Shown here: piece after piece, positions 1 through 64,000 of the stretch
How positions within the stretch are numbered: the first letter of the stretch is position 1
How the letters are laid out: every line of letters begins with the position of its first letter
Origin: Microvirga terricola
GTDB lineage: Bacteria > Pseudomonadota > Alphaproteobacteria > Rhizobiales > Beijerinckiaceae
Assembly (NCBI RefSeq): GCF_011777495.1
Contig: NZ_JAATJS010000003.1
Span: forward strand, 62,001-126,000
Direction: 5' to 3'
Length of the DNA: 64,000 nt
Notes under the pieces: model-generated
Database searches by the model: none
Told to the model about the DNA's origin: nothing
What the model saw: the letters and a program-made list of their open reading frames with translations, nothing else
Program-made: the position numbers and the translations under genes

Positions 1-632
1 ACATAAAGGATGCGGAAGGCGCGGTCCGCGCTCTCGAGAGCCTCGGTCGCGGAGTGGCGCCAGTCGCAATTCGGGCGGCCCATGGCGAGCGGGATCGGGG
101 TTTCCTCATGCACGCCGTGGCGCGCCGACGTCACCCAGAGCAGCTGCTCGATGCGCACGATCTCGGAGGGGCCGCGCCGGTCCACATGGGTGATGATCGC
201 GAGGTCGAGGTCGCCGTTCTGCACGCGCTCGATGAGGTGGTGCGTCGGCTCGCAGATCACCGTCACCTCGGCCTTCGGGTTGGAGCGCGAGAAGCGGGCC
301 AGAATCTCGGGCAGGTAGCGGTCTGCATAGTCGTCCGGCAGGCCGAGGCGCACGCGGCCGATCAGCTCCTTGTCGTTGAAGGAGGCCATGCACTCCGAAT
401 TCAGTCGCACGATGCGACGCGCATAATCGAGAAGCCGTTCGCCCTCGTCGGTGAGCTTCGACAAGCGCCCGTCGCGCTCGAAGATCGCCCGCCCGACCCG
501 GTCCTCCAGCCGCTTCATCTGCATCGAGACCGCACTCTGTGTCTTGTGCACGATCTCCGCCGCCCGCGTGAACGACCCCGTATCGGCAATGGCGACGAAT
601 GTCCGGAGCTGGTCGATATCAAGCAAATGCAT
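1..632 (-). CDS. LysR-family transcriptional regulator (C-terminus cut by window edge)
   Basis: The reading frame opens with MHLLDIDQLRTFVAIADTG and continues without a stop to the window edge, so about 210 N-terminal residues are present. The first 60 residues form the typical LysR winged helix-turn-helix (TRAAEIVHKTQSAVSMQMKRL), followed by the start of a periplasmic-binding-like effector domain. The gene is divergent from a DUF1127 gene, with an AT-rich 220-base spacer carrying a perfect inverted repeat. In Brucella and Agrobacterium the LysR regulator VtlR/LsrB controls small DUF1127 genes. The arrangement here resembles that, but orthology is inference and the effector is unknown. Confidence 0.88.
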   Translation of the reverse strand, partial: MHLLDIDQLRTFVAIADTGSFTRAAEIVHKTQSAVSMQMKRLEDRVGRAIFERDGRLSKLTDEGERLLDYARRIVRLNSECMASFNDKELIGRVRLGLPDDYADRYLPEILARFSRSNPKAEVTVICEPTHHLIERVQNGDLDLAIITHVDRRGPSEIVRIEQLLWVTSARHGVHEETPIPLAMGRPNCDWRHSATEALESADRAFRILY

Positions 633-733
633 GGTTCAGGCCCTACCATCAATATGAATGATGATACGCATCTAAAACAATCGTTTCAAGTGATGTCTGA
701 CCTATGTTACATCTAATTTGAGAGCGGGAATTA

Positions 734-760
734 AATGTAATTATATCAATAAATTACATT
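734..760. promoter_or_regulatory. Inverted repeat, candidate LysR operator
   Basis: Two perfect 9-base arms, AATGTAATT and AATTACATT, are separated by 9 bases in the AT-rich spacer between the LysR gene and the divergent DUF1127 gene. Dyads of this size between a LysR gene and a divergent target are typical operators. Binding is inferred, not shown. Confidence 0.45.
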
Positions 761-852
761 GATTTTTCGTCTCAAAACTGGCCTCGATGGGCGCGACAGC
801 CTTCTGATGTTCCAGGTTCATGCCGAGATAAGGAAGCACAAGGAGACCTCCA

Positions 853-1179
853 ATGACCCGGTCCACGACCTTTGCTATGAACGTCCCTGCTGCGACGTTT
901 GCAGCGTCGGTGGCCCGAGCTGTCGCGAGCCTGGTCCGCGCGCTCAAACATCGCCGCGAGGTCATGCATCTTGCAGAGTTTGACGATCGGATGCTCAAGG
1001 ACATCGGCCTGACGCGCGCCGATGTCGAAGGCGCGCTCGCTGAGCCCTTGGTGCGGAACCCGTCATCGGTGTTGGTTCGATGCGCGGCCCGGCGTGCCTG
1101 GTCCGAAAGGATGGTGAAGTCGGAGCGCAACGTCCACCTGGTCGCTCCCACCGTGAATTCCGTCCGCCTTTGCGCGTGA
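853..1179 (+). CDS. DUF1127 domain small protein
   Basis: The product has 108 residues. Residues about 33-62 match the DUF1127 (YjiS-like) pattern: an Arg-rich helix, then HLAEFDDRMLKDIGLTRADVE. The preceding 30 residues are Ala/Val rich and the C-terminal 45 residues match nothing I recognise, so the protein is longer than the minimal 45-70 residue family members. A GGAG ribosome binding site lies about 10 bases before the ATG. DUF1127 proteins are small basic alphaproteobacterial proteins; some bind RNA and affect phosphate or small-RNA regulation. The divergent LysR gene is the likely regulator. The specific role is unknown. Confidence 0.8.
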   Translation: MTRSTTFAMNVPAATFAASVARAVASLVRALKHRREVMHLAEFDDRMLKDIGLTRADVEGALAEPLVRNPSSVLVRCAARRAWSERMVKSERNVHLVAPTVNSVRLCA

Positions 1180-1198
1180 CCCTGACTTAGGGGCGATG

Positions 1199-1245
1199 AT
1201 CGAGAGTTTGATGATGCGGCTTTGAAGCGCGATCAAACTCTCGAT
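1199..1245. repeat. 14-base inverted repeat, terminator-like
   Basis: ATCGAGAGTTTGAT (1199-1212) and ATCAAACTCTCGAT (1232-1245) are perfect complements around a 19-base loop, followed by TTTTCTGTT. The repeat lies just downstream of the DUF1127 gene and could end its transcript. It also sits next to a dispersed palindromic repeat at 1272-1325, as a different dyad does at the second copy near 35.3 kb, so it may be part of a composite repeat. Confidence 0.5.
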
Positions 1246-1271
1246 TTTCTGTTGTCGCTACTCTCGATTTC

Positions 1272-1325
1272 TTATTGCCGCATGATCCGGGCGAACAATC
1301 GGTGTCCGCTTGTTCTGATCATGCT
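1272..1325 (-). repeat. Dispersed palindromic repeat, copy 1
   Basis: This 54-base block is 50/54 identical to 35354-35407. Its ends are complementary: GCATGATC..GAACAA at one side and TTGTTCTGATCATGC at the other. In both copies the block directly follows the stop codon of a minus-strand gene, here the DUF937 gene, in the same orientation. Palindromic elements with GCATGATC-like ends recur in Hyphomicrobiales genomes. A role in transcript 3' end formation is inference. Confidence 0.75.
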
Positions 1326-2066
1326 TTAGCGCTTCGCTTTCCCCGTTTTCCCGGCTTCTCCGAAAATCGATTGAAGAGACGTGAGGTACTGCTGCTGCAT
1401 CTCCTGCCCTGCAGCCATCATCTCTCCCCAAGCGGCCCAAGGCTGCGCCGTGTTTTTCTGCTCTGGTTTTGCGAAGCCGAATGGCCGGAAAAATGCTGCC
1501 GTCGCTTCCTCGAAGGGGTTTTGCGCGGGCTTCTCCTTTGGCGACATGGCATTCAGCCAGGCATCCCAGAATTCGACCCAGGGAGCGTTGGCGTCTTCCT
1601 TATGGGCGGCCTTCGCATCGCCCGCCGCGCCCTGAAGGGCTCGCGCTTGCGCACTCATCCATTGATACATGCTGCCGGCCATGATCCCCGCCATGATCGG
1701 CATCATCTGCTGCATGAGATCGATGCTCAGCCCGACGAAGTCGGCGGTCTGATGGGCGATCCGCAGGCTCGTTTCGTCGGAGCCGAACAATTGGTCCAGA
1801 AGCTTCCGCCCTTCCCGTTGCGCTTGGGTCGAGAAGGACTGCCCCGCTGCTTGCCAGAAGGTTCGCGAAGCGTCGCTGATCATAGATTGAAGGGCGCGGC
1901 TTGGGTCGTTCGGGTCGGTCGAACGCTGCAGGCCCAGGGCGAAGGCCGGCAGGAAGGCCGCCATCGCCTTGCGGGATTGGTCATCCGAGAGATTGAATTG
2001 GCGCCTGAGCGTGCCGAATCCCGCACTCTCCTGGGCCTGCTGCATCAGATCGAACCAGTTGAACAT
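1326..2066 (-). CDS. DUF937-domain protein, possibly PHB granule-associated
   Basis: The product has 246 residues and starts MFNWFDLMQQAQESAGFGTL, followed by RRQFNLSDDQSRKAMAAFLP and AFALGLQR, the pattern of DUF937 proteins. The middle is Met/Ala rich (LMQQMMPIMAGIMAG) and the C-terminal half carries repeated Trp/Phe segments and a basic tail (KTGKAKR). There is no signal peptide. A GGGGAG ribosome binding site precedes the ATG. Some alphaproteobacterial DUF937 proteins are annotated near polyhydroxybutyrate metabolism, but no pha gene is present here, so granule association is only a suggestion. Its stop codon abuts a dispersed palindromic repeat. Confidence 0.7.
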   Translation of the reverse strand: MFNWFDLMQQAQESAGFGTLRRQFNLSDDQSRKAMAAFLPAFALGLQRSTDPNDPSRALQSMISDASRTFWQAAGQSFSTQAQREGRKLLDQLFGSDETSLRIAHQTADFVGLSIDLMQQMMPIMAGIMAGSMYQWMSAQARALQGAAGDAKAAHKEDANAPWVEFWDAWLNAMSPKEKPAQNPFEEATAAFFRPFGFAKPEQKNTAQPWAAWGEMMAAGQEMQQQYLTSLQSIFGEAGKTGKAKR

Positions 2067-2105
2067 GGCTGCTCCCCGAGGTCGCTGCCATGTTGGCCCG
2101 ACCGG

Positions 2106-3485
2106 CTACAGAGACGTCTTAGCTTGCCTCTCTAAACGTCTGATTGTCCAGAACGCAGTGAAGATGGCGGCAATCCCGAAAGCGATAGAGCCGACGCCGA
2201 TCCCGAGGAGAGCCCCTTTCGGCCCTCCGATCTGGGCCCCGTAATAGGCAAACGGGATCATGCCCAGCGTGGCCCGTCCCCAATTGAAGAAGGTCGAGAA
2301 CAGGGGGAAGCCGAGGTTGTTGAATGAGGCGTTGGCGACGAAAACGAGGCCGATGAAGAACCAGATCAGGCCGCTGAGTTCGCAGAAAAACTCGACAAGC
2401 TCGGCCGTTAGCCCTTGGGCGCTAAAAGCCTGGGTTAACGGCGTGCGGACGAGGAAGAGCACCAGCCAGACGCAGCCGACATAGATGACGGTGAAAGTCA
2501 GCGAGTCTTTCAACACCTGCCTCATGCGGTCATAGCGCTGCGCACCCCAGTTCTGGCCGAGCACGGGGCCGATGGCGCCCGCGAGCGCGAACAGACCGCC
2601 GAATGCAACCGGGGTAACCCGGTCGATGATGGCCGAGGCGGCGATGGCCTGATCGCCGAACCGCGACATGACGCTCGTGAAGAAAAAGTTCGCGACGGGA
2701 GCCGCGATGTTGGTCAGGATCGCCGGAATGGCGATGGCGAAGAAGGGCCGCGCATCGGCGCGAAGGCTCGGGATGCTGGGGCGCTCCAGGAGGCCGTGGT
2801 TGCGCGTCACAAAGCGATAGGCGATGTAAAGATAGGCGATGCGCGAGATATTGATCGTCATCGCCGCGCCGTCGGAATTCAGCCCGAGGCCAAAGATCAG
2901 GATCGGATCGAGCACGATGGTGACGGCGGCGACGGACAGCGTCGCATACATACTCCGCTTGGCATCGCCTGCGGCGCGCAGAATGGTCGAAAACGCCATG
3001 CCGAACGCCATCAGGACGTTGGTCGGCAGGCAGATCCAGAGAAAGCTGTACGCGACCTGATAGGCTTTTTCAGGCGCTCCCAGAAGATGAAGGATCAGTG
3101 GCAGAAGCGGCAGAACGATTAGGCTGACCAGCGTTGCGACGATGGCCATGAGGATGCTGCCCGATGTCGCAAGCCGCCGCGCCTCCTCGCGTTTGCGTGC
3201 GCCCAGCGCCCGCGAGACCATCGCGCCGATAGGGATCATCAACCCGACATTGATCGAGATGGTGAAGAACATCATGACCGTCGCGAGGCCCACGCCCGCG
3301 GTCATGCTCGGGTCCTTCAGCCACGAGATGTAGAGAAGGGAAATCAGGTCCACGATGAAGATGGCGATGAGACCGGCGGTCCCCGTTCCGGTCATTACCA
3401 GAACGTGGCGCATGGTCGAGCCGACGACGAAGCGCGGTACCGGCGCCTGTTCGTCGGGCGCTTTCCTCGCGGTGGTCGCATCCAT
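2106..3485 (-). CDS. MATE-family multidrug/toxic-compound exporter
   Basis: The product has 459 residues with about 12 hydrophobic helices in two similar halves, the usual MATE size and layout. Family-like segments include the glycine-rich loop GAMVSRALGARKREEARRLA after helix 2 and its counterpart IGPVLGQNWGAQRYDR in the second half. MATE proteins export cationic drugs or metabolites using a Na+ or H+ gradient at the inner membrane. The start is only 2 bases after the stop of the upstream kefB-like gene, and its GGAG site overlaps that gene's end, so the two are probably co-transcribed. The substrate cannot be read from sequence. Confidence 0.9.
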   Translation of the reverse strand: MDATTARKAPDEQAPVPRFVVGSTMRHVLVMTGTGTAGLIAIFIVDLISLLYISWLKDPSMTAGVGLATVMMFFTISINVGLMIPIGAMVSRALGARKREEARRLATSGSILMAIVATLVSLIVLPLLPLILHLLGAPEKAYQVAYSFLWICLPTNVLMAFGMAFSTILRAAGDAKRSMYATLSVAAVTIVLDPILIFGLGLNSDGAAMTINISRIAYLYIAYRFVTRNHGLLERPSIPSLRADARPFFAIAIPAILTNIAAPVANFFFTSVMSRFGDQAIAASAIIDRVTPVAFGGLFALAGAIGPVLGQNWGAQRYDRMRQVLKDSLTFTVIYVGCVWLVLFLVRTPLTQAFSAQGLTAELVEFFCELSGLIWFFIGLVFVANASFNNLGFPLFSTFFNWGRATLGMIPFAYYGAQIGGPKGALLGIGVGSIAFGIAAIFTAFWTIRRLERQAKTSL

Positions 3486-3487
3486 AA

Positions 3488-5338
3488 TTAGACTCCTTCG
3501 CCCAGGATATCCCGGGTCTCGGCGCTGAGGCCGCGTGCTTTGCCGGTGGGGGCGCTTAAGGGCTCGGGCTCGATCTTCGCGCCGACCACAAGTTCGGCGC
3601 CTCCCATCGTGCCGCCTTCTTTTTGCAAGATCAGACGCGCGATGTCCCGCTTGCGCACATCGTCCGCCGCTGCCGCCGCTTCTTGCGTCGTCGCACCGAG
3701 TTCTTCAAGCGCTGCCCGGCTGAAGGCGATGGCGGATTCGAAGCTCTCGCGCAACTGATAATCCACGTCCATCTTCATCAGTGCGACGGCATGAATGCGG
3801 TCGTAGGCACGAACGAAGCTGCGTGCGTTGGCGAAATTCTCGTGAATGATCTCGACGATCTTGTTGGTGACTTCGGGATTGTCCGTGCAGACGCAAATCA
3901 TTTCTGCCTTGTCCGCGCCGGCAGCGCGCAGCACGTCGAGGCGCATGCCGTCGCCGTAATAGACCTTGAGGCCGAACCGCGCCGCATCTCGAATACGTTC
4001 CACGTCCCTGTCGATGACCGTCGCATCGATACCCTGGGCCAGAAGCACCTGGTTCACGATTTGCCCGAAGCGCCCGAAGCCGATCACGAGGACACGGCTT
4101 GACCGCTCTCCCTCCTGGGTCTGCATGTTTTCGAACTCGGGAGAAGGTTCGCTTGCGATGTGGTTCGCCAAGACTCGTTCGAGCACCGTCGCGATGATCG
4201 GGCCGAGCAGCATCGTGATAGCGGCAAGGGCCGTAACGAGTTGCGCGTCAATCGACGTGATCAAACCCAACCCAGCACCCACGGGGAGCAGCACGAACGC
4301 GAACTCGCCGGCAGGGCACAAGAGGATGCCGGAGCGCAGACCATCGCGCCACGTCGCGCCGAACAGTTTTGAGAGGATCGTCAGCAGAAGCGTCTTGCCG
4401 AAAATGACGGCGGGCGCGGCAAGCGCCAGGAGCACCCAGTTCTCACGCACCAGCGCGAGATCGATCGACATGCCCACGCTCATGAAGAATAGACCGAGCA
4501 GGGTGCCGCGGAAGGGCTCGATATCCGCCTCGAGCTGGTGGCGGAAGTTCGATTCCGCGAGCAGCAGGCCAGCGAGGAACGCCCCCATTGCCATCGACAG
4601 GCCCACTTCCTGCATCAGCAGGGCGGCGCCCAGCACAACGAGGAGAGCCGAGGCTGTCATGACCTCGCGTGCGCCGCTGCGGGCCAGGATGCGGAAGAAC
4701 GGGTTCAGCCCATAGCGACCGATCAGTACGACGGCGGTAATAGCTCCCACGGCTTCACCGACCTTCAGCAGGCGATCGTAGAGCGAGTTGTCCTCCAGCG
4801 TCGTTGCGCCCGAGGCCAAAAGCGGCAGGATCGCTAGGATCGGCACCACCGAGATGTCCTGAAACAACAGGATCGCGAAGGAGCGTTGGCCGTAAGGCGT
4901 TTGCAGGTCATTGCGCTCGCCGAGCATTTGGAGCGCGATCGCGGTGGCTGACAGCGCCACCGCGATGCCGGTGACGAAAGCGGCCTGCGGCGTGAAGCCG
5001 ATGGCCACCGCCGCGCCGCCAACGCAAAAGGCGGTCACGGCAAGCTGAGCAAAGCCAAGGCCGAAAATATCCCGCTTCATGGACCAGAGATGCGAGATCT
5101 TCAGCTCAAGCCCGACGATGAAGAGCAGCAGGACGACGCCAAGCTCGGCCACGGTCACGATGGATTCAGGGTCGCCGATAAGCCGCAGGCCGGATGGCCC
5201 GATGACGATGCCCGCCGCCAGATAGCCCAAAACCGCGCTCAGGCCCACGAATCGGAAAAGGGGCACGGCAACCGCTGCGGCCCCGCAAAAGGTCAGAATC
5301 GGGGGCAGAAAACTCACGTGGGAGGCTGGGTTTGCCAT
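3488..5338 (-). CDS. KefB-like CPA2 monovalent cation:proton antiporter with RCK domain
   Basis: The product has 616 residues. Residues about 1-390 form the CPA2 Na+/H+ exchanger-type membrane domain (SVLGYLAAGIVIGPSGLRL, GAFLAGLLLAES), and about 405-530 a TrkA-N/RCK domain with the nucleotide-binding GFGRFGQ motif and its acidic partner (VIDRD). KefB/KefC-type proteins couple K+ efflux to proton entry. I chose the ATG at 5338 (MANPASH) rather than an in-frame one 33 bases upstream because homologues begin near there. The downstream MATE gene follows by 2 bases. Whether glutathione adducts gate it is unknown; no KefF/KefG ancillary gene is adjacent. Confidence 0.9.
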   Translation of the reverse strand: MANPASHVSFLPPILTFCGAAAVAVPLFRFVGLSAVLGYLAAGIVIGPSGLRLIGDPESIVTVAELGVVLLLFIVGLELKISHLWSMKRDIFGLGFAQLAVTAFCVGGAAVAIGFTPQAAFVTGIAVALSATAIALQMLGERNDLQTPYGQRSFAILLFQDISVVPILAILPLLASGATTLEDNSLYDRLLKVGEAVGAITAVVLIGRYGLNPFFRILARSGAREVMTASALLVVLGAALLMQEVGLSMAMGAFLAGLLLAESNFRHQLEADIEPFRGTLLGLFFMSVGMSIDLALVRENWVLLALAAPAVIFGKTLLLTILSKLFGATWRDGLRSGILLCPAGEFAFVLLPVGAGLGLITSIDAQLVTALAAITMLLGPIIATVLERVLANHIASEPSPEFENMQTQEGERSSRVLVIGFGRFGQIVNQVLLAQGIDATVIDRDVERIRDAARFGLKVYYGDGMRLDVLRAAGADKAEMICVCTDNPEVTNKIVEIIHENFANARSFVRAYDRIHAVALMKMDVDYQLRESFESAIAFSRAALEELGATTQEAAAAADDVRKRDIARLILQKEGGTMGGAELVVGAKIEPEPLSAPTGKARGLSAETRDILGEGV

Positions 5339-5444
5339 CGTTCTTCGAAAAAATGGTTCAGGGGGCCCCATTTCTAAGGGGTAACGGGCCGAAGGGCGAG
5401 CCCTTCTTGGGGCCTGATCCGCCGCGAATAAGCGTCACTCCCGC

Positions 5445-5473
5445 TTGACAGGAAGCCTGCGCTTTCGCCACAT
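5445..5473 (+). promoter_or_regulatory. Candidate promoter for ispH-thrB-rnhA
   Basis: A perfect -35 TTGACA is followed after 17 bases by CCACAT, a weak -10. It lies just upstream of ispH in the divergent spacer from the kefB-like gene. The implied start site is very close to the ATG, so the leader would be extremely short. Confidence 0.35.
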
Positions 5474-5482
5474 CGCGGCATC

Positions 5483-6442
5483 ATGACGAAGCCATCGCTC
5501 GACATCCTGCTCTGCGCCCCGCGCGGCTTCTGTGCCGGGGTGGTCCGTGCCATCGATGCGGTGGAAAAGGCCCTGCAGGTCCATGGTGCGCCGGTCTATG
5601 TGCGCCACGAGATCGTCCATAACAAATACGTGGTGGAAAACCTGAAGCGGAAGGGCGCAGTCTTCGTTCGGGAACTCGACGAGGTTCCGGATGGCGACGC
5701 CCCGGTGATCTTTTCCGCGCATGGGGTGCCCAAATCGGTTCCCGAGGCGGCCCTGGCGCGCCGGCTCTTTGCCATCGACGCGACCTGCCCGCTGGTGACC
5801 AAGGTCCACCGGGAGGCGCAGGTCCACTACAAGCGGGGCCGGCATATCATCCTGATCGGCCACGCGGGCCATCCCGAGGTTGTCGGCACCATGGGGCAAC
5901 TGCCTGAGGGGGCGACAACCCTTATCGAGACCGTGGACGACATCGCCCGGCTTCAGCCTGCAGACGAAAGCAATCTCGCCTTCGTCACCCAGACGACCCT
6001 TTCCGTCGATGACACGCAGGATGTGGTCGATGCGCTGAAGGCGCGCTTCCCCGACATCGTCGGTCCGCATAAGGAAGATATCTGCTACGCCACCACGAAC
6101 CGACAGGGCGCTGTCAAACGCGTGGCTCCGCTCGTCGATGCGATGATCGTGGTCGGCTCGCCGAATTCGTCGAACTCGCAGCGCCTGCGCGAAGTCGCCG
6201 AGCGGGAAGGCTGCCCGGTGGTACGGCTCATCTTGCGCGCGGACGATATCGACTGGTCCCTGTTCGGAGACATTCGCCGGCTCGGCATCACGGCGGGGGC
6301 TTCGGCTCCCGAGGTGCTGGTCGAGGAAATCATCGATGCTTTTGCCGAGCGCTATGAGGTATCGGTCGAGAGCGTTTCGACGGCGGATGAAAGCGTGTTC
6401 TTTCCCTTACCTCGCGAGCTGCGCGAGCAGGCTGCGGAGTAA
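5483..6442 (+). CDS. ispH: 4-hydroxy-3-methylbut-2-enyl diphosphate reductase
   Basis: The product has 319 residues. IspH is the last enzyme of the MEP isoprenoid pathway and reduces HMBPP to IPP and DMAPP with a [4Fe-4S] cluster. The three conserved cysteines are visible: Cys17 in PRGFCAG, a second near residue 101 in [10 protein letters not shown], and a third near 200 in ICYATTNRQ. The substrate-binding HEIVHN and [11 protein letters not shown] segments are also present. The next gene, thrB, begins 3 bases after the stop and rnhA overlaps thrB, so the three form an operon. ispE of the same pathway is at 54.2 kb. Confidence 0.97.
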
Positions 6443-6445
6443 GCG

Positions 6446-7411
6446 GTGGCTGTTTATACGGAAGTGACGGACGAGGAGCTTTCCGCATTCCTCGCCACCT
6501 ATGACATCGGCACTGTTCTCTCCTACAAGGGCATCGCCGAGGGCGTCGAGAATACGAACTACTTTCTCCATACGACGCAGGGCTTCTACATTCTCACGCT
6601 CTATGAAAAGCGCGTGAACGAGGCCGACCTGCCGTTCTTTCTCGGGCTGATGCAGCACCTTGCGAAGAAGGGCCTTAATTGCCCGCTGCCGGTGAACAAT
6701 CGGCAGGGCGTGGCTTTAGGGCGGCTGGCCGGACGGCCCGCTGTCATCATCACTTTTCTGGAGGGCGTTGCTGTCCGTCGCCCGACGGCGCAGCACTGCG
6801 CAGCGCTCGGTGGCGCGTTGGCGAGGCTGCATCTCGCGGGCCGCGACTTTGCGATGACCCGGCCGAATGTTCTGTCTCTCAGCGGCTGGGGACCCCTTTT
6901 CGCCCAGGCTGAAAAGCAGGCAGACACAGTGTCTTCAGGGCTGGCCGCGAGGACGCGGCGCGAACTCGAGAATCTTGAAAAGGACTGGCCGCGCGATCTG
7001 CCCGCCGGCATTATTCACGCAGACCTTTTCACCGACAATGTGTTCTTCATCGGCCCGGATGTGTCGGGGCTGATCGATTTCTATTTCGCCTGCACGGATG
7101 CTTTGGCATACGACGTCGCGATCTGCCTGAACGCGTGGTGCTTCGAGGCCGATGCGTCGTACAACCTGACGAAGGGCCGGGCGATGCTCGCGGGCTATCA
7201 GGCGGTGCGCGCGCTGGAGCCAGCTGAAATCGAAGCGCTGCCGGTTCTGTGTCGCGGCTCCGCCATGCGCTTCATGCTGACCCGGCTGGTGGACTGGCTC
7301 AACGTGCCGCCCGGCGCGTTGGTGAAGCCGAAGGACCCGCTTGAATACGACCGTAAGCTCAATTTCCATCGGCATGTGAAGCATGCCCGCGAATACGGTC
7401 TCGACTCATGA
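6446..7411 (+). CDS. thrB: Homoserine kinase, ThrB2/APH-fold type
   Basis: The product has 321 residues, starting with GTG 3 bases after ispH. It is the aminoglycoside-phosphotransferase-fold homoserine kinase of alphaproteobacteria, not the GHMP type. The N-terminus [20 protein letters not shown], the GVENTNYFL nucleotide-binding segment, the catalytic loop [13 protein letters not shown] (about 190) and the metal-binding LIDFYFAC match this family. It phosphorylates homoserine for threonine synthesis. The partner thrC is at 14.3 kb on the opposite strand. It overlaps rnhA by 4 bases (ATGA), indicating translational coupling. Confidence 0.95.
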
Positions 7412-7884
7412 GCGAACGCATCCTGATCTACACCGATGGTGCCTGTTCGGGAAATCCCGGTCCGGGAGGCTGGGCCGCCATTCTCGCCTTCAAGGGAAGC
7501 GAGAAGGAAGTTTCCGGCGGCGAGGCGCACACCACCAACAACCGCATGGAGCTGATGGCGGCGATTGAGGGCCTCAAAGCCCTCAAGCGGTCTTGCGCCG
7601 TCGATCTCTACACGGACTCGCAATATGTCCGGCAGGGCATCACGCAATGGATGCATAACTGGAAACGGCGGGGCTGGCGCACGGCCGACAACAAGCCGGT
7701 GAAGAACGAGGATCTGTGGCGCGCGCTCGACGAAGCCGCATCCCGTCATCAGGTGAGCTGGCACTGGGTGAAGGGCCACGCGGACGACCCGACCAATATC
7801 CGCGTCGACGAGCTGGCGGTCGCCGCGATGCAGCCTTTCAAAAATGGCGGTCGGGGACCAAAAGCAAAGCCGACGCCCACGTGA
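7408..7884 (+). CDS. rnhA: Ribonuclease HI
   Basis: The product has 158 residues. It cleaves the RNA strand of RNA-DNA hybrids. The acidic active site is visible: Asp in [17 protein letters not shown] (residues 6-22), Glu in [13 protein letters not shown], Asp in LYTDSQYV, and the late Asp near 136 in [18 protein letters not shown]. The last two residues of thrB overlap its start. A hairpin terminator overlaps the 3' end. An RNase HII gene lies at 43.8 kb, so both RNase H types are encoded in this window. Confidence 0.97.
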
Positions 7885-7894
7885 GCGTCGGCTT
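7867..7894. terminator. Hairpin terminator between rnhA and peroxiredoxin gene
   Basis: AAGCCGACGC and GCGTCGGCTT form a perfect 10-bp stem with an 8-base loop, followed by CGTTCTT on the plus strand. It overlaps the rnhA stop and lies between convergent genes, so it may act in both directions. Confidence 0.7.
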
Positions 7895-7922
7895 CGTTCT
7901 TATCGTTCAGAGACTTTGAAAA

Positions 7923-8405
7923 TCAGAGGCTCTTGAGGAGGTTTTCCGCTCCCGAGACCTGGGCCTTGGCGGGCGCGTCCTCGACGTTGAGCGTCTTCAC
8001 GACGCCGTCTTCGACGAGCATCGAATAGCGCTGCGAGCGCGTGCCGAGGCCGAAGCCCGAGCCATCCATGGCAAGGCCGAGGGCCTTGGCGAAATCGCCG
8101 TTGCCGTCGGACAGAAATTCGATCGCTTGTGCGCCGGTCGCCTTCGACCACGCATCGAGCACGAACACATCGTTGACCGACGTCACGAGAATGGCGTCCA
8201 CACCCTTCGCCTTGATCGCATCAGCCTTCTCGACATAGCCGGGGAGGTGATTGCGATGGCAGGTCGGCGTGAAGGCTCCCGGAACCGCGACCAGGACCAC
8301 CTTGCGGCCCTTGAACAGATCGTCCGTGGTCTTCGCCACGGGACCGTCCGCTGTCATGATGCGGAAGGTGACCTGGGGGAGGCTTTCTCCAACCTGAATG
8401 CTCAT
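7923..8405 (-). CDS. Peroxiredoxin, Prx5-like, single cysteine
   Basis: The product has 160 residues. It matches the Prx5/type II peroxiredoxin subfamily, with the active site PGAFTPTCHRNHLPGY and peroxidatic Cys49. This is the only cysteine in the protein, so it works as a 1-Cys enzyme and must use an external thiol such as glutathione or glutaredoxin. It reduces hydroperoxides in the cytoplasm. I chose the ATG at 8405, which has a GGAG site 9 bases upstream; a TTG two codons earlier is less likely. It is convergent with rnhA. Confidence 0.93.
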   Translation of the reverse strand: MSIQVGESLPQVTFRIMTADGPVAKTTDDLFKGRKVVLVAVPGAFTPTCHRNHLPGYVEKADAIKAKGVDAILVTSVNDVFVLDAWSKATGAQAIEFLSDGNGDFAKALGLAMDGSGFGLGTRSQRYSMLVEDGVVKTLNVEDAPAKAQVSGAENLLKSL

Positions 8406-8439
8406 AGACAAATTCTCCGAAGCTGTGCGCGCTTCTTCA

Positions 8440-9267
8440 CTAGCGTGGCTTTAGGATCTCGTCGAGGCTCACCTCGGTTTCAACGGCCCGCTCGCCGGCG
8501 ACGAGCGTCAGGCGCAATGTCGTCGGGCCGGTGGCGTTTTGCGGCTTTTCCTCGATGGTCACGATGAAGCGGCTGGGGTCGTCGGTCTTCGAGGTCGAAA
8601 AATACCAGTTCTCCGGCCCTTCCGCGAAAAGAACCGGCTGGCTCCCGGCAGGGGCACGGGCCAGTACCGAGAAGGCGGCCTGAGAGCCCGACTTGGGCTC
8701 GATGCTCACGAGGGACACTTCGCCCGGTGCGCCGAGAGGCTGTGAATTCGGCACCTTCGCCAGGGCTTGTTCGATCACCGCCCGCTGCTCGGCACCCGAC
8801 AGGGTTGCGGCCAGCTCCGCACGGGCGGGAATGCAGATGTCCTTGCAGATCCCGTAATCGACCGTCAGGGCGAGCTTGAGGGGCTTGCCCGGCTGCGAGG
8901 CTTTGACGACGACGGGTAGGATGATGTCGTGACTATAGCCGTAGGCAACGCCTCCAGCGTCTTCGAAGAGCGACGGCGCGGGCCAACGGATCTCGACATC
9001 GGCAACGTTCTCCGAACCGGACCAGTCGAAGCGGGGAGGCAGGCCCGATTCCCCGGGAGTGCGCCAGTACGTCTTGAAACCGGGGTCCAGCGCGATCTCG
9101 ATACCGGCGAGGGCCTCGCCGGTATCGTTCACGCCGCCGGAGATGAGGCGGACGCGGGAGTGGAGCCCGACCGCCCATGCGGGCGCGGATTCGGGCTGGG
9201 CAAAAGCCGCGAACGGGAACAGGATCAGAAATGTGATGATCGGAACGACGCGGAGCAAAGTTGCCAT
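8440..9267 (-). CDS. Exported DsbD N-terminal-like domain protein
   Basis: The product has 275 residues with a signal peptide (MATLLRVVPIITFLILFPFAAFAQ). The mature part matches the DsbD alpha-type immunoglobulin-like domain: TYWRTPGESGLPPRFDWSGS, GYSHDIILPVVV and the redox pair DYGICKDICIPARAEL, with two cysteines four residues apart. There is no transmembrane DsbD beta domain or thioredoxin domain, so it is a stand-alone periplasmic module that probably receives electrons from an integral-membrane partner encoded elsewhere. The ATG at 9267 is preceded by GGGAGG; an in-frame upstream ATG would spoil the signal peptide. It is tandem to the peroxiredoxin gene and divergent from yqgE. Confidence 0.85.
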   Translation of the reverse strand: MATLLRVVPIITFLILFPFAAFAQPESAPAWAVGLHSRVRLISGGVNDTGEALAGIEIALDPGFKTYWRTPGESGLPPRFDWSGSENVADVEIRWPAPSLFEDAGGVAYGYSHDIILPVVVKASQPGKPLKLALTVDYGICKDICIPARAELAATLSGAEQRAVIEQALAKVPNSQPLGAPGEVSLVSIEPKSGSQAAFSVLARAPAGSQPVLFAEGPENWYFSTSKTDDPSRFIVTIEEKPQNATGPTTLRLTLVAGERAVETEVSLDEILKPR

Positions 9268-9377
9268 GGAACTGACGCCTCCCTGACGCGCTTCCTTTAT
9301 GCGGTTCTCGTCGGGCTCGCCATCCACAATTCCGTGATAGCTTGTCCGCCGACCCTCTTGATGGTGAGGTACGAGTA

Positions 9378-9980
9378 TTGACGCCGAAACCGGACGACGC
9401 TCCCACCTATCTCGACGGCCAGTTTCTGGTCGCCATGCCGGGAATGACGGATGAGCGCTTTGCCCGCTCCGTCATTTATGTCTGCGCCCATTCCGCCGAA
9501 GGCGCGATGGGGATCGTCCTCAATCGGCCTGCCACCAACCTGAACCTTCCAGATCTCCTGGTTCAGCTCGAAATCATTCCCGAACACGAGCGGATCCAAT
9601 TGCAGCAGCGGGTTGGTCCCGTTCCGGTGTTGATGGGAGGGCCGGTGGAGACGACGCGCGGCTTTGTGCTGCACTCGCCCGATTTTCACATTTCGCAATC
9701 GACCCTGCCCATCGACGATCAGGTGTGTCTGACGGCGACCGTCGACATCCTGCGCGCCATCGCCCGCGGGGAGGGGCCTCAGCGGGCCATTTTGGCCCTC
9801 GGCTATGCGGGATGGGGCGCGGGGCAACTGGAGCATGAAATTCAGGCCAATGGCTGGCTCAACTGCCCTGCGGACGCGGAACTGATCTTCAGCACCTCGG
9901 TCAGTGAGCGCTACGAACTGGCCTTGCGCCTGATCGGTATCGATCCCGGCATGCTCTCCGACCAGGCCGGTCACGCCTGA
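9378..9980 (+). CDS. YqgE/AlgH family protein
   Basis: The product has about 200 residues and matches the UPF0301/YqgE family: [48 protein letters not shown] and [15 protein letters not shown]. These are single-domain cytoplasmic proteins of unclear function. The start is uncertain. A TTG at 9378 has GAGGT 6 bases upstream and gives the usual family length, while an in-frame TTG at 9342 has no good ribosome binding site. No ATG or GTG fits. It ends 8 bases before the convergent GGDEF/EAL gene. Confidence 0.88.
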
Positions 9981-9988
9981 AGGGCCAA

Positions 9989-12973
9989 TCAGGCTGCCTC
10001 GGGCGCCGCGCCGACGAGCTGGCGGGCTTGAAGCATCGACATAGGCTCACCGAAAACCGGTCCTTGTGCGTATTCGCAGCCGAGTTGGTAAAGCTCGATC
10101 GCTTCCGACTCCGTCTCCGCGCCTTCAGCGACGATCTCCATGCCAAGTTCGTGCGACATCTTGATAATCGAGCGCAAGATCACCGGCTTGCCCGCCGCCA
10201 TCTGACGCACAAAAGACTCGTCCACCTTGATTGTGTCGAACGGGAACCGCAGCAGATAGGACAGCGCAGAGTACCCGGTTCCGAAATCGTCGAGCGAGAG
10301 GCCTGCTCCGAGGTCGCGCAGGCGAGCGAGCACCTGCGCGGAATATTCCGGATTCTCCATGACCAGGCTCTCAGTCATTTCGATCTTGAGCGAGCCGGGG
10401 AGGACACCTGTGCGCGCAATGACGGCTTTCACATCCTGCAAGAGATCGTGCCGCAGCAGATGGTGGCTCGACATGTTGACGCTGGCGAAGATCGGAGGAT
10501 CGACTTCCAGCGCGCTCTGCCACGCGGCGAGTTCGCGCGCAGTCTGCTCCAGCAGGAAGAAACTCAGATTGACGATGAAGCCTGTCTCTTCGGCCAAGGA
10601 CATGAAGTCGTCGGGACTCATGCGTCCAAGGCGGGGATGATCCCAGCGCAGCATCGACTCGAAGCCGGCGATGGTCCGGTCCTCCAGCCGCACGATGGGC
10701 TTGAACAGAACCTTCATCTCGTTGCGTTCGAGCGAGTGACGAAGATCGGTTTCCATCGTGAAATGATCGCTGCGGTCCGAACGCATGGTAGGCCGGAAAA
10801 CCTCGATCCTATCGCCGCCATGGCGCTTGGCGTGAGCCATCGCAATTTCCGCATTGCGCAGCACTTCTTCGCGTCGCGCGGCGATTTGCGGATCGTGGAG
10901 CGCGAGGCCGATGGAGGGCGTGAGAAAAATCTCGCGCTCCGCATAGGTGATGGGCGTCGTCACGGCGCGGCGGACATGGTCTGCGAAGGCGATGATACGG
11001 TCTGTCTCGCGCTCGGAGAGCAGGATGATGGCGAATTCATCACCCGCAATGCGTGCGAGCGTATCCTGCGGCCGCAGCAGGCGCCCCAAGCGGCGCGACA
11101 GGGTGAGCAGAATGGAGTCGCCCGCAGCATAGCCGACGGAATCGTTCGTGTTCTTGAACTTGTCGATGTCGATGACGAGCACGGTTGGACGCAGGTTGTC
11201 GTCCTGGCTCGCAAAGGTGAGCGCGGCCTCCAGGCGGTCATAGAACAGCTGGCGATTGGGCAGGCTGGTCAGGTTGTCATGCACGGCATCGTGCAGCAGA
11301 CGCTCTTCCGCGGTCTTCGTATCCGTGACGTCCGACAGCGTTCCGATGATGCGGATCACCTCGCCGTCCGAGCCGATGATGGGGCGGGCCTTGAGGCGGA
11401 ACCAGTGATGCGCGCCGGAAAGCGAGCGCAGGCGGAAATCCTGAGATAGTCGGCCCCGGCGTTGTTCGATCACCGCATCGAGGGATGCGCGGTAACGATC
11501 CTTGTCGAAGGGATGGATCAGGTCGAGCCACGCGGAGGCGGGGCCTTCGAGCGTCCCGCGCTTGAGGCCGAGCTGGTGCTCCACTTCGGGGCTGACGAAG
11601 ATCTTGTCGGACACCACGTCCCAATCGAACACGATGTCGCCCGCGCCCGCGAGAGCCAGCGCCCTGCGCTCAGTGTCGTTCACGAACCCTTGCGCGAACG
11701 CGCCCCCCGCAAAGGCGTGCTGCATCACGGTGAAGCCGATGAGCATGACGATGAGGACGAGGCCGCCGACGAGAGCGGGCGGCACGAGTTCGGAGGTCAG
11801 GTGCCCGGTGACGGTAAAGCTTGCGGCCACGACCCATGCGATCAGCAGCAGCCAGGTCGGAACCAGCATGACGGCACGGTCATAGCCGTGGGTCGCCAGA
11901 TGGATCACAAGGACAAAGCCGATGCCGGCGACCGCCGCGATGGAAACGCGGGCCACGCCCGACGCGACCGGCGGGTCGAAGACGGCGAGCGCCACGAGGG
12001 CTCCTAAGAACGACAGCCAGAAGGCCGTCACGTGGCTGTAGCGCACGTGCCAGCGATCGAGGTTCAGATAAGCGAAGAGGAACACCAGCAGGGTTGCCGC
12101 CAGCACCGCCTCCGCGCCTGCGCGATAGATCTGCTCGGCGGTTTCGGTGATCGGGAAGATGCGCTGGAAGAAGCCGAAATCAATGCAGGAATAGGCCAAG
12201 ACCGCCCAGGCCAGCGCCGCCGCCGCTGGGAAGATCAGCGCGCCCTTCACCACGAAGACGATGGTGAGGAAGAGGGCCAAGAGCCCCGCGATGCCGATGA
12301 TGATGCCCTTGTAGAGCGTCAGTCCGTTGACGCGCTCCTTGTAGGCATCCGCATCCCACAGATGAAGCTGGGGCAGGTTGGCGGATTTGAGCTCCGCAAC
12401 GAAGGTCACCGTCGTGCCGGGGTCGAGGGTGATGAGAAACATGTCCGATTCGCGGTTCTCATCGTTTTCAGGGCGGATGCCCTGGCTCGCGGTGATGGCG
12501 GCGATGCGTGACGAGCCGAGATCGGGCCAGAGCACGCCGGAAGAGGTCAGTCGGAAATGCGGCGCGACCAGCAGGCGGTCGATCTGCTCGTCGGAGTCGT
12601 TGGTGAGCGCGAAGACGATCCAATCCGGCCGGGTGCCGGCCTCTCGGGCCTTCACCGCGATGCGGCGGACGATGCCGTCTCGCCCCGGAGCCGTCGAAAT
12701 GCGGATTTCGTCCCCGTCCGAACGGTAGCGCTCGACCATCGGAGTGAGGTCGATTGCCTTCATCTTGGGGTCGACGCGCACGGACTCGACCGCCCAGCCG
12801 CCAGTCGGCCAAGCGAGGCACATGAAGGTCGCCACAAGAGCGGTTATGGCGAAAGAAACGATCCGCAACGCTTCGGTCTTTCGTCCGGCACTAGAACGAG
12901 GGAACCGGATTGGTACCGGTCGGAAAGCTTGAGGGCAAGGCGAACTCGGCCGTCGGGCTCGACTTGTCCGCAA
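9989..12973 (-). CDS. Membrane-bound PAS-GGDEF-EAL cyclic-di-GMP protein
   Basis: The product has 994 residues. It has an N-terminal hydrophobic segment (about 38-55), an extracytoplasmic domain (about 60-215), and roughly seven membrane helices (about 220-420). A PAS domain follows (about 435-555), then GGDEF (about 565-725) and EAL (about 735-985). The cyclase signature is AGDEF, a variant often still active. The EAL signature reads ESM, but the other phosphodiesterase residues are present: N in NMSSHH, E in EMTES, DDFGTGYS, K in IKVDESFV and E in VAEGAET. The layout resembles 7TM-DISM receptors. The net activity cannot be decided by eye. The long N-terminus before the first helix makes the start uncertain. 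Confidence 0.92.
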   Translation of the reverse strand: MRTSRARRPSSPCPQAFRPVPIRFPRSSAGRKTEALRIVSFAITALVATFMCLAWPTGGWAVESVRVDPKMKAIDLTPMVERYRSDGDEIRISTAPGRDGIVRRIAVKAREAGTRPDWIVFALTNDSDEQIDRLLVAPHFRLTSSGVLWPDLGSSRIAAITASQGIRPENDENRESDMFLITLDPGTTVTFVAELKSANLPQLHLWDADAYKERVNGLTLYKGIIIGIAGLLALFLTIVFVVKGALIFPAAAALAWAVLAYSCIDFGFFQRIFPITETAEQIYRAGAEAVLAATLLVFLFAYLNLDRWHVRYSHVTAFWLSFLGALVALAVFDPPVASGVARVSIAAVAGIGFVLVIHLATHGYDRAVMLVPTWLLLIAWVVAASFTVTGHLTSELVPPALVGGLVLIVMLIGFTVMQHAFAGGAFAQGFVNDTERRALALAGAGDIVFDWDVVSDKIFVSPEVEHQLGLKRGTLEGPASAWLDLIHPFDKDRYRASLDAVIEQRRGRLSQDFRLRSLSGAHHWFRLKARPIIGSDGEVIRIIGTLSDVTDTKTAEERLLHDAVHDNLTSLPNRQLFYDRLEAALTFASQDDNLRPTVLVIDIDKFKNTNDSVGYAAGDSILLTLSRRLGRLLRPQDTLARIAGDEFAIILLSERETDRIIAFADHVRRAVTTPITYAEREIFLTPSIGLALHDPQIAARREEVLRNAEIAMAHAKRHGGDRIEVFRPTMRSDRSDHFTMETDLRHSLERNEMKVLFKPIVRLEDRTIAGFESMLRWDHPRLGRMSPDDFMSLAEETGFIVNLSFFLLEQTARELAAWQSALEVDPPIFASVNMSSHHLLRHDLLQDVKAVIARTGVLPGSLKIEMTESLVMENPEYSAQVLARLRDLGAGLSLDDFGTGYSALSYLLRFPFDTIKVDESFVRQMAAGKPVILRSIIKMSHELGMEIVAEGAETESEAIELYQLGCEYAQGPVFGEPMSMLQARQLVGAAPEAA

Positions 12974-13063
12974 GACTCAACGGTTGAGCTTACGTAAGCG
13001 GCCATGAGGCCACTTTGCGGCGGGATTGAGGAGACCGGGCTCATGACCTTGCGGCAGAGGTCG

Positions 13064-14347
13064 TCAGCGGCGCAGGGCGGAGGCAATGGAATCCAGGGCG
13101 GGTAGGCCTTTGAGGGGGCCAATCGCCGCCAAGGTCGGCGCCCCCTGCAAAAGACGATGCCCGGCCTCGCGCACCTGATCTGCCGTAACCGCATCGACCT
13201 TGCGCACGATTTCGTCGCTCGGGACGATCCGGCCCCAGGAGAGCAACTGGCGGGCGATGCGCTCGATGCGCCCGCCGGGCGTCTCGAGCGCGGTCAGCAG
13301 CGCGACCTTCATCTGAGCCTTGGCGCGGACCATTTCGATCTCGCTGATGTCCAGCGTGGCTTGCCGCGTGCAAGCAAGCGTCACGTCCATCAATTCGGCC
13401 ACGTCGGAGCCGGCCGTTCCAGCGCCGATGCCGAACAGGCCGCAATCGGAGAAGGGCCAGTGGAACGCATCGATGGAATAGGCGAGCCCCCGCTTCTCGC
13501 GCACTTCGTGCCAGAGTCGGGAGGTGAGGCCGCCGCCCAGAATATGGGCGAAGAGGTGGGCCGCGTAATAACCGGAATCCTTGAAGGACAGCCCCGGCAG
13601 GCCGAGGACGATATTCGCCTGTTCCAGCTTGCGGGACAGGCGCTTCTCGCCGCCGAGATAGAGACCGGGCTCCGGCTCGCGGATGTCCGCTGTGGGCATC
13701 GCGCCGAAGAGCCGCTCGGCGGCTTTGACGATCTGGGCATGGTCCACGTCGCCTGCGGCAGCCAGAACCATTTTGCCGGGCACATATTCCCGCGCGAGAA
13801 AGGCGCGGATCGTCGCCTCGTCGAAATTCTTGATCGTCTCGGGCGTGCCGAGGATCGGGCGGCCGATGGGCTGGCCGGGATAGGCCATTTCCATAAAGGC
13901 GTCGTAGATGAGATCGTCCGGCGTATCCTCGACCGCCGCATGTTCCTGAAGGATCACGCCCTTTTCGCGCGCGAGTTCCGCTGCCTCGAAGGCGGAATGA
14001 ATCAGGATGTCGCCGAGAACGTCGAGGGCGACATCGATGTTCTCGCCCAGCACGCGGGCGGTGTAGCTCGTGTATTCGACGCTCGTTGCGGCATTGATGT
14101 CGCCGCCGACATTCTCGATGTCTTCCGCGATCTGGCGCGCGGAGCGGCGCGCCGTGCCTTTGAAGGCCATGTGCTCGATGAGGTGGGATAGGCCGTGCTC
14201 ATGAACCATTTCATGGCGCGAGCCCGTGCCGACCCAGACGCCGAGGGTCGCGGTTGCGATTTCCGGCATCCGCTCGGTCGCAACGGTCAGCCCGTTGCCG
14301 AGACGCGTGATGTCGATGCGTTTCTCGCGAACGAAATGCTCGTTCAT
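13064..14347 (-). CDS. M16-family zinc metallopeptidase (mitochondrial processing peptidase-like)
   Basis: The product has 427 residues. The inverted zinc site HxxEH is His55-Leu-Ile-Glu-His59, with the distal glutamate in the EAAELAREKGVILQE region about 75 residues later. The glycine-rich substrate loop GGGLTSRLWHEVREKRGLAYS is typical of the C-terminal half. The size matches the single-subunit alphaproteobacterial relatives of mitochondrial processing peptidase. There is no signal peptide, so it is likely cytoplasmic. Its ATG overlaps the thrC stop by 4 bases, so it is translated from the same mRNA as thrC, an arrangement common in Hyphomicrobiales. Confidence 0.93.
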   Translation of the reverse strand: MNEHFVREKRIDITRLGNGLTVATERMPEIATATLGVWVGTGSRHEMVHEHGLSHLIEHMAFKGTARRSARQIAEDIENVGGDINAATSVEYTSYTARVLGENIDVALDVLGDILIHSAFEAAELAREKGVILQEHAAVEDTPDDLIYDAFMEMAYPGQPIGRPILGTPETIKNFDEATIRAFLAREYVPGKMVLAAAGDVDHAQIVKAAERLFGAMPTADIREPEPGLYLGGEKRLSRKLEQANIVLGLPGLSFKDSGYYAAHLFAHILGGGLTSRLWHEVREKRGLAYSIDAFHWPFSDCGLFGIGAGTAGSDVAELMDVTLACTRQATLDISEIEMVRAKAQMKVALLTALETPGGRIERIARQLLSWGRIVPSDEIVRKVDAVTADQVREAGHRLLQGAPTLAAIGPLKGLPALDSIASALRR

Positions 14348-15759
14348 GCAGCCACGCCTTTGACCGCGCGGGCGCGGTCGCGGATGAAGCGCTCGACGGC
14401 CGCCTGGTCATTAGGCAGCACGGAGAAGCTTTCCTTGCGCTCCATCAGGTCGGCCATGTGCGCGGGAAGCGCGGGGCGCACGCCCGTGGCCCGTTGAACC
14501 GCATCGGGGAATTTGGCCGGATGCGCGGTCGAGAGCGCAATCACCGGGATTTCCGGGCGCTTCTTCAGAAGCGTCCGGCCTGCGCGGGTGCCGACCGCGC
14601 TGTGCGGGTCGAGCACATAGCCTGTTGCCTTGTAGGTCTTCGCCATCTCGTCTGCGACATTCGTCTCGTCTATTGCGAGGGCAGAGAACTCGTTGCGAAT
14701 GCGCGCCAGCGGGCCGGGGTCGATGGTGAAGGATTGCGATTGCGCGAGATTGCCCATCAGGCGGCGGATCGCGGCGCCGTCCCGTCCGTAGGCCTCGAAC
14801 AACAGCCGCTCGAAATTCGACGAGATCTGAATGTCCATCGAGGGCGACGTCGTGGGCTCGACGCCTTTGATGTCGTAAGCTCCCGTCGCCAGCGTGCGCG
14901 CCAGGATGTCGTTGGCATTGGTGCCGATCATCAGGCGCTCGATGGGGAGGCCCATCTGCTTGGCGACCCAGCCCGCGAGAATATCGCCGAAGTTGCCCGT
15001 GGGCACGGAGAACGAGACTGGCCGGGAAGGCGAGCCCAGAACGGCGGCGGCGGTGAAGTAATAGACCGCCTGCGCCGCGACGCGGGCCCAGTTGATGGAG
15101 TTGACGCCGGAGAGCTGCAACTCGTCGCGGAACCGGGCATGGTTGAACATGCCCTTCACCATGGTCTGGCAATCGTCGAACGTGCCCTCGACCGCCAGCG
15201 CATGAACGTTCGGCGAGTCCACCGTCGTCATTTGACGCCGCTGTACGTCGGAGACGCGGCCGTGGGGGTAGAGAATAAAGATGTCGACCTGATCGAGGCC
15301 TTTGAAAGCCTCGACCGCCGCGCTGCCGGTATCGCCCGAGGTCGCGCCGACGATGGTCGCCCGCGCCCCGCGTGCCTTCAGGACGTGATCCATCAGACGG
15401 CCCAGAAGCTGCATCGCCACGTCCTTGAACGCCAGCGTCGGGCCGTGGAAAAGCTCCAGCACGAAGAGGTTATCGTCGAGCTGGGTCAGGGGACAGACGG
15501 CCGAATGCCGGAACGAGGCATAGGCTTCATCAATCATGCGACTGAGATCGGCCTGCGGGATATCGCCATCGACCAGCGGCCCCAGCACGGCTTTGGCCAC
15601 CTCCGCATAGGGCAACCCGGCGAAGCCCTTGATCGTCTCATGCGGCAGGAACGGCCAGGTTTGCGGCAGATAGAGGCCACCATCCCTGGCGAGGCCGGTC
15701 AAAAGGGCATCGGCGAAGCCGAGCGCGGGGGCTTCTCCCCGGGTCGAAACATGCAGCAC
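14344..15759 (-). CDS. thrC: Threonine synthase
   Basis: The product has 471 residues. It converts O-phosphohomoserine to threonine with PLP. The PLP lysine is in GPTLAFKDVAMQLLG, and the phosphate loop (ATSGDTGSAAVEAFKG) and SVPTGNFGDILAG are clear. I chose the GTG at 15759, 7 bases after an AGGAG site, which gives the family N-terminus VLHVSTRGEAPALGF; an ATG 69 bases upstream would add an unrelated extension. It is preceded by a GNAT gene 74 bases upstream and followed by an M16 peptidase gene overlapping 4 bases. A candidate leader-peptide region precedes the GNAT gene and may control the whole operon. Confidence 0.95.
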   Translation of the reverse strand: MLHVSTRGEAPALGFADALLTGLARDGGLYLPQTWPFLPHETIKGFAGLPYAEVAKAVLGPLVDGDIPQADLSRMIDEAYASFRHSAVCPLTQLDDNLFVLELFHGPTLAFKDVAMQLLGRLMDHVLKARGARATIVGATSGDTGSAAVEAFKGLDQVDIFILYPHGRVSDVQRRQMTTVDSPNVHALAVEGTFDDCQTMVKGMFNHARFRDELQLSGVNSINWARVAAQAVYYFTAAAVLGSPSRPVSFSVPTGNFGDILAGWVAKQMGLPIERLMIGTNANDILARTLATGAYDIKGVEPTTSPSMDIQISSNFERLLFEAYGRDGAAIRRLMGNLAQSQSFTIDPGPLARIRNEFSALAIDETNVADEMAKTYKATGYVLDPHSAVGTRAGRTLLKKRPEIPVIALSTAHPAKFPDAVQRATGVRPALPAHMADLMERKESFSVLPNDQAAVERFIRDRARAVKGVAA

Positions 15760-15833
15760 GTTCGATCTCCTGAAATTCGGGCGGACATTAGGAGCCATGA
15801 CCGGCCGCGGCAAGTCGCAACCGGTCAAGAGTC

Positions 15834-16364
15834 TTAGGGTTTCAGGCGCGCCATCGCATAGGCGTCCACGAATGCGCCTTCGCGATAGGCGAAAGCCTTG
15901 TGCGTTCCTTCGATCACGAAGCCGTTGCGCTCATAGAGCGCGATGGCAGGCGCGTTGTCGGTGTAGACCGTCAGTTCGACCCGCTTCAGGTCGTGCCAGT
16001 CATCGGCGAGGACCAAAATTTCGCGCAGCAGGTGCGAGCCGACACCACGGCCACGATAGTCGTCATGGATCCCCATGCCGAGCATGGCGGCGTGGGCGCG
16101 CCGGCCTTGATATCGGCCGAAGCCACCATTCCCGACGATCTTGCCGTCATAAACCACGACGAGGCTCGCATCGGCGACTGATGTTTTACTCTCAATCCAC
16201 TTTCGCGTTTCCTCGGGTGAGGGGTAGGGCAGGCGGAGCGTCCCCCAGCGATAGCCGGGCAAACTCGCGAGCGCTGCGATTTCCTCGAAGTCTGCCGGCC
16301 GAACGGATCGGATTGTCAGATCGCGGGCGTCGATTTTTGAGTTTTGTGTCGGTGGCGTGTCCAT
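15834..16364 (-). CDS. GNAT-family N-acetyltransferase
   Basis: The product has 176 residues with the GNAT fold. It begins with LTIRSVRPADFEEIAALA, the acetyl-CoA pyrophosphate loop is MGIHDDYRGRGVGSHLLREI (about 95-115), and the C-terminal motif is TDNAPAIALYERNGFVIEG. It resembles the YhhY/RimI-like amino-acid or peptide acetyltransferases; the substrate is unknown. AAGGAG lies 7 bases before the ATG. The gene precedes thrC and follows an 85-base untranslated stretch and a candidate leaderless leader peptide with its own strong promoter. Confidence 0.88.
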   Translation of the reverse strand: MDTPPTQNSKIDARDLTIRSVRPADFEEIAALASLPGYRWGTLRLPYPSPEETRKWIESKTSVADASLVVVYDGKIVGNGGFGRYQGRRAHAAMLGMGIHDDYRGRGVGSHLLREILVLADDWHDLKRVELTVYTDNAPAIALYERNGFVIEGTHKAFAYREGAFVDAYAMARLKP

Positions 16365-16407
16365 GTCGCTCTCCTTGAAGTTATCGGAGGCGAACGGACC
16401 TTTGATG

Positions 16408-16433
16408 AAGCCCTGCTCGTCTCCGCAGGGCTT
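16408..16433 (-). other. Stable hairpin in the GNAT-thrC leader
   Basis: AAGCCCTGC and GCAGGGCTT form a 9-bp stem around an 8-base loop, between the candidate leader peptide and the GNAT gene. No U-run follows, so it is not a standard intrinsic terminator. Its placement is where an attenuator hairpin would be. Confidence 0.45.
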
Positions 16434-16450
16434 GGGAAATGCTTACGCTC

Positions 16451-16531
16451 TTATGCGCGCGCAGCCGCTCCCCCGCACCCTGCAAGGTGCGTGGTGACGT
16501 GCATGACGACCATGGTGAGGCGCGTAAGCAT
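16451..16531 (-). CDS. Candidate leaderless leader peptide (26 aa) of the GNAT-thrC operon
   Basis: This short frame begins MLTRLTMVVMHVTTH and ends in Gly/Ala-rich residues before TAA. A strong promoter (TTGCCA, 16 bases, TATCAT) predicts the transcript start at the A of its ATG, so it would be translated leaderless, as is known for the trp leader peptide of Sinorhizobium. Four of the first 14 residues are Thr. The first 10 bases (ATGCTTACGC) are complementary to 16439-16448 just after its stop codon, and an internal GCACC hairpin is at 16475-16490. This architecture suggests ribosome-dependent attenuation. Being a real translated peptide is inference. Confidence 0.5.
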   Translation of the reverse strand: MLTRLTMVVMHVTTHLAGCGGAAARA

Positions 16532-16538
16532 GTGTGAC

Positions 16539-16566
16539 ATGATACACTCGATGCGCCGAATGGCAA
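16539..16566 (-). promoter_or_regulatory. Promoter for the leader peptide/GNAT/thrC transcript
   Basis: Read on the minus strand, TTGCCA is followed after 16 bases by TATCAT, then 7 bases to the ATG at 16531. Both hexamers are close to the sigma-70 consensus. It overlaps the region upstream of the divergent membrane-protein gene at 16597. Confidence 0.6.
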
Positions 16567-16596
16567 CGCTTGCCTCACTTTCGGAGGGCCTGCCCG

Positions 16597-16953
16597 ATGA
16601 AGATGACGCGGATCGATTGGATGCTGCTGCCGATCCTTGTCGGCGTACTGGCCCTCGTGGTCTATGGCGCTTTTCTGCTCGGAGGCTTTTTCGGATTGGG
16701 GCTTCTGGGCCTGATCATCGGCGTCATCGTCCAGCGGATCGAGCTGGAGAAGGATGGCGCGGTCAGCAATTTCATGACCACGTCGCTTTATGCCGAGCAG
16801 ATCAAGGCGCAGGAAAGGATGACCCGGGCCGAGAAGGCGGAACTGCGTGCCGAGCAGCAGGCGACGGAGAGGTATCGCTTTGTCGCCAAGGTGGTGAGCG
16901 CCGGCCTTGTCATCCTCGGCTTCGGCTTCTTCGCGTTATTTCAGCTCCCCTGA
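16597..16953 (+). CDS. Small membrane protein of unknown function
   Basis: The product has 118 residues. A long hydrophobic stretch (about 8-45, Gly/Leu rich, enough for one or two helices) is followed by a charged, probably helical region (about 55-92, KAQERMTRAEKAELRAEQQA) and a final helix (about 95-115). I do not recognise a family. GGAGG lies about 10 bases before the chosen ATG; an in-frame upstream start at 16570 is less likely. It is divergent from the GNAT-thrC leader, and its last 18 bases overlap the convergent surf1 gene. It may be an accessory factor of the oxidase cluster, but nothing in the sequence shows that. Confidence 0.65.
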   Translation: MKMTRIDWMLLPILVGVLALVVYGAFLLGGFFGLGLLGLIIGVIVQRIELEKDGAVSNFMTTSLYAEQIKAQERMTRAEKAELRAEQQATERYRFVAKVVSAGLVILGFGFFALFQLP

Positions 16954-17697
16954 ACCGCCTTTGAGCCGCCGCCAGGCAAAGGCGCTGAAAACGCCAATGA
17001 GGGTCAGGGCGATCCCGAACCACGTGAAAGCGTATTGCAGGTGGTCGTTGGGCAGGTTGAGCCTGGTCTGCCCACCGCGCGGCCAGTCGCCCGGATTGGG
17101 AGTTGCGTCCGCCTCCACATAGAAGGGCGCGGCGCGCTCGAGGTTATAGGCCTTGGCGATGGCTTGCGGATCGCGGGTGAACCAGCTCTGTCGGGCTGGA
17201 TCGTCCGCCGGGGTAAAGGTGTTGCGAGCCTCGGGCGCGCGCACGAGGCCGACGATGATGGCCTCGTCGGCCGGTTGGCTCTGCGGGCGAGTCGCCGGGG
17301 CGCGCAATTCGGTTGGCACGAATCCGCGATTGACCATCACGATCGCTCCGTCGGAAAGCCGGAGCGGGGTCATGAGATAAAAGCCCTGGGCCGGTGCGCC
17401 GCGCATGGCCGGGGCGAGACCGTAAACGGGCGTCTCGTACTGATAGAGGAAGGTGCCCTTGATCCTGACCTTCCGGAACTCGTCCTGATCGGGACGCCAC
17501 GTATTCCAGGTCGTCTCGGGAAGGATCTCGCCCGGCTCGCCATAGGCGCGGGCTTCGATCTGGGCGATGAGGTTTTCCTTCCACGCCTTGCGTTGCAATT
17601 GCCAGACGCCGAGCCCGAGGAGGATGGCGAGCGCCACCAGCGTCGCGATGCTGGGCAGAAGGAGCGAACCTCGGGAGGAAAGGGACGCGTTGGTCAC
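16936..17697 (-). CDS. SURF1-family cytochrome c oxidase assembly protein
   Basis: The product has 253 residues with two membrane helices, near the N-terminus (IATLVALAILLGLGVWQL) and the C-terminus (HLQYAFTWFGIALTLIGVFSAF). Between them is the SURF1 domain, with family segments GLGVWQLQRKAWKE, NRGFVP and WPRGGQTRLNLPNDHLQYA. SURF1 helps insert heme a into oxidase subunit I. The GTG start at 17697 overlaps the DUF983 stop (GTGA), which indicates translational coupling; the longer open frame upstream is only a shadow of DUF983. It is the last gene of the oxidase cluster. Confidence 0.92.
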   Translation of the reverse strand: MTNASLSSRGSLLLPSIATLVALAILLGLGVWQLQRKAWKENLIAQIEARAYGEPGEILPETTWNTWRPDQDEFRKVRIKGTFLYQYETPVYGLAPAMRGAPAQGFYLMTPLRLSDGAIVMVNRGFVPTELRAPATRPQSQPADEAIIVGLVRAPEARNTFTPADDPARQSWFTRDPQAIAKAYNLERAAPFYVEADATPNPGDWPRGGQTRLNLPNDHLQYAFTWFGIALTLIGVFSAFAWRRLKGGSGELK

Positions 17698-18065
17698 TTC
17701 TGAAGACGCCCTTCCTCGGCCTTGTGATGATATTGAAGCGCTACAAGCACGCCCTTGAGCGGACGCACCAGTGCGAGGCTCAAGATCCCGGTCAGGCTGA
17801 ACCACATCACGAGGTGCAGCCACAGAGGCGGCTCGTAGGTGAATTCGACCCACAGGGCGAGTGCGACCACGACGAAGCCGACAATCGACATGACGAAGAA
17901 CGCCGGGCCGTCTCCCGAATCCGCGAAGGAGTAATCGAGGTCGCAAACCTCGCAGGCGGGGCGCATGGTCAGGTAGCCCTGAAACATATGACCCTTTCCG
18001 CAGCGCGGGCAGCGGCCCATGAGGCCGGTGATGATGGGAGAGGGTGCGGAGTGGTCTTGCGCCAA
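17694..18065 (-). CDS. DUF983 membrane protein of the oxidase cluster
   Basis: The product has 123 residues. A zinc-ribbon-like part (GRCPRCGKGHMF then ACEVCDLDYSF, two CxxC pairs) is followed by two membrane helices (FFVMSIVGFVVVALALWVEF and LVMWFSLTGILSLALV). DUF983 is typically found between coxC and surf1 in alphaproteobacteria and is thought to support oxidase assembly. The start is TTG at 18065, with GGAGG 7 bases upstream; an ATG at 18251 would lie inside coxC and is rejected. It overlaps surf1 by 4 bases. Confidence 0.82.
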   Translation of the reverse strand: MAQDHSAPSPIITGLMGRCPRCGKGHMFQGYLTMRPACEVCDLDYSFADSGDGPAFFVMSIVGFVVVALALWVEFTYEPPLWLHLVMWFSLTGILSLALVRPLKGVLVALQYHHKAEEGRLQK

Positions 18066-18137
18066 GATTGCGCCTCCAATGGGCTTCCCGTCACGGAAGC
18101 GTTGCCGGAGAAATAAGTTCGGCAGCCGGAAAAACGA

Positions 18138-18158
18138 AGGGCGGCCTAAAGCCGCCCC
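18138..18158 (-). terminator. Hairpin after coxC
   Basis: On the minus strand GGGGCGGC, TTTA and GGCCGCCC form a stable hairpin, followed by TTCGTTTTTC. It lies between coxC and DUF983 and could reduce or end transcription after coxC. Confidence 0.6.
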
Positions 18159-18184
18159 TGTTTGATCGATTGGTTGGAGCGGCG

Positions 18185-19048
18185 CTAGTGACCGCCCGCT
18201 ACGTGTCCGCCGAAGCCCCACACATAGATAGCGGCGAACAGGAACAGCCACACGACGTCGACGAAGTGCCAGTACCAGGCCGCGAATTCGAAGCCGAGGT
18301 GCTGCTTCGGCGTGAAGTCGCCGCGGTAGGTGCGCAGCAGGCAGACGGCCAGGAAGATCGTGCCGATGATGACGTGCGCGCCGTGGAAGCCGGTCGCCAT
18401 GAAGAAGGTGGCGCCGTAGATGTTGCCCTTAAAGCCGAAGGCGGCGTGGCTGTACTCGTAGCCCTGGAGCGTGGTGAAGATCATGCCCAGGATGACCGTG
18501 AGCCACAGGCCGGCCTTGAGGCCGTTGCGGTCGTTCTGGAGGAGCGCGTAATGCGCCCAGGTGACCGTGGTACCCGAGGTGAGCAGGATCAGGGTGTTGA
18601 GCAGGGGCAGGTGCCAGGGATCGAAGGTCTCGATGCCCTTCGGGGGCCACACGCCGCCGAGCGCTTCCGTGCGGGCGTACTGGATGGCCTCGTGCGGGAA
18701 CAGAGCGACGTCGAAATAGGCCCAGAACCAGGCGACGAAGAACATCACCTCGGAGGCGATGAACATCATCATGCCGTAGCGGTGATGGAGCTGCACGACG
18801 CGAGTGTGCGAATGGCCGTCATTGGCCTCGCGAATCACGTCGCTCCACCAGCTGATCATGGTGTAGAGCACGCCGATGATGCCCGCGCCGAACACATAGG
18901 CGCCGAGATGCATCCCGCCGATTTGGACGTCCTTCCACCAGGTGACGAAGCCGGAGGCCATCAGGAAGGCGCTGAAAGCGCCAACGAGCGGCCACGGGCT
19001 CGGGTCGACAAGGTGATAATCGTGATGTTTGGCGTGGGCCTCGGCCAT
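18185..19048 (-). CDS. ctaE: Cytochrome c oxidase subunit III
   Basis: The product has 287 residues and seven membrane helices. Family segments include DPSPWPLVGAFSAFLMASGF near the N-terminus, RYGMMMFIASEVMFFVAWFWAYFD with the conserved glutamate, and the C-terminal FEFAAWYWHFVDVVWLFLFA. It is the structural subunit III of the aa3-type oxidase in the inner membrane. The gene follows ctaG by 66 bases, as in other alphaproteobacteria. coxC is the alternative symbol. Confidence 0.96.
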   Translation of the reverse strand: MAEAHAKHHDYHLVDPSPWPLVGAFSAFLMASGFVTWWKDVQIGGMHLGAYVFGAGIIGVLYTMISWWSDVIREANDGHSHTRVVQLHHRYGMMMFIASEVMFFVAWFWAYFDVALFPHEAIQYARTEALGGVWPPKGIETFDPWHLPLLNTLILLTSGTTVTWAHYALLQNDRNGLKAGLWLTVILGMIFTTLQGYEYSHAAFGFKGNIYGATFFMATGFHGAHVIIGTIFLAVCLLRTYRGDFTPKQHLGFEFAAWYWHFVDVVWLFLFAAIYVWGFGGHVAGGH

Positions 19049-19114
19049 TCGTGTCGTCTCCGTGCCTCGAAGGTGTCTCGCTTTAAGACGTTTCTGTCTA
19101 GCTTGTCACGTCCG

Positions 19115-19705
19115 TTATTGAACGAGGGGTTTTGTGGATGTCCCCACCTCTGCGACCGGCTTGCCCCCCTTCGAGGGGAAGTAGGTGTAGGAGAGGGTGA
19201 TGGAATTGATGTTCTTGATGTCAGAATCCTCGACGAGGCGGGGATCGACGTAGAAAACAACGGCCGATTCCAGCGTCTCGCCGGGCTTCAAGATCTGCTC
19301 GGTGAAGCAGAAGCATTCGAGCTTTGAGAAATAGGAGCCCGCAAGGTCCGGCTGGACATTGTAGGTGGCGATGCCGGTGGTCGGCTTGTCGCCCACATTC
19401 GTGACTTTGTAGAGAACGGTGGTCGTCTCGCCGAGCTTCACCTTCACCTCGGGGGTTTCAGGTGCAAACTGCCATCGGAGGCCGGGAGAAACGTTGGCGT
19501 CGAAACGAACCGCGATGGTTCGGTTCATGACGCTGGAATCGTTGGCGTCGCGGACGATAGGGGTGCCGCCGAAGCCGGTGACCTTGCAGAACAGGTCATA
19601 GAGCGGCACGGAAGCGTAAGCCGCGCCCACCATGCCCACGACGATGCCGACACACCCGAGAACAGTGCGGCGTATCTTGCGGTCGAGTTCCGGAGTGGTG
19701 CTCAT
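19115..19705 (-). CDS. ctaG: Cytochrome c oxidase assembly protein CtaG/Cox11
   Basis: The product has 196 residues. It has one N-terminal membrane helix (GCVGIVVGMVGAAYASVPLYDLFC) and a periplasmic domain that delivers copper to the CuB site of subunit I. The copper-binding CFCF is present in LECFCFTEQILKPGE, as is the Cys in YDLFCKVTGFGGT. The C-terminal INSITLSYTYF is also typical. The start is 7 bases downstream of the stop of the small coxF-like gene. Confidence 0.95.
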   Translation of the reverse strand: MSTTPELDRKIRRTVLGCVGIVVGMVGAAYASVPLYDLFCKVTGFGGTPIVRDANDSSVMNRTIAVRFDANVSPGLRWQFAPETPEVKVKLGETTTVLYKVTNVGDKPTTGIATYNVQPDLAGSYFSKLECFCFTEQILKPGETLESAVVFYVDPRLVEDSDIKNINSITLSYTYFPSKGGKPVAEVGTSTKPLVQ

Positions 19706-19712
19706 CTCAGCC

Positions 19713-19871
19713 TCACAGCGGGCGGTTCAGGACGCCAGGTCCGAGTTTGGCGATGGTGACCACATAGAACAGCAAGACTAGCGCGCCCAGAGCCAGGCCC
19801 AGAGCGACCGAGCGCCGGCGACGGCGCTTCTGCTCCTCAGGGGTCAGGTGGGGAAGAGGGTTCTGCTCCAT
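19713..19871 (-). CDS. Small single-helix CoxF-like protein of the oxidase operon
   Basis: The product has 52 residues. A polar N-terminus (MEQNPLPHLTPEEQKRRRRR) precedes one membrane helix (SVALGLALGALVLLFYVVTI) and a short tail (GPGVLNRPL). Proteins of this size and pattern sit between ctaB and ctaG in many alphaproteobacteria and are often called CoxF or left hypothetical; their exact role in oxidase assembly is not settled. The longer frame running upstream into ctaB is a shadow. The ATG is 4 bases after the ctaB stop and ctaG starts 7 bases after this gene. Confidence 0.82.
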   Translation of the reverse strand: MEQNPLPHLTPEEQKRRRRRSVALGLALGALVLLFYVVTIAKLGPGVLNRPL

Positions 19872-19875
19872 CGGA

Positions 19876-20832
19876 TCACCCGAAAACCGGCCGGAAGAGG
19901 CCAAAACCATGCTCCGCGAGAAGGGTCGCGAAAAGCAGGAAGAGGTAAAGGATCGAGAAGGCGAAAAGCTGCTGCGCCACCCGCATGGCCGGCTCACCCT
20001 CGCGGAGGCGATAGACTTGAACGGCAAGCGCCAGCATGCCTAGCCCGCCAATCGTCGCGATGGCGGCATAGGCAAGACCGCCGAAGCCGAAAGCGACAGG
20101 CGCAAGGCCGAGCGGGGCCAGGAAAACCGTGTAGGCCAGGATCTGGCGACGGGTCGAATCGGGACCGGCGACGTTCGGCATCATCGGAATGCCAGCGCGC
20201 GCGTAATCGCTCGACTTGACCAGGGCCAGCGCCCAGAAATGCGGCGGTGTCCAGATGAAGATGATCGCGAAAAGGATCAGACTTTCCCAGCCCACGTGGC
20301 CGGCAACGGCGGCCTGCGCGACGACGGGGGGCAGGGCGCCCGCTGCGCCGCCGATGACGATGTTCTGCGGCGTCGTGCGCTTCAGCCACATAGAATAGAT
20401 GACGGCGTAGAAGACGATGGTGAAGGCCAGAAGCCCGGCGGCGAGCCAGTTGCTCACGAGCCCCAGCACGATGACCGAACCGGCTGACAGGGTCAGGCCG
20501 AAAGCCAGTGCCTCACCCGGTGCGATCTTGCCGGCGGGGATCGGACGCTTGCGGGTGCGGGTCATGACGGCGTCGATATCCGCATCCCACCACATGTTCA
20601 GGCAGCCGGAGGCTCCAGCCCCGATGGCGATCATGAGCAGCGAGGCGAAGGCGACCACAGGGTGAATCGTCGGGTGCACGACGACCATGCCGACGAGCGC
20701 CGTGAACACGACCAGAAACATCACCCGCGGCTTCAGCAGGGCGAAGAAGTCTGACACGTCGCCCTGCGACAGCCCCACCGTCACGGTGGGCTCGCTGCGA
20801 GTGTCGGTCAAACTGTTGGATGCACTGGTCAT
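19876..20832 (-). CDS. ctaB: Protoheme IX farnesyltransferase (heme O synthase)
   Basis: The product has 318 residues, a UbiA-type polytopic prenyltransferase with about nine helices. It adds a farnesyl group to heme b to give heme o, the precursor of heme a. The prenyl-diphosphate Mg site is [20 protein letters not shown] (NxxxDxxxD). The second conserved loop and [22 protein letters not shown] are also present. It lies between coxA and ctaG. A hairpin in the 126-base gap after coxA may attenuate read-through from the structural genes. Confidence 0.97.
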
Positions 20833-20931
20833 ACTGGTGATCTTTCGACGCGCCCAAGCCGGAGCTTAAGAGCCTTTCGACAGTCAACTCCTCGCCGGAA
20901 GGCTTCGCTCGGAAGCCCTCGGGGGAGGAGC

Positions 20932-20949
20932 GGGCGGCTCGCGCCGCCC
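20932..20949 (-). terminator. GC hairpin after coxA
   Basis: GGGCGGC and GCCGCCC pair around CGCG in the gap between coxA and ctaB. There is no strong U-run on the minus strand, so it may be an attenuator or an mRNA stabiliser rather than a full terminator. Confidence 0.4.
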
Positions 20950-20958
20950 GTCCGAAAT

Positions 20959-23467
<2,509 letters not shown>

Positions 23468-23772
23468 CGGTGTTCCAAGCTCCTAAACATAGTGATGGCC
23501 CATAAGGGGCCACGAAAGCATCGGGGAGGGCGGGGACGTGCAAAAAGCGGCGCCCGGCCTGCGCCATCACCTTTGATCTGCGTCTATGACCACAGGACGC
23601 GCATAAGCGCAACGGTGCAAGCGTTGCTATTTGTGCGTCATAACCGCCAAAGAGCAAATTCCGTTCCTAGATTGCGTCCCCTCGCTTGACATTGCGGCCC
23701 CAGCCATGGTCCGAACGGGCAAAAGCCGGGCCGGCAGGAACCGCCGCCGGCGTTCAGAAAACGGAGATTCCG
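23468..23772. other. Divergent intergenic region, coxB/ialB-like
   Basis: No gene is supported here. It separates the minus-strand oxidase operon from the plus-strand IalB-like gene and should hold both promoters. TTGACA at 23685-23690 on the plus strand is a possible -35 without a convincing -10. AGGAG precedes coxB by 13 bases. GGCCCATAAGGGGCC near 23500 is an imperfect dyad in the coxB leader. I see no FixK-type TTGAT-N4-ATCAA box. Confidence 0.5.
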
Positions 23773-24285
23773 ATGGGCGTGTCACGATGGGTCCGCTGCG
23801 CAGCCGCCGCATTCGTCGGATTGGCGGCCTGGTCCGTCGCGGACGGGGCCAATGCGCAGGGCATGGTGAAAAGCACCTACGGTGACTGGCAAATGCGCTG
23901 CGAGACCCCTGCCGGGGCGACCGCCGAGCAATGCGCCCTGGTGCAGAACGTCGTGGCGGAGGACCGCCCGAACGTCACTCTCGTCATTATTGTGTTGAAA
24001 ACCGCGGACAGCAAAAGCAAGCTTCTGCGTATCGTCGCGCCGCTGGGTATCCTTCTGCCGTCGGGGCTTGGCCTCAAGATCGACCAGACGGATATCGGCC
24101 GCGCCGGTTTCGTCCGCTGCCTGTCCACCGGCTGCGTCGCGGAAGTCGTGATGGAGGACAGTCTGATCTCGCAGCTGAAAAGCGGGCAGGCGGCCACCTT
24201 CATCGTCTTCCAGACTCCTGAGGAGGGCATCGGCATTCCGGTGTCGTTGAACGGTTTCGGAGCCGGGTTCGACGCGTTGCCTTGA
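23773..24285 (+). CDS. Invasion-associated locus B (IalB) family exported protein
   Basis: The product has 170 residues with a signal peptide ending around ADGANAQG. The mature part matches the IalB family: STYGDWQMRCETPAG, the NVVAEDRPNVTLVIIVLK segment, LRIVAPLGILLPSGLGLKID and the pair of cysteines in GFVRCLSTGCVAEVVM. IalB was named in Bartonella for erythrocyte invasion, but homologues occur in many free-living alphaproteobacteria, where they are envelope proteins of unknown role. The ATG at 23773 is preceded by CGGAGA. It is followed by a lipoprotein gene 44 bases downstream. Confidence 0.88.
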   Translation: MGVSRWVRCAAAAFVGLAAWSVADGANAQGMVKSTYGDWQMRCETPAGATAEQCALVQNVVAEDRPNVTLVIIVLKTADSKSKLLRIVAPLGILLPSGLGLKIDQTDIGRAGFVRCLSTGCVAEVVMEDSLISQLKSGQAATFIVFQTPEEGIGIPVSLNGFGAGFDALP

Positions 24286-24329
24286 TTGATCATAAGGAAG
24301 CTCGCAAGAGCGACCAATTGGGGGATCTC

Positions 24330-24917
24330 ATGGGAAATGGATTGCGCGCTAAGGCCGGTTTGGCCCTCGCAACACTCGGCCTGACAGCGCTTGCGGGCTG
24401 CGGAGCGCCAGGTGAGAGCGGCACGCTCGGCAATATGGTCCTTTTCGCCGGACCGACCGTGCCACCGCCGCAGAAGGCTGCCGTCGAGGACGTCTATTGC
24501 CCGCCCGTCGATATTGTCGACGGCGGCTCCGCCATTCAGGCCTTTGCGGGCGGTCGCGTGGGAGACACGGGCGGTCTGCGCAGCCAGATCGCCATCAGCC
24601 AGCTCGCGCGCGAATGCACGGGCCGCCCGGACGGCACGACCGTGGTCAAGGTCGGCGTGGAGGGGCGGGCGCTTCTCGGCGTCGGCGGCGGCGCCGGGCG
24701 TTATGACGTGCCGGTCCACATCGTGGTCAAGCGCGGCTCGACGGTCATCGCGAACCGCTCGAAGCAGGTCGCTGTGGCGATCCCCGCCGGCGACAACCAG
24801 GCGACCTTTGCCGTTGTCGAGGAGGGGATCGTCGTCCCATCCTCGGACGTCAACAGTTTCGAGATTGAGGTTGGTCTCGGGGGCCAGAAAGCCGCGACTG
24901 GCCGCCGTCGCGGCTAA
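24330..24917 (+). CDS. Putative lipoprotein of unknown function
   Basis: The product has 195 residues. A lipoprotein signal peptide ends in the lipobox LTALAGC, giving a mature lipid-anchored Cys at about residue 22. The rest is Gly/Val rich (VEGRALLGVGGGAGRYDVPV) with one conserved-looking segment, EDVYCPPVDIVDGGSAIQAF. I do not recognise a named domain; similar hypothetical lipoproteins are found in Hyphomicrobiales. The ATG at 24330 has GGGG 5 bases upstream, and an in-frame TTG at 24282 would place residues before the signal peptide. It probably shares a transcript with the IalB-like gene. Confidence 0.75.
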   Translation: MGNGLRAKAGLALATLGLTALAGCGAPGESGTLGNMVLFAGPTVPPPQKAAVEDVYCPPVDIVDGGSAIQAFAGGRVGDTGGLRSQIAISQLARECTGRPDGTTVVKVGVEGRALLGVGGGAGRYDVPVHIVVKRGSTVIANRSKQVAVAIPAGDNQATFAVVEEGIVVPSSDVNSFEIEVGLGGQKAATGRRRG

Positions 24918-24950
24918 GCTTCTTGCCGGGCCGGGAGGCCCGGTCTCATC

Positions 24951-26252
24951 TTAGTGCAGGGTCTCGCCCGTTCCGCGTCCGAGCGGCGCGGCGAGTACCT
25001 TGTCGATGCGCCGCCCGTCCAGATCCACCACTTCGAAACGCCAGCCGAGGGTGTCCACGTGCTCGCCCGTATTGGGCAGACGCTGGATTTCGCTGATCAC
25101 CAAGCCGCCGACCGTGTGGTAGTTGCGATTCTCGGGCAACGAAACCCCTAAGACCTCCGCCATTTCGTCAACGGCCATAGAGCCTGACAGCAGCCATGAG
25201 CCGTCGTCGCGGCGCACCGCGTCCGGCTCCTGTGTCTCGGCGTCCGAGCGGAACGCGCCGACGATAGCCTCAAGCGCGTCGGCGGGCGTCACGACTCCTT
25301 CGAAATGGCCGTATTCGTCGTGGACGAGCGCCATAGGCACCTCGGCGTTGCGCAGCGCCGCCAGGGCATCGAGCGCATCGAGCGTGTCGGGAATAATGGG
25401 GGCGGACCGCACGTATTTGCGGACATCGAGGGACTGACCTTCAAGCAATGCCGCCAGCAAGTCCCGCGATTGCACGACGCCAATCATGTTGTCCGAGGCG
25501 CCCTCGCTCACTGGCAGGCGTGAATGGGCGGTCTCGATGAGGATCTTGCGGATGGTTTCGATGTCGTCTTCGAGATCGATCCAGTCCACGTCAGTGCGGG
25601 GAGTCATGACGCCGCGGACTGGCCTGTCCCCGAGGCGAAGCACGCCCGAGATCATGCGCCGCTCCTCCTCCTCGATCACGCCGGCGCTCTCCGCTTCCCC
25701 GACGAGGTGCTTGAGCTCCTCTTCGGTGACGGCGCTTTCGACGTCGGACGACGCGCCCAGCAGGCGGAAGATGAGGCGGGTCGAGGCATTGAGCAGCCAC
25801 ACCGCCGGGGCGGCGACCTTCGACATCACCGCCATCAGCGGGGCGACGAAGCAGGCGATGCCCTCGGCATTACGCAGGGCAAGCTGCTTGGGCACCAGTT
25901 CGCCGATCACGATGGACAGGTAGGTGATGAGGCCGATCACGACGCCGTAGCCGACGGGCTCGGCCGCGCCGCGAGGCATCCCCTCCGCGGCCAGGATCTC
26001 CGTCAGCTTTTCGCCAAGAGCCGCGCCCGAAAAGGCACCGGCCAGGATGCCGACGAGGGTAATGCCGATCTGGACAGTGGAGAGGAACCGGCCCGGATCC
26101 TCCATGAGGGAGAGCGCCGTATTGGCGCCTCGGCGGCCCTGCTCGGCCATCACCTTCAGGCGAGGGCGGCGGGCTGAGACGATGGCAAGTTCGGAAAGAG
26201 CGAAGACGCCGTTGAGGGCGACGAGAACGAGAGCGATGACCAGTTCGAGCAA
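24951..26252 (-). CDS. HlyC/CorC-family CNNM-CBS membrane protein
   Basis: The product has 433 residues. Residues 1-190 form the DUF21/CNNM membrane domain (ALSELAIVSARRPRLKVMAE, GITLVGILAGAFSGA). About 205-325 is a CBS pair (RGVMTPRTDVDWIDLEDD, HDEYGHFEGVVTPADALEAI), and about 345-425 the CorC_HlyC transporter-associated domain (WLLSGSMAVDEMAEVLG). Relatives are linked to Mg2+/Co2+ efflux or homeostasis; the old name hemolysin is misleading. It is divergent from the glycine riboswitch and gcv operon and convergent with the lipoprotein gene. Confidence 0.92.
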   Translation of the reverse strand: MLELVIALVLVALNGVFALSELAIVSARRPRLKVMAEQGRRGANTALSLMEDPGRFLSTVQIGITLVGILAGAFSGAALGEKLTEILAAEGMPRGAAEPVGYGVVIGLITYLSIVIGELVPKQLALRNAEGIACFVAPLMAVMSKVAAPAVWLLNASTRLIFRLLGASSDVESAVTEEELKHLVGEAESAGVIEEEERRMISGVLRLGDRPVRGVMTPRTDVDWIDLEDDIETIRKILIETAHSRLPVSEGASDNMIGVVQSRDLLAALLEGQSLDVRKYVRSAPIIPDTLDALDALAALRNAEVPMALVHDEYGHFEGVVTPADALEAIVGAFRSDAETQEPDAVRRDDGSWLLSGSMAVDEMAEVLGVSLPENRNYHTVGGLVISEIQRLPNTGEHVDTLGWRFEVVDLDGRRIDKVLAAPLGRGTGETLH

Positions 26253-26429
26253 CGATGTCAGGAGCTGCCGACCGGTCTGGCCGCGCTTCTCCCCTTCTGT
26301 GAAAAGATGCTGCTATACATGGAGCTTCTCGGGCTTGGCGTCAATTAAGGCGTGAAGAGGCCGCTTGCGGTGGCCTGTTTTGTTGACAGGGAGGCGATTC
26401 ATCGCCAGAGGTTGAGGCTGCCGATGATC

Positions 26430-26623
26430 CCCGCGGAAGAGACCGGCCCGAAAGGGTCGGCGCCGAAGGCGCAACCGCCCCGGAAACGCTCAGGCAAAAG
26501 GACCGCGCGGGAGCTGGCACTCTGGAAAGTGGTGACGTCGCAAGGCGTCGCCCACCGACGGGCGTAACCTTCGCTTTTCGACTGCAGCGCAAGGGAAATC
26601 TCTCAGGTCTCGGGACAGAGGGG
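26430..26623 (+). promoter_or_regulatory. Tandem glycine riboswitch
   Basis: Two consecutive aptamers precede gcvT. Aptamer 1 (about 26430-26510) starts CGCGGAAGAGACC and contains ACCGCCCCGGAAACGCTCAGG, ending in AAAAGGACCGCG. Aptamer 2 (about 26519-26623) starts CTCTGGAAAGTGG and contains AAATCTCTCAGGTCTC, ending GGACAGAGGG. These are the hallmark conserved segments of the gcvT-type element. Glycine binding normally turns on the cleavage system. The 3' end is about 53 bases from the gcvT ATG. Confidence 0.93.
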
Positions 26624-26675
26624 GCGCGAACGGGCCGTGAAGGCCTGACGAAACGCGCGCCTTTTGAGGGAACCG

Positions 26676-27818
26676 ATGGCCGAACAAGCCCATTCCGACG
26701 AGCCTCTTCTCGTCACTCCGCTCCACGCCGAACACGTGAGCCTCGGCGCCCGCATGGTGCCCTTCGCGGGCTATGACATGCCGGTGCAATACCCCACCGG
26801 CATCATGACCGAGCACAACTGGACCCGCGAGCATGCGGGCCTGTTCGATGTCTCGCATATGGGCCAGGCACTTCTGGTGGGACCGGATCACGAGACCACC
26901 GCCAAGGCTCTCGAAGCGCTGGTTCCCGCCGATATCGTGAATCTCAAGCCCGGCCAGCAGCGCTATTCGCAGCTTCTGAGCGACGATGGCGGCATTCTCG
27001 ACGACCTCATGGTGACCCGCTCGGCCGATCCGGCTGACGACGGCAAGCTGATCCTCGTCGTCAACGCCTCCATGAAGGAGGCCGATTACGCCCACATGCA
27101 GGCGCGTCTGCCCGCCAATGTGAAGCTCGTGCGTGCCGACGACCGCGCTCTTCTTGCCATCCAGGGGCCGAAGGCCGCTGAGGTGGTGGCGCGTCTTGCG
27201 CCCGACACCGCCGACATGGCCTTCATGGCGGTCAAGGCGACGAAGGTGGCGGGGCTCGACGTGCATCTGTCGCGCTCCGGCTATACGGGGGAGGACGGCT
27301 ATGAGATTTCCGTGAAGGACAAGGACGCGGTCGCGCTGTGGCGCGCGCTCCTCGCCGACCCGGAAGTGAAGGCCATCGGTCTTGGTGCGCGCGACTCGCT
27401 GCGCCTCGAAGCAGGCCTTTGCCTCTATGGCCATGACATCGACACCACCACTTCGCCCATCGAGGGCGGCCTGATCTGGTCGATCCAGAAGCGCCGTCGC
27501 GAGGAAGGCGGTTTCCCTGGTGCGGCGCGCATCCAGCGTGAGATCAAGGAAGGCGCTTCGCGCGTTCGCGTCGGCCTCAAGCCCGAAGGACGCGCTCCGG
27601 CGCGCGAGGGCACCGTGATCACGACGCCCGATGGCCGCGAGGTCGGCATCGTGACGTCCGGCGGCTTCGGCCCGACGGTCAACGGTCCGGTCGCCATGGG
27701 TTATGTTTCAAAGGACGTTTCCGCTGTCGGAACGGACCTTCATCTTGTGGTTCGCGGCAAGCCGATTCCGGCGAAAGTCGCGGCCATGCCGTTTGCACCA
27801 CATCGCTATAAGCGTTGA
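26676..27818 (+). CDS. gcvT: Aminomethyltransferase (glycine cleavage T protein)
   Basis: The product has 380 residues. It transfers the aminomethyl carbon from lipoyl-GcvH to tetrahydrofolate and releases ammonia. Family segments are LGARMVPFAGYDMPVQYPTGI, AGLFDVSHMGQ, SRSGYTGEDGYEISV, GLGARDSLRLEAGLCLYGHD and the C-terminal barrel ending in MPFAPHRYKR. The ATG at 26676 (MAEQAH) has GAGGGA 6 bases upstream. It is the first gene of the glycine-riboswitch operon, with gcvH 19 bases downstream. Confidence 0.96.
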   Translation: MAEQAHSDEPLLVTPLHAEHVSLGARMVPFAGYDMPVQYPTGIMTEHNWTREHAGLFDVSHMGQALLVGPDHETTAKALEALVPADIVNLKPGQQRYSQLLSDDGGILDDLMVTRSADPADDGKLILVVNASMKEADYAHMQARLPANVKLVRADDRALLAIQGPKAAEVVARLAPDTADMAFMAVKATKVAGLDVHLSRSGYTGEDGYEISVKDKDAVALWRALLADPEVKAIGLGARDSLRLEAGLCLYGHDIDTTTSPIEGGLIWSIQKRRREEGGFPGAARIQREIKEGASRVRVGLKPEGRAPAREGTVITTPDGREVGIVTSGGFGPTVNGPVAMGYVSKDVSAVGTDLHLVVRGKPIPAKVAAMPFAPHRYKR

Positions 27819-27837
27819 ACCTCAGGGGGATCTCACA

Positions 27838-28212
27838 ATGACCACGCGTTACACCAAGGATCACGAATACATCCGCGTCGAGGGCGACTCCGGCGTCGTC
27901 GGCATTTCCGACTACGCCCAGAGCGCGCTCGGAGACGTCGTGTTCGTCGAGCTGCCGGCCGTCGGCAAGACGCTTGCCAAGGGCGCTGAAGCCGCCGTCG
28001 TCGAAAGCGTGAAGGCCGCGAGCGAAGTTTATGCGCCGGTTTCCGGCGAAGTGGTCGAGGTCAACAGCGTCCTTGAAGACGCCCCCGGCACCGTGAACGA
28101 GGATGCCGCCGGTCGCGGCTGGTTCCTCAAGCTGCGCCTCACCAACCCGAGCGAACTCGACGGTCTGATGACCGAAGAGCAGTACCAGGAATTCGTGAAG
28201 TCGATTTCCTAA
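27838..28212 (+). CDS. gcvH: Glycine cleavage system H protein
   Basis: The product has 124 residues, the usual size. It carries the lipoyl arm that shuttles the aminomethyl group between GcvP, GcvT and dihydrolipoamide dehydrogenase. The lipoylated Lys59 is in the canonical VVESVKAASEVYAPVSGEV context. It begins TTRYTKDHEYIRVEGD. AGGGGG lies 7 bases before the ATG. The open frame running upstream into gcvT is not part of the gene. Confidence 0.97.
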   Translation: MTTRYTKDHEYIRVEGDSGVVGISDYAQSALGDVVFVELPAVGKTLAKGAEAAVVESVKAASEVYAPVSGEVVEVNSVLEDAPGTVNEDAAGRGWFLKLRLTNPSELDGLMTEEQYQEFVKSIS

Positions 28213-28223
28213 AGGCGAAAGCG

Positions 28224-28697
28224 ATGTCGCACGAATACGAAGCAACGGTGACCTGGACCCGCGAGGGAAGACCTTTCGCGGGCGGCGATTACAGCCGCGG
28301 CCATCGTTGGCGTTTCGATTGCGGCATTGAGGTCGCGGCGTCGGCATCACCCTCGGTGGTGCCGCTGCCGTTTTCGCGCGAGGACGCGGTCGATCCCGAG
28401 GAAGCATTCATTGCGGCTATTGCAAGCTGCCACATGCTCACCTTCCTCGGCATTGCAGCGAAGAAGCGCTATGTGATCGACAGCTACGACGACCGCGCGG
28501 TCGGCGTAATGACGCCGAACGCCAAGGGCAAGCCTTTCGTCTCGAAAGTCACCCTCGATCCGGTCATCGAATTCTCCGGCGACAAGCGCCCGACGGCGCA
28601 GCAGATCGCCGAGCTTCATCATCTTGCTCACCAGGAATGCTTCATCGCGAATTCCGTGCTCACGGAAGTCGTGGTGGCGGGCATTGAAAGCCACTAA
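28224..28697 (+). CDS. OsmC-family protein inside the gcv operon
   Basis: The product has 157 residues. It matches OsmC/Ohr-type thiol peroxidase-fold proteins: [25 protein letters not shown] with Cys69 and [13 protein letters not shown] with Cys139, the two family cysteines. It begins [14 protein letters not shown]. OsmC proteins reduce organic hydroperoxides or related thiol-reactive compounds. The gene sits between gcvH (11 bases upstream) and gcvPA (17 bases downstream) on the same strand, so it is almost certainly co-transcribed and under glycine control. This is not a standard gcv member; it might protect the lipoyl thiols, but that is inference. Confidence 0.9.
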
Positions 28698-28714
28698 CGC
28701 AGAAGGCAAAACCG

Positions 28715-30055
28715 ATGCGCTATCTTCCTCTCTCTGATACCGACCGCGGCGAGATGCTCGCGCGGGTCGGCGTCAAATCGGTCGACGATCTCTTCGCCGA
28801 CATCCCCAAGGACAAGCTTCTGAAAGCGCCTGTCGACCTGCCGCGCCGCAAGGGCGAGCTGGAAGTCGAGCGCGTTCTCTCCCGCATGTCGTCGAAGAAT
28901 ATCGCCGCATCGAGCGCGCCGTTCTTTGTGGGCGCCGGTTCCTACAAGCACCATGTGCCCGCGACCGTGGATCACCTGATCCAGCGCTCCGAGTTCTTGA
29001 CCAGCTACACGCCGTACCAGCCGGAAATCGCGCAAGGCACGCTGCAATATCTCTTCGAGTTCCAGACTCAGGTGGCCGCGCTCACCGGCATGGAGGTGGC
29101 GAACGCCTCCATGTATGACGGCTCCACCGGCACGGGCGAAGCGGTGCTGATGGCGCATCGCGTCACCAAGCGCCGCAAGGCGGTTCTCTCTGGCGGTCTA
29201 CATCCGCACTACGTCGATGTGGTGCAGACGCTGTCGAAGATGGCGAGCGACGAAGTCGTCGCCCTGAAGGCCGATGTCGCCGGCACCGAAGACATTCTCT
29301 CGCAGATCGACGACAGTGTGTCCTGCGTCGTCGTGCAGTCGCCGGATGTGTTCGGCAACGTGCGCGATTTGAAGCCCATCGCGGAAAAGGCGCACAAGCA
29401 TGGCGCGCTGCTGATCGCGGTGTTCACGGAAGTCGTGTCGCTCGGCCTCCTGCAATCGCCGGGAAGCCAGGATGCGGACATCGTCGTCGGCGAAGGCCAG
29501 TCCATCGGCAACGCGCTGAATTTCGGCGGGCCGTATGTCGGCCTCTTCGCCGCGAAGTCGAAATACATCCGCCAGATGCCGGGCCGCCTCTGCGGCGAGA
29601 CGGTGGACGCGGACGGCAATCGCGGTTTCGTGCTGACGCTTTCGACCCGTGAACAGCACATCCGCCGTGACAAGGCGACCTCGAACATCTGCACCAATTC
29701 GGGCCTCTGCTGCCTAGCCTTCACCATTCACATGTCGCTGCTCGGCGAAACCGGGGTCAAGCGCCTCGCCCGCGTCAACCATGCGAACGCGATCAAGCTC
29801 GCCGATGCACTTGCCGGTGTGAAGGGCGCGGAAGTGCTCAACAAGACGTTCTTCAACGAGTTCACCGTGAAGCTTGCAAAGCCCGCGGCGGAGGTCGTGG
29901 AGCGTCTGGCGGAGAAGGGCATTCTCGCGGGCGTGCCGGTGTCGCGTCTTCTGCCGAAGGCAGGACTCGACAACCTGCTCGTCATCGCCTCGACCGAAGT
30001 GAACACCGATGAAGATCGCGCGGCCCTTGTCGCCGCCTTGAAGGAGGTTCTGTGA
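28715..30055 (+). CDS. gcvPA: Glycine dehydrogenase (decarboxylating) subunit 1
   Basis: The product has 446 residues. It is the N-terminal half of P protein in the split form. Family segments include [77 protein letters not shown] and [20 protein letters not shown]. It pairs with GcvPB to form the PLP enzyme that decarboxylates glycine and loads GcvH. It overlaps gcvPB by 4 bases (ATGA), consistent with equal synthesis of the two subunits. Confidence 0.97.
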
Positions 30056-31626
30056 TGTTGAACCGTCAGGGACGCCCCACCGCAGCCGGTGAAGCCGGCA
30101 CCAACGAGCATCCGACCTTCACCGGCAACAAGGCGCTGGCGCAGGTAGAGCCTTTGATCTTCGAGATCGGCCGTCTCGACGTGACCGGCGTCGATCTCGA
30201 CGAGCCCGCCGCCTTCACGCCGCGCCTCGGCGGTCAGGAGCGCAAGGACGCCATCAACCTTCCCGGCCTCTCCGAGCCGGAGGCGATGCGCCACTACGTG
30301 CGCCTGAGCCAGATGAACTACGGCATCGACACGGGCCTCTTCCCGCTCGGTTCCTGCACCATGAAGCACAATGCGCGGCTCAACGAGCGCATGGCCCGCT
30401 TGCCGGGCTTCTCGGACGTGCATCCGCTGCAGCCGGTTTCCACCGTGCAGGGTGCGCTCGAGCTCATGAAGGAGCTTGCGCATTACCTCATGACGCTTAC
30501 CGGCACGAAGGCGGTTTCGCTGTCACCGAAGGCGGGCGCGCATGGTGAGCTTTGCGGCATGATGGCGATCAAGGCAGCCATCGAGGCCAAGGGCGAGGGC
30601 AAGACCCGCAATGTGGTGCTCGTGCCCGAATCCGCGCACGGCACGAACCCCGCCACGGCTGCGCTCATCGGCTTCGTCGTGAAGCCGGTGCCCGCGCGTG
30701 ACGACGGCTGGGTGCATGTGGACGACGTGAAGAAGCTTTTGGGGCCCGACGTCGCCGCGATCATGCTGACGAACCCGAACACTTGCGGACTCTTCGAGCC
30801 GCAGGTGGTGGAAATCGCCAAGGCGCTTCACGATGCCGGCGCGTACTTCTATTGCGATGGCGCGAACTTTAACGCCATCGTCGGAAAGGCGCGTCCTGGC
30901 GATCTCGGCATCGACGCCATGCACATCAACCTGCACAAGACCTTCTCGACGCCGCATGGCGGCGGTGGTCCCGGTGCTGGTCCGGTGGTGCTCTCAGATC
31001 GTCTCGCACCTTTCGCGCCTGTGCCGTTCGTGCGCGAGGGCAAGAAGGGTCTCGAACTCGTCGAGCATGAGAGCGATGCGGCAGAAAAGCCGTTCGGCCG
31101 CATGACCGCGTTCCACGGCCAGATGGGCATGTATGTGCGCGCGCTCGCTTACATGCTGTCGCATGGCGCCGACGGCATGAAGCAGGCTTCCGAAGATGCG
31201 GTGCTGAACGCCAACTACATCCGCGCTGGTCTGTCCGACCTGCTCTCGCTGCCTTTCGGCGACAAGCCGTGCATGCACGAAGTGCTGTTCGACGATGCGT
31301 GGCTGAAGGACTCGGGCGTTACGACGCTCGATTTCGCAAAGGCCATGATCGACGAGGGCTATCACCCGATGACCATGTACTTCCCGCTGGTGGTACACGG
31401 CGCGATGTTGATCGAGCCGACGGAATCGGAATCGAAGTCGTCGCTGGATCTCTTCATCGCTACCCTGCGCGATCTCGCCATGGCTGCGACTTCCGGCAAC
31501 GACAAGAGCCGCTTCACCGGCGCGCCCTATCACTCGCCCCGTCGCCGCCTGGACGAAACCCGCGCCGCGCGCTCGCCGGTTCTCAAGTGGACGCCTCCGG
31601 CTCCGATTGCGGAAGCGGCGGAGTAA
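30052..31626 (+). CDS. gcvPB: Glycine dehydrogenase (decarboxylating) subunit 2
   Basis: The product has 524 residues, the PLP-carrying half of the split P protein. The PLP lysine lies in [51 protein letters not shown] and the C-terminal [23 protein letters not shown] also fit. It is the last gene of the operon and is followed by a strong bidirectional terminator. Dihydrolipoamide dehydrogenase is not encoded here and must be supplied from elsewhere. Confidence 0.97.
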
Positions 31627-31643
31627 GAGCAAAAGCCGAACGC

Positions 31644-31677
31644 AAAATGGCCGGGCATGTCCCGGCCATTTTTATTT
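31644..31677. terminator. Bidirectional terminator after gcvPB
   Basis: AAAATGGCCGGG and CCCGGCCATTTT form a perfect 12-bp stem with a 5-base loop, followed by TATTTT. A-runs and T-runs flank both sides, so it can end both the gcv operon and the convergent HAD gene. Confidence 0.85.
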
Positions 31678-31707
31678 TGGGCGAACTCAATTGCGAGAGC
31701 GCGCCGC

Positions 31708-32364
31708 CTATAGGCGCGATACGCGTCCTACAGCGCTCTCCAGATCTCGCATGTGTTCGATAATATCGAGCGCGCCCGCGTCACGAAGACGGTCGGCGTG
31801 TCCTTCTCTGCAATGGCCGCCGCCGGTAAAGCCGATGACGCGCATTCCTGCGGCTCGCGCACCCGTCACACCGGCGGGTGAATCCTCGATCACGATGCAT
31901 TCCTGAGGATGTGCGTTCATCCGCGCCGCCGCATGAAGGAAAAGATCCGGTGCAGGTTTGCCGCGCTTCACCTCGACCGCGCTGAACACGCTTTGGAAGA
32001 GATCGTCGAGGCCCGTGATTCTCAACGACAGTGCGATGCGGTCGGGCGTCGAAGACGATGCGACGCAGCGTGGATGGGGGAGGGAGAGAATGGCGTCGCG
32101 AACGCTGGTGATCGGCTGCAAATCCGTCTCGAAGCGCGCGAAGAGAATTTCATTCGCCCTTGCGCTGAAATCCGGCGGGAGAGGTCGCCCATGATCACCC
32201 TCGATCTGCCGGATTGCGTCCGCCAAGCTCTTGCCGACGAACTCGCGCAGAATGTCGTCGAGCGTGTAGGGAAAGCCGAGTTCGGTCAGGAACTCTGCAT
32301 CGACCTGACAGGCCAAAAGTTCGGAATCGACGAGCACGCCGTCGCAGTCGAAAATCAGCAGCAT
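31708..32364 (-). CDS. HAD-family phosphatase (phosphoglycolate/beta-phosphoglucomutase-like)
   Basis: The product has 218 residues. Motif I is LLIFDCDGVLVDS with the nucleophile Asp6 and Asp8; motif II is in CVASSSTPDRIAL, motif III Lys in VKRGKPAPDLFLHAA, and motif IV IEDSPAGVTGARAAG. A helical cap follows motif I (subclass IA). The group includes phosphoglycolate phosphatases and sugar phosphatases; the substrate cannot be set by eye. It starts just below the atp operon terminator, so it likely has its own promoter, and converges with gcvPB. Confidence 0.9.
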   Translation of the reverse strand: MLLIFDCDGVLVDSELLACQVDAEFLTELGFPYTLDDILREFVGKSLADAIRQIEGDHGRPLPPDFSARANEILFARFETDLQPITSVRDAILSLPHPRCVASSSTPDRIALSLRITGLDDLFQSVFSAVEVKRGKPAPDLFLHAAARMNAHPQECIVIEDSPAGVTGARAAGMRVIGFTGGGHCREGHADRLRDAGALDIIEHMRDLESAVGRVSRL

Positions 32365-32384
32365 GGCTTCACATCATCCCAACA

Positions 32385-32411
32385 AAAAAGCCGCCTCGAA
32401 AGGCGGCTTTT
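32385..32411. terminator. Terminator of the F0 ATP synthase operon
   Basis: AAAAAAGCCGCCT and AGGCGGCTTTT pair around CGAA. On the minus strand the stem ends in a T-run (TTTTTTG), as expected for an intrinsic terminator after atpF. It lies between atpF and the HAD gene. Confidence 0.85.
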
Positions 32412-32435
32412 GAATTTCGGTCCGGAGCAAGCCGC

Positions 32436-32921
32436 TTATTGCAGCTTCGAGCGCACGTCGCCGAGGCTCTTGCTCACGAGCGCGGCAGCGGCCGAGCCGG
32501 TGATCTCGTTCTTCAGCACGTGCTCGGAGGCCTTCACGGCGGCGTCGACCGCAGCGGCGCGGACTTCGGCGGAAGCCTGAGCCTCGGCCTGCGCGATCTT
32601 CGCTTCGGCGGAGGCGGTGCGGCGCTTCACGAAATCGGCGAGCTTCTCCTGCGCGTCGCGGGCGAGGCGCTCGGCCTCTTCCTTGGCGGCAGAAACGATC
32701 TCGGCGGCTTCGCGCTCGGCGGCCTGGCGTTTGGCTTCGAACTCCTTCAGGAGCTTTTCTGCGTCCTGGCGCAGGCGGCTGGCCTCCGCGAGTTCATCGG
32801 CGATCCGCTTTCCGCGGGAATCGAGTGAGCTCAGGATTTTCCCGGGCACGCCCTTGTAGAACAGGATGCCCCAGAAGATGACGAAGGCGACGGCGACCCA
32901 GAATTCAGCGCTCTTAAGCAT
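32436..32921 (-). CDS. atpF: F0F1 ATP synthase subunit B
   Basis: The product has 161 residues. It has one N-terminal membrane helix (EFWVAVAFVIFWGILFYKGV) and a long charged helix rich in Ala, Glu and Lys, the peripheral stalk that dimerises with b'. SLDSRGKRIADELAEASRLRQDAEKLL is typical of alphaproteobacterial subunit b. It is the last gene of atpI-B-E-b'-b, 11 bases after the b' gene. F1 genes (atpHAGDC) are not in the window, in keeping with the split operons of this class. Confidence 0.95.
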   Translation of the reverse strand: MLKSAEFWVAVAFVIFWGILFYKGVPGKILSSLDSRGKRIADELAEASRLRQDAEKLLKEFEAKRQAAEREAAEIVSAAKEEAERLARDAQEKLADFVKRRTASAEAKIAQAEAQASAEVRAAAVDAAVKASEHVLKNEITGSAAAALVSKSLGDVRSKLQ

Positions 32922-32932
32922 CTTGGATCTCC

Positions 32933-33484
32933 TTAAGCCTTGGATTGGTCGAGGGCGGCTTCCACCGTCTGGGGAGCCGGAGCCTTGCCGGTCAGACGCT
33001 CAACGATGGCTGTCGCCGTCTCGTGAGCGATGCCGCGCACATTGGACATGGCCGCAGTCTTCTTCTGAGCGATGGTCGCCTCAAAATCGGCTAGGCGCTT
33101 GGCGAGGTCCGCCTCAAGCGTCTTGCGCTTGGCGTCGGTCTCGGTCGCAGCCTTGGCGCGGGCGTCCTGTGCGAGGCTCTGGGCGCGACCCTTGGCCTCG
33201 GCGAGAGCCTTCTCGTAAGCGGCACCGGCCTCTTCCGCGCGGGACTTCATGGCAGCCGCCTCGTCGAGATCGCCGGCGATGGTCACGCGACGGTTCTCGA
33301 TGATGCCCGACAGGCGGGGCAGCACCAATTTCGAAATGAGAGTGTAGAGCAGCACGAAGGTGATCGTCAGCCAGATGACCTGACCGGCGAAGGTTTCCGT
33401 CTTGAACGGCGGAAAGCCGACGTCTTCGTGAGCGCCGCCATGCGCTTCCGTGGTGGCATGGGTCGTCTGAGCAGCCTGAGCCAT
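32933..33484 (-). CDS. atpG: F0F1 ATP synthase subunit B'
   Basis: The product has 183 residues. A His/Ala/Gly-rich N-terminus precedes one membrane helix (GQVIWLTITFVLLYTLISKL) and a long coiled-coil stalk (VTIAGDLDEAAAMKSRAEEA onwards). It is the second, divergent b-type subunit found in photosynthetic bacteria and alphaproteobacteria. I chose the ATG at 33484 (MAQAAQTTHATTEAHGG) with AGGATC upstream; an in-frame ATG 39 bases upstream is possible. The symbols atpG and atpF2 are both used for b'; atpG can be confused with the gamma subunit. Confidence 0.93.
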   Translation of the reverse strand: MAQAAQTTHATTEAHGGAHEDVGFPPFKTETFAGQVIWLTITFVLLYTLISKLVLPRLSGIIENRRVTIAGDLDEAAAMKSRAEEAGAAYEKALAEAKGRAQSLAQDARAKAATETDAKRKTLEADLAKRLADFEATIAQKKTAAMSNVRGIAHETATAIVERLTGKAPAPQTVEAALDQSKA

Positions 33485-33606
33485 TGAGCTGATCCTGAGA
33501 GGATTCGTGAATCCTAGAAACAATGAATGACGGCGGTGGACCCGCCGTCACCTTTTGTCGAAGCGAAGCGCGTAATGCGCTTCGCCCTCCCGATCACCGA
33601 TGTGTC

Positions 33607-33831
33607 TTAGGTGAAGAGCAGGACGAGGGCGACGACGAGGCAGAAGATGCCGAGACCTTCCGCGAGCGCCGCGCCGATGAAGGCGCGAGCGAACTGGCCG
33701 TCGGCAGCCGACGGGTTGCGCAGAGCACCCGAGAGGAAGTTACCGAAAATGTTGCCGACGCCCATAGCGGCGAGGCCCATGCCGATGCAGGCAAGGCCCG
33801 CGCCGAGGTATTTGAAAGCAATCGGATCCAT
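33607..33831 (-). CDS. atpE: F0F1 ATP synthase subunit C
   Basis: The product has 74 residues, two membrane helices joined by the polar loop RNPSAADG. The ion-binding carboxylate is Glu58 in [13 protein letters not shown]. The residues around it (no Na+-type Q/S/T set) suggest proton coupling. It forms the rotor ring. It lies between atpB (57 bases upstream) and the b' gene (122 bases downstream). The wider gap after atpE is common because c is needed in many copies. Confidence 0.97.
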
Positions 33832-33888
33832 CGTGATCTCCTTGAGAGGGGTGTTGACCGGGAGGGGAGGGGTTAACTCAGCGCTGAC

Positions 33889-34617
33889 CTAGTGGCCCGG
33901 GTGCAGTGCGTCGTTGAGGTAGATGCAGGTCAACACCGTGAAGACGTAGGCCTGCAAAGCGGCGACGAGGAACTCGAGCGCCATGAGAGCGACCGCCATG
34001 AGGAGCGGAAGCGGAGCGAGGATCGAAATCATTCCGCCAGCGCCCAGAAGCGCGACGACGAAGCCCGCGAAAACCTTCAACGCGATATGCCCCGCGAGCA
34101 TGTTTGCGAAAAGACGCAAGCTCAGCGAAATCGGCCGCGAGAGGAAGGAGATCAGCTCGATCACGACGATGAAGGGCAGAAGCCAGGCCGGCACGCCCGA
34201 CGGCACGAAGAGGCCGAGGAAATGGGTGCCGTGCTTGACGAAGCCGTAGACGACCACGGTGCCGATGACGAGGATCGCCAGCGAGAAGGTAACGATGACT
34301 TGGCTCGTGACCGTGTAGAAGCCCGGGATCATGCCGAGCAGATTGGCGGTCAGCACGAACATGAAGAGCGAGAAGACGAGCGGGAAAAACTTCATTCCCT
34401 CGACGCCTGCGGCGTCTCTCAATGTCCCGGCGACGAAATCATGCAGAACTTCCGCGACCGACTGGGCGCGGCCCGGAACGACGGCGCGCTTGCGGGTGGC
34501 AAGCAGGAGGCCGCCGACGATGACCGCCACGGCGCCGACCATGAACAGCGATGAATTCGTGAAATTGATGGCAGGAATGATGGGCTTGATCTGGAATTGC
34601 TCGATCGGGCTCGCCAT
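33889..34617 (-). CDS. atpB: F0F1 ATP synthase subunit A
   Basis: The product has 242 residues with five to six membrane helices. The essential arginine is in [20 protein letters not shown], and the last helices contain [26 protein letters not shown]. It forms the proton half-channels facing the c ring. It begins [19 protein letters not shown], as in Hyphomicrobiales. It follows atpI by 58 bases. Confidence 0.96.
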
Positions 34618-34675
34618 GATCCGCTCTTAAATATCGCTGTTGTCTATCGCCGTACGGCGGGTGGATTCGAGTACA

Positions 34676-35050
34676 TCACTGCTTTTGATCATACCGGGCG
34701 CCTTTCAGCAGCCCTGCAGCTCGTAGGAGATTGAGCATCCCGGCGCAGAAGCCGAGCATGAGGCAGATGATGAGCCCCCAGGGAGAGACGCCGAACAGCC
34801 GGTCGACGAGCCACCCGACGATTCCACCGGCAACAACACCGGAAACGAACTCCGCCGAGAGCCGGAAGGCCTGGCCGAGTGCGTTCGAATCCGATGTCGA
34901 ACGAGCGGGCGATCCCGTTGTCTTGCTGCGCTGCGCAGTGGCTTGATCCAGCTGCGCATCGAGAGATTTCAGTCTCGCTTTCAGGTTAGCATCGTCGGAG
35001 CTGGACGGTTCCTTGCCGTTTTCATCACTCCGCTTCGTGGGATCCGCCAT
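34676..35050 (-). CDS. atpI: AtpI-like F0F1 ATP synthase assembly protein
   Basis: The product has 124 residues. The N-terminal 60 residues are polar with a helical stretch (NLKARLKSLDAQLDQATAQR); two membrane helices follow (about 70-90 and 95-115: FVSGVVAGGIVGWLVDRLFG and LIICLMLGFCAGMLNLLRAA), the AtpI/AtpZ pattern. It is thought to help assemble the c ring or import Mg2+. It is the first gene of the F0 operon, preceded by AAGGAG and a strong promoter. Confidence 0.88.
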   Translation of the reverse strand: MADPTKRSDENGKEPSSSDDANLKARLKSLDAQLDQATAQRSKTTGSPARSTSDSNALGQAFRLSAEFVSGVVAGGIVGWLVDRLFGVSPWGLIICLMLGFCAGMLNLLRAAGLLKGARYDQKQ

Positions 35051-35115
35051 GGCGTTCTCCTTATCAAAGCAGTGCGGGAAAAAGTCTTGGATTCCCGGCC
35101 CCGAAAGCCGCGCGA

Positions 35116-35144
35116 AACATATGGGCGAGGGTCCCCCCTGTCAA
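35116..35144 (-). promoter_or_regulatory. Promoter of the F0 ATP synthase operon
   Basis: On the minus strand TTGACA is followed after exactly 17 bases by TATGTT. The implied start lies about 58 bases upstream of the atpI ATG. A second TTGACG occurs 11 bases upstream, and a stretch rich in A and T (35160-35185) may act as an UP-like element. Confidence 0.65.
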
Positions 35145-35305
35145 GGACCGTCAAGAAAGAGTTAAGTATTTGATTTATAAGAAGAAAGTGCCTTTTGCGG
35201 CAGCTCTGTGCGAAATCGCCCATGTTTTTGGGGCCGAACTATGACCGAGCGCTGAAAGCCGACGCCCCCGATCATGCCGGATTGAGGCCGATTCCGACCG
35301 GTCTT

Positions 35306-35348
35306 CAGGAGCTTGATCATGTCCCCTTGAAACATGATCAAGCTCCTG
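35306..35348. repeat. 17-base perfect inverted repeat beside dispersed repeat
   Basis: CAGGAGCTTGATCATGT and ACATGATCAAGCTCCTG are perfect complements around a 9-base loop. The dyad is directly next to the dispersed repeat at 35354-35407, as a different dyad is near copy 1. It lies between the smc 3' end and the atp promoter. Confidence 0.7.
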
Positions 35349-35353
35349 ATTCC

Positions 35354-35407
35354 TTATTGCCGCATGATCCGGGCGAACAACTGGTGCCCACTTGTTCTGA
35401 TCATGCT
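35354..35407 (-). repeat. Dispersed palindromic repeat, copy 2
   Basis: This block is identical to 1272-1325 at 50 of 54 bases. The four differences all fall in the central loop and both palindromic arms are unchanged, which points to selection or recent spread of the stem. It overlaps the last base of the smc stop codon, as copy 1 abuts the DUF937 stop. Confidence 0.78.
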
Positions 35408-38400
35408 CAGGTCGTTTCGAGAATGCGCTCGGCGCTACGCAGATCGACCGAGACGAGCTGCGACACGCCCCGTTCCGCCATGGTCACGCCGAACAGCCGC
35501 TCCATGCGCGCCATGGTGATCGGGTTGTGGGTGATGACCACGAAACGCGTCTCGGTCTGGCGCGCCATGTCGTCGAGAAGGTCGCAATAGCGCTCAACGT
35601 TGGCATCGTCGAGCGGCGCGTCCACCTCGTCCAGCACGCAGATGGGCGAGGGATTGGTGAGGAACACGGCGAAGATCAGAGCGGTCGCGGTCAGCGCCTG
35701 CTCGCCGCCGGACAACAGCGTCATGCTTTGGGGCTTCTTGCCGGGGGGGCGAGCAAGAATCTCGAGGCCGGCTTCGAGCGGATCGTCCGAATCGACCAGA
35801 GTCAGCTCTGCGGTGCCGCCGCCGAAGAGAGTGGTGAAGAGGCTCTTGAAGTGGCCATTGACCACGTCGAAGGCTGCGAGAAGGCGCTCGCGCCCCTCGC
35901 GGTTAAGGCTGCCGATGGCCTGACGCAGACGCTTGATGGCCTCGACGAGATCGTCGCGCTCGGTGGTGATTCCCGTGTGCTTCGCTTCGAGTTCCGTCAG
36001 TTCTTCGTCTGCGCGCAGGTTGACCGCGCCGAGGCGTTCCCGGTCACCCTTCAAGGCGTGGAGCTTCGCCTCGATCTCGGGCTGAGACGGCAATTCCACG
36101 CCGTCCTTCAGCCCCGCGAGTTCGATCAGGCCGGCCGGAGTCGTCTCGAGATTTTCCGCGATGGTGCGGGTGATCTCGGCCAGACGCTGAACGGCGGCCT
36201 CATGGCGAGCCTGAGAGCCTGCGCGCGCCTCACGCGCTGCGGAGAGTGCTTCCAGCGCTTCGCGGGCGGTGCGGTCGGCCTCGGCGAGTTGTGTCTCGGC
36301 ATCGGCCAGATGGTCGGCAGCTTCTTTGCGCTTCGCCTCGGCTTCTTCGACTTCGGAAAGCAGGGCGCGGCGGCGCATGAGATAGGTGTCGGGCGCTTCC
36401 AGCAGGCGCTGATGCTCGTCCTGCGCGCGCTCCAGGCGCTCGCCCAGGTCTTCGAGCGCCTTGGCGGCGCGGGAGGCGCGCTCGGCCCACAGGCGGACGT
36501 CGGCGGCAAGCGATTCCTGCCTGCGGCGGCGCAGGTCTGCCTCATGGACGAGGGATTGCAGGGCGGCGCGCGCTTCCGACGCGGCGGCGCGATGCTCGGC
36601 GACGCGGGTGCGCTCTTCGAGCAGCCGACTCTCCAAATCGGGCGCGGGCGCGAGGTCCTGCAAAGCCGCTTCGGCGTCGCGGACGCGTTCCTGCGCTTCG
36701 TTCTCGCTGGCGGAAATGCGGGCAAGGCCTTCCTGCAGGGCCGAGAGGCGCTGGCCAAGTTCCGCTTCCTTGCGCTCGGCGGCAGCAAGCCGGGTGCGGG
36801 CGGCATCAATTGCTTGGCGCGCCTGCCGTGCCGCCTCGATGGCCTGCATCTCATGCGATGCGGCGCGACGGACGGCCTCCAGTGTTTCCTCAGCCTGCTG
36901 GCGCAGGAGCTCGACCTGCTCGCGAGCTGCTTCGGCCTCGCGTTCCAAGTCTCCAAGACGGTTCTTTTCGGCCAGGCGCCGTGCGGCCGCCGAGGGCGCT
37001 TCCGCCGCCGTCGTGAAACCGTCCCACCGCCACAGGTCGCCTTCCACGGAGACGAGGCGCTGGCCGGGTTTCAGCAGGCTGCGGAGGCGAAGACCGTCCG
37101 CCTTGCTCACAATGCCGATCTGCTTCAGGCGGCGCTGGAGCGCGGCGGGGGCGTTCGCGACATCGGCAAGGGATCGGATGCCTTCGGGCAGCGCCGGATC
37201 GCCCGCGCCTGGGCCGGTTTCTGCCCAGTGGGCAGGAGCAGAGGGGTCGGTCGAAGCGTCGAGGTCGTCGCCGAGCGCTGCGCCAAGCGCAGTCTCGTAG
37301 CCCTTCTGAACGGTGATCTGGTCGAGCGCCGGGGGCCACAGGTCGCCGGAGGCGGAGGTGAAGAGCTTGGCGAGAGTCCGGGCCTCGGTTTCGAGCCCTT
37401 GCGCCTTGCGCTCAGCCTCGTTGAGCGGCTGGCGCAGACGGTTTTCGGAATCACGCGCGGCGCTCAGCGCCTCGCGGGCACCGATGACGGCTTCTTCCGC
37501 AGATTGAGCCATCTCTTCAGCGATGGCCGCTTCCTCGCGCAGCATGTCGGCAGAGGGGCCATCATCGGAGACTGAGGCCGACAGGGCTGCAATATCGCGC
37601 TCGATCCGCTCTTTCTCGGAGGCGAAGCGCGCGGCGCGCTCCATCTCCTCGCGCATGCTGCGTTCCAGCGCGGCGCGGCGGGCGTTGAGGTCGGAGGTCT
37701 GGGCCTGGAGGGCGCTCAAGGCGGCTTCCGCCTCGGCAAGCTCAGCCTCGACGTTCTGGAGCCGCTCCTCGCTCTCGGCGCGGGCTTCGCCTGCGCCGTC
37801 GGTCGAAAGCGCGATTTCCGCTTCCTCGGCCTTCAGACGCTCGATAGTGGCCTGTGCGTCCGTGCGCTGGGCCGCCTCGCGGGCGAGGTCGCGGTTGAGG
37901 TCGGAAATGTGCCGCTCCAGCTCCGTCACCCGGTCCTTCGAACGGCGCTCTTCCGATTCGAGTTCGTTGCGAGCATGGGTGAGACGCTGAAGGGCCGCTG
38001 CAGCAGCGGCTTCGGCCTGACGTAGGGCAGGGATCGCATGGGCCGCGACGGCCTGGGCGGTTGCGGCTTTCGTCTGTTCCTCGGTCCGGTCGGCGACGGC
38101 TTTCAGGGTGTCCGTTGCCTGCTGCTCGGCGGCGGCGGCCTGCTCGCGCGCTTCGGCAAAGCCGATGGCGTACATAAGCGCTTCGAGCCGGCGGATTTCG
38201 GCGGAGAGATTCTTGTAGCGCGAGGCCTGACGACCCTGGCGTTTCAAGCTGTCGACTTGGGTCTCCAGCTCGCGGATCACGTCCTCGACGCGCAGGAGGT
38301 TGTCTTCCGCGCCTTTGAGCCGGAGCTCGGCCTCGTGACGGCGGGCGTGAAGGCCGGCAATGCCGGCGGCGTCTTCAAGGATACGGCGGCGGGCCTGGGG

Positions 38401-38868
38401 CTTCGCCGAAATGATTTCGCTGATCTGGCCCTGGCGCACGAGGGCGGGCGAGCGCGCGCCGGTGGCGGCGTCGGCAAACAGAATCTGCACGTCGCGGGCA
38501 CGGACTTCCTTGCCGTTGACGCGATAGGTCGAGCCTTCCTCGCGCTCGATCTTGCGCGAGATCTCGAGGGTGTCCGTGTCGTTGAAGGCGGCCGGGGCGG
38601 TGCGCTCGGCATTGTCGATGGTGAGCATCACCTCGGCCGAGTTGCGCGCCGGCCGGTTGCCGGAACCGGAGAAGATGACGTCGTCCATCCCCGTGGCGCG
38701 CATGTTCTTATGGGAATTTTCTCCCATAACCCAGCGCAAAGCCTCGACAAGGTTCGACTTGCCGCAACCGTTCGGCCCGACCACGCCGGTCAAACCCGGC
38801 TCGATCAGGAACTCCATCGGCTCGACGAAGGTCTTGAACCCTGCGATGCGAAGGCGCGTCAGCTTCAT
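35407..38868 (-). CDS. smc: Chromosome segregation protein SMC
   Basis: The product has 1153 residues. The Walker A motif is [20 protein letters not shown] near the N-terminus, the ABC signature [19 protein letters not shown] and the Walker B [20 protein letters not shown] near the C-terminus. Two long Ala/Glu/Arg-rich coiled coils flank a hinge around residues 520-640. SMC forms a ring with ScpAB and organises the chromosome. The ATG at 38868 ([17 protein letters not shown]) is preferred over a GTG 6 bases upstream. The dsbA-like gene lies 45 bases upstream; smc-dsbA-dciA with divergent mutY is a conserved alphaproteobacterial block. Confidence 0.97.
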   Translation of the reverse strand: [1153 protein letters not shown]

Positions 38869-38913
38869 GGACACGCCTCTCCGATCCGCCTCAAGAGGGC
38901 GGTTTGAAGGGGA

Positions 38914-39552
38914 TTACTCTCCCAGCAAAGGCTTGATGATCTTCTCAAGCTCATCGATCGACATGCTTCCCGGATAACGCACACCATTGATGAAGAAAGT
39001 CGGCGTCGAGTCCACCTTGAACGTGTCCCCCGCCCGGTTCTTCACCGCATTTACCGCGTCATAAAATTTCTGGTCCCGCAAGCAAGCATCAAATTTCTCT
39101 TGTGAAAAACCTGCCTGTCGCATCAGCTGACGCAGGGCATCGAGGGGCTTCTCGGTGAAAGCCCAGTTTTTCTGCTGGTCGAACAACATGTCTGTGACGG
39201 GGTAGAACTTGCTGTCCCCATCGCAGCGGGCCAGCATGAAACCGGCGGTGGCCAAGGGGTCCAGCGGGAATTCGCGCAGGATGAAGCGCACCTTGCCCGT
39301 CTCGATGTAGCGCTTCTTCAGCTCCGGCCAGGTGCTGGCGTGGAAGGCCGCGCAATGGGAGCAGGTCAGCGAGGCGTATTCGACGATCGTGACCTTGGCG
39401 TCCGCCGGGCCCATCGTTACATCGCCGAGCGGGCCTGCGACGGCGAGGTCCTTCACCGCGACGTTCTGGGCCGAAGCGGGCAGGCTGGAGGCCAAAAGGG
39501 CCGCCGTCGCGGCGGTTCCGAAAAGCTGAAGCGTCTGACGCCGGGTGATCAT
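38914..39552 (-). CDS. DsbA-family thioredoxin-fold protein, likely Tat-exported
   Basis: The product has 212 residues. The N-terminus TRRQTLQLFGTAATAALLAS has the twin-arginine pattern, followed by a cleavage region ASAQN. The thioredoxin-like active site is Cys64-Ser-His-Cys67 in EYASLTCSHCAAFH, and the cis-proline loop is VDSTPTFFINGVRYPG. This is the BdbD/ScsC-like DsbA group (DSBA-like oxidoreductase) acting on periplasmic disulfides. Tat export would mean it folds before export, unusual for a DsbA. It lies between dciA and smc. Confidence 0.9.
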   Translation of the reverse strand: MITRRQTLQLFGTAATAALLASSLPASAQNVAVKDLAVAGPLGDVTMGPADAKVTIVEYASLTCSHCAAFHASTWPELKKRYIETGKVRFILREFPLDPLATAGFMLARCDGDSKFYPVTDMLFDQQKNWAFTEKPLDALRQLMRQAGFSQEKFDACLRDQKFYDAVNAVKNRAGDTFKVDSTPTFFINGVRYPGSMSIDELEKIIKPLLGE

Positions 39553-39617
39553 CTTGAGATTGCTCCGTGAGATTTAATCCCATGCGGTAATGGGGGATCG
39601 GTTTCGAGGCAAGCGCC

Positions 39618-40154
39618 TCACAGCTCACGCTTTCGTGGGCGAGGGGCCTTCGCGGTTCCAATCACCGCTTCGCCCAAACGCCCGAGAGCGGCTTTCAGAC
39701 CATCGTCGTCGATGGATTCGACGGCGCCGCCGATACGCTTGCGGTCTTCCTCCCCGACCTTGGGGGCAGGCCGGGAAACTGGCTTTTCACGCCGCACCGG
39801 GCCTTGCTTCAGCACCAGCTTGCCAATGCAGCGCCAGCCGTAATGGGCGTTGACCCGCTCCATCACGACGGGCGTGAGGTGCTGAAGCTCCAGCGCGAAG
39901 GCGCTTTCCACACGAACGATGAGGGTCGCAGGGTCGGGGCGCGCCTCAGGATCGGCATTCGCGCTCCGGCGTTTCCACTCGATTTTCAGAGGTTGAGTGA
40001 ATTCGGCCAGGCGCTCGCCCACGATCTCCGGCCACGCCACGATGATGTCGGACGTGGCAAAGCCTTGGGCCGCAAGACTCGGGCCGAGGCAGAGGTCGAT
40101 GAAGTCCGCAAGCGGCTTCGAAAACGGCTTTTGCCGAGAGGCGGGCTGTCGCAT
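39618..40154 (-). CDS. DciA-like DUF721 protein
   Basis: The product has 178 residues. The DUF721 domain covers the N-terminal half and middle: FIDLCLGPSLAAQGFATSDI, AWPEIVGERLAEFTQPLKIEW, then TLIVRVESAFALELQHLTPVVMERVNAHYG. DUF721 proteins include DciA, the ancestral loader of the replicative helicase DnaB in bacteria lacking DnaC. The basic C-terminus (KAPRPRKREL) would suit DNA or helicase contact. It is divergent from mutY, 69 bases apart, and tandem with dsbA and smc. Confidence 0.85.
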   Translation of the reverse strand: MRQPASRQKPFSKPLADFIDLCLGPSLAAQGFATSDIIVAWPEIVGERLAEFTQPLKIEWKRRSANADPEARPDPATLIVRVESAFALELQHLTPVVMERVNAHYGWRCIGKLVLKQGPVRREKPVSRPAPKVGEEDRKRIGGAVESIDDDGLKAALGRLGEAVIGTAKAPRPRKREL

Positions 40155-40223
40155 GGTCGCTGTCCAAGGATCCCGCCGAAAGCGGTGCTGGAATATTCCT
40201 GCAGGATCGGTATTGCAGAGAGC

Positions 40224-41327
40224 ATGTTAACGCCCGCGCCGCACGCCACCAAGCCTCGCGCCGATGATCTTTTGAGCTGGTACGACCGCCACCGGCGCGA
40301 TCTGCCATGGCGCGCGAAGCCAGGCGAGGCGGCGGACCCTTACCGCGTCTGGCTGTCGGAGATCATGCTGCAGCAGACGACGGTCGTTGCCGTCAGGCCG
40401 TTCTATCTCAAGTTCCTCGAGCGTTTTCCCACCGTTCACGCCCTGGCGCAGGCGCAGGACGATTCGGTCATGCAGGCCTGGGCGGGGCTAGGATACTACT
40501 CCCGCGCCCGCAATCTTCATGCCTGCGCCAAGGTGGTGGTGGCACGCTTCGGCGGCGTTTTTCCCTCCACCGAGGAGGAATTGCTGAAGCTGCCGGGGGT
40601 CGGGGCCTATACGGCAGCCGCGGTCGCGGCCATCGCCTTCAATGAACGGGCGGCCGCCGTCGACGGCAATGTGGAGCGGGTCATGTCCCGCATGTTCGGC
40701 ATCGAAGAGCCGCTCCCCAAAGCCAAGGCGCAGATCAAAGCGCTGACGGAAGAGCTGGTGCCCACGGATCGGCCGGGCGATTTCGCGCAGGCGCTCATGG
40801 ATCTCGGCGCGACGATCTGCTCGCCGAAGCGGCCCGCCTGTGCGCTGTGCCCCTGGATGGCGCCTTGCCAGGCGCGCGAGCAGGGTTTGCAGGAGAGCTT
40901 TCCGAAAAAGCAGAAGAAGGCGGAAGGCCAGTTGCGGCGCGGCGCGGCCTTCGTGGTGCTGCGCGCCGACGATACGATCCTACTCCGGACGCGCCCGCCG
41001 AAGGGGCTTTTGGGCAGCATGGCCGAGCCGCCGACGAGCGAGTGGGACCCGGCCTATGAGCCGTCCCGCGCCGCGCTCGACGCGCCGTTGGAAGCGCGCT
41101 GGCAGCGCCTGCCGGGCGCTGTCCGCCACGTCTTCACACATTTTCCGCTGGAGATGACAGTGCTCTTCGCAAAAGTTCCGCGCGAGACGCCCGCCCCGGA
41201 AGACATGCGCTGGACGCCGCGCCTACGGCTTTATGAAGAAGCCCTTCCCGGCGTAATGAAGAAGGTGCTGGTTCACGCCCTCGGCGACCTGCCGCCTGAG
41301 CCCGCTGGAAAGAAGGCGGCGGATTAA
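40224..41327 (+). CDS. mutY: A/G-specific adenine glycosylase
   Basis: The product has 367 residues. It removes adenine opposite 8-oxoguanine. The catalytic glutamate is Glu46 in WLSEIMLQQTTV, the helix-hairpin-helix is LPGVGAYTAAAVAAIAF followed by the catalytic Asp in AVDGNVERV, and the [4Fe-4S] cluster ligands are CSPKRPACALCPWMAPC (Cx6Cx2Cx5C). A NUDIX-like C-terminal domain recognises 8-oxoG. The ATG at 40224 is used; the open frame extending 420 bases upstream runs through the divergent dciA and is not coding. The last 4 bases overlap the convergent LysR gene. Confidence 0.97.
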   Translation: MLTPAPHATKPRADDLLSWYDRHRRDLPWRAKPGEAADPYRVWLSEIMLQQTTVVAVRPFYLKFLERFPTVHALAQAQDDSVMQAWAGLGYYSRARNLHACAKVVVARFGGVFPSTEEELLKLPGVGAYTAAAVAAIAFNERAAAVDGNVERVMSRMFGIEEPLPKAKAQIKALTEELVPTDRPGDFAQALMDLGATICSPKRPACALCPWMAPCQAREQGLQESFPKKQKKAEGQLRRGAAFVVLRADDTILLRTRPPKGLLGSMAEPPTSEWDPAYEPSRAALDAPLEARWQRLPGAVRHVFTHFPLEMTVLFAKVPRETPAPEDMRWTPRLRLYEEALPGVMKKVLVHALGDLPPEPAGKKAAD

Positions 41328-42226
41328 ACGGCCTCTCCGTTCAACAGCGCGCTGTGGCGCTTGAAGAGCGCGACAAGCGCATTCGCGACGCGGGCCACAT
41401 GGGGCCGGTTGCGGGTCCTCGCGTGCCGCATCATGAAAACCTCTTCGACGAACTCGTCGGGGGCTTCCAGGCGCACGAGGTCCGGGTCGCTGTCGCCGAG
41501 CCAGCAGGGCAGGAAGGCTGCGCCAAGCCCGGTTTTCGCCGCCTGATAGCGGATCGGCATGTCGCCGATTCTCGCGACGATGGGGACAGGGTGAACCTCG
41601 AGGAAGCGTTCGAGGAACGCGGCTTGATAGGACAGGCTCGGGCTCTCCGATGGGGCGATCACCGCCGACGGCGTAGCGGAGCGGTCATACATGCCGAAAG
41701 CGATCTGCCCGATACGCCGAGCAGTGAGGTCCGGTTCGTCCGGCAGACGGCGCATACGCAGCGCGATGTCGGCCTCACCTGACACCAGATCGAGCTTGCG
41801 GCGGGTAGGAATGTAGACGATCTCGACCGGGCCCGCCGCTTTCGCCAGTTCCGCCCCATGCACGGACAAAAACATCGTGACCGACGCGGTCGCCGTGATT
41901 CGCACTGGCGCCGAAGGGTCCGGGCGGTAGGCGGCGGCGACGCGGGGTACTGCGCGGGCAGCTTCCGCCATCGGCGCGGAGGATTCGAGCACTGCGCGTC
42001 CGGCTTCCGTCAGCTCGAGCCGGTTCGGTCCTCTCTGAAACAGCGCGACGCCAAGATTTTCCTCCAGAGCGCGAATGCGCCGCGCGACGGTGGGCTGTGT
42101 TTGGCCCGTGGCGCGCGCGGCTCCATTCATCGATCCATGAGCCACCACAGCCAGGAAGGTCCGTAGGTCGTTCCAGGATGCTTCCTCGGAAGTGGCCCAG
42201 GATGCGTCGAGAGAAGGAGAAGCCAT
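41324..42226 (-). CDS. LysR-family transcriptional regulator
   Basis: The product has 300 residues. The winged helix is at about 18-78 (SWNDLRTFLAVVAHGSMNGA, TGQTQPTVARRIRALEENLG), set about 15 residues further in than usual. The effector domain follows, with PTRRKLDLVSGEADIALRMR. The target genes are unclear: the nearest gene upstream, ccrM, is on the same strand and ends with a terminator. The product resembles the group acting with the AmpR/GcvA-like fold, but no function can be assigned. Its stop overlaps mutY by 4 bases. Confidence 0.9.
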   Translation of the reverse strand: MASPSLDASWATSEEASWNDLRTFLAVVAHGSMNGAARATGQTQPTVARRIRALEENLGVALFQRGPNRLELTEAGRAVLESSAPMAEAARAVPRVAAAYRPDPSAPVRITATASVTMFLSVHGAELAKAAGPVEIVYIPTRRKLDLVSGEADIALRMRRLPDEPDLTARRIGQIAFGMYDRSATPSAVIAPSESPSLSYQAAFLERFLEVHPVPIVARIGDMPIRYQAAKTGLGAAFLPCWLGDSDPDLVRLEAPDEFVEEVFMMRHARTRNRPHVARVANALVALFKRHSALLNGEAV

Positions 42227-42389
42227 GAGACGATGCTAAAGCTCTTCGGGCGGCCGGCGATAGGGAAATGTTCTGGTCTGTTGTGGGGCGCTGTCATATC
42301 CCCACGATCTTTCACTGGGTGAAACAGTGCAGCCCGCTAATTTCGTGGGGGTCTTCTTCATTGCCGGAGGAGTGAGGCCGCGAAAGAAA

Positions 42390-42419
42390 AAGGCGCGGAC
42401 CGCTTTGAGGTCGCGCCTT
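42390..42419 (-). terminator. Terminator of ccrM
   Basis: On the minus strand AAGGCGCGACC and GGTCCGCGCC pair, with one bulged G, around TCAAAGC, followed by TTTTTCTTTC. This is a good intrinsic terminator 25 bases after the ccrM stop. Confidence 0.8.
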
Positions 42420-42443
42420 CGGAAATGTGCAGTGCGATGGAGT

Positions 42444-43646
<1,203 letters not shown>

Positions 43647-43779
43647 TCACCGGTTACGCAACTGACGATCCGGATCATGGGGCCGTTAAGGTAAAGATGT
43701 GGTTTAGAACGCGCGATGAATGCGAATTTTTTAGATCGGCAAACTTTGCCTACCTATTGAATTTATTGGATTTTTTGAG

Positions 43780-43794
43780 TTAACGACTGTTAAG
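43780..43794 (-). promoter_or_regulatory. CtrA-like site upstream of ccrM
   Basis: On the minus strand the sequence reads TTAACAGTCGTTAAC, two TTAA half-sites with a 6-base gap; the CtrA consensus has 7. It lies 140 bases upstream of ccrM, the right kind of place because CtrA activates ccrM in Caulobacter. The site overlaps the end of rnhB. Confidence 0.35.
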
Positions 43795-43799
43795 CTCGG

Positions 43800-44438
43800 T
43801 TACAGGTCCAGTAACCCTTGGCGTAGTGGCGAAAAACTGAGTCGATGGAACGGGCAAGGCCCTTCGCTCGCGAGCACCGAAAGATGGGTTTTGGTGCTGT
43901 AGCCCGCATTGCTGGCGAATCCATAGATCGGATAGGCGTCGCTCAGCCGCGTCATCAGCCGGTCTCGCACGACCTTTGCGACGATGGAGGCGGCGGCGAT
44001 GGAGGCGATCAGCGAATCGCCCTGGATCACGGCCTCCGTCTTGCAGGGCAGCTTCGGCGGATCGTTGCCGTCGACGAAGGCCATGTCCGGAATGCACGGC
44101 AAAGCCGCGAAGGCCCGGCGCATGGCAAGCAATGACGCCTGCCGGATATTGATGGTGTCGATCTCGACGTGAGACACGGACGCGATGCCCACATGGGCCG
44201 TGGCGAGGATTTCCGTAAACAACGCCTCGCGCTTCGGCGCTGTCAGCACCTTCGAATCGTTGAGGCCCTGCGGCACTGTATTCAGATCGAGCACCACAGC
44301 CGCCGATACGACCGGCCCGGCCAGTGGCCCGCGACCCACTTCGTCCAGCCCCACGATACAGGAATAGCCCGCTACGCGGGCGGCAAGCTCCCGGTCGATG
44401 CCGGGACCGGAGGGGGCAGGGCGAATCGGCGCGTTCAT
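43800..44438 (-). CDS. rnhB: Ribonuclease HII
   Basis: The product has 212 residues. It removes ribonucleotides from DNA and RNA primers. The acidic site is present: IVGLDEVGRGPLAGPVVSAAV with the Asp-Glu pair, Asp in DMAFVDGNDPP, and Asp in SIVAKVVRDRLM. ccrM is next on the same strand after a 159-base gap holding the ccrM promoter. It is preceded by a palindromic repeat that separates it from the radical SAM gene. Confidence 0.97.
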   Translation of the reverse strand: MNAPIRPAPSGPGIDRELAARVAGYSCIVGLDEVGRGPLAGPVVSAAVVLDLNTVPQGLNDSKVLTAPKREALFTEILATAHVGIASVSHVEIDTINIRQASLLAMRRAFAALPCIPDMAFVDGNDPPKLPCKTEAVIQGDSLIASIAAASIVAKVVRDRLMTRLSDAYPIYGFASNAGYSTKTHLSVLASEGPCPFHRLSFSPLRQGLLDL

Positions 44439-44501
44439 GGGTCGATTAAAAGCGGCAAAGCGTCGGTATTTCCAGCCCCGGCAGCGTCGCGCCTAAAACT
44501 C

Positions 44502-44543
44502 TCCCGTCATTCCGGGCACGCGTGCGCCCCCGGAGTGACGGAG
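44502..44543. repeat. Palindromic element after the radical SAM gene
   Basis: CCGTCATTCCGGG (44504-44516) and CCCGGAGTGACGG (44529-44541) pair with one mismatch, and the loop itself contains the palindrome GCACGCGTGC. Elements with GTCATTCCGGG arms are widespread in alphaproteobacterial genomes. This one lies about 30 bases downstream of the radical SAM gene and probably helps end its transcript. Confidence 0.6.
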
Positions 44544-44574
44544 TACAGCATAGACCCGCAAACGCATCGCTTCA

Positions 44575-45759
44575 TCAAAACAGCGACAACTGTCCTTTAT
44601 CCCTCGCGGGTGGGGTGAAAAGGTCCGTCCGCATCGCCAGCGAGCGGCGCCTGTTGAGGCCAAGGCGCGCCGCTGCGCTTTCGAAGCGGCGGCCGATCAT
44701 CCAGGCGTAGGGGCCGACGCCCTTTTGTCTCACGCTCCAATCGGCATCGTAGTCCTTGCCGCCGCGCGTTTCGCGCAGGATCGAGAAGACGTGGTTGAGC
44801 TTGTCCGGGTAGTGCTCGGCGAGCCAATCGCGCATCAGGTCCTTCAGGTCGTAGGGGAGCCGCAGCAGCACGTAGCCAGCACTGGTCGCGCCCGCCTGAT
44901 GCGAGGCTTTCAGGATCGCTTCGATCTCGTGGTCGTTGATCGCCGGAATGATCGGGGCCACGAGCACTGTCACCGGAATGCCGGCCTCCGACAACTGACG
45001 CACGGTGTCGAGGCGCTTCGCGGGCGAGGCGGCGCGGGGCTCCATCTTGCGCGCGAGCTTCGGGTCGAGCGTGGTGATGGAAATCGCAACTTTAACAAGC
45101 TGGCGCTCGGCCATCTGGCGCAAGATGTCGATGTCGCGTGTGACGAGCGCCGATTTGGTGACGATCCCCACCGGGTGGTTCGTCCGGTTCAGGACCTCCA
45201 AAATGCCGCGCGTGATGCGCAACTTCTTTTCCACCGGCTGATAGGGATCGGTGTTGGAGCCGAGCGCAATGGTGGAGGGCTGATAGCCGGGCGCGCGAAG
45301 CTCCTTCTCCAAGAGTTCCGGCGCGGTGGGTTTGATGAAAATCTTGGTTTCGAAATCGAGCCCCGAGGACAGGCCCTGAAAGGCATGGGTCGGGCGCGCG
45401 AAGCAATAGGAGCAGCCATGCTCGCAGCCGCGATAGGGATTGATCGACTTGTCGAAGCTGAGATCCGGTGAATCGTTTTTCGAGATGATGGTGCGCGGTT
45501 TCTCGACGATGAGCTCGGTCTGGAGCGAGGGCAACCCCTCCTCGACCTCCCAACCGTCGTCAAAGCTCTCCTTCTGCATCGGCTCATAGCGCCCGGTTGG
45601 GTTCGCCACCGCGCCGCGGCCCCGGCGGCGCTCGGAATCGACGCGATAGGCGGGGTCGTCCTTCCGGCGGCGCGCGGCCTCCGCCGCCTCGGCCGCGCTG
45701 CGGGGCGCGGGCTTCAGGCGGGCGGCATCGCGGGCGGGTTCCTTGGCGCGGATATTCAT
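44575..45759 (-). CDS. PA0069-family (SplB-like) radical SAM protein with C-terminal clamp motif
   Basis: The product has 394 residues. The radical SAM cluster is Cys112, Cys116 and Cys119 in GCEHGCSYCF, in the COG1533 group (relatives of spore photoproduct lyase). Family segments are SPDLSFDKSINPYRGCEHG, LGSNTDPYQPVEKKLRITR, VTKSALVTRDIDIL and APIIPAINDHEIEAIL. The first 75 residues are basic and low complexity. The last residues, QLSLF, match the bacterial beta-clamp-binding consensus exactly. The ATG at 45759 has GGAGG 6 bases upstream. The promoter spacer is filled by a perfect LexA box. This suggests an SOS-induced DNA repair role; the substrate is unknown. Confidence 0.88.
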   Translation of the reverse strand: MNIRAKEPARDAARLKPAPRSAAEAAEAARRRKDDPAYRVDSERRRGRGAVANPTGRYEPMQKESFDDGWEVEEGLPSLQTELIVEKPRTIISKNDSPDLSFDKSINPYRGCEHGCSYCFARPTHAFQGLSSGLDFETKIFIKPTAPELLEKELRAPGYQPSTIALGSNTDPYQPVEKKLRITRGILEVLNRTNHPVGIVTKSALVTRDIDILRQMAERQLVKVAISITTLDPKLARKMEPRAASPAKRLDTVRQLSEAGIPVTVLVAPIIPAINDHEIEAILKASHQAGATSAGYVLLRLPYDLKDLMRDWLAEHYPDKLNHVFSILRETRGGKDYDADWSVRQKGVGPYAWMIGRRFESAAARLGLNRRRSLAMRTDLFTPPARDKGQLSLF

Positions 45760-45789
45760 GACGACCTCCAGCGAAAACGAGCTAAGGCC

Positions 45790-45818
45790 ATTTAAGAACA
45801 AAAAGTGAACAAATGCAA
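45790..45818 (-). promoter_or_regulatory. LexA-controlled promoter of the radical SAM gene
   Basis: On the minus strand the sequence has -35 TTGCAT, 17 bases, and -10 TTAAAT. The first implied transcribed bases are about 25 bases upstream of the ATG at 45759. The spacer contains the LexA box at 45796-45810, so a bound repressor would block RNA polymerase. Confidence 0.65.
45796..45810. promoter_or_regulatory. LexA (SOS) box, GAAC-N7-GAAC
   Basis: GAACAAAAAGTGAAC is a perfect match to the alphaproteobacterial LexA direct repeat (GAAC-N7-GAAC, equivalently GTTC-N7-GTTC). It sits between the -35 and -10 of the radical SAM gene and 57 bases upstream of the divergent glycosyltransferase-like gene. 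I saw no other perfect copy in the intergenic regions I scanned. Confidence 0.7.
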
Positions 45819-45867
45819 GTCTCGTGAAGGAGGACGAAAAGCAACGGAGGCGCTATGCTGAGGTCCC

Positions 45868-46356
45868 ATGATCACCGTTCTCATCCGCGCTTCGCGCGGT
45901 CCCGAAGCCTTGGCCGTGACCTTGAGCGCCCTCGTCCCCGCCGTCGCGGCGGGGCTGGTGGGGGATGCGGTCGTCCTTGCCGCGAACCAGGACGACACCA
46001 TCGCCAAGGTCGTCGACGCCGCGGGCGCGACCTTGATTGACGGATCCTGGGCGCAAGGCGCGCGGACCGCGCGGCGGGATTGGCTGCTCTGCCTCGAGGA
46101 CGGCGATATCCCCCAGGAAGGGTGGATTCAGGCGCTCGAGCGCTTCGCTGCCTTCGGCAAGCCGGAGCAGCGGGGTCGGTTCAAGCGGCGACGGAGGCCG
46201 GTCGAGGCGGCGCTGCAATTCGTGCTCGGGCTTTTCGGGCGTGATGCGACCCGCGCGGGCGAACTCGTACACAAGCGCGTGCTGCTGGGCGAGGTGAAGG
46301 CGCGCCCGACCATCAGCCTCGCCGCCTTCATCGAGCGCGATCCCTTCTTCGTCTGA
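45868..46356 (+). CDS. Glycosyltransferase-2-like short protein
   Basis: The product has 162 residues. The opening MITVLIRASRGPEALAVTLSAL and the acidic segment WLLCLEDGDIPQEGWIQALE recall the GT-A fold of family 2 glycosyltransferases, including the EDGD that could stand for the nucleotide-sugar DxD. At half the normal length, it lacks the acceptor half. It may be a truncated or simplified enzyme, or a non-catalytic relative. It is divergent from the SOS-type radical SAM gene and could share its LexA box. I am not sure of its function. Confidence 0.6.
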   Translation: MITVLIRASRGPEALAVTLSALVPAVAAGLVGDAVVLAANQDDTIAKVVDAAGATLIDGSWAQGARTARRDWLLCLEDGDIPQEGWIQALERFAAFGKPEQRGRFKRRRRPVEAALQFVLGLFGRDATRAGELVHKRVLLGEVKARPTISLAAFIERDPFFV

Positions 46357-46408
46357 GATGGACGAATTCGCCGCCGGGTCTAGTTTTCCGAATAGGGGAG
46401 GCGAGGTG

Positions 46409-47947
46409 ATGATGGCGGCACCGCAGGTCTTGATCGTCGGCGCGGGGTCAACCGGCCTCGTTCTCGCCCTGCGTCTTGCAAGTCACGGCATCCCTTTTCG
46501 CATTATCGATCACCATTCAGGCCCAGGCTAGGCGTCGCGCGCCATGGCTGTTCATGCGCGCACGCTCGAATTCTACGAACAGCTGGGGCTGGCGCAGGAG
46601 GTCGTCGATCTCGGCATCGTCATGAATGCGATGCATCTCTGGGATCAGGGGAAGCTGAAGGCCGATATCCCCATCGGCCATTTCGGCAGGGACCTTAGTC
46701 CTTTCTCCTTCGTGCTGAGTTTTCCGCAGGACGATCACGAGCGGTTCTTGAATGAGAAGCTCGGATATTCCGGCATCAGCATCGAATGGGACACGGAGCT
46801 GATCAGCTTCGCCGATGACGGCGAGCGCGTCCGCGCCACACTCAGAAAAGATGAGCACGAGGAGGTTTGCGAGGTCGCTTATCTCTGCGGCTGCGATGGC
46901 GCGCACAGTGCCGTGCGGCATGGATTAAAGCTCGACTTCATCGGTGGCGCCTATGAGCAGACCTTTTATGTCGCCGATGTGCAGGCGACCGGCGCTGCGA
47001 CCGCGACAGGCGGCGTCAATATGTGCCTGAACGTCAAAGATTTCTGTCTCGTGCTGCCGATCAGAAGCACTGGCATGCAGCGTCTCATCGGCATCATCCC
47101 GGATGCGGTGAAGGATCGGGAAAACATCACCTTCGATGACATCCGCCCGATCACCGAAAAACTCTTCGGCATCAGCGTCCATCAGGTGAACTGGTTCTCG
47201 ACCTATCGCGTGCACCATCGCGTCGCGGAGCACTTTTCGAAAGGCAGCGCCTTCATCGCGGGCGATGCGGCGCATATTCATAGCCCTGCGGGCGGACAGG
47301 GGATGAATACCGGCATCGGCGATGCGGTGAACCTGTCATGGAAGATCGCGCATGTGCTGCAAGGCCGCGCCGATGCTTCGCTTCTGGCGACCTATGAGCC
47401 GGAGCGCATCGCGTTTGCGCGCACGCTTGTGAAGACAACCGACCTTGCATTCCAGATCATCGTCAGGCGCGATTTTGCCGGACGTTTCTTTCGTACCTTC
47501 GTGATGCCTTATGTGCTGCCGCCACTGTTTCACTTTCGCGCCGTGCGGCGATGGATGTTCAAGACGATCTCGCAGATCCGCATCACCTATCGCGACAGTG
47601 CGCTCAGCGTGGGCGAGGCGGGGACGGTTGCGGGTGGTGATCGCCTGCCGTGGGATGGCGTCGGCGGCAGCGACAATTTCGAGCCGCTGAAATCCCTCGA
47701 TTGGCAGGTGCATGTCTATGGCGAGGCTAACATGGCGTTCAGAGGGGCCGTGTCGGAGCGCGGCATCGCGCTGCATGTTTTCGCGTGGACATCCATGGCC
47801 GAGAAGGCGGGGTTGAAGCGCGACGCGTTTTATTTCATCCGCCCGGACGGGCATGTGGGGCTAGCGCATCCGGCGCAGGATATCGCCGTGCTTGATCGCT
47901 ATCTCGCACAACACGGCATCAGGATGAAGCCGCCTCTCACGCCTTGA
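46409..47947 (+). pseudogene. FAD-dependent aromatic monooxygenase interrupted by an amber codon
   Basis: The frame starts at 46409 with the FAD-binding VLIVGAGSTGLVLALRLASHG and meets TAG at 46529-46531 (codon 41), in HHSGPG-stop-ASRAMAVHARTLE. It then stays open to 47947. Homologues of the UbiH/PheA/TfdB type usually carry Glu or another residue there, so a single GAG-to-TAG change is likely. The second half has the FAD-binding GDAAHIHSPAGGQGMNTGIGD. The part after the stop (from an ATG at 46544) lacks the dinucleotide fold. The product should be inactive unless the codon is read through or a sequencing error. It overlaps moaB by 11 bases. Confidence 0.85.
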
Positions 47948-48491
47948 TCTTTTCGCGCTTCAGATGCTCGTTGAGCCGCGGCATGATCTCCACGAAATTG
48001 CAGGGGCGGTGGCGATAATCGAGCTGTCCCGCCAGAATGCCGTCCCACGCATCCTTGCACGCGCCGGGCGAGCCCGGCAGCACAAAGATGAAGGTTGCAC
48101 CCGCTACGCCCGCCGTTGCGCGGGACTGGATTGTCGAGGTGCCAATGGTGTCGAACGAGATGCGGTGAAAGAGCGCCGAGAAACCATCCATCCGCTTTTC
48201 GAACAGCAGCTCGATGGCCTCGGGTGTCACGTCGCGTCCGGTAAAGCCGGTGCCGCCCGTCGTGATGATGACATCGATGGCGGGGTCGAGAATCCAGCTC
48301 TGCACCTTGCCGCGAATGGCGGCGACGTCATCGGGCACGATGGCGCGCCCGCCGAGATGGTGGCCGGCCTTGGTCAGCCGCTCGACGAGCGTGTTGCCGG
48401 AGCGGTCATCCGTTTCGCCGCGCGTGTCGGAAACGGTCAGCACCGCGATGGTCAGCGGCACGAAGGGGAGGTTTTCATCGATGCCGGGCAT
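47937..48491 (-). CDS. moaB: Molybdenum cofactor biosynthesis protein B
   Basis: The product has 184 residues, a MoaB/MogA-type protein with the MPT-binding TTGGTGFTGRDVTPEAI and the PGSPGACKDAWDGIL motif; IAVLTVSDTRGETDDRSGN is the family N-terminus. It adenylates molybdopterin or helps the metal insertion step. I chose the ATG at 48491 (MPGIDENLPFVPL); an in-frame ATG 60 bases upstream would add an extra 20 residues not typical. Convergent with the monooxygenase pseudogene, it lies 31 bases below the zinc metallopeptidase gene. Confidence 0.93.
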   Translation of the reverse strand: MPGIDENLPFVPLTIAVLTVSDTRGETDDRSGNTLVERLTKAGHHLGGRAIVPDDVAAIRGKVQSWILDPAIDVIITTGGTGFTGRDVTPEAIELLFEKRMDGFSALFHRISFDTIGTSTIQSRATAGVAGATFIFVLPGSPGACKDAWDGILAGQLDYRHRPCNFVEIMPRLNEHLKREKIKA

Positions 48492-48522
48492 GAGGAACAC
48501 TCTGGCTGTCGGAACAGTGCGT

Positions 48523-49392
48523 TTATAACCGGCTTGCCCGGAAGGTGTCACAGGCTTGAATCGATCCGCTCTTCAAGCCGGTCGTGAGCCAACGTGTGCG
48601 CTGGGCGGACGAGCCGTGCGTGAAGGAATCGGGAACCACTCGGCCCTGCGACTGACGCTGCAGGCGGTCGTCGCCGATGGCCTGTGCGGCGTTGATGGCG
48701 TTCTCGATATCGCCCGGCTCGAGCGACTTCCAACGCTGCTCCGAATGGTTCGCCCACACGCCCGCCAAGCAATCGGCCATCAGCTCGACGCGAACGGACA
48801 ATTGGTTGCGTTCCGTCGGTCCCACTTCCTGCTGGCGCTGCTGCACGCGCGGCAGAATGCCGAGCTGGTTCTGCACATGATGGCCGATCTCGTGCGCGAT
48901 CACATAGGCATAGGCAAAGTCGCCGCCCGCGTCGAACTTGCTCTTCATGTCCTGGAAGAACGATAGGTCGAGATAGACCGTCTGATCGAGCGGGCAATAG
49001 AACGGCCCCATGGCCGATTGCGCCGCACCGCAGCCGGATCGCGTCGCGCCGGAGAACAGGACAAGCTTGGGCGGCTTGTATTGCCGATCGGTCTGCGTGG
49101 GCAGAACGTCTTTCCACACGTCTTCCGTATTGCCGAGGATCGCGGAGGCGAAGCGGCCCATCTGGTCCTGCGGCACGCCCTGCTTGCCCTGCTGTTGCTG
49201 GTAGTTCTGCTCGCCCTGTCGCGACAGCATCTCCGCGCCGCCGATGAGCAAGCGCGGATCGATGCCGAGCGCCCAACCGAGAAGGCCTAGCACGACGATG
49301 GTGCCGATGCCGAGCCCGCCCGCGCCACCGGGGATGGGGAGACCACGTCGGTCTTCCACGTTGTCGGAGGTTCGAAAATCGTCCCAGCGCAT
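48523..49392 (-). CDS. Neutral zinc metallopeptidase, YpfJ family
   Basis: The product has 289 residues. An N-terminal membrane anchor (GGLGIGTIVVLGLLGWALGI) is followed by the zinc site HEIGHHVQNQLGI and the downstream ELMADCLAGVWANHSEQ with its glutamate. The DQTVYLDLSFFQDM and CGAAQSAMGPFYCP segments are characteristic of the YpfJ/KPN_02809 group. The peptidase domain would face the periplasm; the substrate is unknown. The ATG at 49392 (MRWDDFRTSDNVEDRRG) is the family start. moaB is the next gene downstream. Confidence 0.93.
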   Translation of the reverse strand: MRWDDFRTSDNVEDRRGLPIPGGAGGLGIGTIVVLGLLGWALGIDPRLLIGGAEMLSRQGEQNYQQQQGKQGVPQDQMGRFASAILGNTEDVWKDVLPTQTDRQYKPPKLVLFSGATRSGCGAAQSAMGPFYCPLDQTVYLDLSFFQDMKSKFDAGGDFAYAYVIAHEIGHHVQNQLGILPRVQQRQQEVGPTERNQLSVRVELMADCLAGVWANHSEQRWKSLEPGDIENAINAAQAIGDDRLQRQSQGRVVPDSFTHGSSAQRTRWLTTGLKSGSIQACDTFRASRL

Positions 49393-49467
49393 CAAGTCAT
49401 CCTATGGACCGTAAAATCTAAAAGCAGGATCGCCCGAGCGGGTTCCCGCCGCACGCACGGAGCGTTT

Positions 49468-50301
49468 CTAGCTCGTACCGTCGAGAGCGCGCCTGAGCGC
49501 CAAGATGTCCCGCCATGCGAGCCGTTTCTGCAAAGGCTGGCGCAGCAGATAGGCCGGATGCAACGTTGCCAGAGCCTTGATGTCGCGGCCGCCCTCGGTG
49601 CGGTAGGAGAACCAGCGGCCGCGCGTACGCAGAATGCCGTCCTTCACGTCCAGAAGGTTTTGCACTGATGGACCGCCGAGGCAGACGAGGATGTCGGGAT
49701 TGGCGAGCTCGATCTGTCGGGCGATGAACGGCTTGCAGATCGCCACTTCCTGCGGGGTCGGCGTGCGGTTCCCCGGCGGACGCCAGGGCACGACATTGGC
49801 GATGTAGACTTGGGTCCGGTCGAGGCCGATGGCGGCGAGCATCCGGTCGAGCAACTGGCCGGAACGCCCGACGAAGGGCTTGCCGATCCGGTCCTCATCC
49901 GCGCCGGGAGCTTCGCCCACCAGCATCACCCGGCTTTTCGGGGTGCCGTCGGCAAAGACGAGATTCTTGGCGCTGAATTTCAGGGCGCAGCCGTCGAAGT
50001 TGCCCAAGATAGCTTCCAACTCTTCGAGCGATTGCGCGTGGCGCGCCTGCTCGCGGGCCTGGAGCGCAGCATCGTCAGGCGCAAGCGCTGCCGCCTGTGG
50101 TATCGCGCGGGGAGGGGCGCTGGGCGCTGCGTCGAGGCGAGGCGCAAGCTGGAGGTCCGGCATCCTGGCCGGAACCGGCGCGGCCTTCGGCTCAGCGAAG
50201 CGGTTCTGCGGCGTCTCGTCGAGGGCAAGATCCACCCCCGCCTCGACATGGAAGTCGAGGAGCGCCATCAACGCGTCGCGGTGGGGAGTGAGATCCTGCA
50301 T
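49468..50301 (-). CDS. Family 4-like uracil-DNA glycosylase with reduced cysteine set
   Basis: The product has 277 residues. Motif A is GEAPGADEDRIGKPFVGRSG (129-148) and motif B ATLHPAYLLRQP. An Ala/Pro-rich linker occupies residues 35-85. Compared with Thermus family 4 enzymes, which use four Fe-S cysteines, this one keeps Cys105 (GCALK) and Cys189 (AICKPF) but has Phe102 and Trp173 at the other two positions (NVVPWRPPGNRTP). It may therefore lack the cluster, as described for some rhizobial uracil-DNA glycosylases. The ATG at 50301 (MQDLTPHRDALMALL) is preferred; 16 more residues upstream are possible. It is divergent from the ETF-QO gene. Confidence 0.9.
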   Translation of the reverse strand: MQDLTPHRDALMALLDFHVEAGVDLALDETPQNRFAEPKAAPVPARMPDLQLAPRLDAAPSAPPRAIPQAAALAPDDAALQAREQARHAQSLEELEAILGNFDGCALKFSAKNLVFADGTPKSRVMLVGEAPGADEDRIGKPFVGRSGQLLDRMLAAIGLDRTQVYIANVVPWRPPGNRTPTPQEVAICKPFIARQIELANPDILVCLGGPSVQNLLDVKDGILRTRGRWFSYRTEGGRDIKALATLHPAYLLRQPLQKRLAWRDILALRRALDGTS

Positions 50302-50494
50302 GAAGCGTATGTAAGCTGCCCGAGAAGCGTGGACAACTCGATACCGCAAGCGCCCACGCCCTTGTCGCCGGTCGCATTTCGCTCAAATGGAACTCTTTCA
50401 ACCTTTCCAGTAAGGAAAGTTGAGAAAATCGTCGGGATGGTTCATGTGTAAACCATCCGCCCAAAAGCGCTGTGTTGCGTGCCAGGAGAAGGCC

Positions 50495-52156
50495 ATGGAT
50501 CTGCCCGCCCGTGAATCGATGGAATTCGACGTCGTGATCGTCGGCGCCGGTCCTGCGGGTCTGGCGACCGCGATCCGGCTCAAGCAGGACGCCGCCGAGG
50601 CGGGCGCGGATGTTTCCGTCGTGGTGGTGGAGAAGGGCTCCGAGGTCGGCGCGCATATTCTCTCCGGCGCGGTGATCGACCCCATCGGCCTCGACAGCCT
50701 GTTGCCGGATTGGCGCGAGGATCCGGATCGCCCGCTCAAGACCCAGGTCACAGGGGACGAGTTCCTTTATCTCGGCCCGGCCGGCGGCATGCGCATGCCG
50801 AACATTCTCATGCCGAAGCTGATGGACAATCACGGCAACTTCGTCGGCTCGCTCGGCAGCGTCGCCCGTTATCTTGGCCGCAAGGCCGAGGAATTGGGCG
50901 TCGAGATCTATCCCGGCTTCGCGGCCGCGGAGGTTCTGATCGAAGACGGCAAGGTCGTTGGTATCGCCACCGGCGACATGGGCATTAGCCGCAACGGCGA
51001 GCCTAACGCCAATTTTACCCGCGGCATGGAGCTGCGCGCCAAATACACGATTTTCGGCGAAGGCGCCCGGGGCTCACTCACCAAGCAGATTGTCGATACC
51101 TTCAAGCTCAATGCCGGCCGCGATCACCAGAAATACGGCATCGGCATCAAGGAGTTGTGGCAGGTCAAGCCGGAGAAGCACCGTCCCGGCCTCGTGCGTC
51201 ATACCATGGGCTGGCCGCTCAAGAACGAGACAGGCGGCGGGTCGTGGCTTTACCATTTCGACGACAATCTCGTCTCCGTCGGCTTCGTGGTGCATCTGAA
51301 CTACAAGAACCCGACGCTCTCGCCCTTCGAGGAATTCCAGCGCTTCAAGACCCATCCGATGATCCGCGACGTCTTCGAGGGCGGAAAGCGCATCGGTTAC
51401 GGCGCGCGCGCCATTATGGAGGGCGGCTGGCAATCGGTGCCGCGCCTGTGCTTCCCCGGCGGCTGCCTGGTCGGCGATTCGGCGGGCTTCGTGAACGTGC
51501 CACGCATCAAGGGCAGCCATAACGCCATCCTCTCGGGAATGCTCTGCGCCGACCACGTCTTCGCGGCGCTGCAAGCCGGGCGCTCCCATGACGATGTGAC
51601 GTCATACGAGGAAGCGTGGCGCGCCTCGCCCATCGGGACGGATCTCAAGCGCGTGCGGAACGTCAAGCCGCTCTGGTCGAAGTTCGGCACGGCTATCGGC
51701 GTGGCTCTGGGCGGGCTCGACATGTGGATGAACCAGCTCACCGGCTGGTCGCCCTTCGGTACGATGAAGCACGGCAAGGCGGACTACGAGAGCCTGCTGC
51801 CGCTCTCTTCCGTGACGCCGATCCAATACGACCGCCCCGACGGCATCCTGACCTTCGACAAGCTCTCCTCGGTGTTTCTGTCCAACACCAACCATGAGGA
51901 GGACCAACCGCCGCACCTTCAGGTGATGGACCCCACGCTCCAGCAGGCGTCGGAGCACGACGTCTATGGCGGCCCCTCGCAGCGTTACTGCCCGGCCGGT
52001 GTCTATGAATGGGTCGAAGGGGAGGGCGGTCTACGCTACCAGATCAATGCGCAGAACTGCGTCCATTGCAAAACCTGCGACATCAAGGACCCGAACCAAA
52101 ATATCAACTGGGTCCCGCCCGAGGGCGGCGGGGGGCCGAACTACGTCAATATGTAA
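50495..52156 (+). CDS. Electron transfer flavoprotein-ubiquinone oxidoreductase
   Basis: The product has 553 residues. It passes electrons from ETF to ubiquinone at the inner membrane. The FAD fold is FDVVIVGAGPAGLATAIRL near the N-terminus; VVEKGSEVGAHILSGAV and SAGFVNVPRIKGSHNAILSG are typical of the family. The C-terminal ferredoxin-like [4Fe-4S] site is QRYCPAGVYEW, then QINAQNCVHCKTCDIKDP. The ATG at 50495 has AGGAG 7 bases upstream. It is followed 200 bases later by the TPR gene. Confidence 0.96.
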   Translation: MDLPARESMEFDVVIVGAGPAGLATAIRLKQDAAEAGADVSVVVVEKGSEVGAHILSGAVIDPIGLDSLLPDWREDPDRPLKTQVTGDEFLYLGPAGGMRMPNILMPKLMDNHGNFVGSLGSVARYLGRKAEELGVEIYPGFAAAEVLIEDGKVVGIATGDMGISRNGEPNANFTRGMELRAKYTIFGEGARGSLTKQIVDTFKLNAGRDHQKYGIGIKELWQVKPEKHRPGLVRHTMGWPLKNETGGGSWLYHFDDNLVSVGFVVHLNYKNPTLSPFEEFQRFKTHPMIRDVFEGGKRIGYGARAIMEGGWQSVPRLCFPGGCLVGDSAGFVNVPRIKGSHNAILSGMLCADHVFAALQAGRSHDDVTSYEEAWRASPIGTDLKRVRNVKPLWSKFGTAIGVALGGLDMWMNQLTGWSPFGTMKHGKADYESLLPLSSVTPIQYDRPDGILTFDKLSSVFLSNTNHEEDQPPHLQVMDPTLQQASEHDVYGGPSQRYCPAGVYEWVEGEGGLRYQINAQNCVHCKTCDIKDPNQNINWVPPEGGGGPNYVNM

Positions 52157-52306
52157 GACGTAAGCCTTTCCCCCGAAGGCGGGCGGCGGGCCGTCTGCCT
52201 TCCTATGCGGCAATAGCCCGCTTACAATTTCTTCACGAGAACACGATCTCGTGCGACGTTCCCCTTGCCGCCGCGCCGGGGAGACGCCATTCTCCGGCCT
52301 GATTTA

Positions 52307-52341
52307 GCGCACATCTCCCCTCTCCCCCTTGAGATGTCGCG
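52307..52341. other. Hairpin just upstream of the TPR gene
   Basis: GCGCACATCTC and GAGATGTCGCG pair (two mismatches) around a C/T-rich loop, 20 bases before the GTG start of the TPR gene. It may be the end of the ETF-QO transcript or a leader structure of the TPR gene. Confidence 0.35.
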
Positions 52342-52360
52342 ATGATTGGAGCCGCGCTTC

Positions 52361-54139
52361 GTGCCCACTTTGAGATTGCCCTCGGTCCGTAAGGGCCTGC
52401 CCGCGCTTGTATTTTCGGTCGCCGGCCTTTTGGCCGCGCCCTCTTTCGCGGCCAATACGGATTCGAGCGAAACACTGAAACCGGCGTTGAGCCTCGAGGG
52501 CAATTACCTGTCCGCCTATGTGGCAGGAACCGCGCGCGACACGGCGGCGGCCTCGGTCTTTTTCCGGCGGGCCATTCAGGACGACCCGCGGAACCAGGAA
52601 CTTTTGGAGCGCGCCTTCGTAGCCTTCCTGGCCAATGGGTCGATGCAGGAAGCCTATCAGGCTGCGGAGCGGATTGCGGCCCGTGACGGCTCCAACAACC
52701 TCGCCCAGTTCGCCCTGAGCGTCCGGGCTCTGAAAGCGCAAAAATACGCCGATGCCCGCGCCCGGCTGACCCGTGGCGCCAAGGGCCGCGCGGCGGACCT
52801 GACGGCGACGCTTCTCGCCGCCTGGGCCTATGCGGGGGCGAAGGACGGAAAGCAGGCGCTGGCCACCGTCGACAAGCTCAAGAGCGAGCGCGCCTTCAAC
52901 CAGTTTCGCGAATATCACGGCGCGCTGATCGCGGATCTCGTCGGCAACGCCGCCGAGGCCGAGAAGCGTTTCAAGGCGGCCTATGAGGGCGAGCGCAATA
53001 CGCTCCAGGTCGTGGATGCCTATGCGCGCTTCCTCGCCAAGCGCGGTCGCCGCGACGAGGCTCTGGCCCTCTACAAGTCCTTCAACGAGGCTGTGCCCCG
53101 CCATCCGATGGTGCGGGCGGCCATGGACACCCTGAATGAGGGTAAGCCCCTGATGCCGATCATCGCAACGGCGCAGCAGGGGGCGGCCGAGTTGCTTTAC
53201 GGCCTCGGCGTCGTCGGCAGCAGCCAGAGCGACGAGCTGACGGCCATCATCTATCTCCGGCTCGGACTCGATCTCGATCCCGGTCATTCGCTCGCCCTCG
53301 TGACGCTCGGCGATGTCTATGAGCGCTTGAAACAGTATGAGCGGGCGAATGACGTTTTTGCGCGGGTGCCGAAGGATGCGCCGGTGCGGGCAAGCTCCGA
53401 CATCGCCATCGGACAGAATCTCGAATTGCTCGGCCGCGGCGACGATGCGATTGCCTATCTCCAGAGCCTGATGAAGGAGCGGCCCGACGATGTCGAGGTC
53501 GTGATGGCGCTCGGCAATGTCCAACGTTCGCGCAAGCAATTCGCGGAGGCGGCAGAGACTTACAGCAAGGCCATCCAGTTGATCGGCAAGCCCGACCGCG
53601 GCCACTGGATCCTCTTCTTCTATCGCGGCACATCCTATGAGCGCTCGAAGCAGTGGGAAAAGGGCGAGCCCGATCTGAAGAAGGCGCTGGAACTGGTGCC
53701 CGACACGCTTCCCGCGGCCAAGGCGCAGGTTTTGAACTACCTCGCCTATTCCTGGGTCGACCAGAGCATGAATATCGACGAGGCGTTCAAGATGCTCACG
53801 CGCGCCGTCGAACTCGCCCCGCGCGACGGCATGGTCATCGACTCGCTCGGCTGGGCCTATTATCGCTTGGGCCGTTATCCCGACGCCGTGCGCGAGTTGG
53901 AAAAGGCCGTCGAACTGAAGGCGGGCGATCCGGTCATCAACGATCATCTCGGCGATGCCTATTGGAAGGTCGGGCGCAAGCTCGAGGCCAAGTTCCAGTG
54001 GAACCACGCCAAGGATTCCAATCCCGAGCCGGAAGATCTGACGAAGATCATCAAGAAGATCGACAACGGCATGGATGACGCCGCCCCCGCCGCCGACGGC
54101 GCGGCGGCGCCTGCCGCTCCGCAGCAGAGCGGCGGCTAA
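52361..54139 (+). CDS. Exported tetratricopeptide repeat protein
   Basis: The product has 592 residues with a signal peptide (GLPALVFSVAGLLAAPSFAAN). The rest is a run of TPR-like helices: AAASVFFRRAIQDDPRNQEL, ALVTLGDVYERLKQYERANDVF, EVVMALGNVQRSRKQFAEAAETYSKAI, MVIDSLGWAYYRLGRYPDAVRELEKAV and GDPVINDHLGDAYWKVGRK. The C-terminus is an Ala-rich low-complexity tail. Such proteins act as periplasmic scaffolds; the partner is unknown. I chose the GTG at 52361, with GGAG 9 bases upstream, over a TTG 15 bases earlier. The ispE gene follows by 51 bases. Confidence 0.9.
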   Translation: MPTLRLPSVRKGLPALVFSVAGLLAAPSFAANTDSSETLKPALSLEGNYLSAYVAGTARDTAAASVFFRRAIQDDPRNQELLERAFVAFLANGSMQEAYQAAERIAARDGSNNLAQFALSVRALKAQKYADARARLTRGAKGRAADLTATLLAAWAYAGAKDGKQALATVDKLKSERAFNQFREYHGALIADLVGNAAEAEKRFKAAYEGERNTLQVVDAYARFLAKRGRRDEALALYKSFNEAVPRHPMVRAAMDTLNEGKPLMPIIATAQQGAAELLYGLGVVGSSQSDELTAIIYLRLGLDLDPGHSLALVTLGDVYERLKQYERANDVFARVPKDAPVRASSDIAIGQNLELLGRGDDAIAYLQSLMKERPDDVEVVMALGNVQRSRKQFAEAAETYSKAIQLIGKPDRGHWILFFYRGTSYERSKQWEKGEPDLKKALELVPDTLPAAKAQVLNYLAYSWVDQSMNIDEAFKMLTRAVELAPRDGMVIDSLGWAYYRLGRYPDAVRELEKAVELKAGDPVINDHLGDAYWKVGRKLEAKFQWNHAKDSNPEPEDLTKIIKKIDNGMDDAAPAADGAAAPAAPQQSGG

Positions 54140-54190
54140 CGCTTCAGCTTCGCCCTTTCCATCCCGCTTCGTCTCGGGCATGGAGAGGGC

Positions 54191-55057
54191 ATGTCTCTCG
54201 CGACCCGCGCCCCGGCCAAGATCAACCTGACGCTGCACGTTCTGGGGCGGCGGGCGGACGGTTATCACGCGCTGGAAAGTCTTGTCGCCTTCGCCAGCAC
54301 GGGCGACGATCTGCGGCTTGAGCCGGCGGAGACGCTTTCCCTCACAGTCAGCGGGCCGACTGCGCCGCTTGCGGGCGTTGACGCCGACAATCTCGTTTTA
54401 AAAGCCGCGCGCCTGCTTGCCGAGCGTGTCCCGGATCTTCGCGTCGGCCATTTCCATTTGACCAAGCGGCTGCCCGTTGCGGCCGGGATCGGCGGCGGCT
54501 CATCCGACGCGGCGGCCGCCTTGCGGCTGCTCGCCCGCCTCAACGGACTTCCCCTGTCTCATCCTGCCTTGCGGGAGGCGGCGCGCCTGACCGGGGCCGA
54601 TGTGTCGGTCTGCCTGGAGCCAAGAGCCCGCATGATGCGTGGCGTGGGCGAGGAGCTGGGACCGGCGCTCCATTTGCCGCGTCTCTTCGCCGTGCTGGTC
54701 AATCCCCGCGTCCCGGTCGAGACGCCTGCCGTGTTCAAGGCGCTTGGGTTGCAGCCAGGAGACGATCTGCCGGGGGCGAGGCATCCCGATATTGCGGAAG
54801 CATCGCAGGCTTCTTTGCTGGAGGTTTTGAAGACGACTCGCAACGATCTCGAACCGGCGGCCTGCCGTATTCTGCCTGTCATCGTCGAGGCGTCGAGGCT
54901 CGTGTCCGAAACAAAGGGCTGCCGCCTCGCGCGCATGTCGGGCTCGGGCGCGACGGTGTTCGGGATCTATGACGATGGCAAAACGGCCGTTGCCGCCGCA
55001 AGATGGATCGCGCGACGGCAGCTGGATTGGTGGGTGAAGGCGACGATCCTTCGTTGA
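54191..55057 (+). CDS. ispE: 4-diphosphocytidyl-2-C-methyl-D-erythritol kinase
   Basis: The product has 288 residues, a GHMP kinase of the MEP pathway. The N-terminal [20 protein letters not shown] contains the substrate residues, the ATP-binding glycine-rich loop is [20 protein letters not shown] (about 95-113), and [13 protein letters not shown] is the C-terminal motif. It works upstream of IspH (5.5 kb). The metQ gene converges with it 10 bases downstream. Confidence 0.96.
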
Positions 55058-55067
55058 TGGGCCTGGC

Positions 55068-55877
55068 TTACCAGGCCGGGATGATCGAGCCCTTGAAGCG
55101 GGTATCGAGGAAGGCCGCGACTTCCGGCGATTGATAGGACGCGACGAAGGTTTTCACCTCTTCACGGTTCTCATCGCCCTGACGAGCGGCGATGAAGTTC
55201 GCGTAGGGATTGCCCTCGCGCTTCTCGACCGCAATCGTGTCCTTGCGGATGTCGAGCCCGGCATTGATGGCGTGATCGGTGTTGATCACGGCGGCGTCGA
55301 GATCGGGCAGGGCGCGCGGCAGCTGAGCGGCATCGAGTTCCGAGAACTGAATGTTCTTCGGGTTCTCGGCGATGTCGAGGAGCGTCGGCGAGAGGCCCTT
55401 GCCCTCTTTAAGCTTGATGAGGCCCTGTGCAGCGAGAAGGTTTAGCGCCCGGCCGCCATTGCTGGGGTCGTTGGGAATACCAATCTTCGCGCCCCTCTGT
55501 AGGTCGGCGACCGCTTTCAGCTTCTTCGAGTAGAGCCCGATCGGCTGCACGAAGGTGAAGCCCACGGGAACGATCTTGTAGCCGCGCGCCGCGATCTGCG
55601 CATCGAGATAGGGCTTGTGCTGGAACGCGTTGGCGTCGAGATCGCCGCGGGCCAGCGCCTCATTGACGAGAGCGTAGTCGGAGAACGGGACGAGCTGGAC
55701 GTTCAAGCCCTTCGTGGCGGCGACCTTCTTGACGACCTGCGCCACTTCTTCTTCCGCGCCGGACATGACGCCGACCTTGATGGTCTTGTCGGCAGCTACG
55801 GCTGGAAGCGTGGTCGCGAGCGCCGCGCCCAGGGCAAAGGACGCGGACAGAAGGGTGCGACGGGTAAAATCGAACAT
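55068..55877 (-). CDS. metQ: MetQ-like D-methionine ABC transporter substrate-binding protein
   Basis: The product has 269 residues with a signal peptide (RRTLLSASFALGAALATTL), but no lipobox Cys, so it is a free periplasmic protein rather than the lipoprotein form. NlpA/MetQ family segments are IKVGVMSGAEEEVAQVVKKV, LDANAFQHKPYLDAQIAARG, IGIPNDPSNGGRALNLLAAQ and PDLDAAVINTDHAINAGLD. The usual metN and metI partners are not next to it. A SAM-II riboswitch about 200 bases upstream links expression to methionine status. The ATG at 55877 is preceded by AAAGGTC. Confidence 0.93.
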   Translation of the reverse strand: MFDFTRRTLLSASFALGAALATTLPAVAADKTIKVGVMSGAEEEVAQVVKKVAATKGLNVQLVPFSDYALVNEALARGDLDANAFQHKPYLDAQIAARGYKIVPVGFTFVQPIGLYSKKLKAVADLQRGAKIGIPNDPSNGGRALNLLAAQGLIKLKEGKGLSPTLLDIAENPKNIQFSELDAAQLPRALPDLDAAVINTDHAINAGLDIRKDTIAVEKREGNPYANFIAARQGDENREEVKTFVASYQSPEVAAFLDTRFKGSIIPAW

Positions 55878-55954
55878 GATGAGACCTTTCAGGCAAAGTT
55901 CGTCCACGGCTCGAGCAGAGCCGGGCATGTGGTTCAGGAGGTGAGGGGAGAGGA

Positions 55955-56041
55955 TTAAGCCGTGAGGCGACAGCACCCGCAGGCAGGCCCGAAAGTGGGA
56001 CCCGGTGCGGTCATCGGCATCTGCGAGATAAGGCGCGTCAT
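55955..56041 (-). CDS. Candidate 28-residue Cys-rich ORF between SAM-II and metQ
   Basis: The frame starts MTRLISQMPMTAPGP and ends ACGCCRLTA, with three Cys in the last nine residues. AGGATC lies about 9 bases before the ATG; an internal ATG at 56020 is possible. It starts 39 bases after the riboswitch and stops 77 bases before metQ. Short upstream ORFs ending in clustered cysteines regulate sulfur genes in other bacteria by ribosome stalling. It is too short for a statistical argument, so this is a candidate only. Confidence 0.35.
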   Translation of the reverse strand: MTRLISQMPMTAPGPTFGPACGCCRLTA

Positions 56042-56079
56042 GGCACATCGATCCTGTGAACCACGAGGCGAAAGTACGC

Positions 56080-56139
56080 TCCGTGGCGCTTTAGCGTTTG
56101 ATGACGCGGGGCAAGCTGCTCGTCTCAAATCACCGCGGC
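56080..56139 (-). promoter_or_regulatory. SAM-II riboswitch upstream of metQ
   Basis: On the minus strand the RNA reads CGGTGATTTGA, a spacer, then GCTTGCCCCGCGT, and AACGCTAAAGCGCC, the three conserved blocks of the SAM-II (metA) aptamer and its pseudoknot. It ends about 200 bases upstream of metQ. SAM-II normally blocks translation of the next start codon when SAM is abundant; here the next start codon would be the short ORF at 56041. It follows a TTGACA promoter. Confidence 0.8.
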
Positions 56140-56172
56140 TTCCAGGCGGCGGGGCCGTCCGGAAGCAAGGGC

Positions 56173-56201
56173 ACTTTCGCACCGGAGGGATGTGCTGTCA
56201 A
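56173..56201 (-). promoter_or_regulatory. Promoter of the SAM-II/metQ transcript
   Basis: On the minus strand TTGACA (56196-56201) is a perfect -35, with GAAAGT 17 bases on as a poor -10. It lies about 35 bases upstream of the SAM-II aptamer and just downstream of an 18-base palindrome. A second factor may be needed for activity. Confidence 0.4.
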
Positions 56202-56207
56202 TCAAAA

Positions 56208-56225
56208 CGTTCTTTTAAAAGAACG
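56208..56225. promoter_or_regulatory. 18-base perfect palindrome upstream of metQ promoter
   Basis: CGTTCTTTTAAAAGAACG is fully symmetric and lies 6 bases upstream of the TTGACA -35 of the metQ transcript, in a good position for an activator or repressor. A second dyad, CCGAAAATTCGG, is near 56253. I do not recognise the site; it does not fit the LexA direct repeat. Confidence 0.5.
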
Positions 56226-56385
56226 ATCGAAGAGAGAAGGAAGGCGCTCTGAGCCGAAAATTCGGAGAAAATGGCTCTCGCCTTGGCTGCTGGCAGGCTG
56301 TCAGGCGTAAAAGTCCCCCGACTTGGCCGAGAATCGACTCGCAGCCAGAATCGAGCGTTTGTCCGAGAGAACGATTGGAAAAGAG

Positions 56386-57405
56386 TTAGTGCGCCCGCGC
56401 GATGCAGAAATCGACCGTTTCCAGAAGCGCCTGCTTCATCGGACCGTTCGGGAAAAGCTCCAGGGCGTCTCGCGCCATGGCGCCGTAGTGGCGGGCGCGT
56501 TCGATGGTGTCTTCCAGCGCGCGGTGGCGGCGCATGATGGCGACGGCCTGATCGAGGTCGCCGTCCTCGATCTCGCCGCGTTCGAGAACCCGCTTCCAGA
56601 ACGCGCGCTCCTCATCCGAGCCGCGACGGAAGGAGAGGACCACGGGCAACGTGATCTTGCCCTCGCGAAAATCGTCGCCGACATTCTTGCCGAGTGTCGC
56701 GGCCTTGCCGCCGTAATCGAGCGCGTCGTCGACGAGCTGGAAGGCGATGCCGAGATTCATGCCGTAGGAGCGGCAGGCGGTCTGCTCGGCCTTAGGACGC
56801 TCGGCGATGACCGGGCCGACTTCGCAGGCGGCGGCGAAAAGTTCGGCCGTCTTGCCGCGGATGACGGCGAGGTACTCGTCTTCCGTTGTCTCGGTGTTCT
56901 TGGCGGCGGCGAGCTGCATCACCTCGCCCTCCGCGATCACGGTGGCGGCGGCGGAGAGAATGTCGAGGGCGCGCAGCGAGCCCACTTCCACCATCATGCG
57001 GAAGGCCTGGCCGAGCAGAAAGTCGCCCACCAGCACGCTCGCCTCGTTGCCCCACTTGATGCGGGCGGCGATCTTGCCCCGGCGCATGTCGCTCTCATCC
57101 ACCACGTCGTCGTGGAGGAGGGTGGCGGTGTGCATGAACTCGACGCTGGCCGCGAGCTTCACATGGCCGTCGCCGCGATAGCCGGACAGGCCTGCGGTTG
57201 CCAGCGTCAGCATGGGGCGCAGGCGCTTGCCGCCGGACGAGATGAGGTGGTTCGCCACCTCCGGGATCATGGTGACATCGGAGCCGGTGCGCGACAGGAT
57301 CATCGCATTGACCCGCTCCATGTCCGAGGTCACAAGGGAGACGAGCCTCTCGATGCTCGCATTCTTCTCGGGATGCTTCTCTTCGAAAGGAACGACGACG
57401 CCCAC
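56386..57405 (-). CDS. Polyprenyl diphosphate synthase (octaprenyl/solanesyl type)
   Basis: The product has 339 residues, a trans-isoprenyl diphosphate synthase. The first Asp-rich motif is in LLHDDVVDESDMRRG and the second in FQLVDDALDYGG, with GGKRLRPML as the substrate-binding segment. Length and the FMHTATLL lead-in point to a long-chain (C40-C50) enzyme that makes the ubiquinone side chain; the exact chain length is not visible. It works downstream of IspH and IspE in this same window. It is divergent from the DUF2007 gene and runs in tandem to metQ. Confidence 0.93.
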   Translation of the reverse strand: MGVVVPFEEKHPEKNASIERLVSLVTSDMERVNAMILSRTGSDVTMIPEVANHLISSGGKRLRPMLTLATAGLSGYRGDGHVKLAASVEFMHTATLLHDDVVDESDMRRGKIAARIKWGNEASVLVGDFLLGQAFRMMVEVGSLRALDILSAAATVIAEGEVMQLAAAKNTETTEDEYLAVIRGKTAELFAAACEVGPVIAERPKAEQTACRSYGMNLGIAFQLVDDALDYGGKAATLGKNVGDDFREGKITLPVVLSFRRGSDEERAFWKRVLERGEIEDGDLDQAVAIMRRHRALEDTIERARHYGAMARDALELFPNGPMKQALLETVDFCIARAH

Positions 57406-57516
57406 GCCTCAAACCCGGGTTGCCGGCCAGCGATGGCCGGTGGAAACAGAAGTGCACCGTGGCATGATGCCTTCCATGCTGCAATGCAATGATTGCCGGA
57501 AAGGAACCAGGCTCAG

Positions 57517-57738
57517 ATGGTCGAAATCGTCCGCACCAACGATCTCGTTCTGATCGGTTTCCTACAATCCTTATTGGAGAACGCCAATATCCCTGTTTTC
57601 GTGGCGGACGCCCATATCAGCGCGCTGGAAGGGATGATCGGCGCTTTTCCTCGCCGAATCCTGGTGCCGGACGAGCACGCCGCCCAGGCTCGCCGCCTGA
57701 TCCGGGAGGCCGGCCACGGGGCCGAGTTGAGGCCATGA
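57517..57738 (+). CDS. DUF2007-domain small protein
   Basis: The product has 73 residues. It matches DUF2007: VEIVRTNDLVLIGFLQSLLENANIPVFV, then a hydrophobic patch and PRRILVPDEHAAQARRLIRE. It is a small alpha-beta protein proposed to have a signalling role; the function is unknown. The ATG at 57517 is preceded by AAGGAA. It overlaps the methyltransferase gene by 4 bases (ATGA), which suggests that the two work together. The same pair is often found beside a polyprenyl synthase in this bacterial group. Confidence 0.85.
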   Translation: MVEIVRTNDLVLIGFLQSLLENANIPVFVADAHISALEGMIGAFPRRILVPDEHAAQARRLIREAGHGAELRP

Positions 57739-58472
57739 TCGAGACGACGGACGATTCGCTCCTCGGGGGCCGGGTTCGGCTGCTCCAGCCGGCCAAGGGG
57801 CACCGGGCGGGAACGGATGCGGTGCTTCTGGCTGCCGCCGCCCCGGTCAAACCCGGCGACGTGGTGGCCGATATCGGCGCGGCGACCGGCGCGGTCGGGT
57901 TGATGGTGGCGGCTCGCGAAAAGGCCGCAAAACTCATCTTCGTGGAGCGCGATCCCGATCTTGCGGACCTTTGCCGTCGGAACGCCGTGGCTAATGGCGT
58001 GCAGGCCCATGTGGCGCAGGTCGATCTTTTGGATCGCGCCTCCTGGCCGGAGGTGGGGCTTTTGCGAGAAAGCGCCGACCTTGTTTTGACCAATCCGCCC
58101 TTTCTGGAGGAGGGGAGGGCCAGGCTCTCGCCCGATGCGCGCCGCGCCGCCGCCCATGCCCTGCCCGATGGCGGGCTCGAGGCCTGGATCAAGGCCTGCG
58201 TGTCGCTGCTGAAACCGAAAGGTCGTCTCGTGGTCATCCACCGCGCCGACCGCACGGCGGATTGCCTGTCGGCCCTTGGCCGGGGCCTCGGCGGCGTCGA
58301 ACTGCGCTTCGTTCATCCAAGCGCGGACCAGCCTGCGATCCGGGTGCTTGTCTCGGCCACCAAGGGCAGCCGCGCGCCCTTGAGCGTCCTGCCGCCCGTG
58401 ATCCTCAATGCGGAGGGCGGCTTCACGCCTCAGGCGGAGGCGCTGCACCGGGGTGACGCTCTCCTCACATGA
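57735..58472 (+). CDS. TrmN6-like tRNA (adenine-N6) methyltransferase
   Basis: The product has 245 residues with a Rossmann methyltransferase fold. The SAM site is VADIGAATGAVGLMVAAR, and the N6-adenine catalytic motif is LVLTNPPFLEEG (about 115-126). The N-terminal DDSLLGGRVRLLQPAKGHRAG, followed by TDAVLLAAAAP, matches the tRNA1(Val) adenine-37 group (TrmN6/YfiC). Methylation of another RNA or protein is possible. It begins in the DUF2007 stop codon and is followed by a bidirectional terminator. Confidence 0.88.
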   Translation: MIETTDDSLLGGRVRLLQPAKGHRAGTDAVLLAAAAPVKPGDVVADIGAATGAVGLMVAAREKAAKLIFVERDPDLADLCRRNAVANGVQAHVAQVDLLDRASWPEVGLLRESADLVLTNPPFLEEGRARLSPDARRAAAHALPDGGLEAWIKACVSLLKPKGRLVVIHRADRTADCLSALGRGLGGVELRFVHPSADQPAIRVLVSATKGSRAPLSVLPPVILNAEGGFTPQAEALHRGDALLT

Positions 58473-58474
58473 AA

Positions 58475-58496
58475 ACGGGCGCTCTGGAGCGCCCGT
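58475..58496. terminator. Bidirectional terminator
   Basis: ACGGGCGCT and AGCGCCCGT pair around CTGG between the convergent methyltransferase and His-rich genes. It has an A-run on its left (GAAAA) and a T-poor right side, so it is better for minus-strand termination. Confidence 0.65.
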
Positions 58497-58509
58497 ATCC
58501 CTTCCTATC

Positions 58510-58779
58510 TTAACGGCAGACCCGAATGGGCCGATCGACCCACACGAAGCCGTTCCAGTAACGCTGCATCCGAGTCCAGCAACGCGGGTAACCGTGAACC
58601 GGGCGGTAGTAGCGATAGGGCCGATAACCGGGTCGCTCATAGACGACGTGCGGGCGGTGATGGCGATGCCCGTAGGCATGACCACGACCATGACCGTGAT
58701 CGGCCGCAGCAGGCTGCGCGGCAAGTGTGCCGAGACCGAGGGCGGCGAAACCAAGCAGGCCAAAAAGCAATTTACGCAT
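58510..58779 (-). CDS. Small secreted His/Tyr/Arg-rich protein
   Basis: The product has 89 residues with a signal peptide (MRKLLFGLLGFAALGLGTLA then AQPAAA). The mature part starts DHGHGRGHAYGHRHHRPH, with seven His in 18 residues, then Tyr/Arg/Pro repeats (RPGYRPYRYYRPVHGYP) and a C-terminal Trp/Cys part (CWTRMQRYWNGFVWVDRPIRVC). The His-rich block could bind Ni, Cu or Zn. Similar small proteins are common in Hyphomicrobiales but no function is known. No metal transporter is adjacent. Confidence 0.72.
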   Translation of the reverse strand: MRKLLFGLLGFAALGLGTLAAQPAAADHGHGRGHAYGHRHHRPHVVYERPGYRPYRYYRPVHGYPRCWTRMQRYWNGFVWVDRPIRVCR

Positions 58780-58933
58780 ATCAAAATCTCCTCAAATGCA
58801 AGCCGGCGGGCCGAAATCGCCCCGCGGGCGCGACCGGTATTCCAGGCGGGACTTTAGACAAGCTTAACTGAACGGAACCCGACGCTTTCCCTAAAGGCAC
58901 GTTCATCTTGGGAAGCCCCGCTGCCTGCACTAC

Positions 58934-59824
58934 ATGAAGGCCATGCCTCCCGTGACCCTTTCCGCGATGCTGCCGGAGCGCGTGCAGTTTATCCTTCCCT
59001 CCCGTTTCCGGGCGCGTCATCCGCTGGTGCCGGTCGTGCGACTGGCAGGGCCCATCGGTTCGATTCTCCCCTTTCGGACGGGGCTTGCGATTTCGACCGT
59101 CGCGCCGATGCTGGAGCGGGCTTTTGATGTCGAGGGAGCGCGGGCGGTGGCCATCGTGGTCAATTCGCCCGGCGGTTCTGCGGCGCAGTCGCACCTAATC
59201 TTCAAGCGCATCCGCGACCATGCCGAGGAAAAGAAGCTGCCGGTCTTCGCCTTCGTCGAGGATGCGGCAGCCTCCGGCGGCTACATGATCGCCTGCGCGG
59301 CGGACGAGATTTTTGCCGATCCCGCCTCGATCGTCGGCTCCATCGGAGTTTTGTCGGCGAGTTTCGGATTGGACAAATTCATCGAGCGTTTCGGCATCGA
59401 GCGACGTGTCCACACCGCCGGCGCTCGAAAAGCGATGCTCGACCCGTTCAGGCCGGAAAATCCCGCCGATGTGGAACACCTGCAGGGTCTGCAGCGCCGG
59501 ATCCACGAGGTTTTCGTCGATCTCGTCAAAGCACGGCGCGGCGGGAAGTTGAAGGACGAGAACGGGTATCTCTTCTCCGGCGCGTTCTGGGTTGGCACGG
59601 AGGCGGCGGAGCTTGGGCTCGTCGACGGTCTGGGCGATATACGGTCCATTATGCGCCAGCGCTTCGGCGAAAAAGTTCAGCTCCGCCTTGTCGAGCCGCC
59701 GCGCCCCGCCTTGCTCGGCCGCTTCTTCGGCCGCCGCTCTTTCAGCCAGGGCGGCCTGATCGACCCGGCCGAGGCGCTGGGGGCCTTGGAGGAACGCGCT
59801 GCGTGGTCGCGCCTGGGGCTGTGA
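58934..59824 (+). CDS. S49-family (SppA-like) serine peptidase
   Basis: The product has 296 residues. It is a ClpP-fold signal peptide peptidase A-type enzyme: [18 protein letters not shown], then the nucleophile Ser in [40 protein letters not shown] and the segment with the presumed catalytic Lys around [13 protein letters not shown]. There is no clear membrane anchor at the N-terminus, so it may be cytoplasmic, unlike classic SppA. It precedes glyQ by 77 bases in the same direction. Confidence 0.9.
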
Positions 59825-59901
59825 GACCGCCTCCCGCGCTTGACTTGAGCCGCCCCGCATCCCAAGGGTTCGACCTGACATTTCAACACCCGGACGCCGC
59901 T

Positions 59902-60831
59902 ATGACGAGCCAACCCGCGCACATGAATCCCGCGCGCTCCTTCCAGGGCCTGATCCTCACGCTCCAGCGCTATTGGGCGGAGCAGGGCTGCGTCATTCTT
60001 CAGCCCTATGACATGGAAGTCGGCGCGGGGACGTCTCATCCGGCGACGGCTCTGCGGGCGCTCGGCCCCAAGCCCTGGCGCGCGGCCTATGTGCAGCCCT
60101 CCCGCCGCCCGAAGGACGGGCGCTATGGCGAGAACCCCAACCGGCTCCAGCACTATTACCAGTTCCAGGTCATCCTGAAGCCGAACCCGCCGAACTTGCA
60201 GGAACTCTACATCAAGTCGCTGGAAGCCATCGGCATCGACACGGGCGTGCACGACATCCGCTTCGTCGAGGACGACTGGGAGAACCCGACCCTCGGTGCA
60301 TGGGGGCTTGGCTGGGAATGCTGGTGCGACGGCATGGAGGTGTCGCAATTCACCTACTTCCAGCAGGTCGCGGGCATCGAATGCGTGCCGGTTGCGGGCG
60401 AGTTAACCTACGGTTTGGAACGTCTCGCCATGTATCTGCAGGGCGTGGAGTCGATTTACGATCTCAACTTCAACGGCCTCGAAGGCGACCAGAAGGTCAC
60501 CTACCGCGATGTCTTCCTGCAAGCCGAGCAGGAATATTCGCGCCACAACTTCGAGCACTCGGACACGGAGATGCTCTTTCGCCTGTTCCGCGATGCTGAA
60601 GCCGCGAGCAAGAAGTATCTCGAAGCGGGCGATGCGGGAGAGCGCCACCTCATGGTGCTCCCCGCCTACGACCAGGCTCTCAAGGCGGGCCATGTGTTCA
60701 ACCTGCTCGACGCGCGCGGCGTGATCTCCGTCACCGAGCGCCAGAGCTACATCCTGCGCGTCCGTGAGCTGGTGAAAGCCGTGGGCGCGGCATGGCTGAA
60801 GACGGAAGGGGGAGGGGCCGCCGCGGCTTAA
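59902..60831 (+). CDS. glyQ: Glycyl-tRNA synthetase alpha chain
   Basis: The product has 309 residues. It forms the alpha2beta2 class II synthetase with GlyS. Key segments are [59 protein letters not shown] and [20 protein letters not shown]. The ATG at 59902 ([13 protein letters not shown]) is chosen over a longer frame that overlaps the S49 gene; an internal ATG at 59923 is possible. The glyS gene follows by 48 bases. Confidence 0.97.
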
Positions 60832-60879
60832 GCCGCAGGTCAATCGCGTCCTCCCTCAATTCACGAACAGAACATTCCA

Positions 60880-62994
60880 ATGCCCGATCTTCTCCTCGAA
60901 CTTTTCTCCGAAGAAATCCCCGCCCGCATGCAGCGCCGTGCGGCGGAGGATTTGAGGAAGCTTGTCACTGACGCTCTCGTCGAGCGCGGTTTCGTCTATG
61001 AGGGCGCGAAGGCCTTCTCGACGCCGCGCAGGTTAGCACTCAACATCGTTGGCCTGCCCGTGAAGGGACAGGACGTGCGCGAGGAGCGCAAAGGTCCGCG
61101 TGTCGGCGCGCCCGATGCTGCCGTGCAGGGCTTCTTGAAGAGCGCCGGTTTGACGAGCCTCGACGAGGCGAAAATCGAAAGCGATCCGAAGAAGGGCGAG
61201 TTTTACGTCGCCATCATCGAACGGCCCGGTCTTCCCACGCAGGACGTGCTGGCCGAAATCCTGCCGCAAATCATCAAGACTTTCCCCTGGCCGAAATCCA
61301 TGCGCTGGGGTGCGGCTTCCACGCAACCGGGATCGCTGCGCTGGGTGCGTCCGCTTCACTCCATCGTCTGCACCTTCGGGCCTGAGACGGAAGAGCCGGA
61401 GGTCGTACGCTTCGAGGTCGACGGCATCGCTTCCGGCGACATCACCTATGGCCATCGCTTCATGGCGCCCGATGCGATCCGCGTGAAGCGCTTCGACGAT
61501 TACGTGGCGGCGCTGGAGCGTGCGAAGGTCGTGCTCGATGCTGACCGCCGCAAGGACATCATTTTGCACGATGCGAAGGACCTGGCCTTCGCGCAGGGGC
61601 TTCAGCTCGTCGAGGATGAGGGCCTGCTTGAAGAAGTCGCGGGCCTCGTCGAATGGCCGGTCGTGCTGATGGGCTCGTTCGACGAGAGCTTCTTGGAAAT
61701 CCCGCCGGAGGTGATCCGCACCACGATCCGTGCGAACCAGAAGTGCTTCGTGCTGTTCGATGCACGCACCGACAAGCTCGCCAACAAGTTCCTGCTCACC
61801 GCAAACCTGATCGCGAAGGATGGTGGCAAGACAATTGTCGCCGGCAACGAGCGCGTGGTGCACGCGCGTCTCTCCGACGCCAAGTTCTTCTGGGAAACGG
61901 ACCAGAAGACGAAGCTGGAAGACCGCCTCGAAAAATTGAAGCAGATCGTCTTCCACGAAAAGCTCGGCACGCAGTTCGAGCGCGTGGAGCGCATCGCGGC
62001 GCTCGCCAAGGAACTCGCCCCCATCGTCGGTGCCGATCCCGCTTTGGCTGCACGCGCCGCGCGTCTCGCGAAGGCCGATCTTGTGACCGAAATGGTCGGC
62101 GAGTTTCCGGAATTGCAGGGCCTGATGGGGCGCTACTACGCCGCCATCGAAGGCGAGAACCCATCCGTCGCTCTCGCAGTGGAAGAACACTACAAGCCGC
62201 TCGGCCCCTCCGACCGCGTGCCGACCGATCCGGTGTCGGTTGCGGTGGCACTGGCGGATAAGATCGACACGCTAATGGGCTTCTGGCTCATTGATGAGAA
62301 GCCGACGGGGTCGAAAGATCCTTACGCGCTGCGCCGCGCGGCGTTGGGTGTGATTAGGCTGACCTTGCAAAACGAGTTCCGGCTTTCCTTTGCCACCGCT
62401 GCCCTCAGGGCGATCGCTGCGTTGAAGGCGGACGGCAGGACTGAAAGCGTCGTGATTGGGGCAGACCTCCTCTCCTTCCTCGTCGACCGCCTCAAGGTCT
62501 ATCTCCGCGAGCAAGGCGCACGGCACGATCTCATCGACGCCGTGCTCTCGCTCGACGGCGAGGACGACCTGCTCATGCTCGTCCGCCGCGTCGAGGCCCT
62601 CGGGCGCTTCCTCGATACGGAAGACGGCGCAAACCTTCTGGCGGGGTATCGCCGCGCGACAAACATCCTGCGCATCGAGGAGAAGAAGGACGGCCGGGCT
62701 TATGATGGCGAGCCGAATCGCGTGCTGATCCACGAGCGCGGACTCCCTGAGGAGAGGGTGCTTTTCGAGGTTCTGGAGGCGGCCACCCGCCATGCTCGCG
62801 AACATGTGAGCAAGGAGGATTTCGAGGGCGCGATGAAGGCGCTGGCCGAGCTTCGCCCCGCCGTCGACGCCTTTTTCGACAAGGTGACGGTCAATGCCGA
62901 GGATTCCGCCCTGCGCGAAAACCGTTTGACGCTCCTCAACGCCATTCGCGAAACGACGCGCAGCGTTGCAGATTTCTCAAGGATCGAGGGCTGA
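60880..62994 (+). CDS. glyS: Glycyl-tRNA synthetase beta chain
   Basis: The product has 704 residues. It carries tRNA recognition and the HD-like and anticodon-binding domains. Family segments are [81 protein letters not shown] and [15 protein letters not shown]. It is translated with GlyQ from the same operon. Together with the glycine riboswitch operon at 26.4-31.6 kb, it means two glycine-handling systems lie in this window. Confidence 0.97.
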
Positions 62995-63089
62995 CAATAA
63001 ATTCCGGTCTGGCTGTTGCGCGAAGGACACAGCCAGACCGCGCGCTTCGCGTTAGGCAGGCGGCAACACCGTTTCTCCCCAGGACTGCC

Positions 63090-63743
63090 ATGATGCTCCG
63101 CCGACTTCTGCTTGCTGCTCTTTTGGGCGCGCCGCTTGCTGCCTGCCAGACCGCACTGCAAGATCCCCAGCCGTTCGAGGTCGCCGCGACCGACGATTCC
63201 GGCTGGTATATCGGCTCGATCCCCGACAAGCCCTTCGACGTGCCGGTGGTCGACCGCCGCAAGATGGATGCGAAATACGAGCGCCAGGTCGTCGAGTACA
63301 AGGGCGGCGAGAAGCCGGGCTCTATCGTCGTCGATATCGACGAGCGCATGCTTTATCTCGTGCAGTCGGAAGGCAAGGCCGTGCGCTACGGCGTCGGCGT
63401 CGGCAAGCAGGGCTTCTCCTGGAAGGGCATCGCCTCGGTCGGCCGCAAGGGCGTGTGGCCCGCATGGTCGCCCACCAAGACCATGGTCGGCATCAAGCCG
63501 GATCTGCCGCGCCACCTGGAGGCCGGCCTCGAGAACCCGCTCGGTGCGCGCGCTCTCTATCTGCACCAGAACGGCGCGGACATTCTCTTCCGCATCCACG
63601 GCACCAACGAGCCCTGGAGCATCGGCGAGCAGGTGTCCTCCGGCTGCGTGCGCATGCTCAACGAGGACATCGTGGACCTCTACGAGCGCGTTCCCGTCGG
63701 CACCACCGTCTATGTGAAGCGCAACGGGCGCTATCGGGTGTAA
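63090..63743 (+). CDS. L,D-transpeptidase (YkuD family) lipoprotein
   Basis: The product has 217 residues. A lipoprotein signal ends in LAAC, with Cys19 as the acylated residue. The YkuD catalytic domain begins near residue 75 (PGSIVVDIDERMLYLVQ), and the active site is HGTNEPWSIGEQVSSGCVRM, with catalytic His and Cys in the HX14-17-S-x-G-C-R-M arrangement. L,D-transpeptidases make 3-3 crosslinks or attach proteins to peptidoglycan. It comes 95 bases after glyS and likely has its own promoter. Confidence 0.92.
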   Translation: MMLRRLLLAALLGAPLAACQTALQDPQPFEVAATDDSGWYIGSIPDKPFDVPVVDRRKMDAKYERQVVEYKGGEKPGSIVVDIDERMLYLVQSEGKAVRYGVGVGKQGFSWKGIASVGRKGVWPAWSPTKTMVGIKPDLPRHLEAGLENPLGARALYLHQNGADILFRIHGTNEPWSIGEQVSSGCVRMLNEDIVDLYERVPVGTTVYVKRNGRYRV

Positions 63744-63786
63744 GAACCCGGCACTTGCATTCGTCGCCGAGCACGAGGAGTGAGGA

Positions 63787-64000
63787 ATGCTTGCCGCGAC
63801 GATCAAGGCCCTGGCCGCAATCATCATCTATGCCGCGGTGAGCGGCTTTGCGGCCTGGAACGGGGCTGAAATCCTCGGTCGACTCGGTCTTTTCGGCTCC
63901 GGCCATGAGAGCGGAAAGGAACTCGGCATCATTTTTGTCGGGTTCCCGGCACTCTGGTTCGTTTTATTCATGCTCCTCTTCGCTGTCCGGGGCTGGCCAT
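63787..64000 (+). CDS. Membrane protein, C-terminus cut by window end
   Basis: This frame starts MLAATIKALAAIIIYAAVSG with GAGGAGTGAGG just upstream and is open to the window edge (71 residues). It shows two hydrophobic segments, at about 5-22 and 50-67, separated by a polar loop with SGHESGKE. I do not recognise a family. It lies 43 bases after the L,D-transpeptidase gene and may be co-transcribed. Confidence 0.6.
   Translation, partial: MLAATIKALAAIIIYAAVSGFAAWNGAEILGRLGLFGSGHESGKELGIIFVGFPALWFVLFMLLFAVRGWP

What the first reader, a model, noticed from the sequence alone, without database searches (positions are those of the whole stretch)
44575..45818. SOS-type promoter on a SplB-like radical SAM gene
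A perfect GAAC-N7-GAAC LexA box (45796-45810) fills the spacer of a -35 TTGCAT/-10 TTAAAT pair with 17-base spacing in front of a PA0069/COG1533-type radical SAM gene. The box would block polymerase and be relieved by DNA damage. The gene family is related to spore photoproduct lyase, yet no repair role is established for this branch that I know of. An SOS-induced radical SAM DNA (or RNA-DNA) repair enzyme would be new.
Basis: partly seen in the sequence, partly recalled or inferred. Interest (0 to 1): 0.8.

Follow-up and report, generated by a model that had tools for sequence, protein, structure and literature searches.

The report
SOS-controlled radical SAM with clamp-binding tail
A gene that carries the DNA-damage (SOS) switch in many bacteria makes a radical-chemistry enzyme of unknown function, and its conserved tail looks like the tag that DNA polymerases use to dock on the replication sliding clamp, which points to work on DNA at replication sites.

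Summary
The LexA box is real, and orthologues show it is more than chance: an exact GTTC-N7-GTTC lies upstream of 107 of 110 alphaproteobacterial loci (reversed-pattern control 3) and 75 of 80 in a second set (control 4); 79 of 86 after thinning to 75% identity (control 3). In 25 of 35 non-alpha Pseudomonadota a perfect CTGT-N8-ACAG takes its place (control 0). The claimed novelty fails: LexA control of 'splB' in alpha- and betaproteobacteria was predicted in 2012 (PMC3323433), and a LexA-bound, mitomycin-induced radical SAM gene is reported in Streptomyces (PMC9380542). The -35/-10 pair is weak. The gene belongs to NCBIfam rSAM_PA0069 (556.7 bits), not to spore photoproduct lyase (18.3 bits, cut-off 400), and has only the three cluster cysteines. 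New here: the protein ends in QLSLF, the bacterial sliding-clamp-binding consensus. Qxx[LM][FL] lies in the last 30 residues of 205 of 225 orthologue loci, near-variants in 19, none in one, and in 4 of 4 actinobacterial relatives. Best reading: a LexA-repressed, SPL-fold radical SAM enzyme delivered to the beta clamp to act on damaged DNA. Clamp binding and chemistry are inferred, untested.

The parts
44575..45759 (-). PA0069-family radical SAM protein, 394 aa; ATG at 45757-45759, stop at 44575-44577
   Evidence: NF033668 556.7 bits, cut-off 360; PF04055 77.2 bits
44578..44592 (-). codons of the C-terminal QLSLF (residues 390-394), candidate sliding-clamp-binding motif
   Evidence: consensus QL[S/D]LF / QxxLF from PMC12309361
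45403..45426 (-). CxxxCxxC (C112, C116, C119), radical SAM iron-sulphur cluster motif; the only cysteines of the protein
45796..45810 (-). LexA box GTTCACTTTTTGTTC
45813..45818 (-). putative -35 TTGCAT (weak)
   Evidence: not found; conservation
45790..45795 (-). putative -10 TTAAAT (weak)
   Evidence: not found
45765..45769 (-). GGAGG ribosome-binding site, 5 nt before the ATG
43800..44438 (-). neighbour, not claimed as part of the system: ribonuclease HII; an RNase HII match follows on the same strand within 1.5 kb in 68 of 80 orthologue loci L031-L110
   Evidence: PF01351; synteny
42444..43640 (-). neighbour, not claimed as part of the system: DNA N6/N4 methylase with RAMA domain (CcrM-like by eye)

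Best explanation
The gene is a standard member of the LexA (SOS) regulon. LexA on the GTTC-N7-GTTC box keeps it low, and DNA damage releases it. Its product is a radical SAM enzyme with a fold closest to spore photoproduct lyase. A C-terminal tail ends in a sliding-clamp-binding motif (QLSLF). I propose that the induced enzyme docks on the beta clamp, as translesion polymerases do, and is thereby delivered to damaged or gapped DNA, where the 5'-deoxyadenosyl radical acts on a damaged base or cross-link. It would not use the SPL scheme with a cysteine hydrogen donor. Shown: the box and its conservation, family, cysteine content and tail conservation. Inferred: induction by damage in this organism (about 0.95), clamp binding (about 0.8), DNA as substrate (about 0.65), direct reversal of a lesion (about 0.5).
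For: Box: 107 of 110 and 75 of 80 alpha loci (controls 3 and 4); 25 of 35 non-alpha loci have the E. coli-type box instead (control 0), so control survived a change of LexA motif; thinned to 75% identity 79 of 86 (control 3) and 18 of 27 (control 0). The genome encodes LexA with a box 61 nt before its ATG, and has boxes at recA, ssb, an imuA-like gene and a dnaE-like gene. Tail: Qxx[LM][FL] in the last 30 residues of 205 of 225 loci and 99 of 113 representatives; within these 99 position 4 is L in 99 (M allowed), position 5 F in 75, position 2 L or M in 77, position 3 S in 46. It occurs in 0 of 2179 other 20-aa windows of the representatives, and in 5.3% of shuffled tails. It also ends 4 of 4 actinobacterial relatives of the Rv2578c type. 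None of the 13 other radical SAM proteins of this genome has it in its tail, nor do the other 51 ORFs called in the window. The RNase HII tail next door is not conserved. An alphaproteobacterial beta clamp (Acidiphilium) binds C-terminal Q-L-x-L-F motifs (PMC4549789, passages). Fold: best PDB matches are SPL, E 1.8e-8, TM 0.51/0.58. Relatives: a LexA-bound radical SAM gene is 19.97-fold up under mitomycin C in S. venezuelae (PMC9380542, Table 1 as shown).
Against: No binding, induction or enzyme data exist for this protein here. Short motifs can be misread: 20 of 225 lack the strict form, 19 of these fit only a relaxed pattern written after seeing them, and one (L253) fits none. The linker before the motif is 8 residues in 75 of 113 representatives, so part of the tail's conservation may be plain relatedness. 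Residues 381-390 have mean pLDDT 77, so the tail is not clearly disordered. The genome's own DinB- and ImuB-like proteins do not show the strict motif, so there is no positive control from this genome. Ten of 35 non-alpha loci have no E. coli-type box. The model is only moderate (mean pLDDT 72.9, pTM 0.73; residues 112-135, including the cluster motif, below 50), so the active site cannot be read from it. A recent Caulobacter SOS paper does not name a radical SAM or splB gene in its main text (PMC12700426, term search; supplements not seen). Nothing identifies the substrate.
Confidence: 0.6

Rival explanations
1. It is a spore photoproduct lyase (SplB) that reverses UV-induced thymine lesions under SOS control, as PMC3323433 suggests.
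For: SPL is the best structural match; literature names this kind of gene splB; weak hit to TIGR04070 (E 0.00087).
Against: 18.3 bits against a cut-off of 400. PDB titles of SPL mutants C140A and C140S mark a cysteine studied there (its role as hydrogen donor is recalled). The window protein has no fourth cysteine, and no column beyond the cluster has cysteine in more than 33% of 113 representatives. A profile search of PDB sequences at E up to 1 does not list SPL. Spore photoproduct forms mainly in spores, and these bacteria do not make endospores (both recalled).
Confidence: 0.1
2. It is an SOS-induced radical SAM enzyme that modifies something other than DNA (a protein, RNA or nucleotide), and the clamp tail serves regulation or localisation only.
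For: Radical SAM enzymes act on very varied substrates (recalled); lower-ranked fold matches are peptide, cofactor and RNA enzymes; no substrate is known.
Against: SOS control plus a clamp-like tail is the profile of DNA-acting proteins (inference); nearest fold is a DNA repair enzyme.
Confidence: 0.2
3. The tail binds another partner or caps the enzyme's own fold and is not a clamp-binding motif.
For: Short motif; residues 381-390 average pLDDT 77 in the model; linker of 8 residues in 75 of 113 representatives; some members carry departures such as QYRMDL or QLSFLF.
Against: Conserved positions are those of the clamp motif; linker length differs in 38 of 113; in 26 of the 203 loci with the motif in the last 20 residues further residues follow it; actinobacterial relatives share it after a different linker.
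Confidence: 0.15
4. The box is a chance match and the gene is not under LexA control.
For: The 4+4 box alone is expected 2.27 times per window.
Against: Conserved in 107 of 110 and 75 of 80 alpha loci (175 of 183 distinct sequences) and replaced by the E. coli-type box in 25 of 35 others.
Confidence: 0.02

Closest known systems
NCBIfam NF033668 rSAM_PA0069
   Same: 556.7 bits over residues 46-394 against a cut-off of 360; matches the model to its last position
   Different: nothing; it is a member. NCBIfam types the model as hypothetical equivalog and names no function; the clamp-like tail is not mentioned in what I read
'splB' of the published alpha/beta LexA regulons (PMC3323433) and COG1533 of the Bacteroidetes regulon (PMC8565304)
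   Same: SOS-controlled SplB-like radical SAM gene; very likely the same gene type in alpha- and betaproteobacteria (inference; I did not see locus tags)
   Different: those papers read it as a photolyase or DNA repair protein; the passages that I saw do not mention a clamp-binding tail
NCBIfam NF038135 Rv2578c family (Actinobacteria); perhaps vnz_31145 of S. venezuelae
   Same: the window protein scores 229.8 bits against it (cut-off 430); 4 of 4 examined tails carry Qxx[LM][FL]; 2 of 4 have GAAC-N4-GTTC within 400 bases upstream (reversed control 0 of 4)
   Different: below cut-off; different linker; whether vnz_31145 belongs to it was not tested
Spore photoproduct lyase (TIGR04070; PDB 4fhg and others)
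   Same: radical SAM fold, closest solved structure
   Different: 18% identity, far below the family cut-off, no extra conserved cysteine
Sliding-clamp clients (DNA polymerases, repair proteins, transposases)
   Same: QLSLF/QxxLF motif at the C-terminus (PMC12309361, PMC4549789; passages)
   Different: no radical SAM client found in the two paper searches made

Membership tests
NF033668 rSAM_PA0069 | score over curated cut-off of 360 bits | tested here: met
   556.7 bits
LexA regulon (SOS) | LexA box upstream, conserved in orthologues | tested here: met
   107 of 110, 75 of 80, and E. coli-type box in 25 of 35; thinned 79 of 86 and 18 of 27
LexA regulon (SOS) | LexA in the same genome with its own box | tested here: met
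LexA regulon (SOS) | LexA binding and damage induction | not testable with these tools
   reported for a Streptomyces radical SAM gene
Spore photoproduct lyase (TIGR04070) | score over curated cut-off of 400 bits | tested here: not met
   18.3 bits
Spore photoproduct lyase (TIGR04070) | additional conserved cysteine beyond the cluster (hydrogen donor, recalled) | tested here: not met
   three cysteines in all; no other column above 33% cysteine in 113 representatives
Spore photoproduct lyase (TIGR04070) | similar fold | tested here: met
   top PDB matches, TM 0.51/0.58, on a model of moderate confidence
Sliding-clamp client | QxxLF-type motif at or near a terminus | tested here: met
   205 of 225 strict, 19 near-variants, 1 without; that it is exposed was not shown
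Sliding-clamp client | physical binding to DnaN | not testable with these tools
   complex prediction and binding assay not available

The most novel reading that the evidence does not exclude
PA0069- and Rv2578c-type proteins are clamp-tethered radical SAM DNA repair enzymes: induced by SOS, recruited to the beta clamp like translesion polymerases, and removing a lesion or cross-link at stalled or gapped replication sites by radical chemistry different from spore photoproduct lyase. This would be the first radical SAM client of a sliding clamp known to me.
Probability: 0.45. Interest if true: 0.85.

Novelty: new variant of a known kind. Interest (0 to 1): 0.6.

Why it matters
This type of radical SAM gene is a recurrent SOS gene in several phyla, yet its function is open and the standing guess (photoproduct lyase) fits poorly. 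A conserved clamp-binding tail would place the enzyme at the replication fork and turn an open question into direct tests: does it bind DnaN, and does removing the tail remove its effect on damage survival or mutation? If so, bacteria would have a repair chemistry delivered by the replication clamp.

Tried and rejected
Significance from the window or genome count of the 4+4 box: not informative. The longer own-genome motif was chosen after seeing the list, so it counts as support only.

Promoter hexamers as evidence: rejected as weak.

RNase HII neighbour as a second clamp client (Microvirga tail QGLLDL): rejected, its tail is not conserved. An RNA-DNA repair role from the rnhB synteny was considered; synteny is common (68 of 80 and 23 of 30 loci within 1.5 kb), but the two genes are 136 nt apart here and synteny says little on function.

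Own translesion polymerases as positive control for the motif: failed or inconclusive. The DinB-type protein has no Qxx[LM][FL]; it has QKGLAL near its end, a possible six-residue form by my reading. The ImuB-like protein shows none.

A different LexA box in the ten non-alpha loci without CTGT-N8-ACAG: one (L227) has TTAGTAATAATACTA, matching a Xanthomonas-type box that I recall; nine show no match.

Distant relatives: the two archaeal, the Paenibacillus, Bacteroides and Monoglobus proteins have no such tail; Gemmatirosa ends QLSLGI, which fails the strict pattern; the Roseburia relative ends QQSLFD. The tail listing used a wrong frame for L292 and L293 and was replaced. The strand choice was wrong for L302 and L311 and was mended.

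A structural re-ranking (pdb_via) was not available. A profile search of PDB sequences gave only weak hits.

Literature calls. No mention of the gene was found by term search in PMC13114513, PMC9578287 and PMC12700426. Two sources that I recall as placing PA0069 and Rv2578c in LexA regulons could not be checked: the Pseudomonas paper is not held, and no held paper has Rv2578c with LexA; they are recall only.

Full report
What is there. The window holds on its minus strand a 394-residue radical SAM protein (ATG 45757-45759, stop 44575-44577). It scores 556.7 bits against NCBIfam rSAM_PA0069 (cut-off 360) and only 18.3 against spore photoproduct lyase (cut-off 400). Its closest listed relatives are in Microvirga (88% identity to M. 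alba). In the family, 56 of 60 genomes searched have a match over the cut-off; in the class 92 of 190; in the phylum sample 111 of 299.

The box. Taken alone it is not unusual (2.27 expected per window; 108 against 95 for the reversed pattern in the genome). I therefore used orthologues. In 110 alphaproteobacterial loci (L031-L140; 80, 30), 107 have an exact GTTC-N7-GTTC, on either strand, in the 450 bases before the aligned start, and the reversed pattern occurs in 3. The other three have one mismatch, but so does the control in 54 of 110, so that counts for nothing. In a second set of 80 alpha loci, 75 have the exact box within 400 bases (control 4); the misses are L157, L168, L196, L204 and L253. 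In 35 non-alpha Pseudomonadota (35 of the 39 same-phylum genomes over the cut-off) none has the alpha box, but 25 have a perfect CTGT-N8-ACAG (control 0). The sets hold a few repeats: 225 loci give 218 distinct sequences, of which 175 of 183 alpha ones have the box; thinned to 75% identity it is 79 of 86 (control 3), and 18 of 27 non-alpha (control 0). Control has thus been kept while LexA changed its site. Some Microvirga loci have two boxes in tandem.

The circuit in this genome. LexA is encoded (181.9 bits), with a box 61 nt before its ATG. Exact boxes also lie at recA and ssb (named), at an imuA-like gene (47.8 bits, below its cut-off of 150) that is followed by an imuB-like gene, and at a gene that I take for dnaE by eye (two boxes). 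The longer form GTTCNNNWWWTGTTC has 11 sites against 0 for its reverse, among them those of recA, the imuA-like gene and this gene; it was chosen after seeing the data. Several other sites of that form have no obvious SOS gene.

The promoter. The hexamers TTGCAT and TTAAAT exist with a 17-base spacer, but the scan finds no promoter, and a TTG beside the box is found in 10 of 78 thinned orthologues against 7.7% at random positions. The printed Microvirga loci share CTTG just before the box. I take steric block by LexA as likely but not shown by these hexamers.

Not new. PMC3323433 (section 8 read) predicted LexA control of splB in alpha- and betaproteobacteria. [quoted passage not shown] PMC7739468 (passages) lists a radical SAM protein in the Gram-positive core regulon. 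PMC9380542 (passages and part of Table 1) reports vnz_31145, a radical SAM gene, LexA-bound and 19.97-fold up under mitomycin C. PMC3765255 (passages) links SplB-like genes to SOS neighbourhoods.

The tail, which is the new observation. The protein ends in QLSLF. PMC12309361 (passages) gives the clamp-binding consensus as QL[S/D]LF or QxxLF, with positions 1, 4 and 5 most critical. PMC4549789 (passages) says that clamp clients often carry it at the C-terminus, and shows binding by an alphaproteobacterial clamp. Of 225 orthologue loci, 203 have Qxx[LM][FL] in the last 20 residues and 205 in the last 30; 19 more fit a relaxed pattern that I wrote after seeing them (QLSLI, QLSFL, QYRMDL and the like); one, L253, fits none. 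Among 113 representatives at 75% identity the figures are 98, 99, 13 and 1. Positions 1, 4 and 5 are restricted by the pattern itself; within it, position 4 is L in 99 of 99 though M was allowed, position 5 is F in 75 and L in 24, position 2 (free) is L or M in 77, position 3 (free) is S in 46. In the alignment, made without the pattern, the Q390 column is Q in all 113; for L253 that is probably an alignment artefact, since its linker would be 81 residues. The pattern is absent from 2179 other 20-residue windows of the representatives, and arises in 5.3% of shuffled tails. The linker between F381 and Q has 8 residues in 75 of 113 and 5 to 18 in 37 others, and some proteins continue past the motif. 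In 35 non-alpha loci 32 have the strict pattern. Four actinobacterial relatives (Streptomyces, Nonomuraea, Arthrobacter, Tsukamurella) all end in it: QLTLL, QLRLL, QEPLF, QESLF. Three of these were scored over their matched part against the sister family Rv2578c: two pass its cut-off of 430, and the Arthrobacter fragment gets 422.0; Tsukamurella bears that name in its record.

Controls on the tail. The 13 other radical SAM proteins of the genome have no such tail. Of 52 ORFs of at least 150 aa called greedily in the window, only this one has it. The adjacent RNase HII has no conserved tail. Against: the DinB- and ImuB-like proteins of this genome, expected clamp clients, do not show the strict motif. 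The predicted structure shows no helix or strand after residue 365; blocks 381-390 and 391-394 average pLDDT 77 and 50, so disorder is not clear.

Chemistry. The best structural matches are spore photoproduct lyases (E 1.8e-8, TM 0.51/0.58, 18% identity), on a model with mean pLDDT 72.9 in which residues 112-135 are poorly modelled. Only C112, C116 and C119 are cysteine; no other column has cysteine in more than 33% of representatives. The cysteine hydrogen donor of SPL (recalled; mutants C140A and C140S appear in the PDB titles) therefore has no conserved counterpart. Residues conserved in at least 95% of representatives include N107, Y109, R110, E113, H114, R122, H125, D135, E137, D171, Q174, K202, D209, E240, R242, R249, R300, W312 and R358, a polar set that could bind substrate (inference).

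Judgement. SOS control: about 0.95, already known for the gene type. Clamp binding: about 0.8, inferred. DNA as substrate: about 0.65. Direct lesion reversal: about 0.5. Two searches of the held papers found no work that joins radical SAM proteins with a clamp-binding motif: one search gave none, and one search gave five papers whose titles and abstract starts do not suggest one; I did not open those five. Subscription papers are mostly not held, so absence from print is not proven.

Noticed in passing
L257:2154-4001 (own genome C9, box at 670375-670389): A LexA-type box lies about 150 nt before a DGQHR/DndB-domain protein (DNA phosphorothioation-related families): possibly an SOS-linked DNA modification or defence gene.
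   Followed up: partly
L269 (own genome C9, box at 297821-297835): A LexA-type box lies between a gene that looks like def (by eye) and a gene with similarity to rmuC (44.9 bits, below cut-off).
   Followed up: partly
L264, L265 (own genome C11, boxes at 338159 and 458683): LexA-type boxes lie upstream of dnaB (262 nt) and gyrA (412 nt); whether they act on these genes is open.
   Followed up: no
L260:2010-2984 (own genome C10, box at 268543): A LexA-type box directly precedes a DUF6456 protein, a candidate SOS gene of unknown function.
   Followed up: no
window 43800-45759: Radical SAM gene and rnhB lie in the same order and strand within 1.5 kb in 68 of 80 loci L031-L110 and 23 of 30 loci L111-L140.
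   Followed up: yes
L287 (viral contig IMGVR_UViG_3300011665_000024): A contig classed as viral encodes a relative ending in QLDLF plus four residues; prophage cargo or host DNA is not distinguished.
   Followed up: no
L253: The only orthologue without a tail motif also lacks an exact LexA box and is among the more divergent at 48% identity.
   Followed up: no
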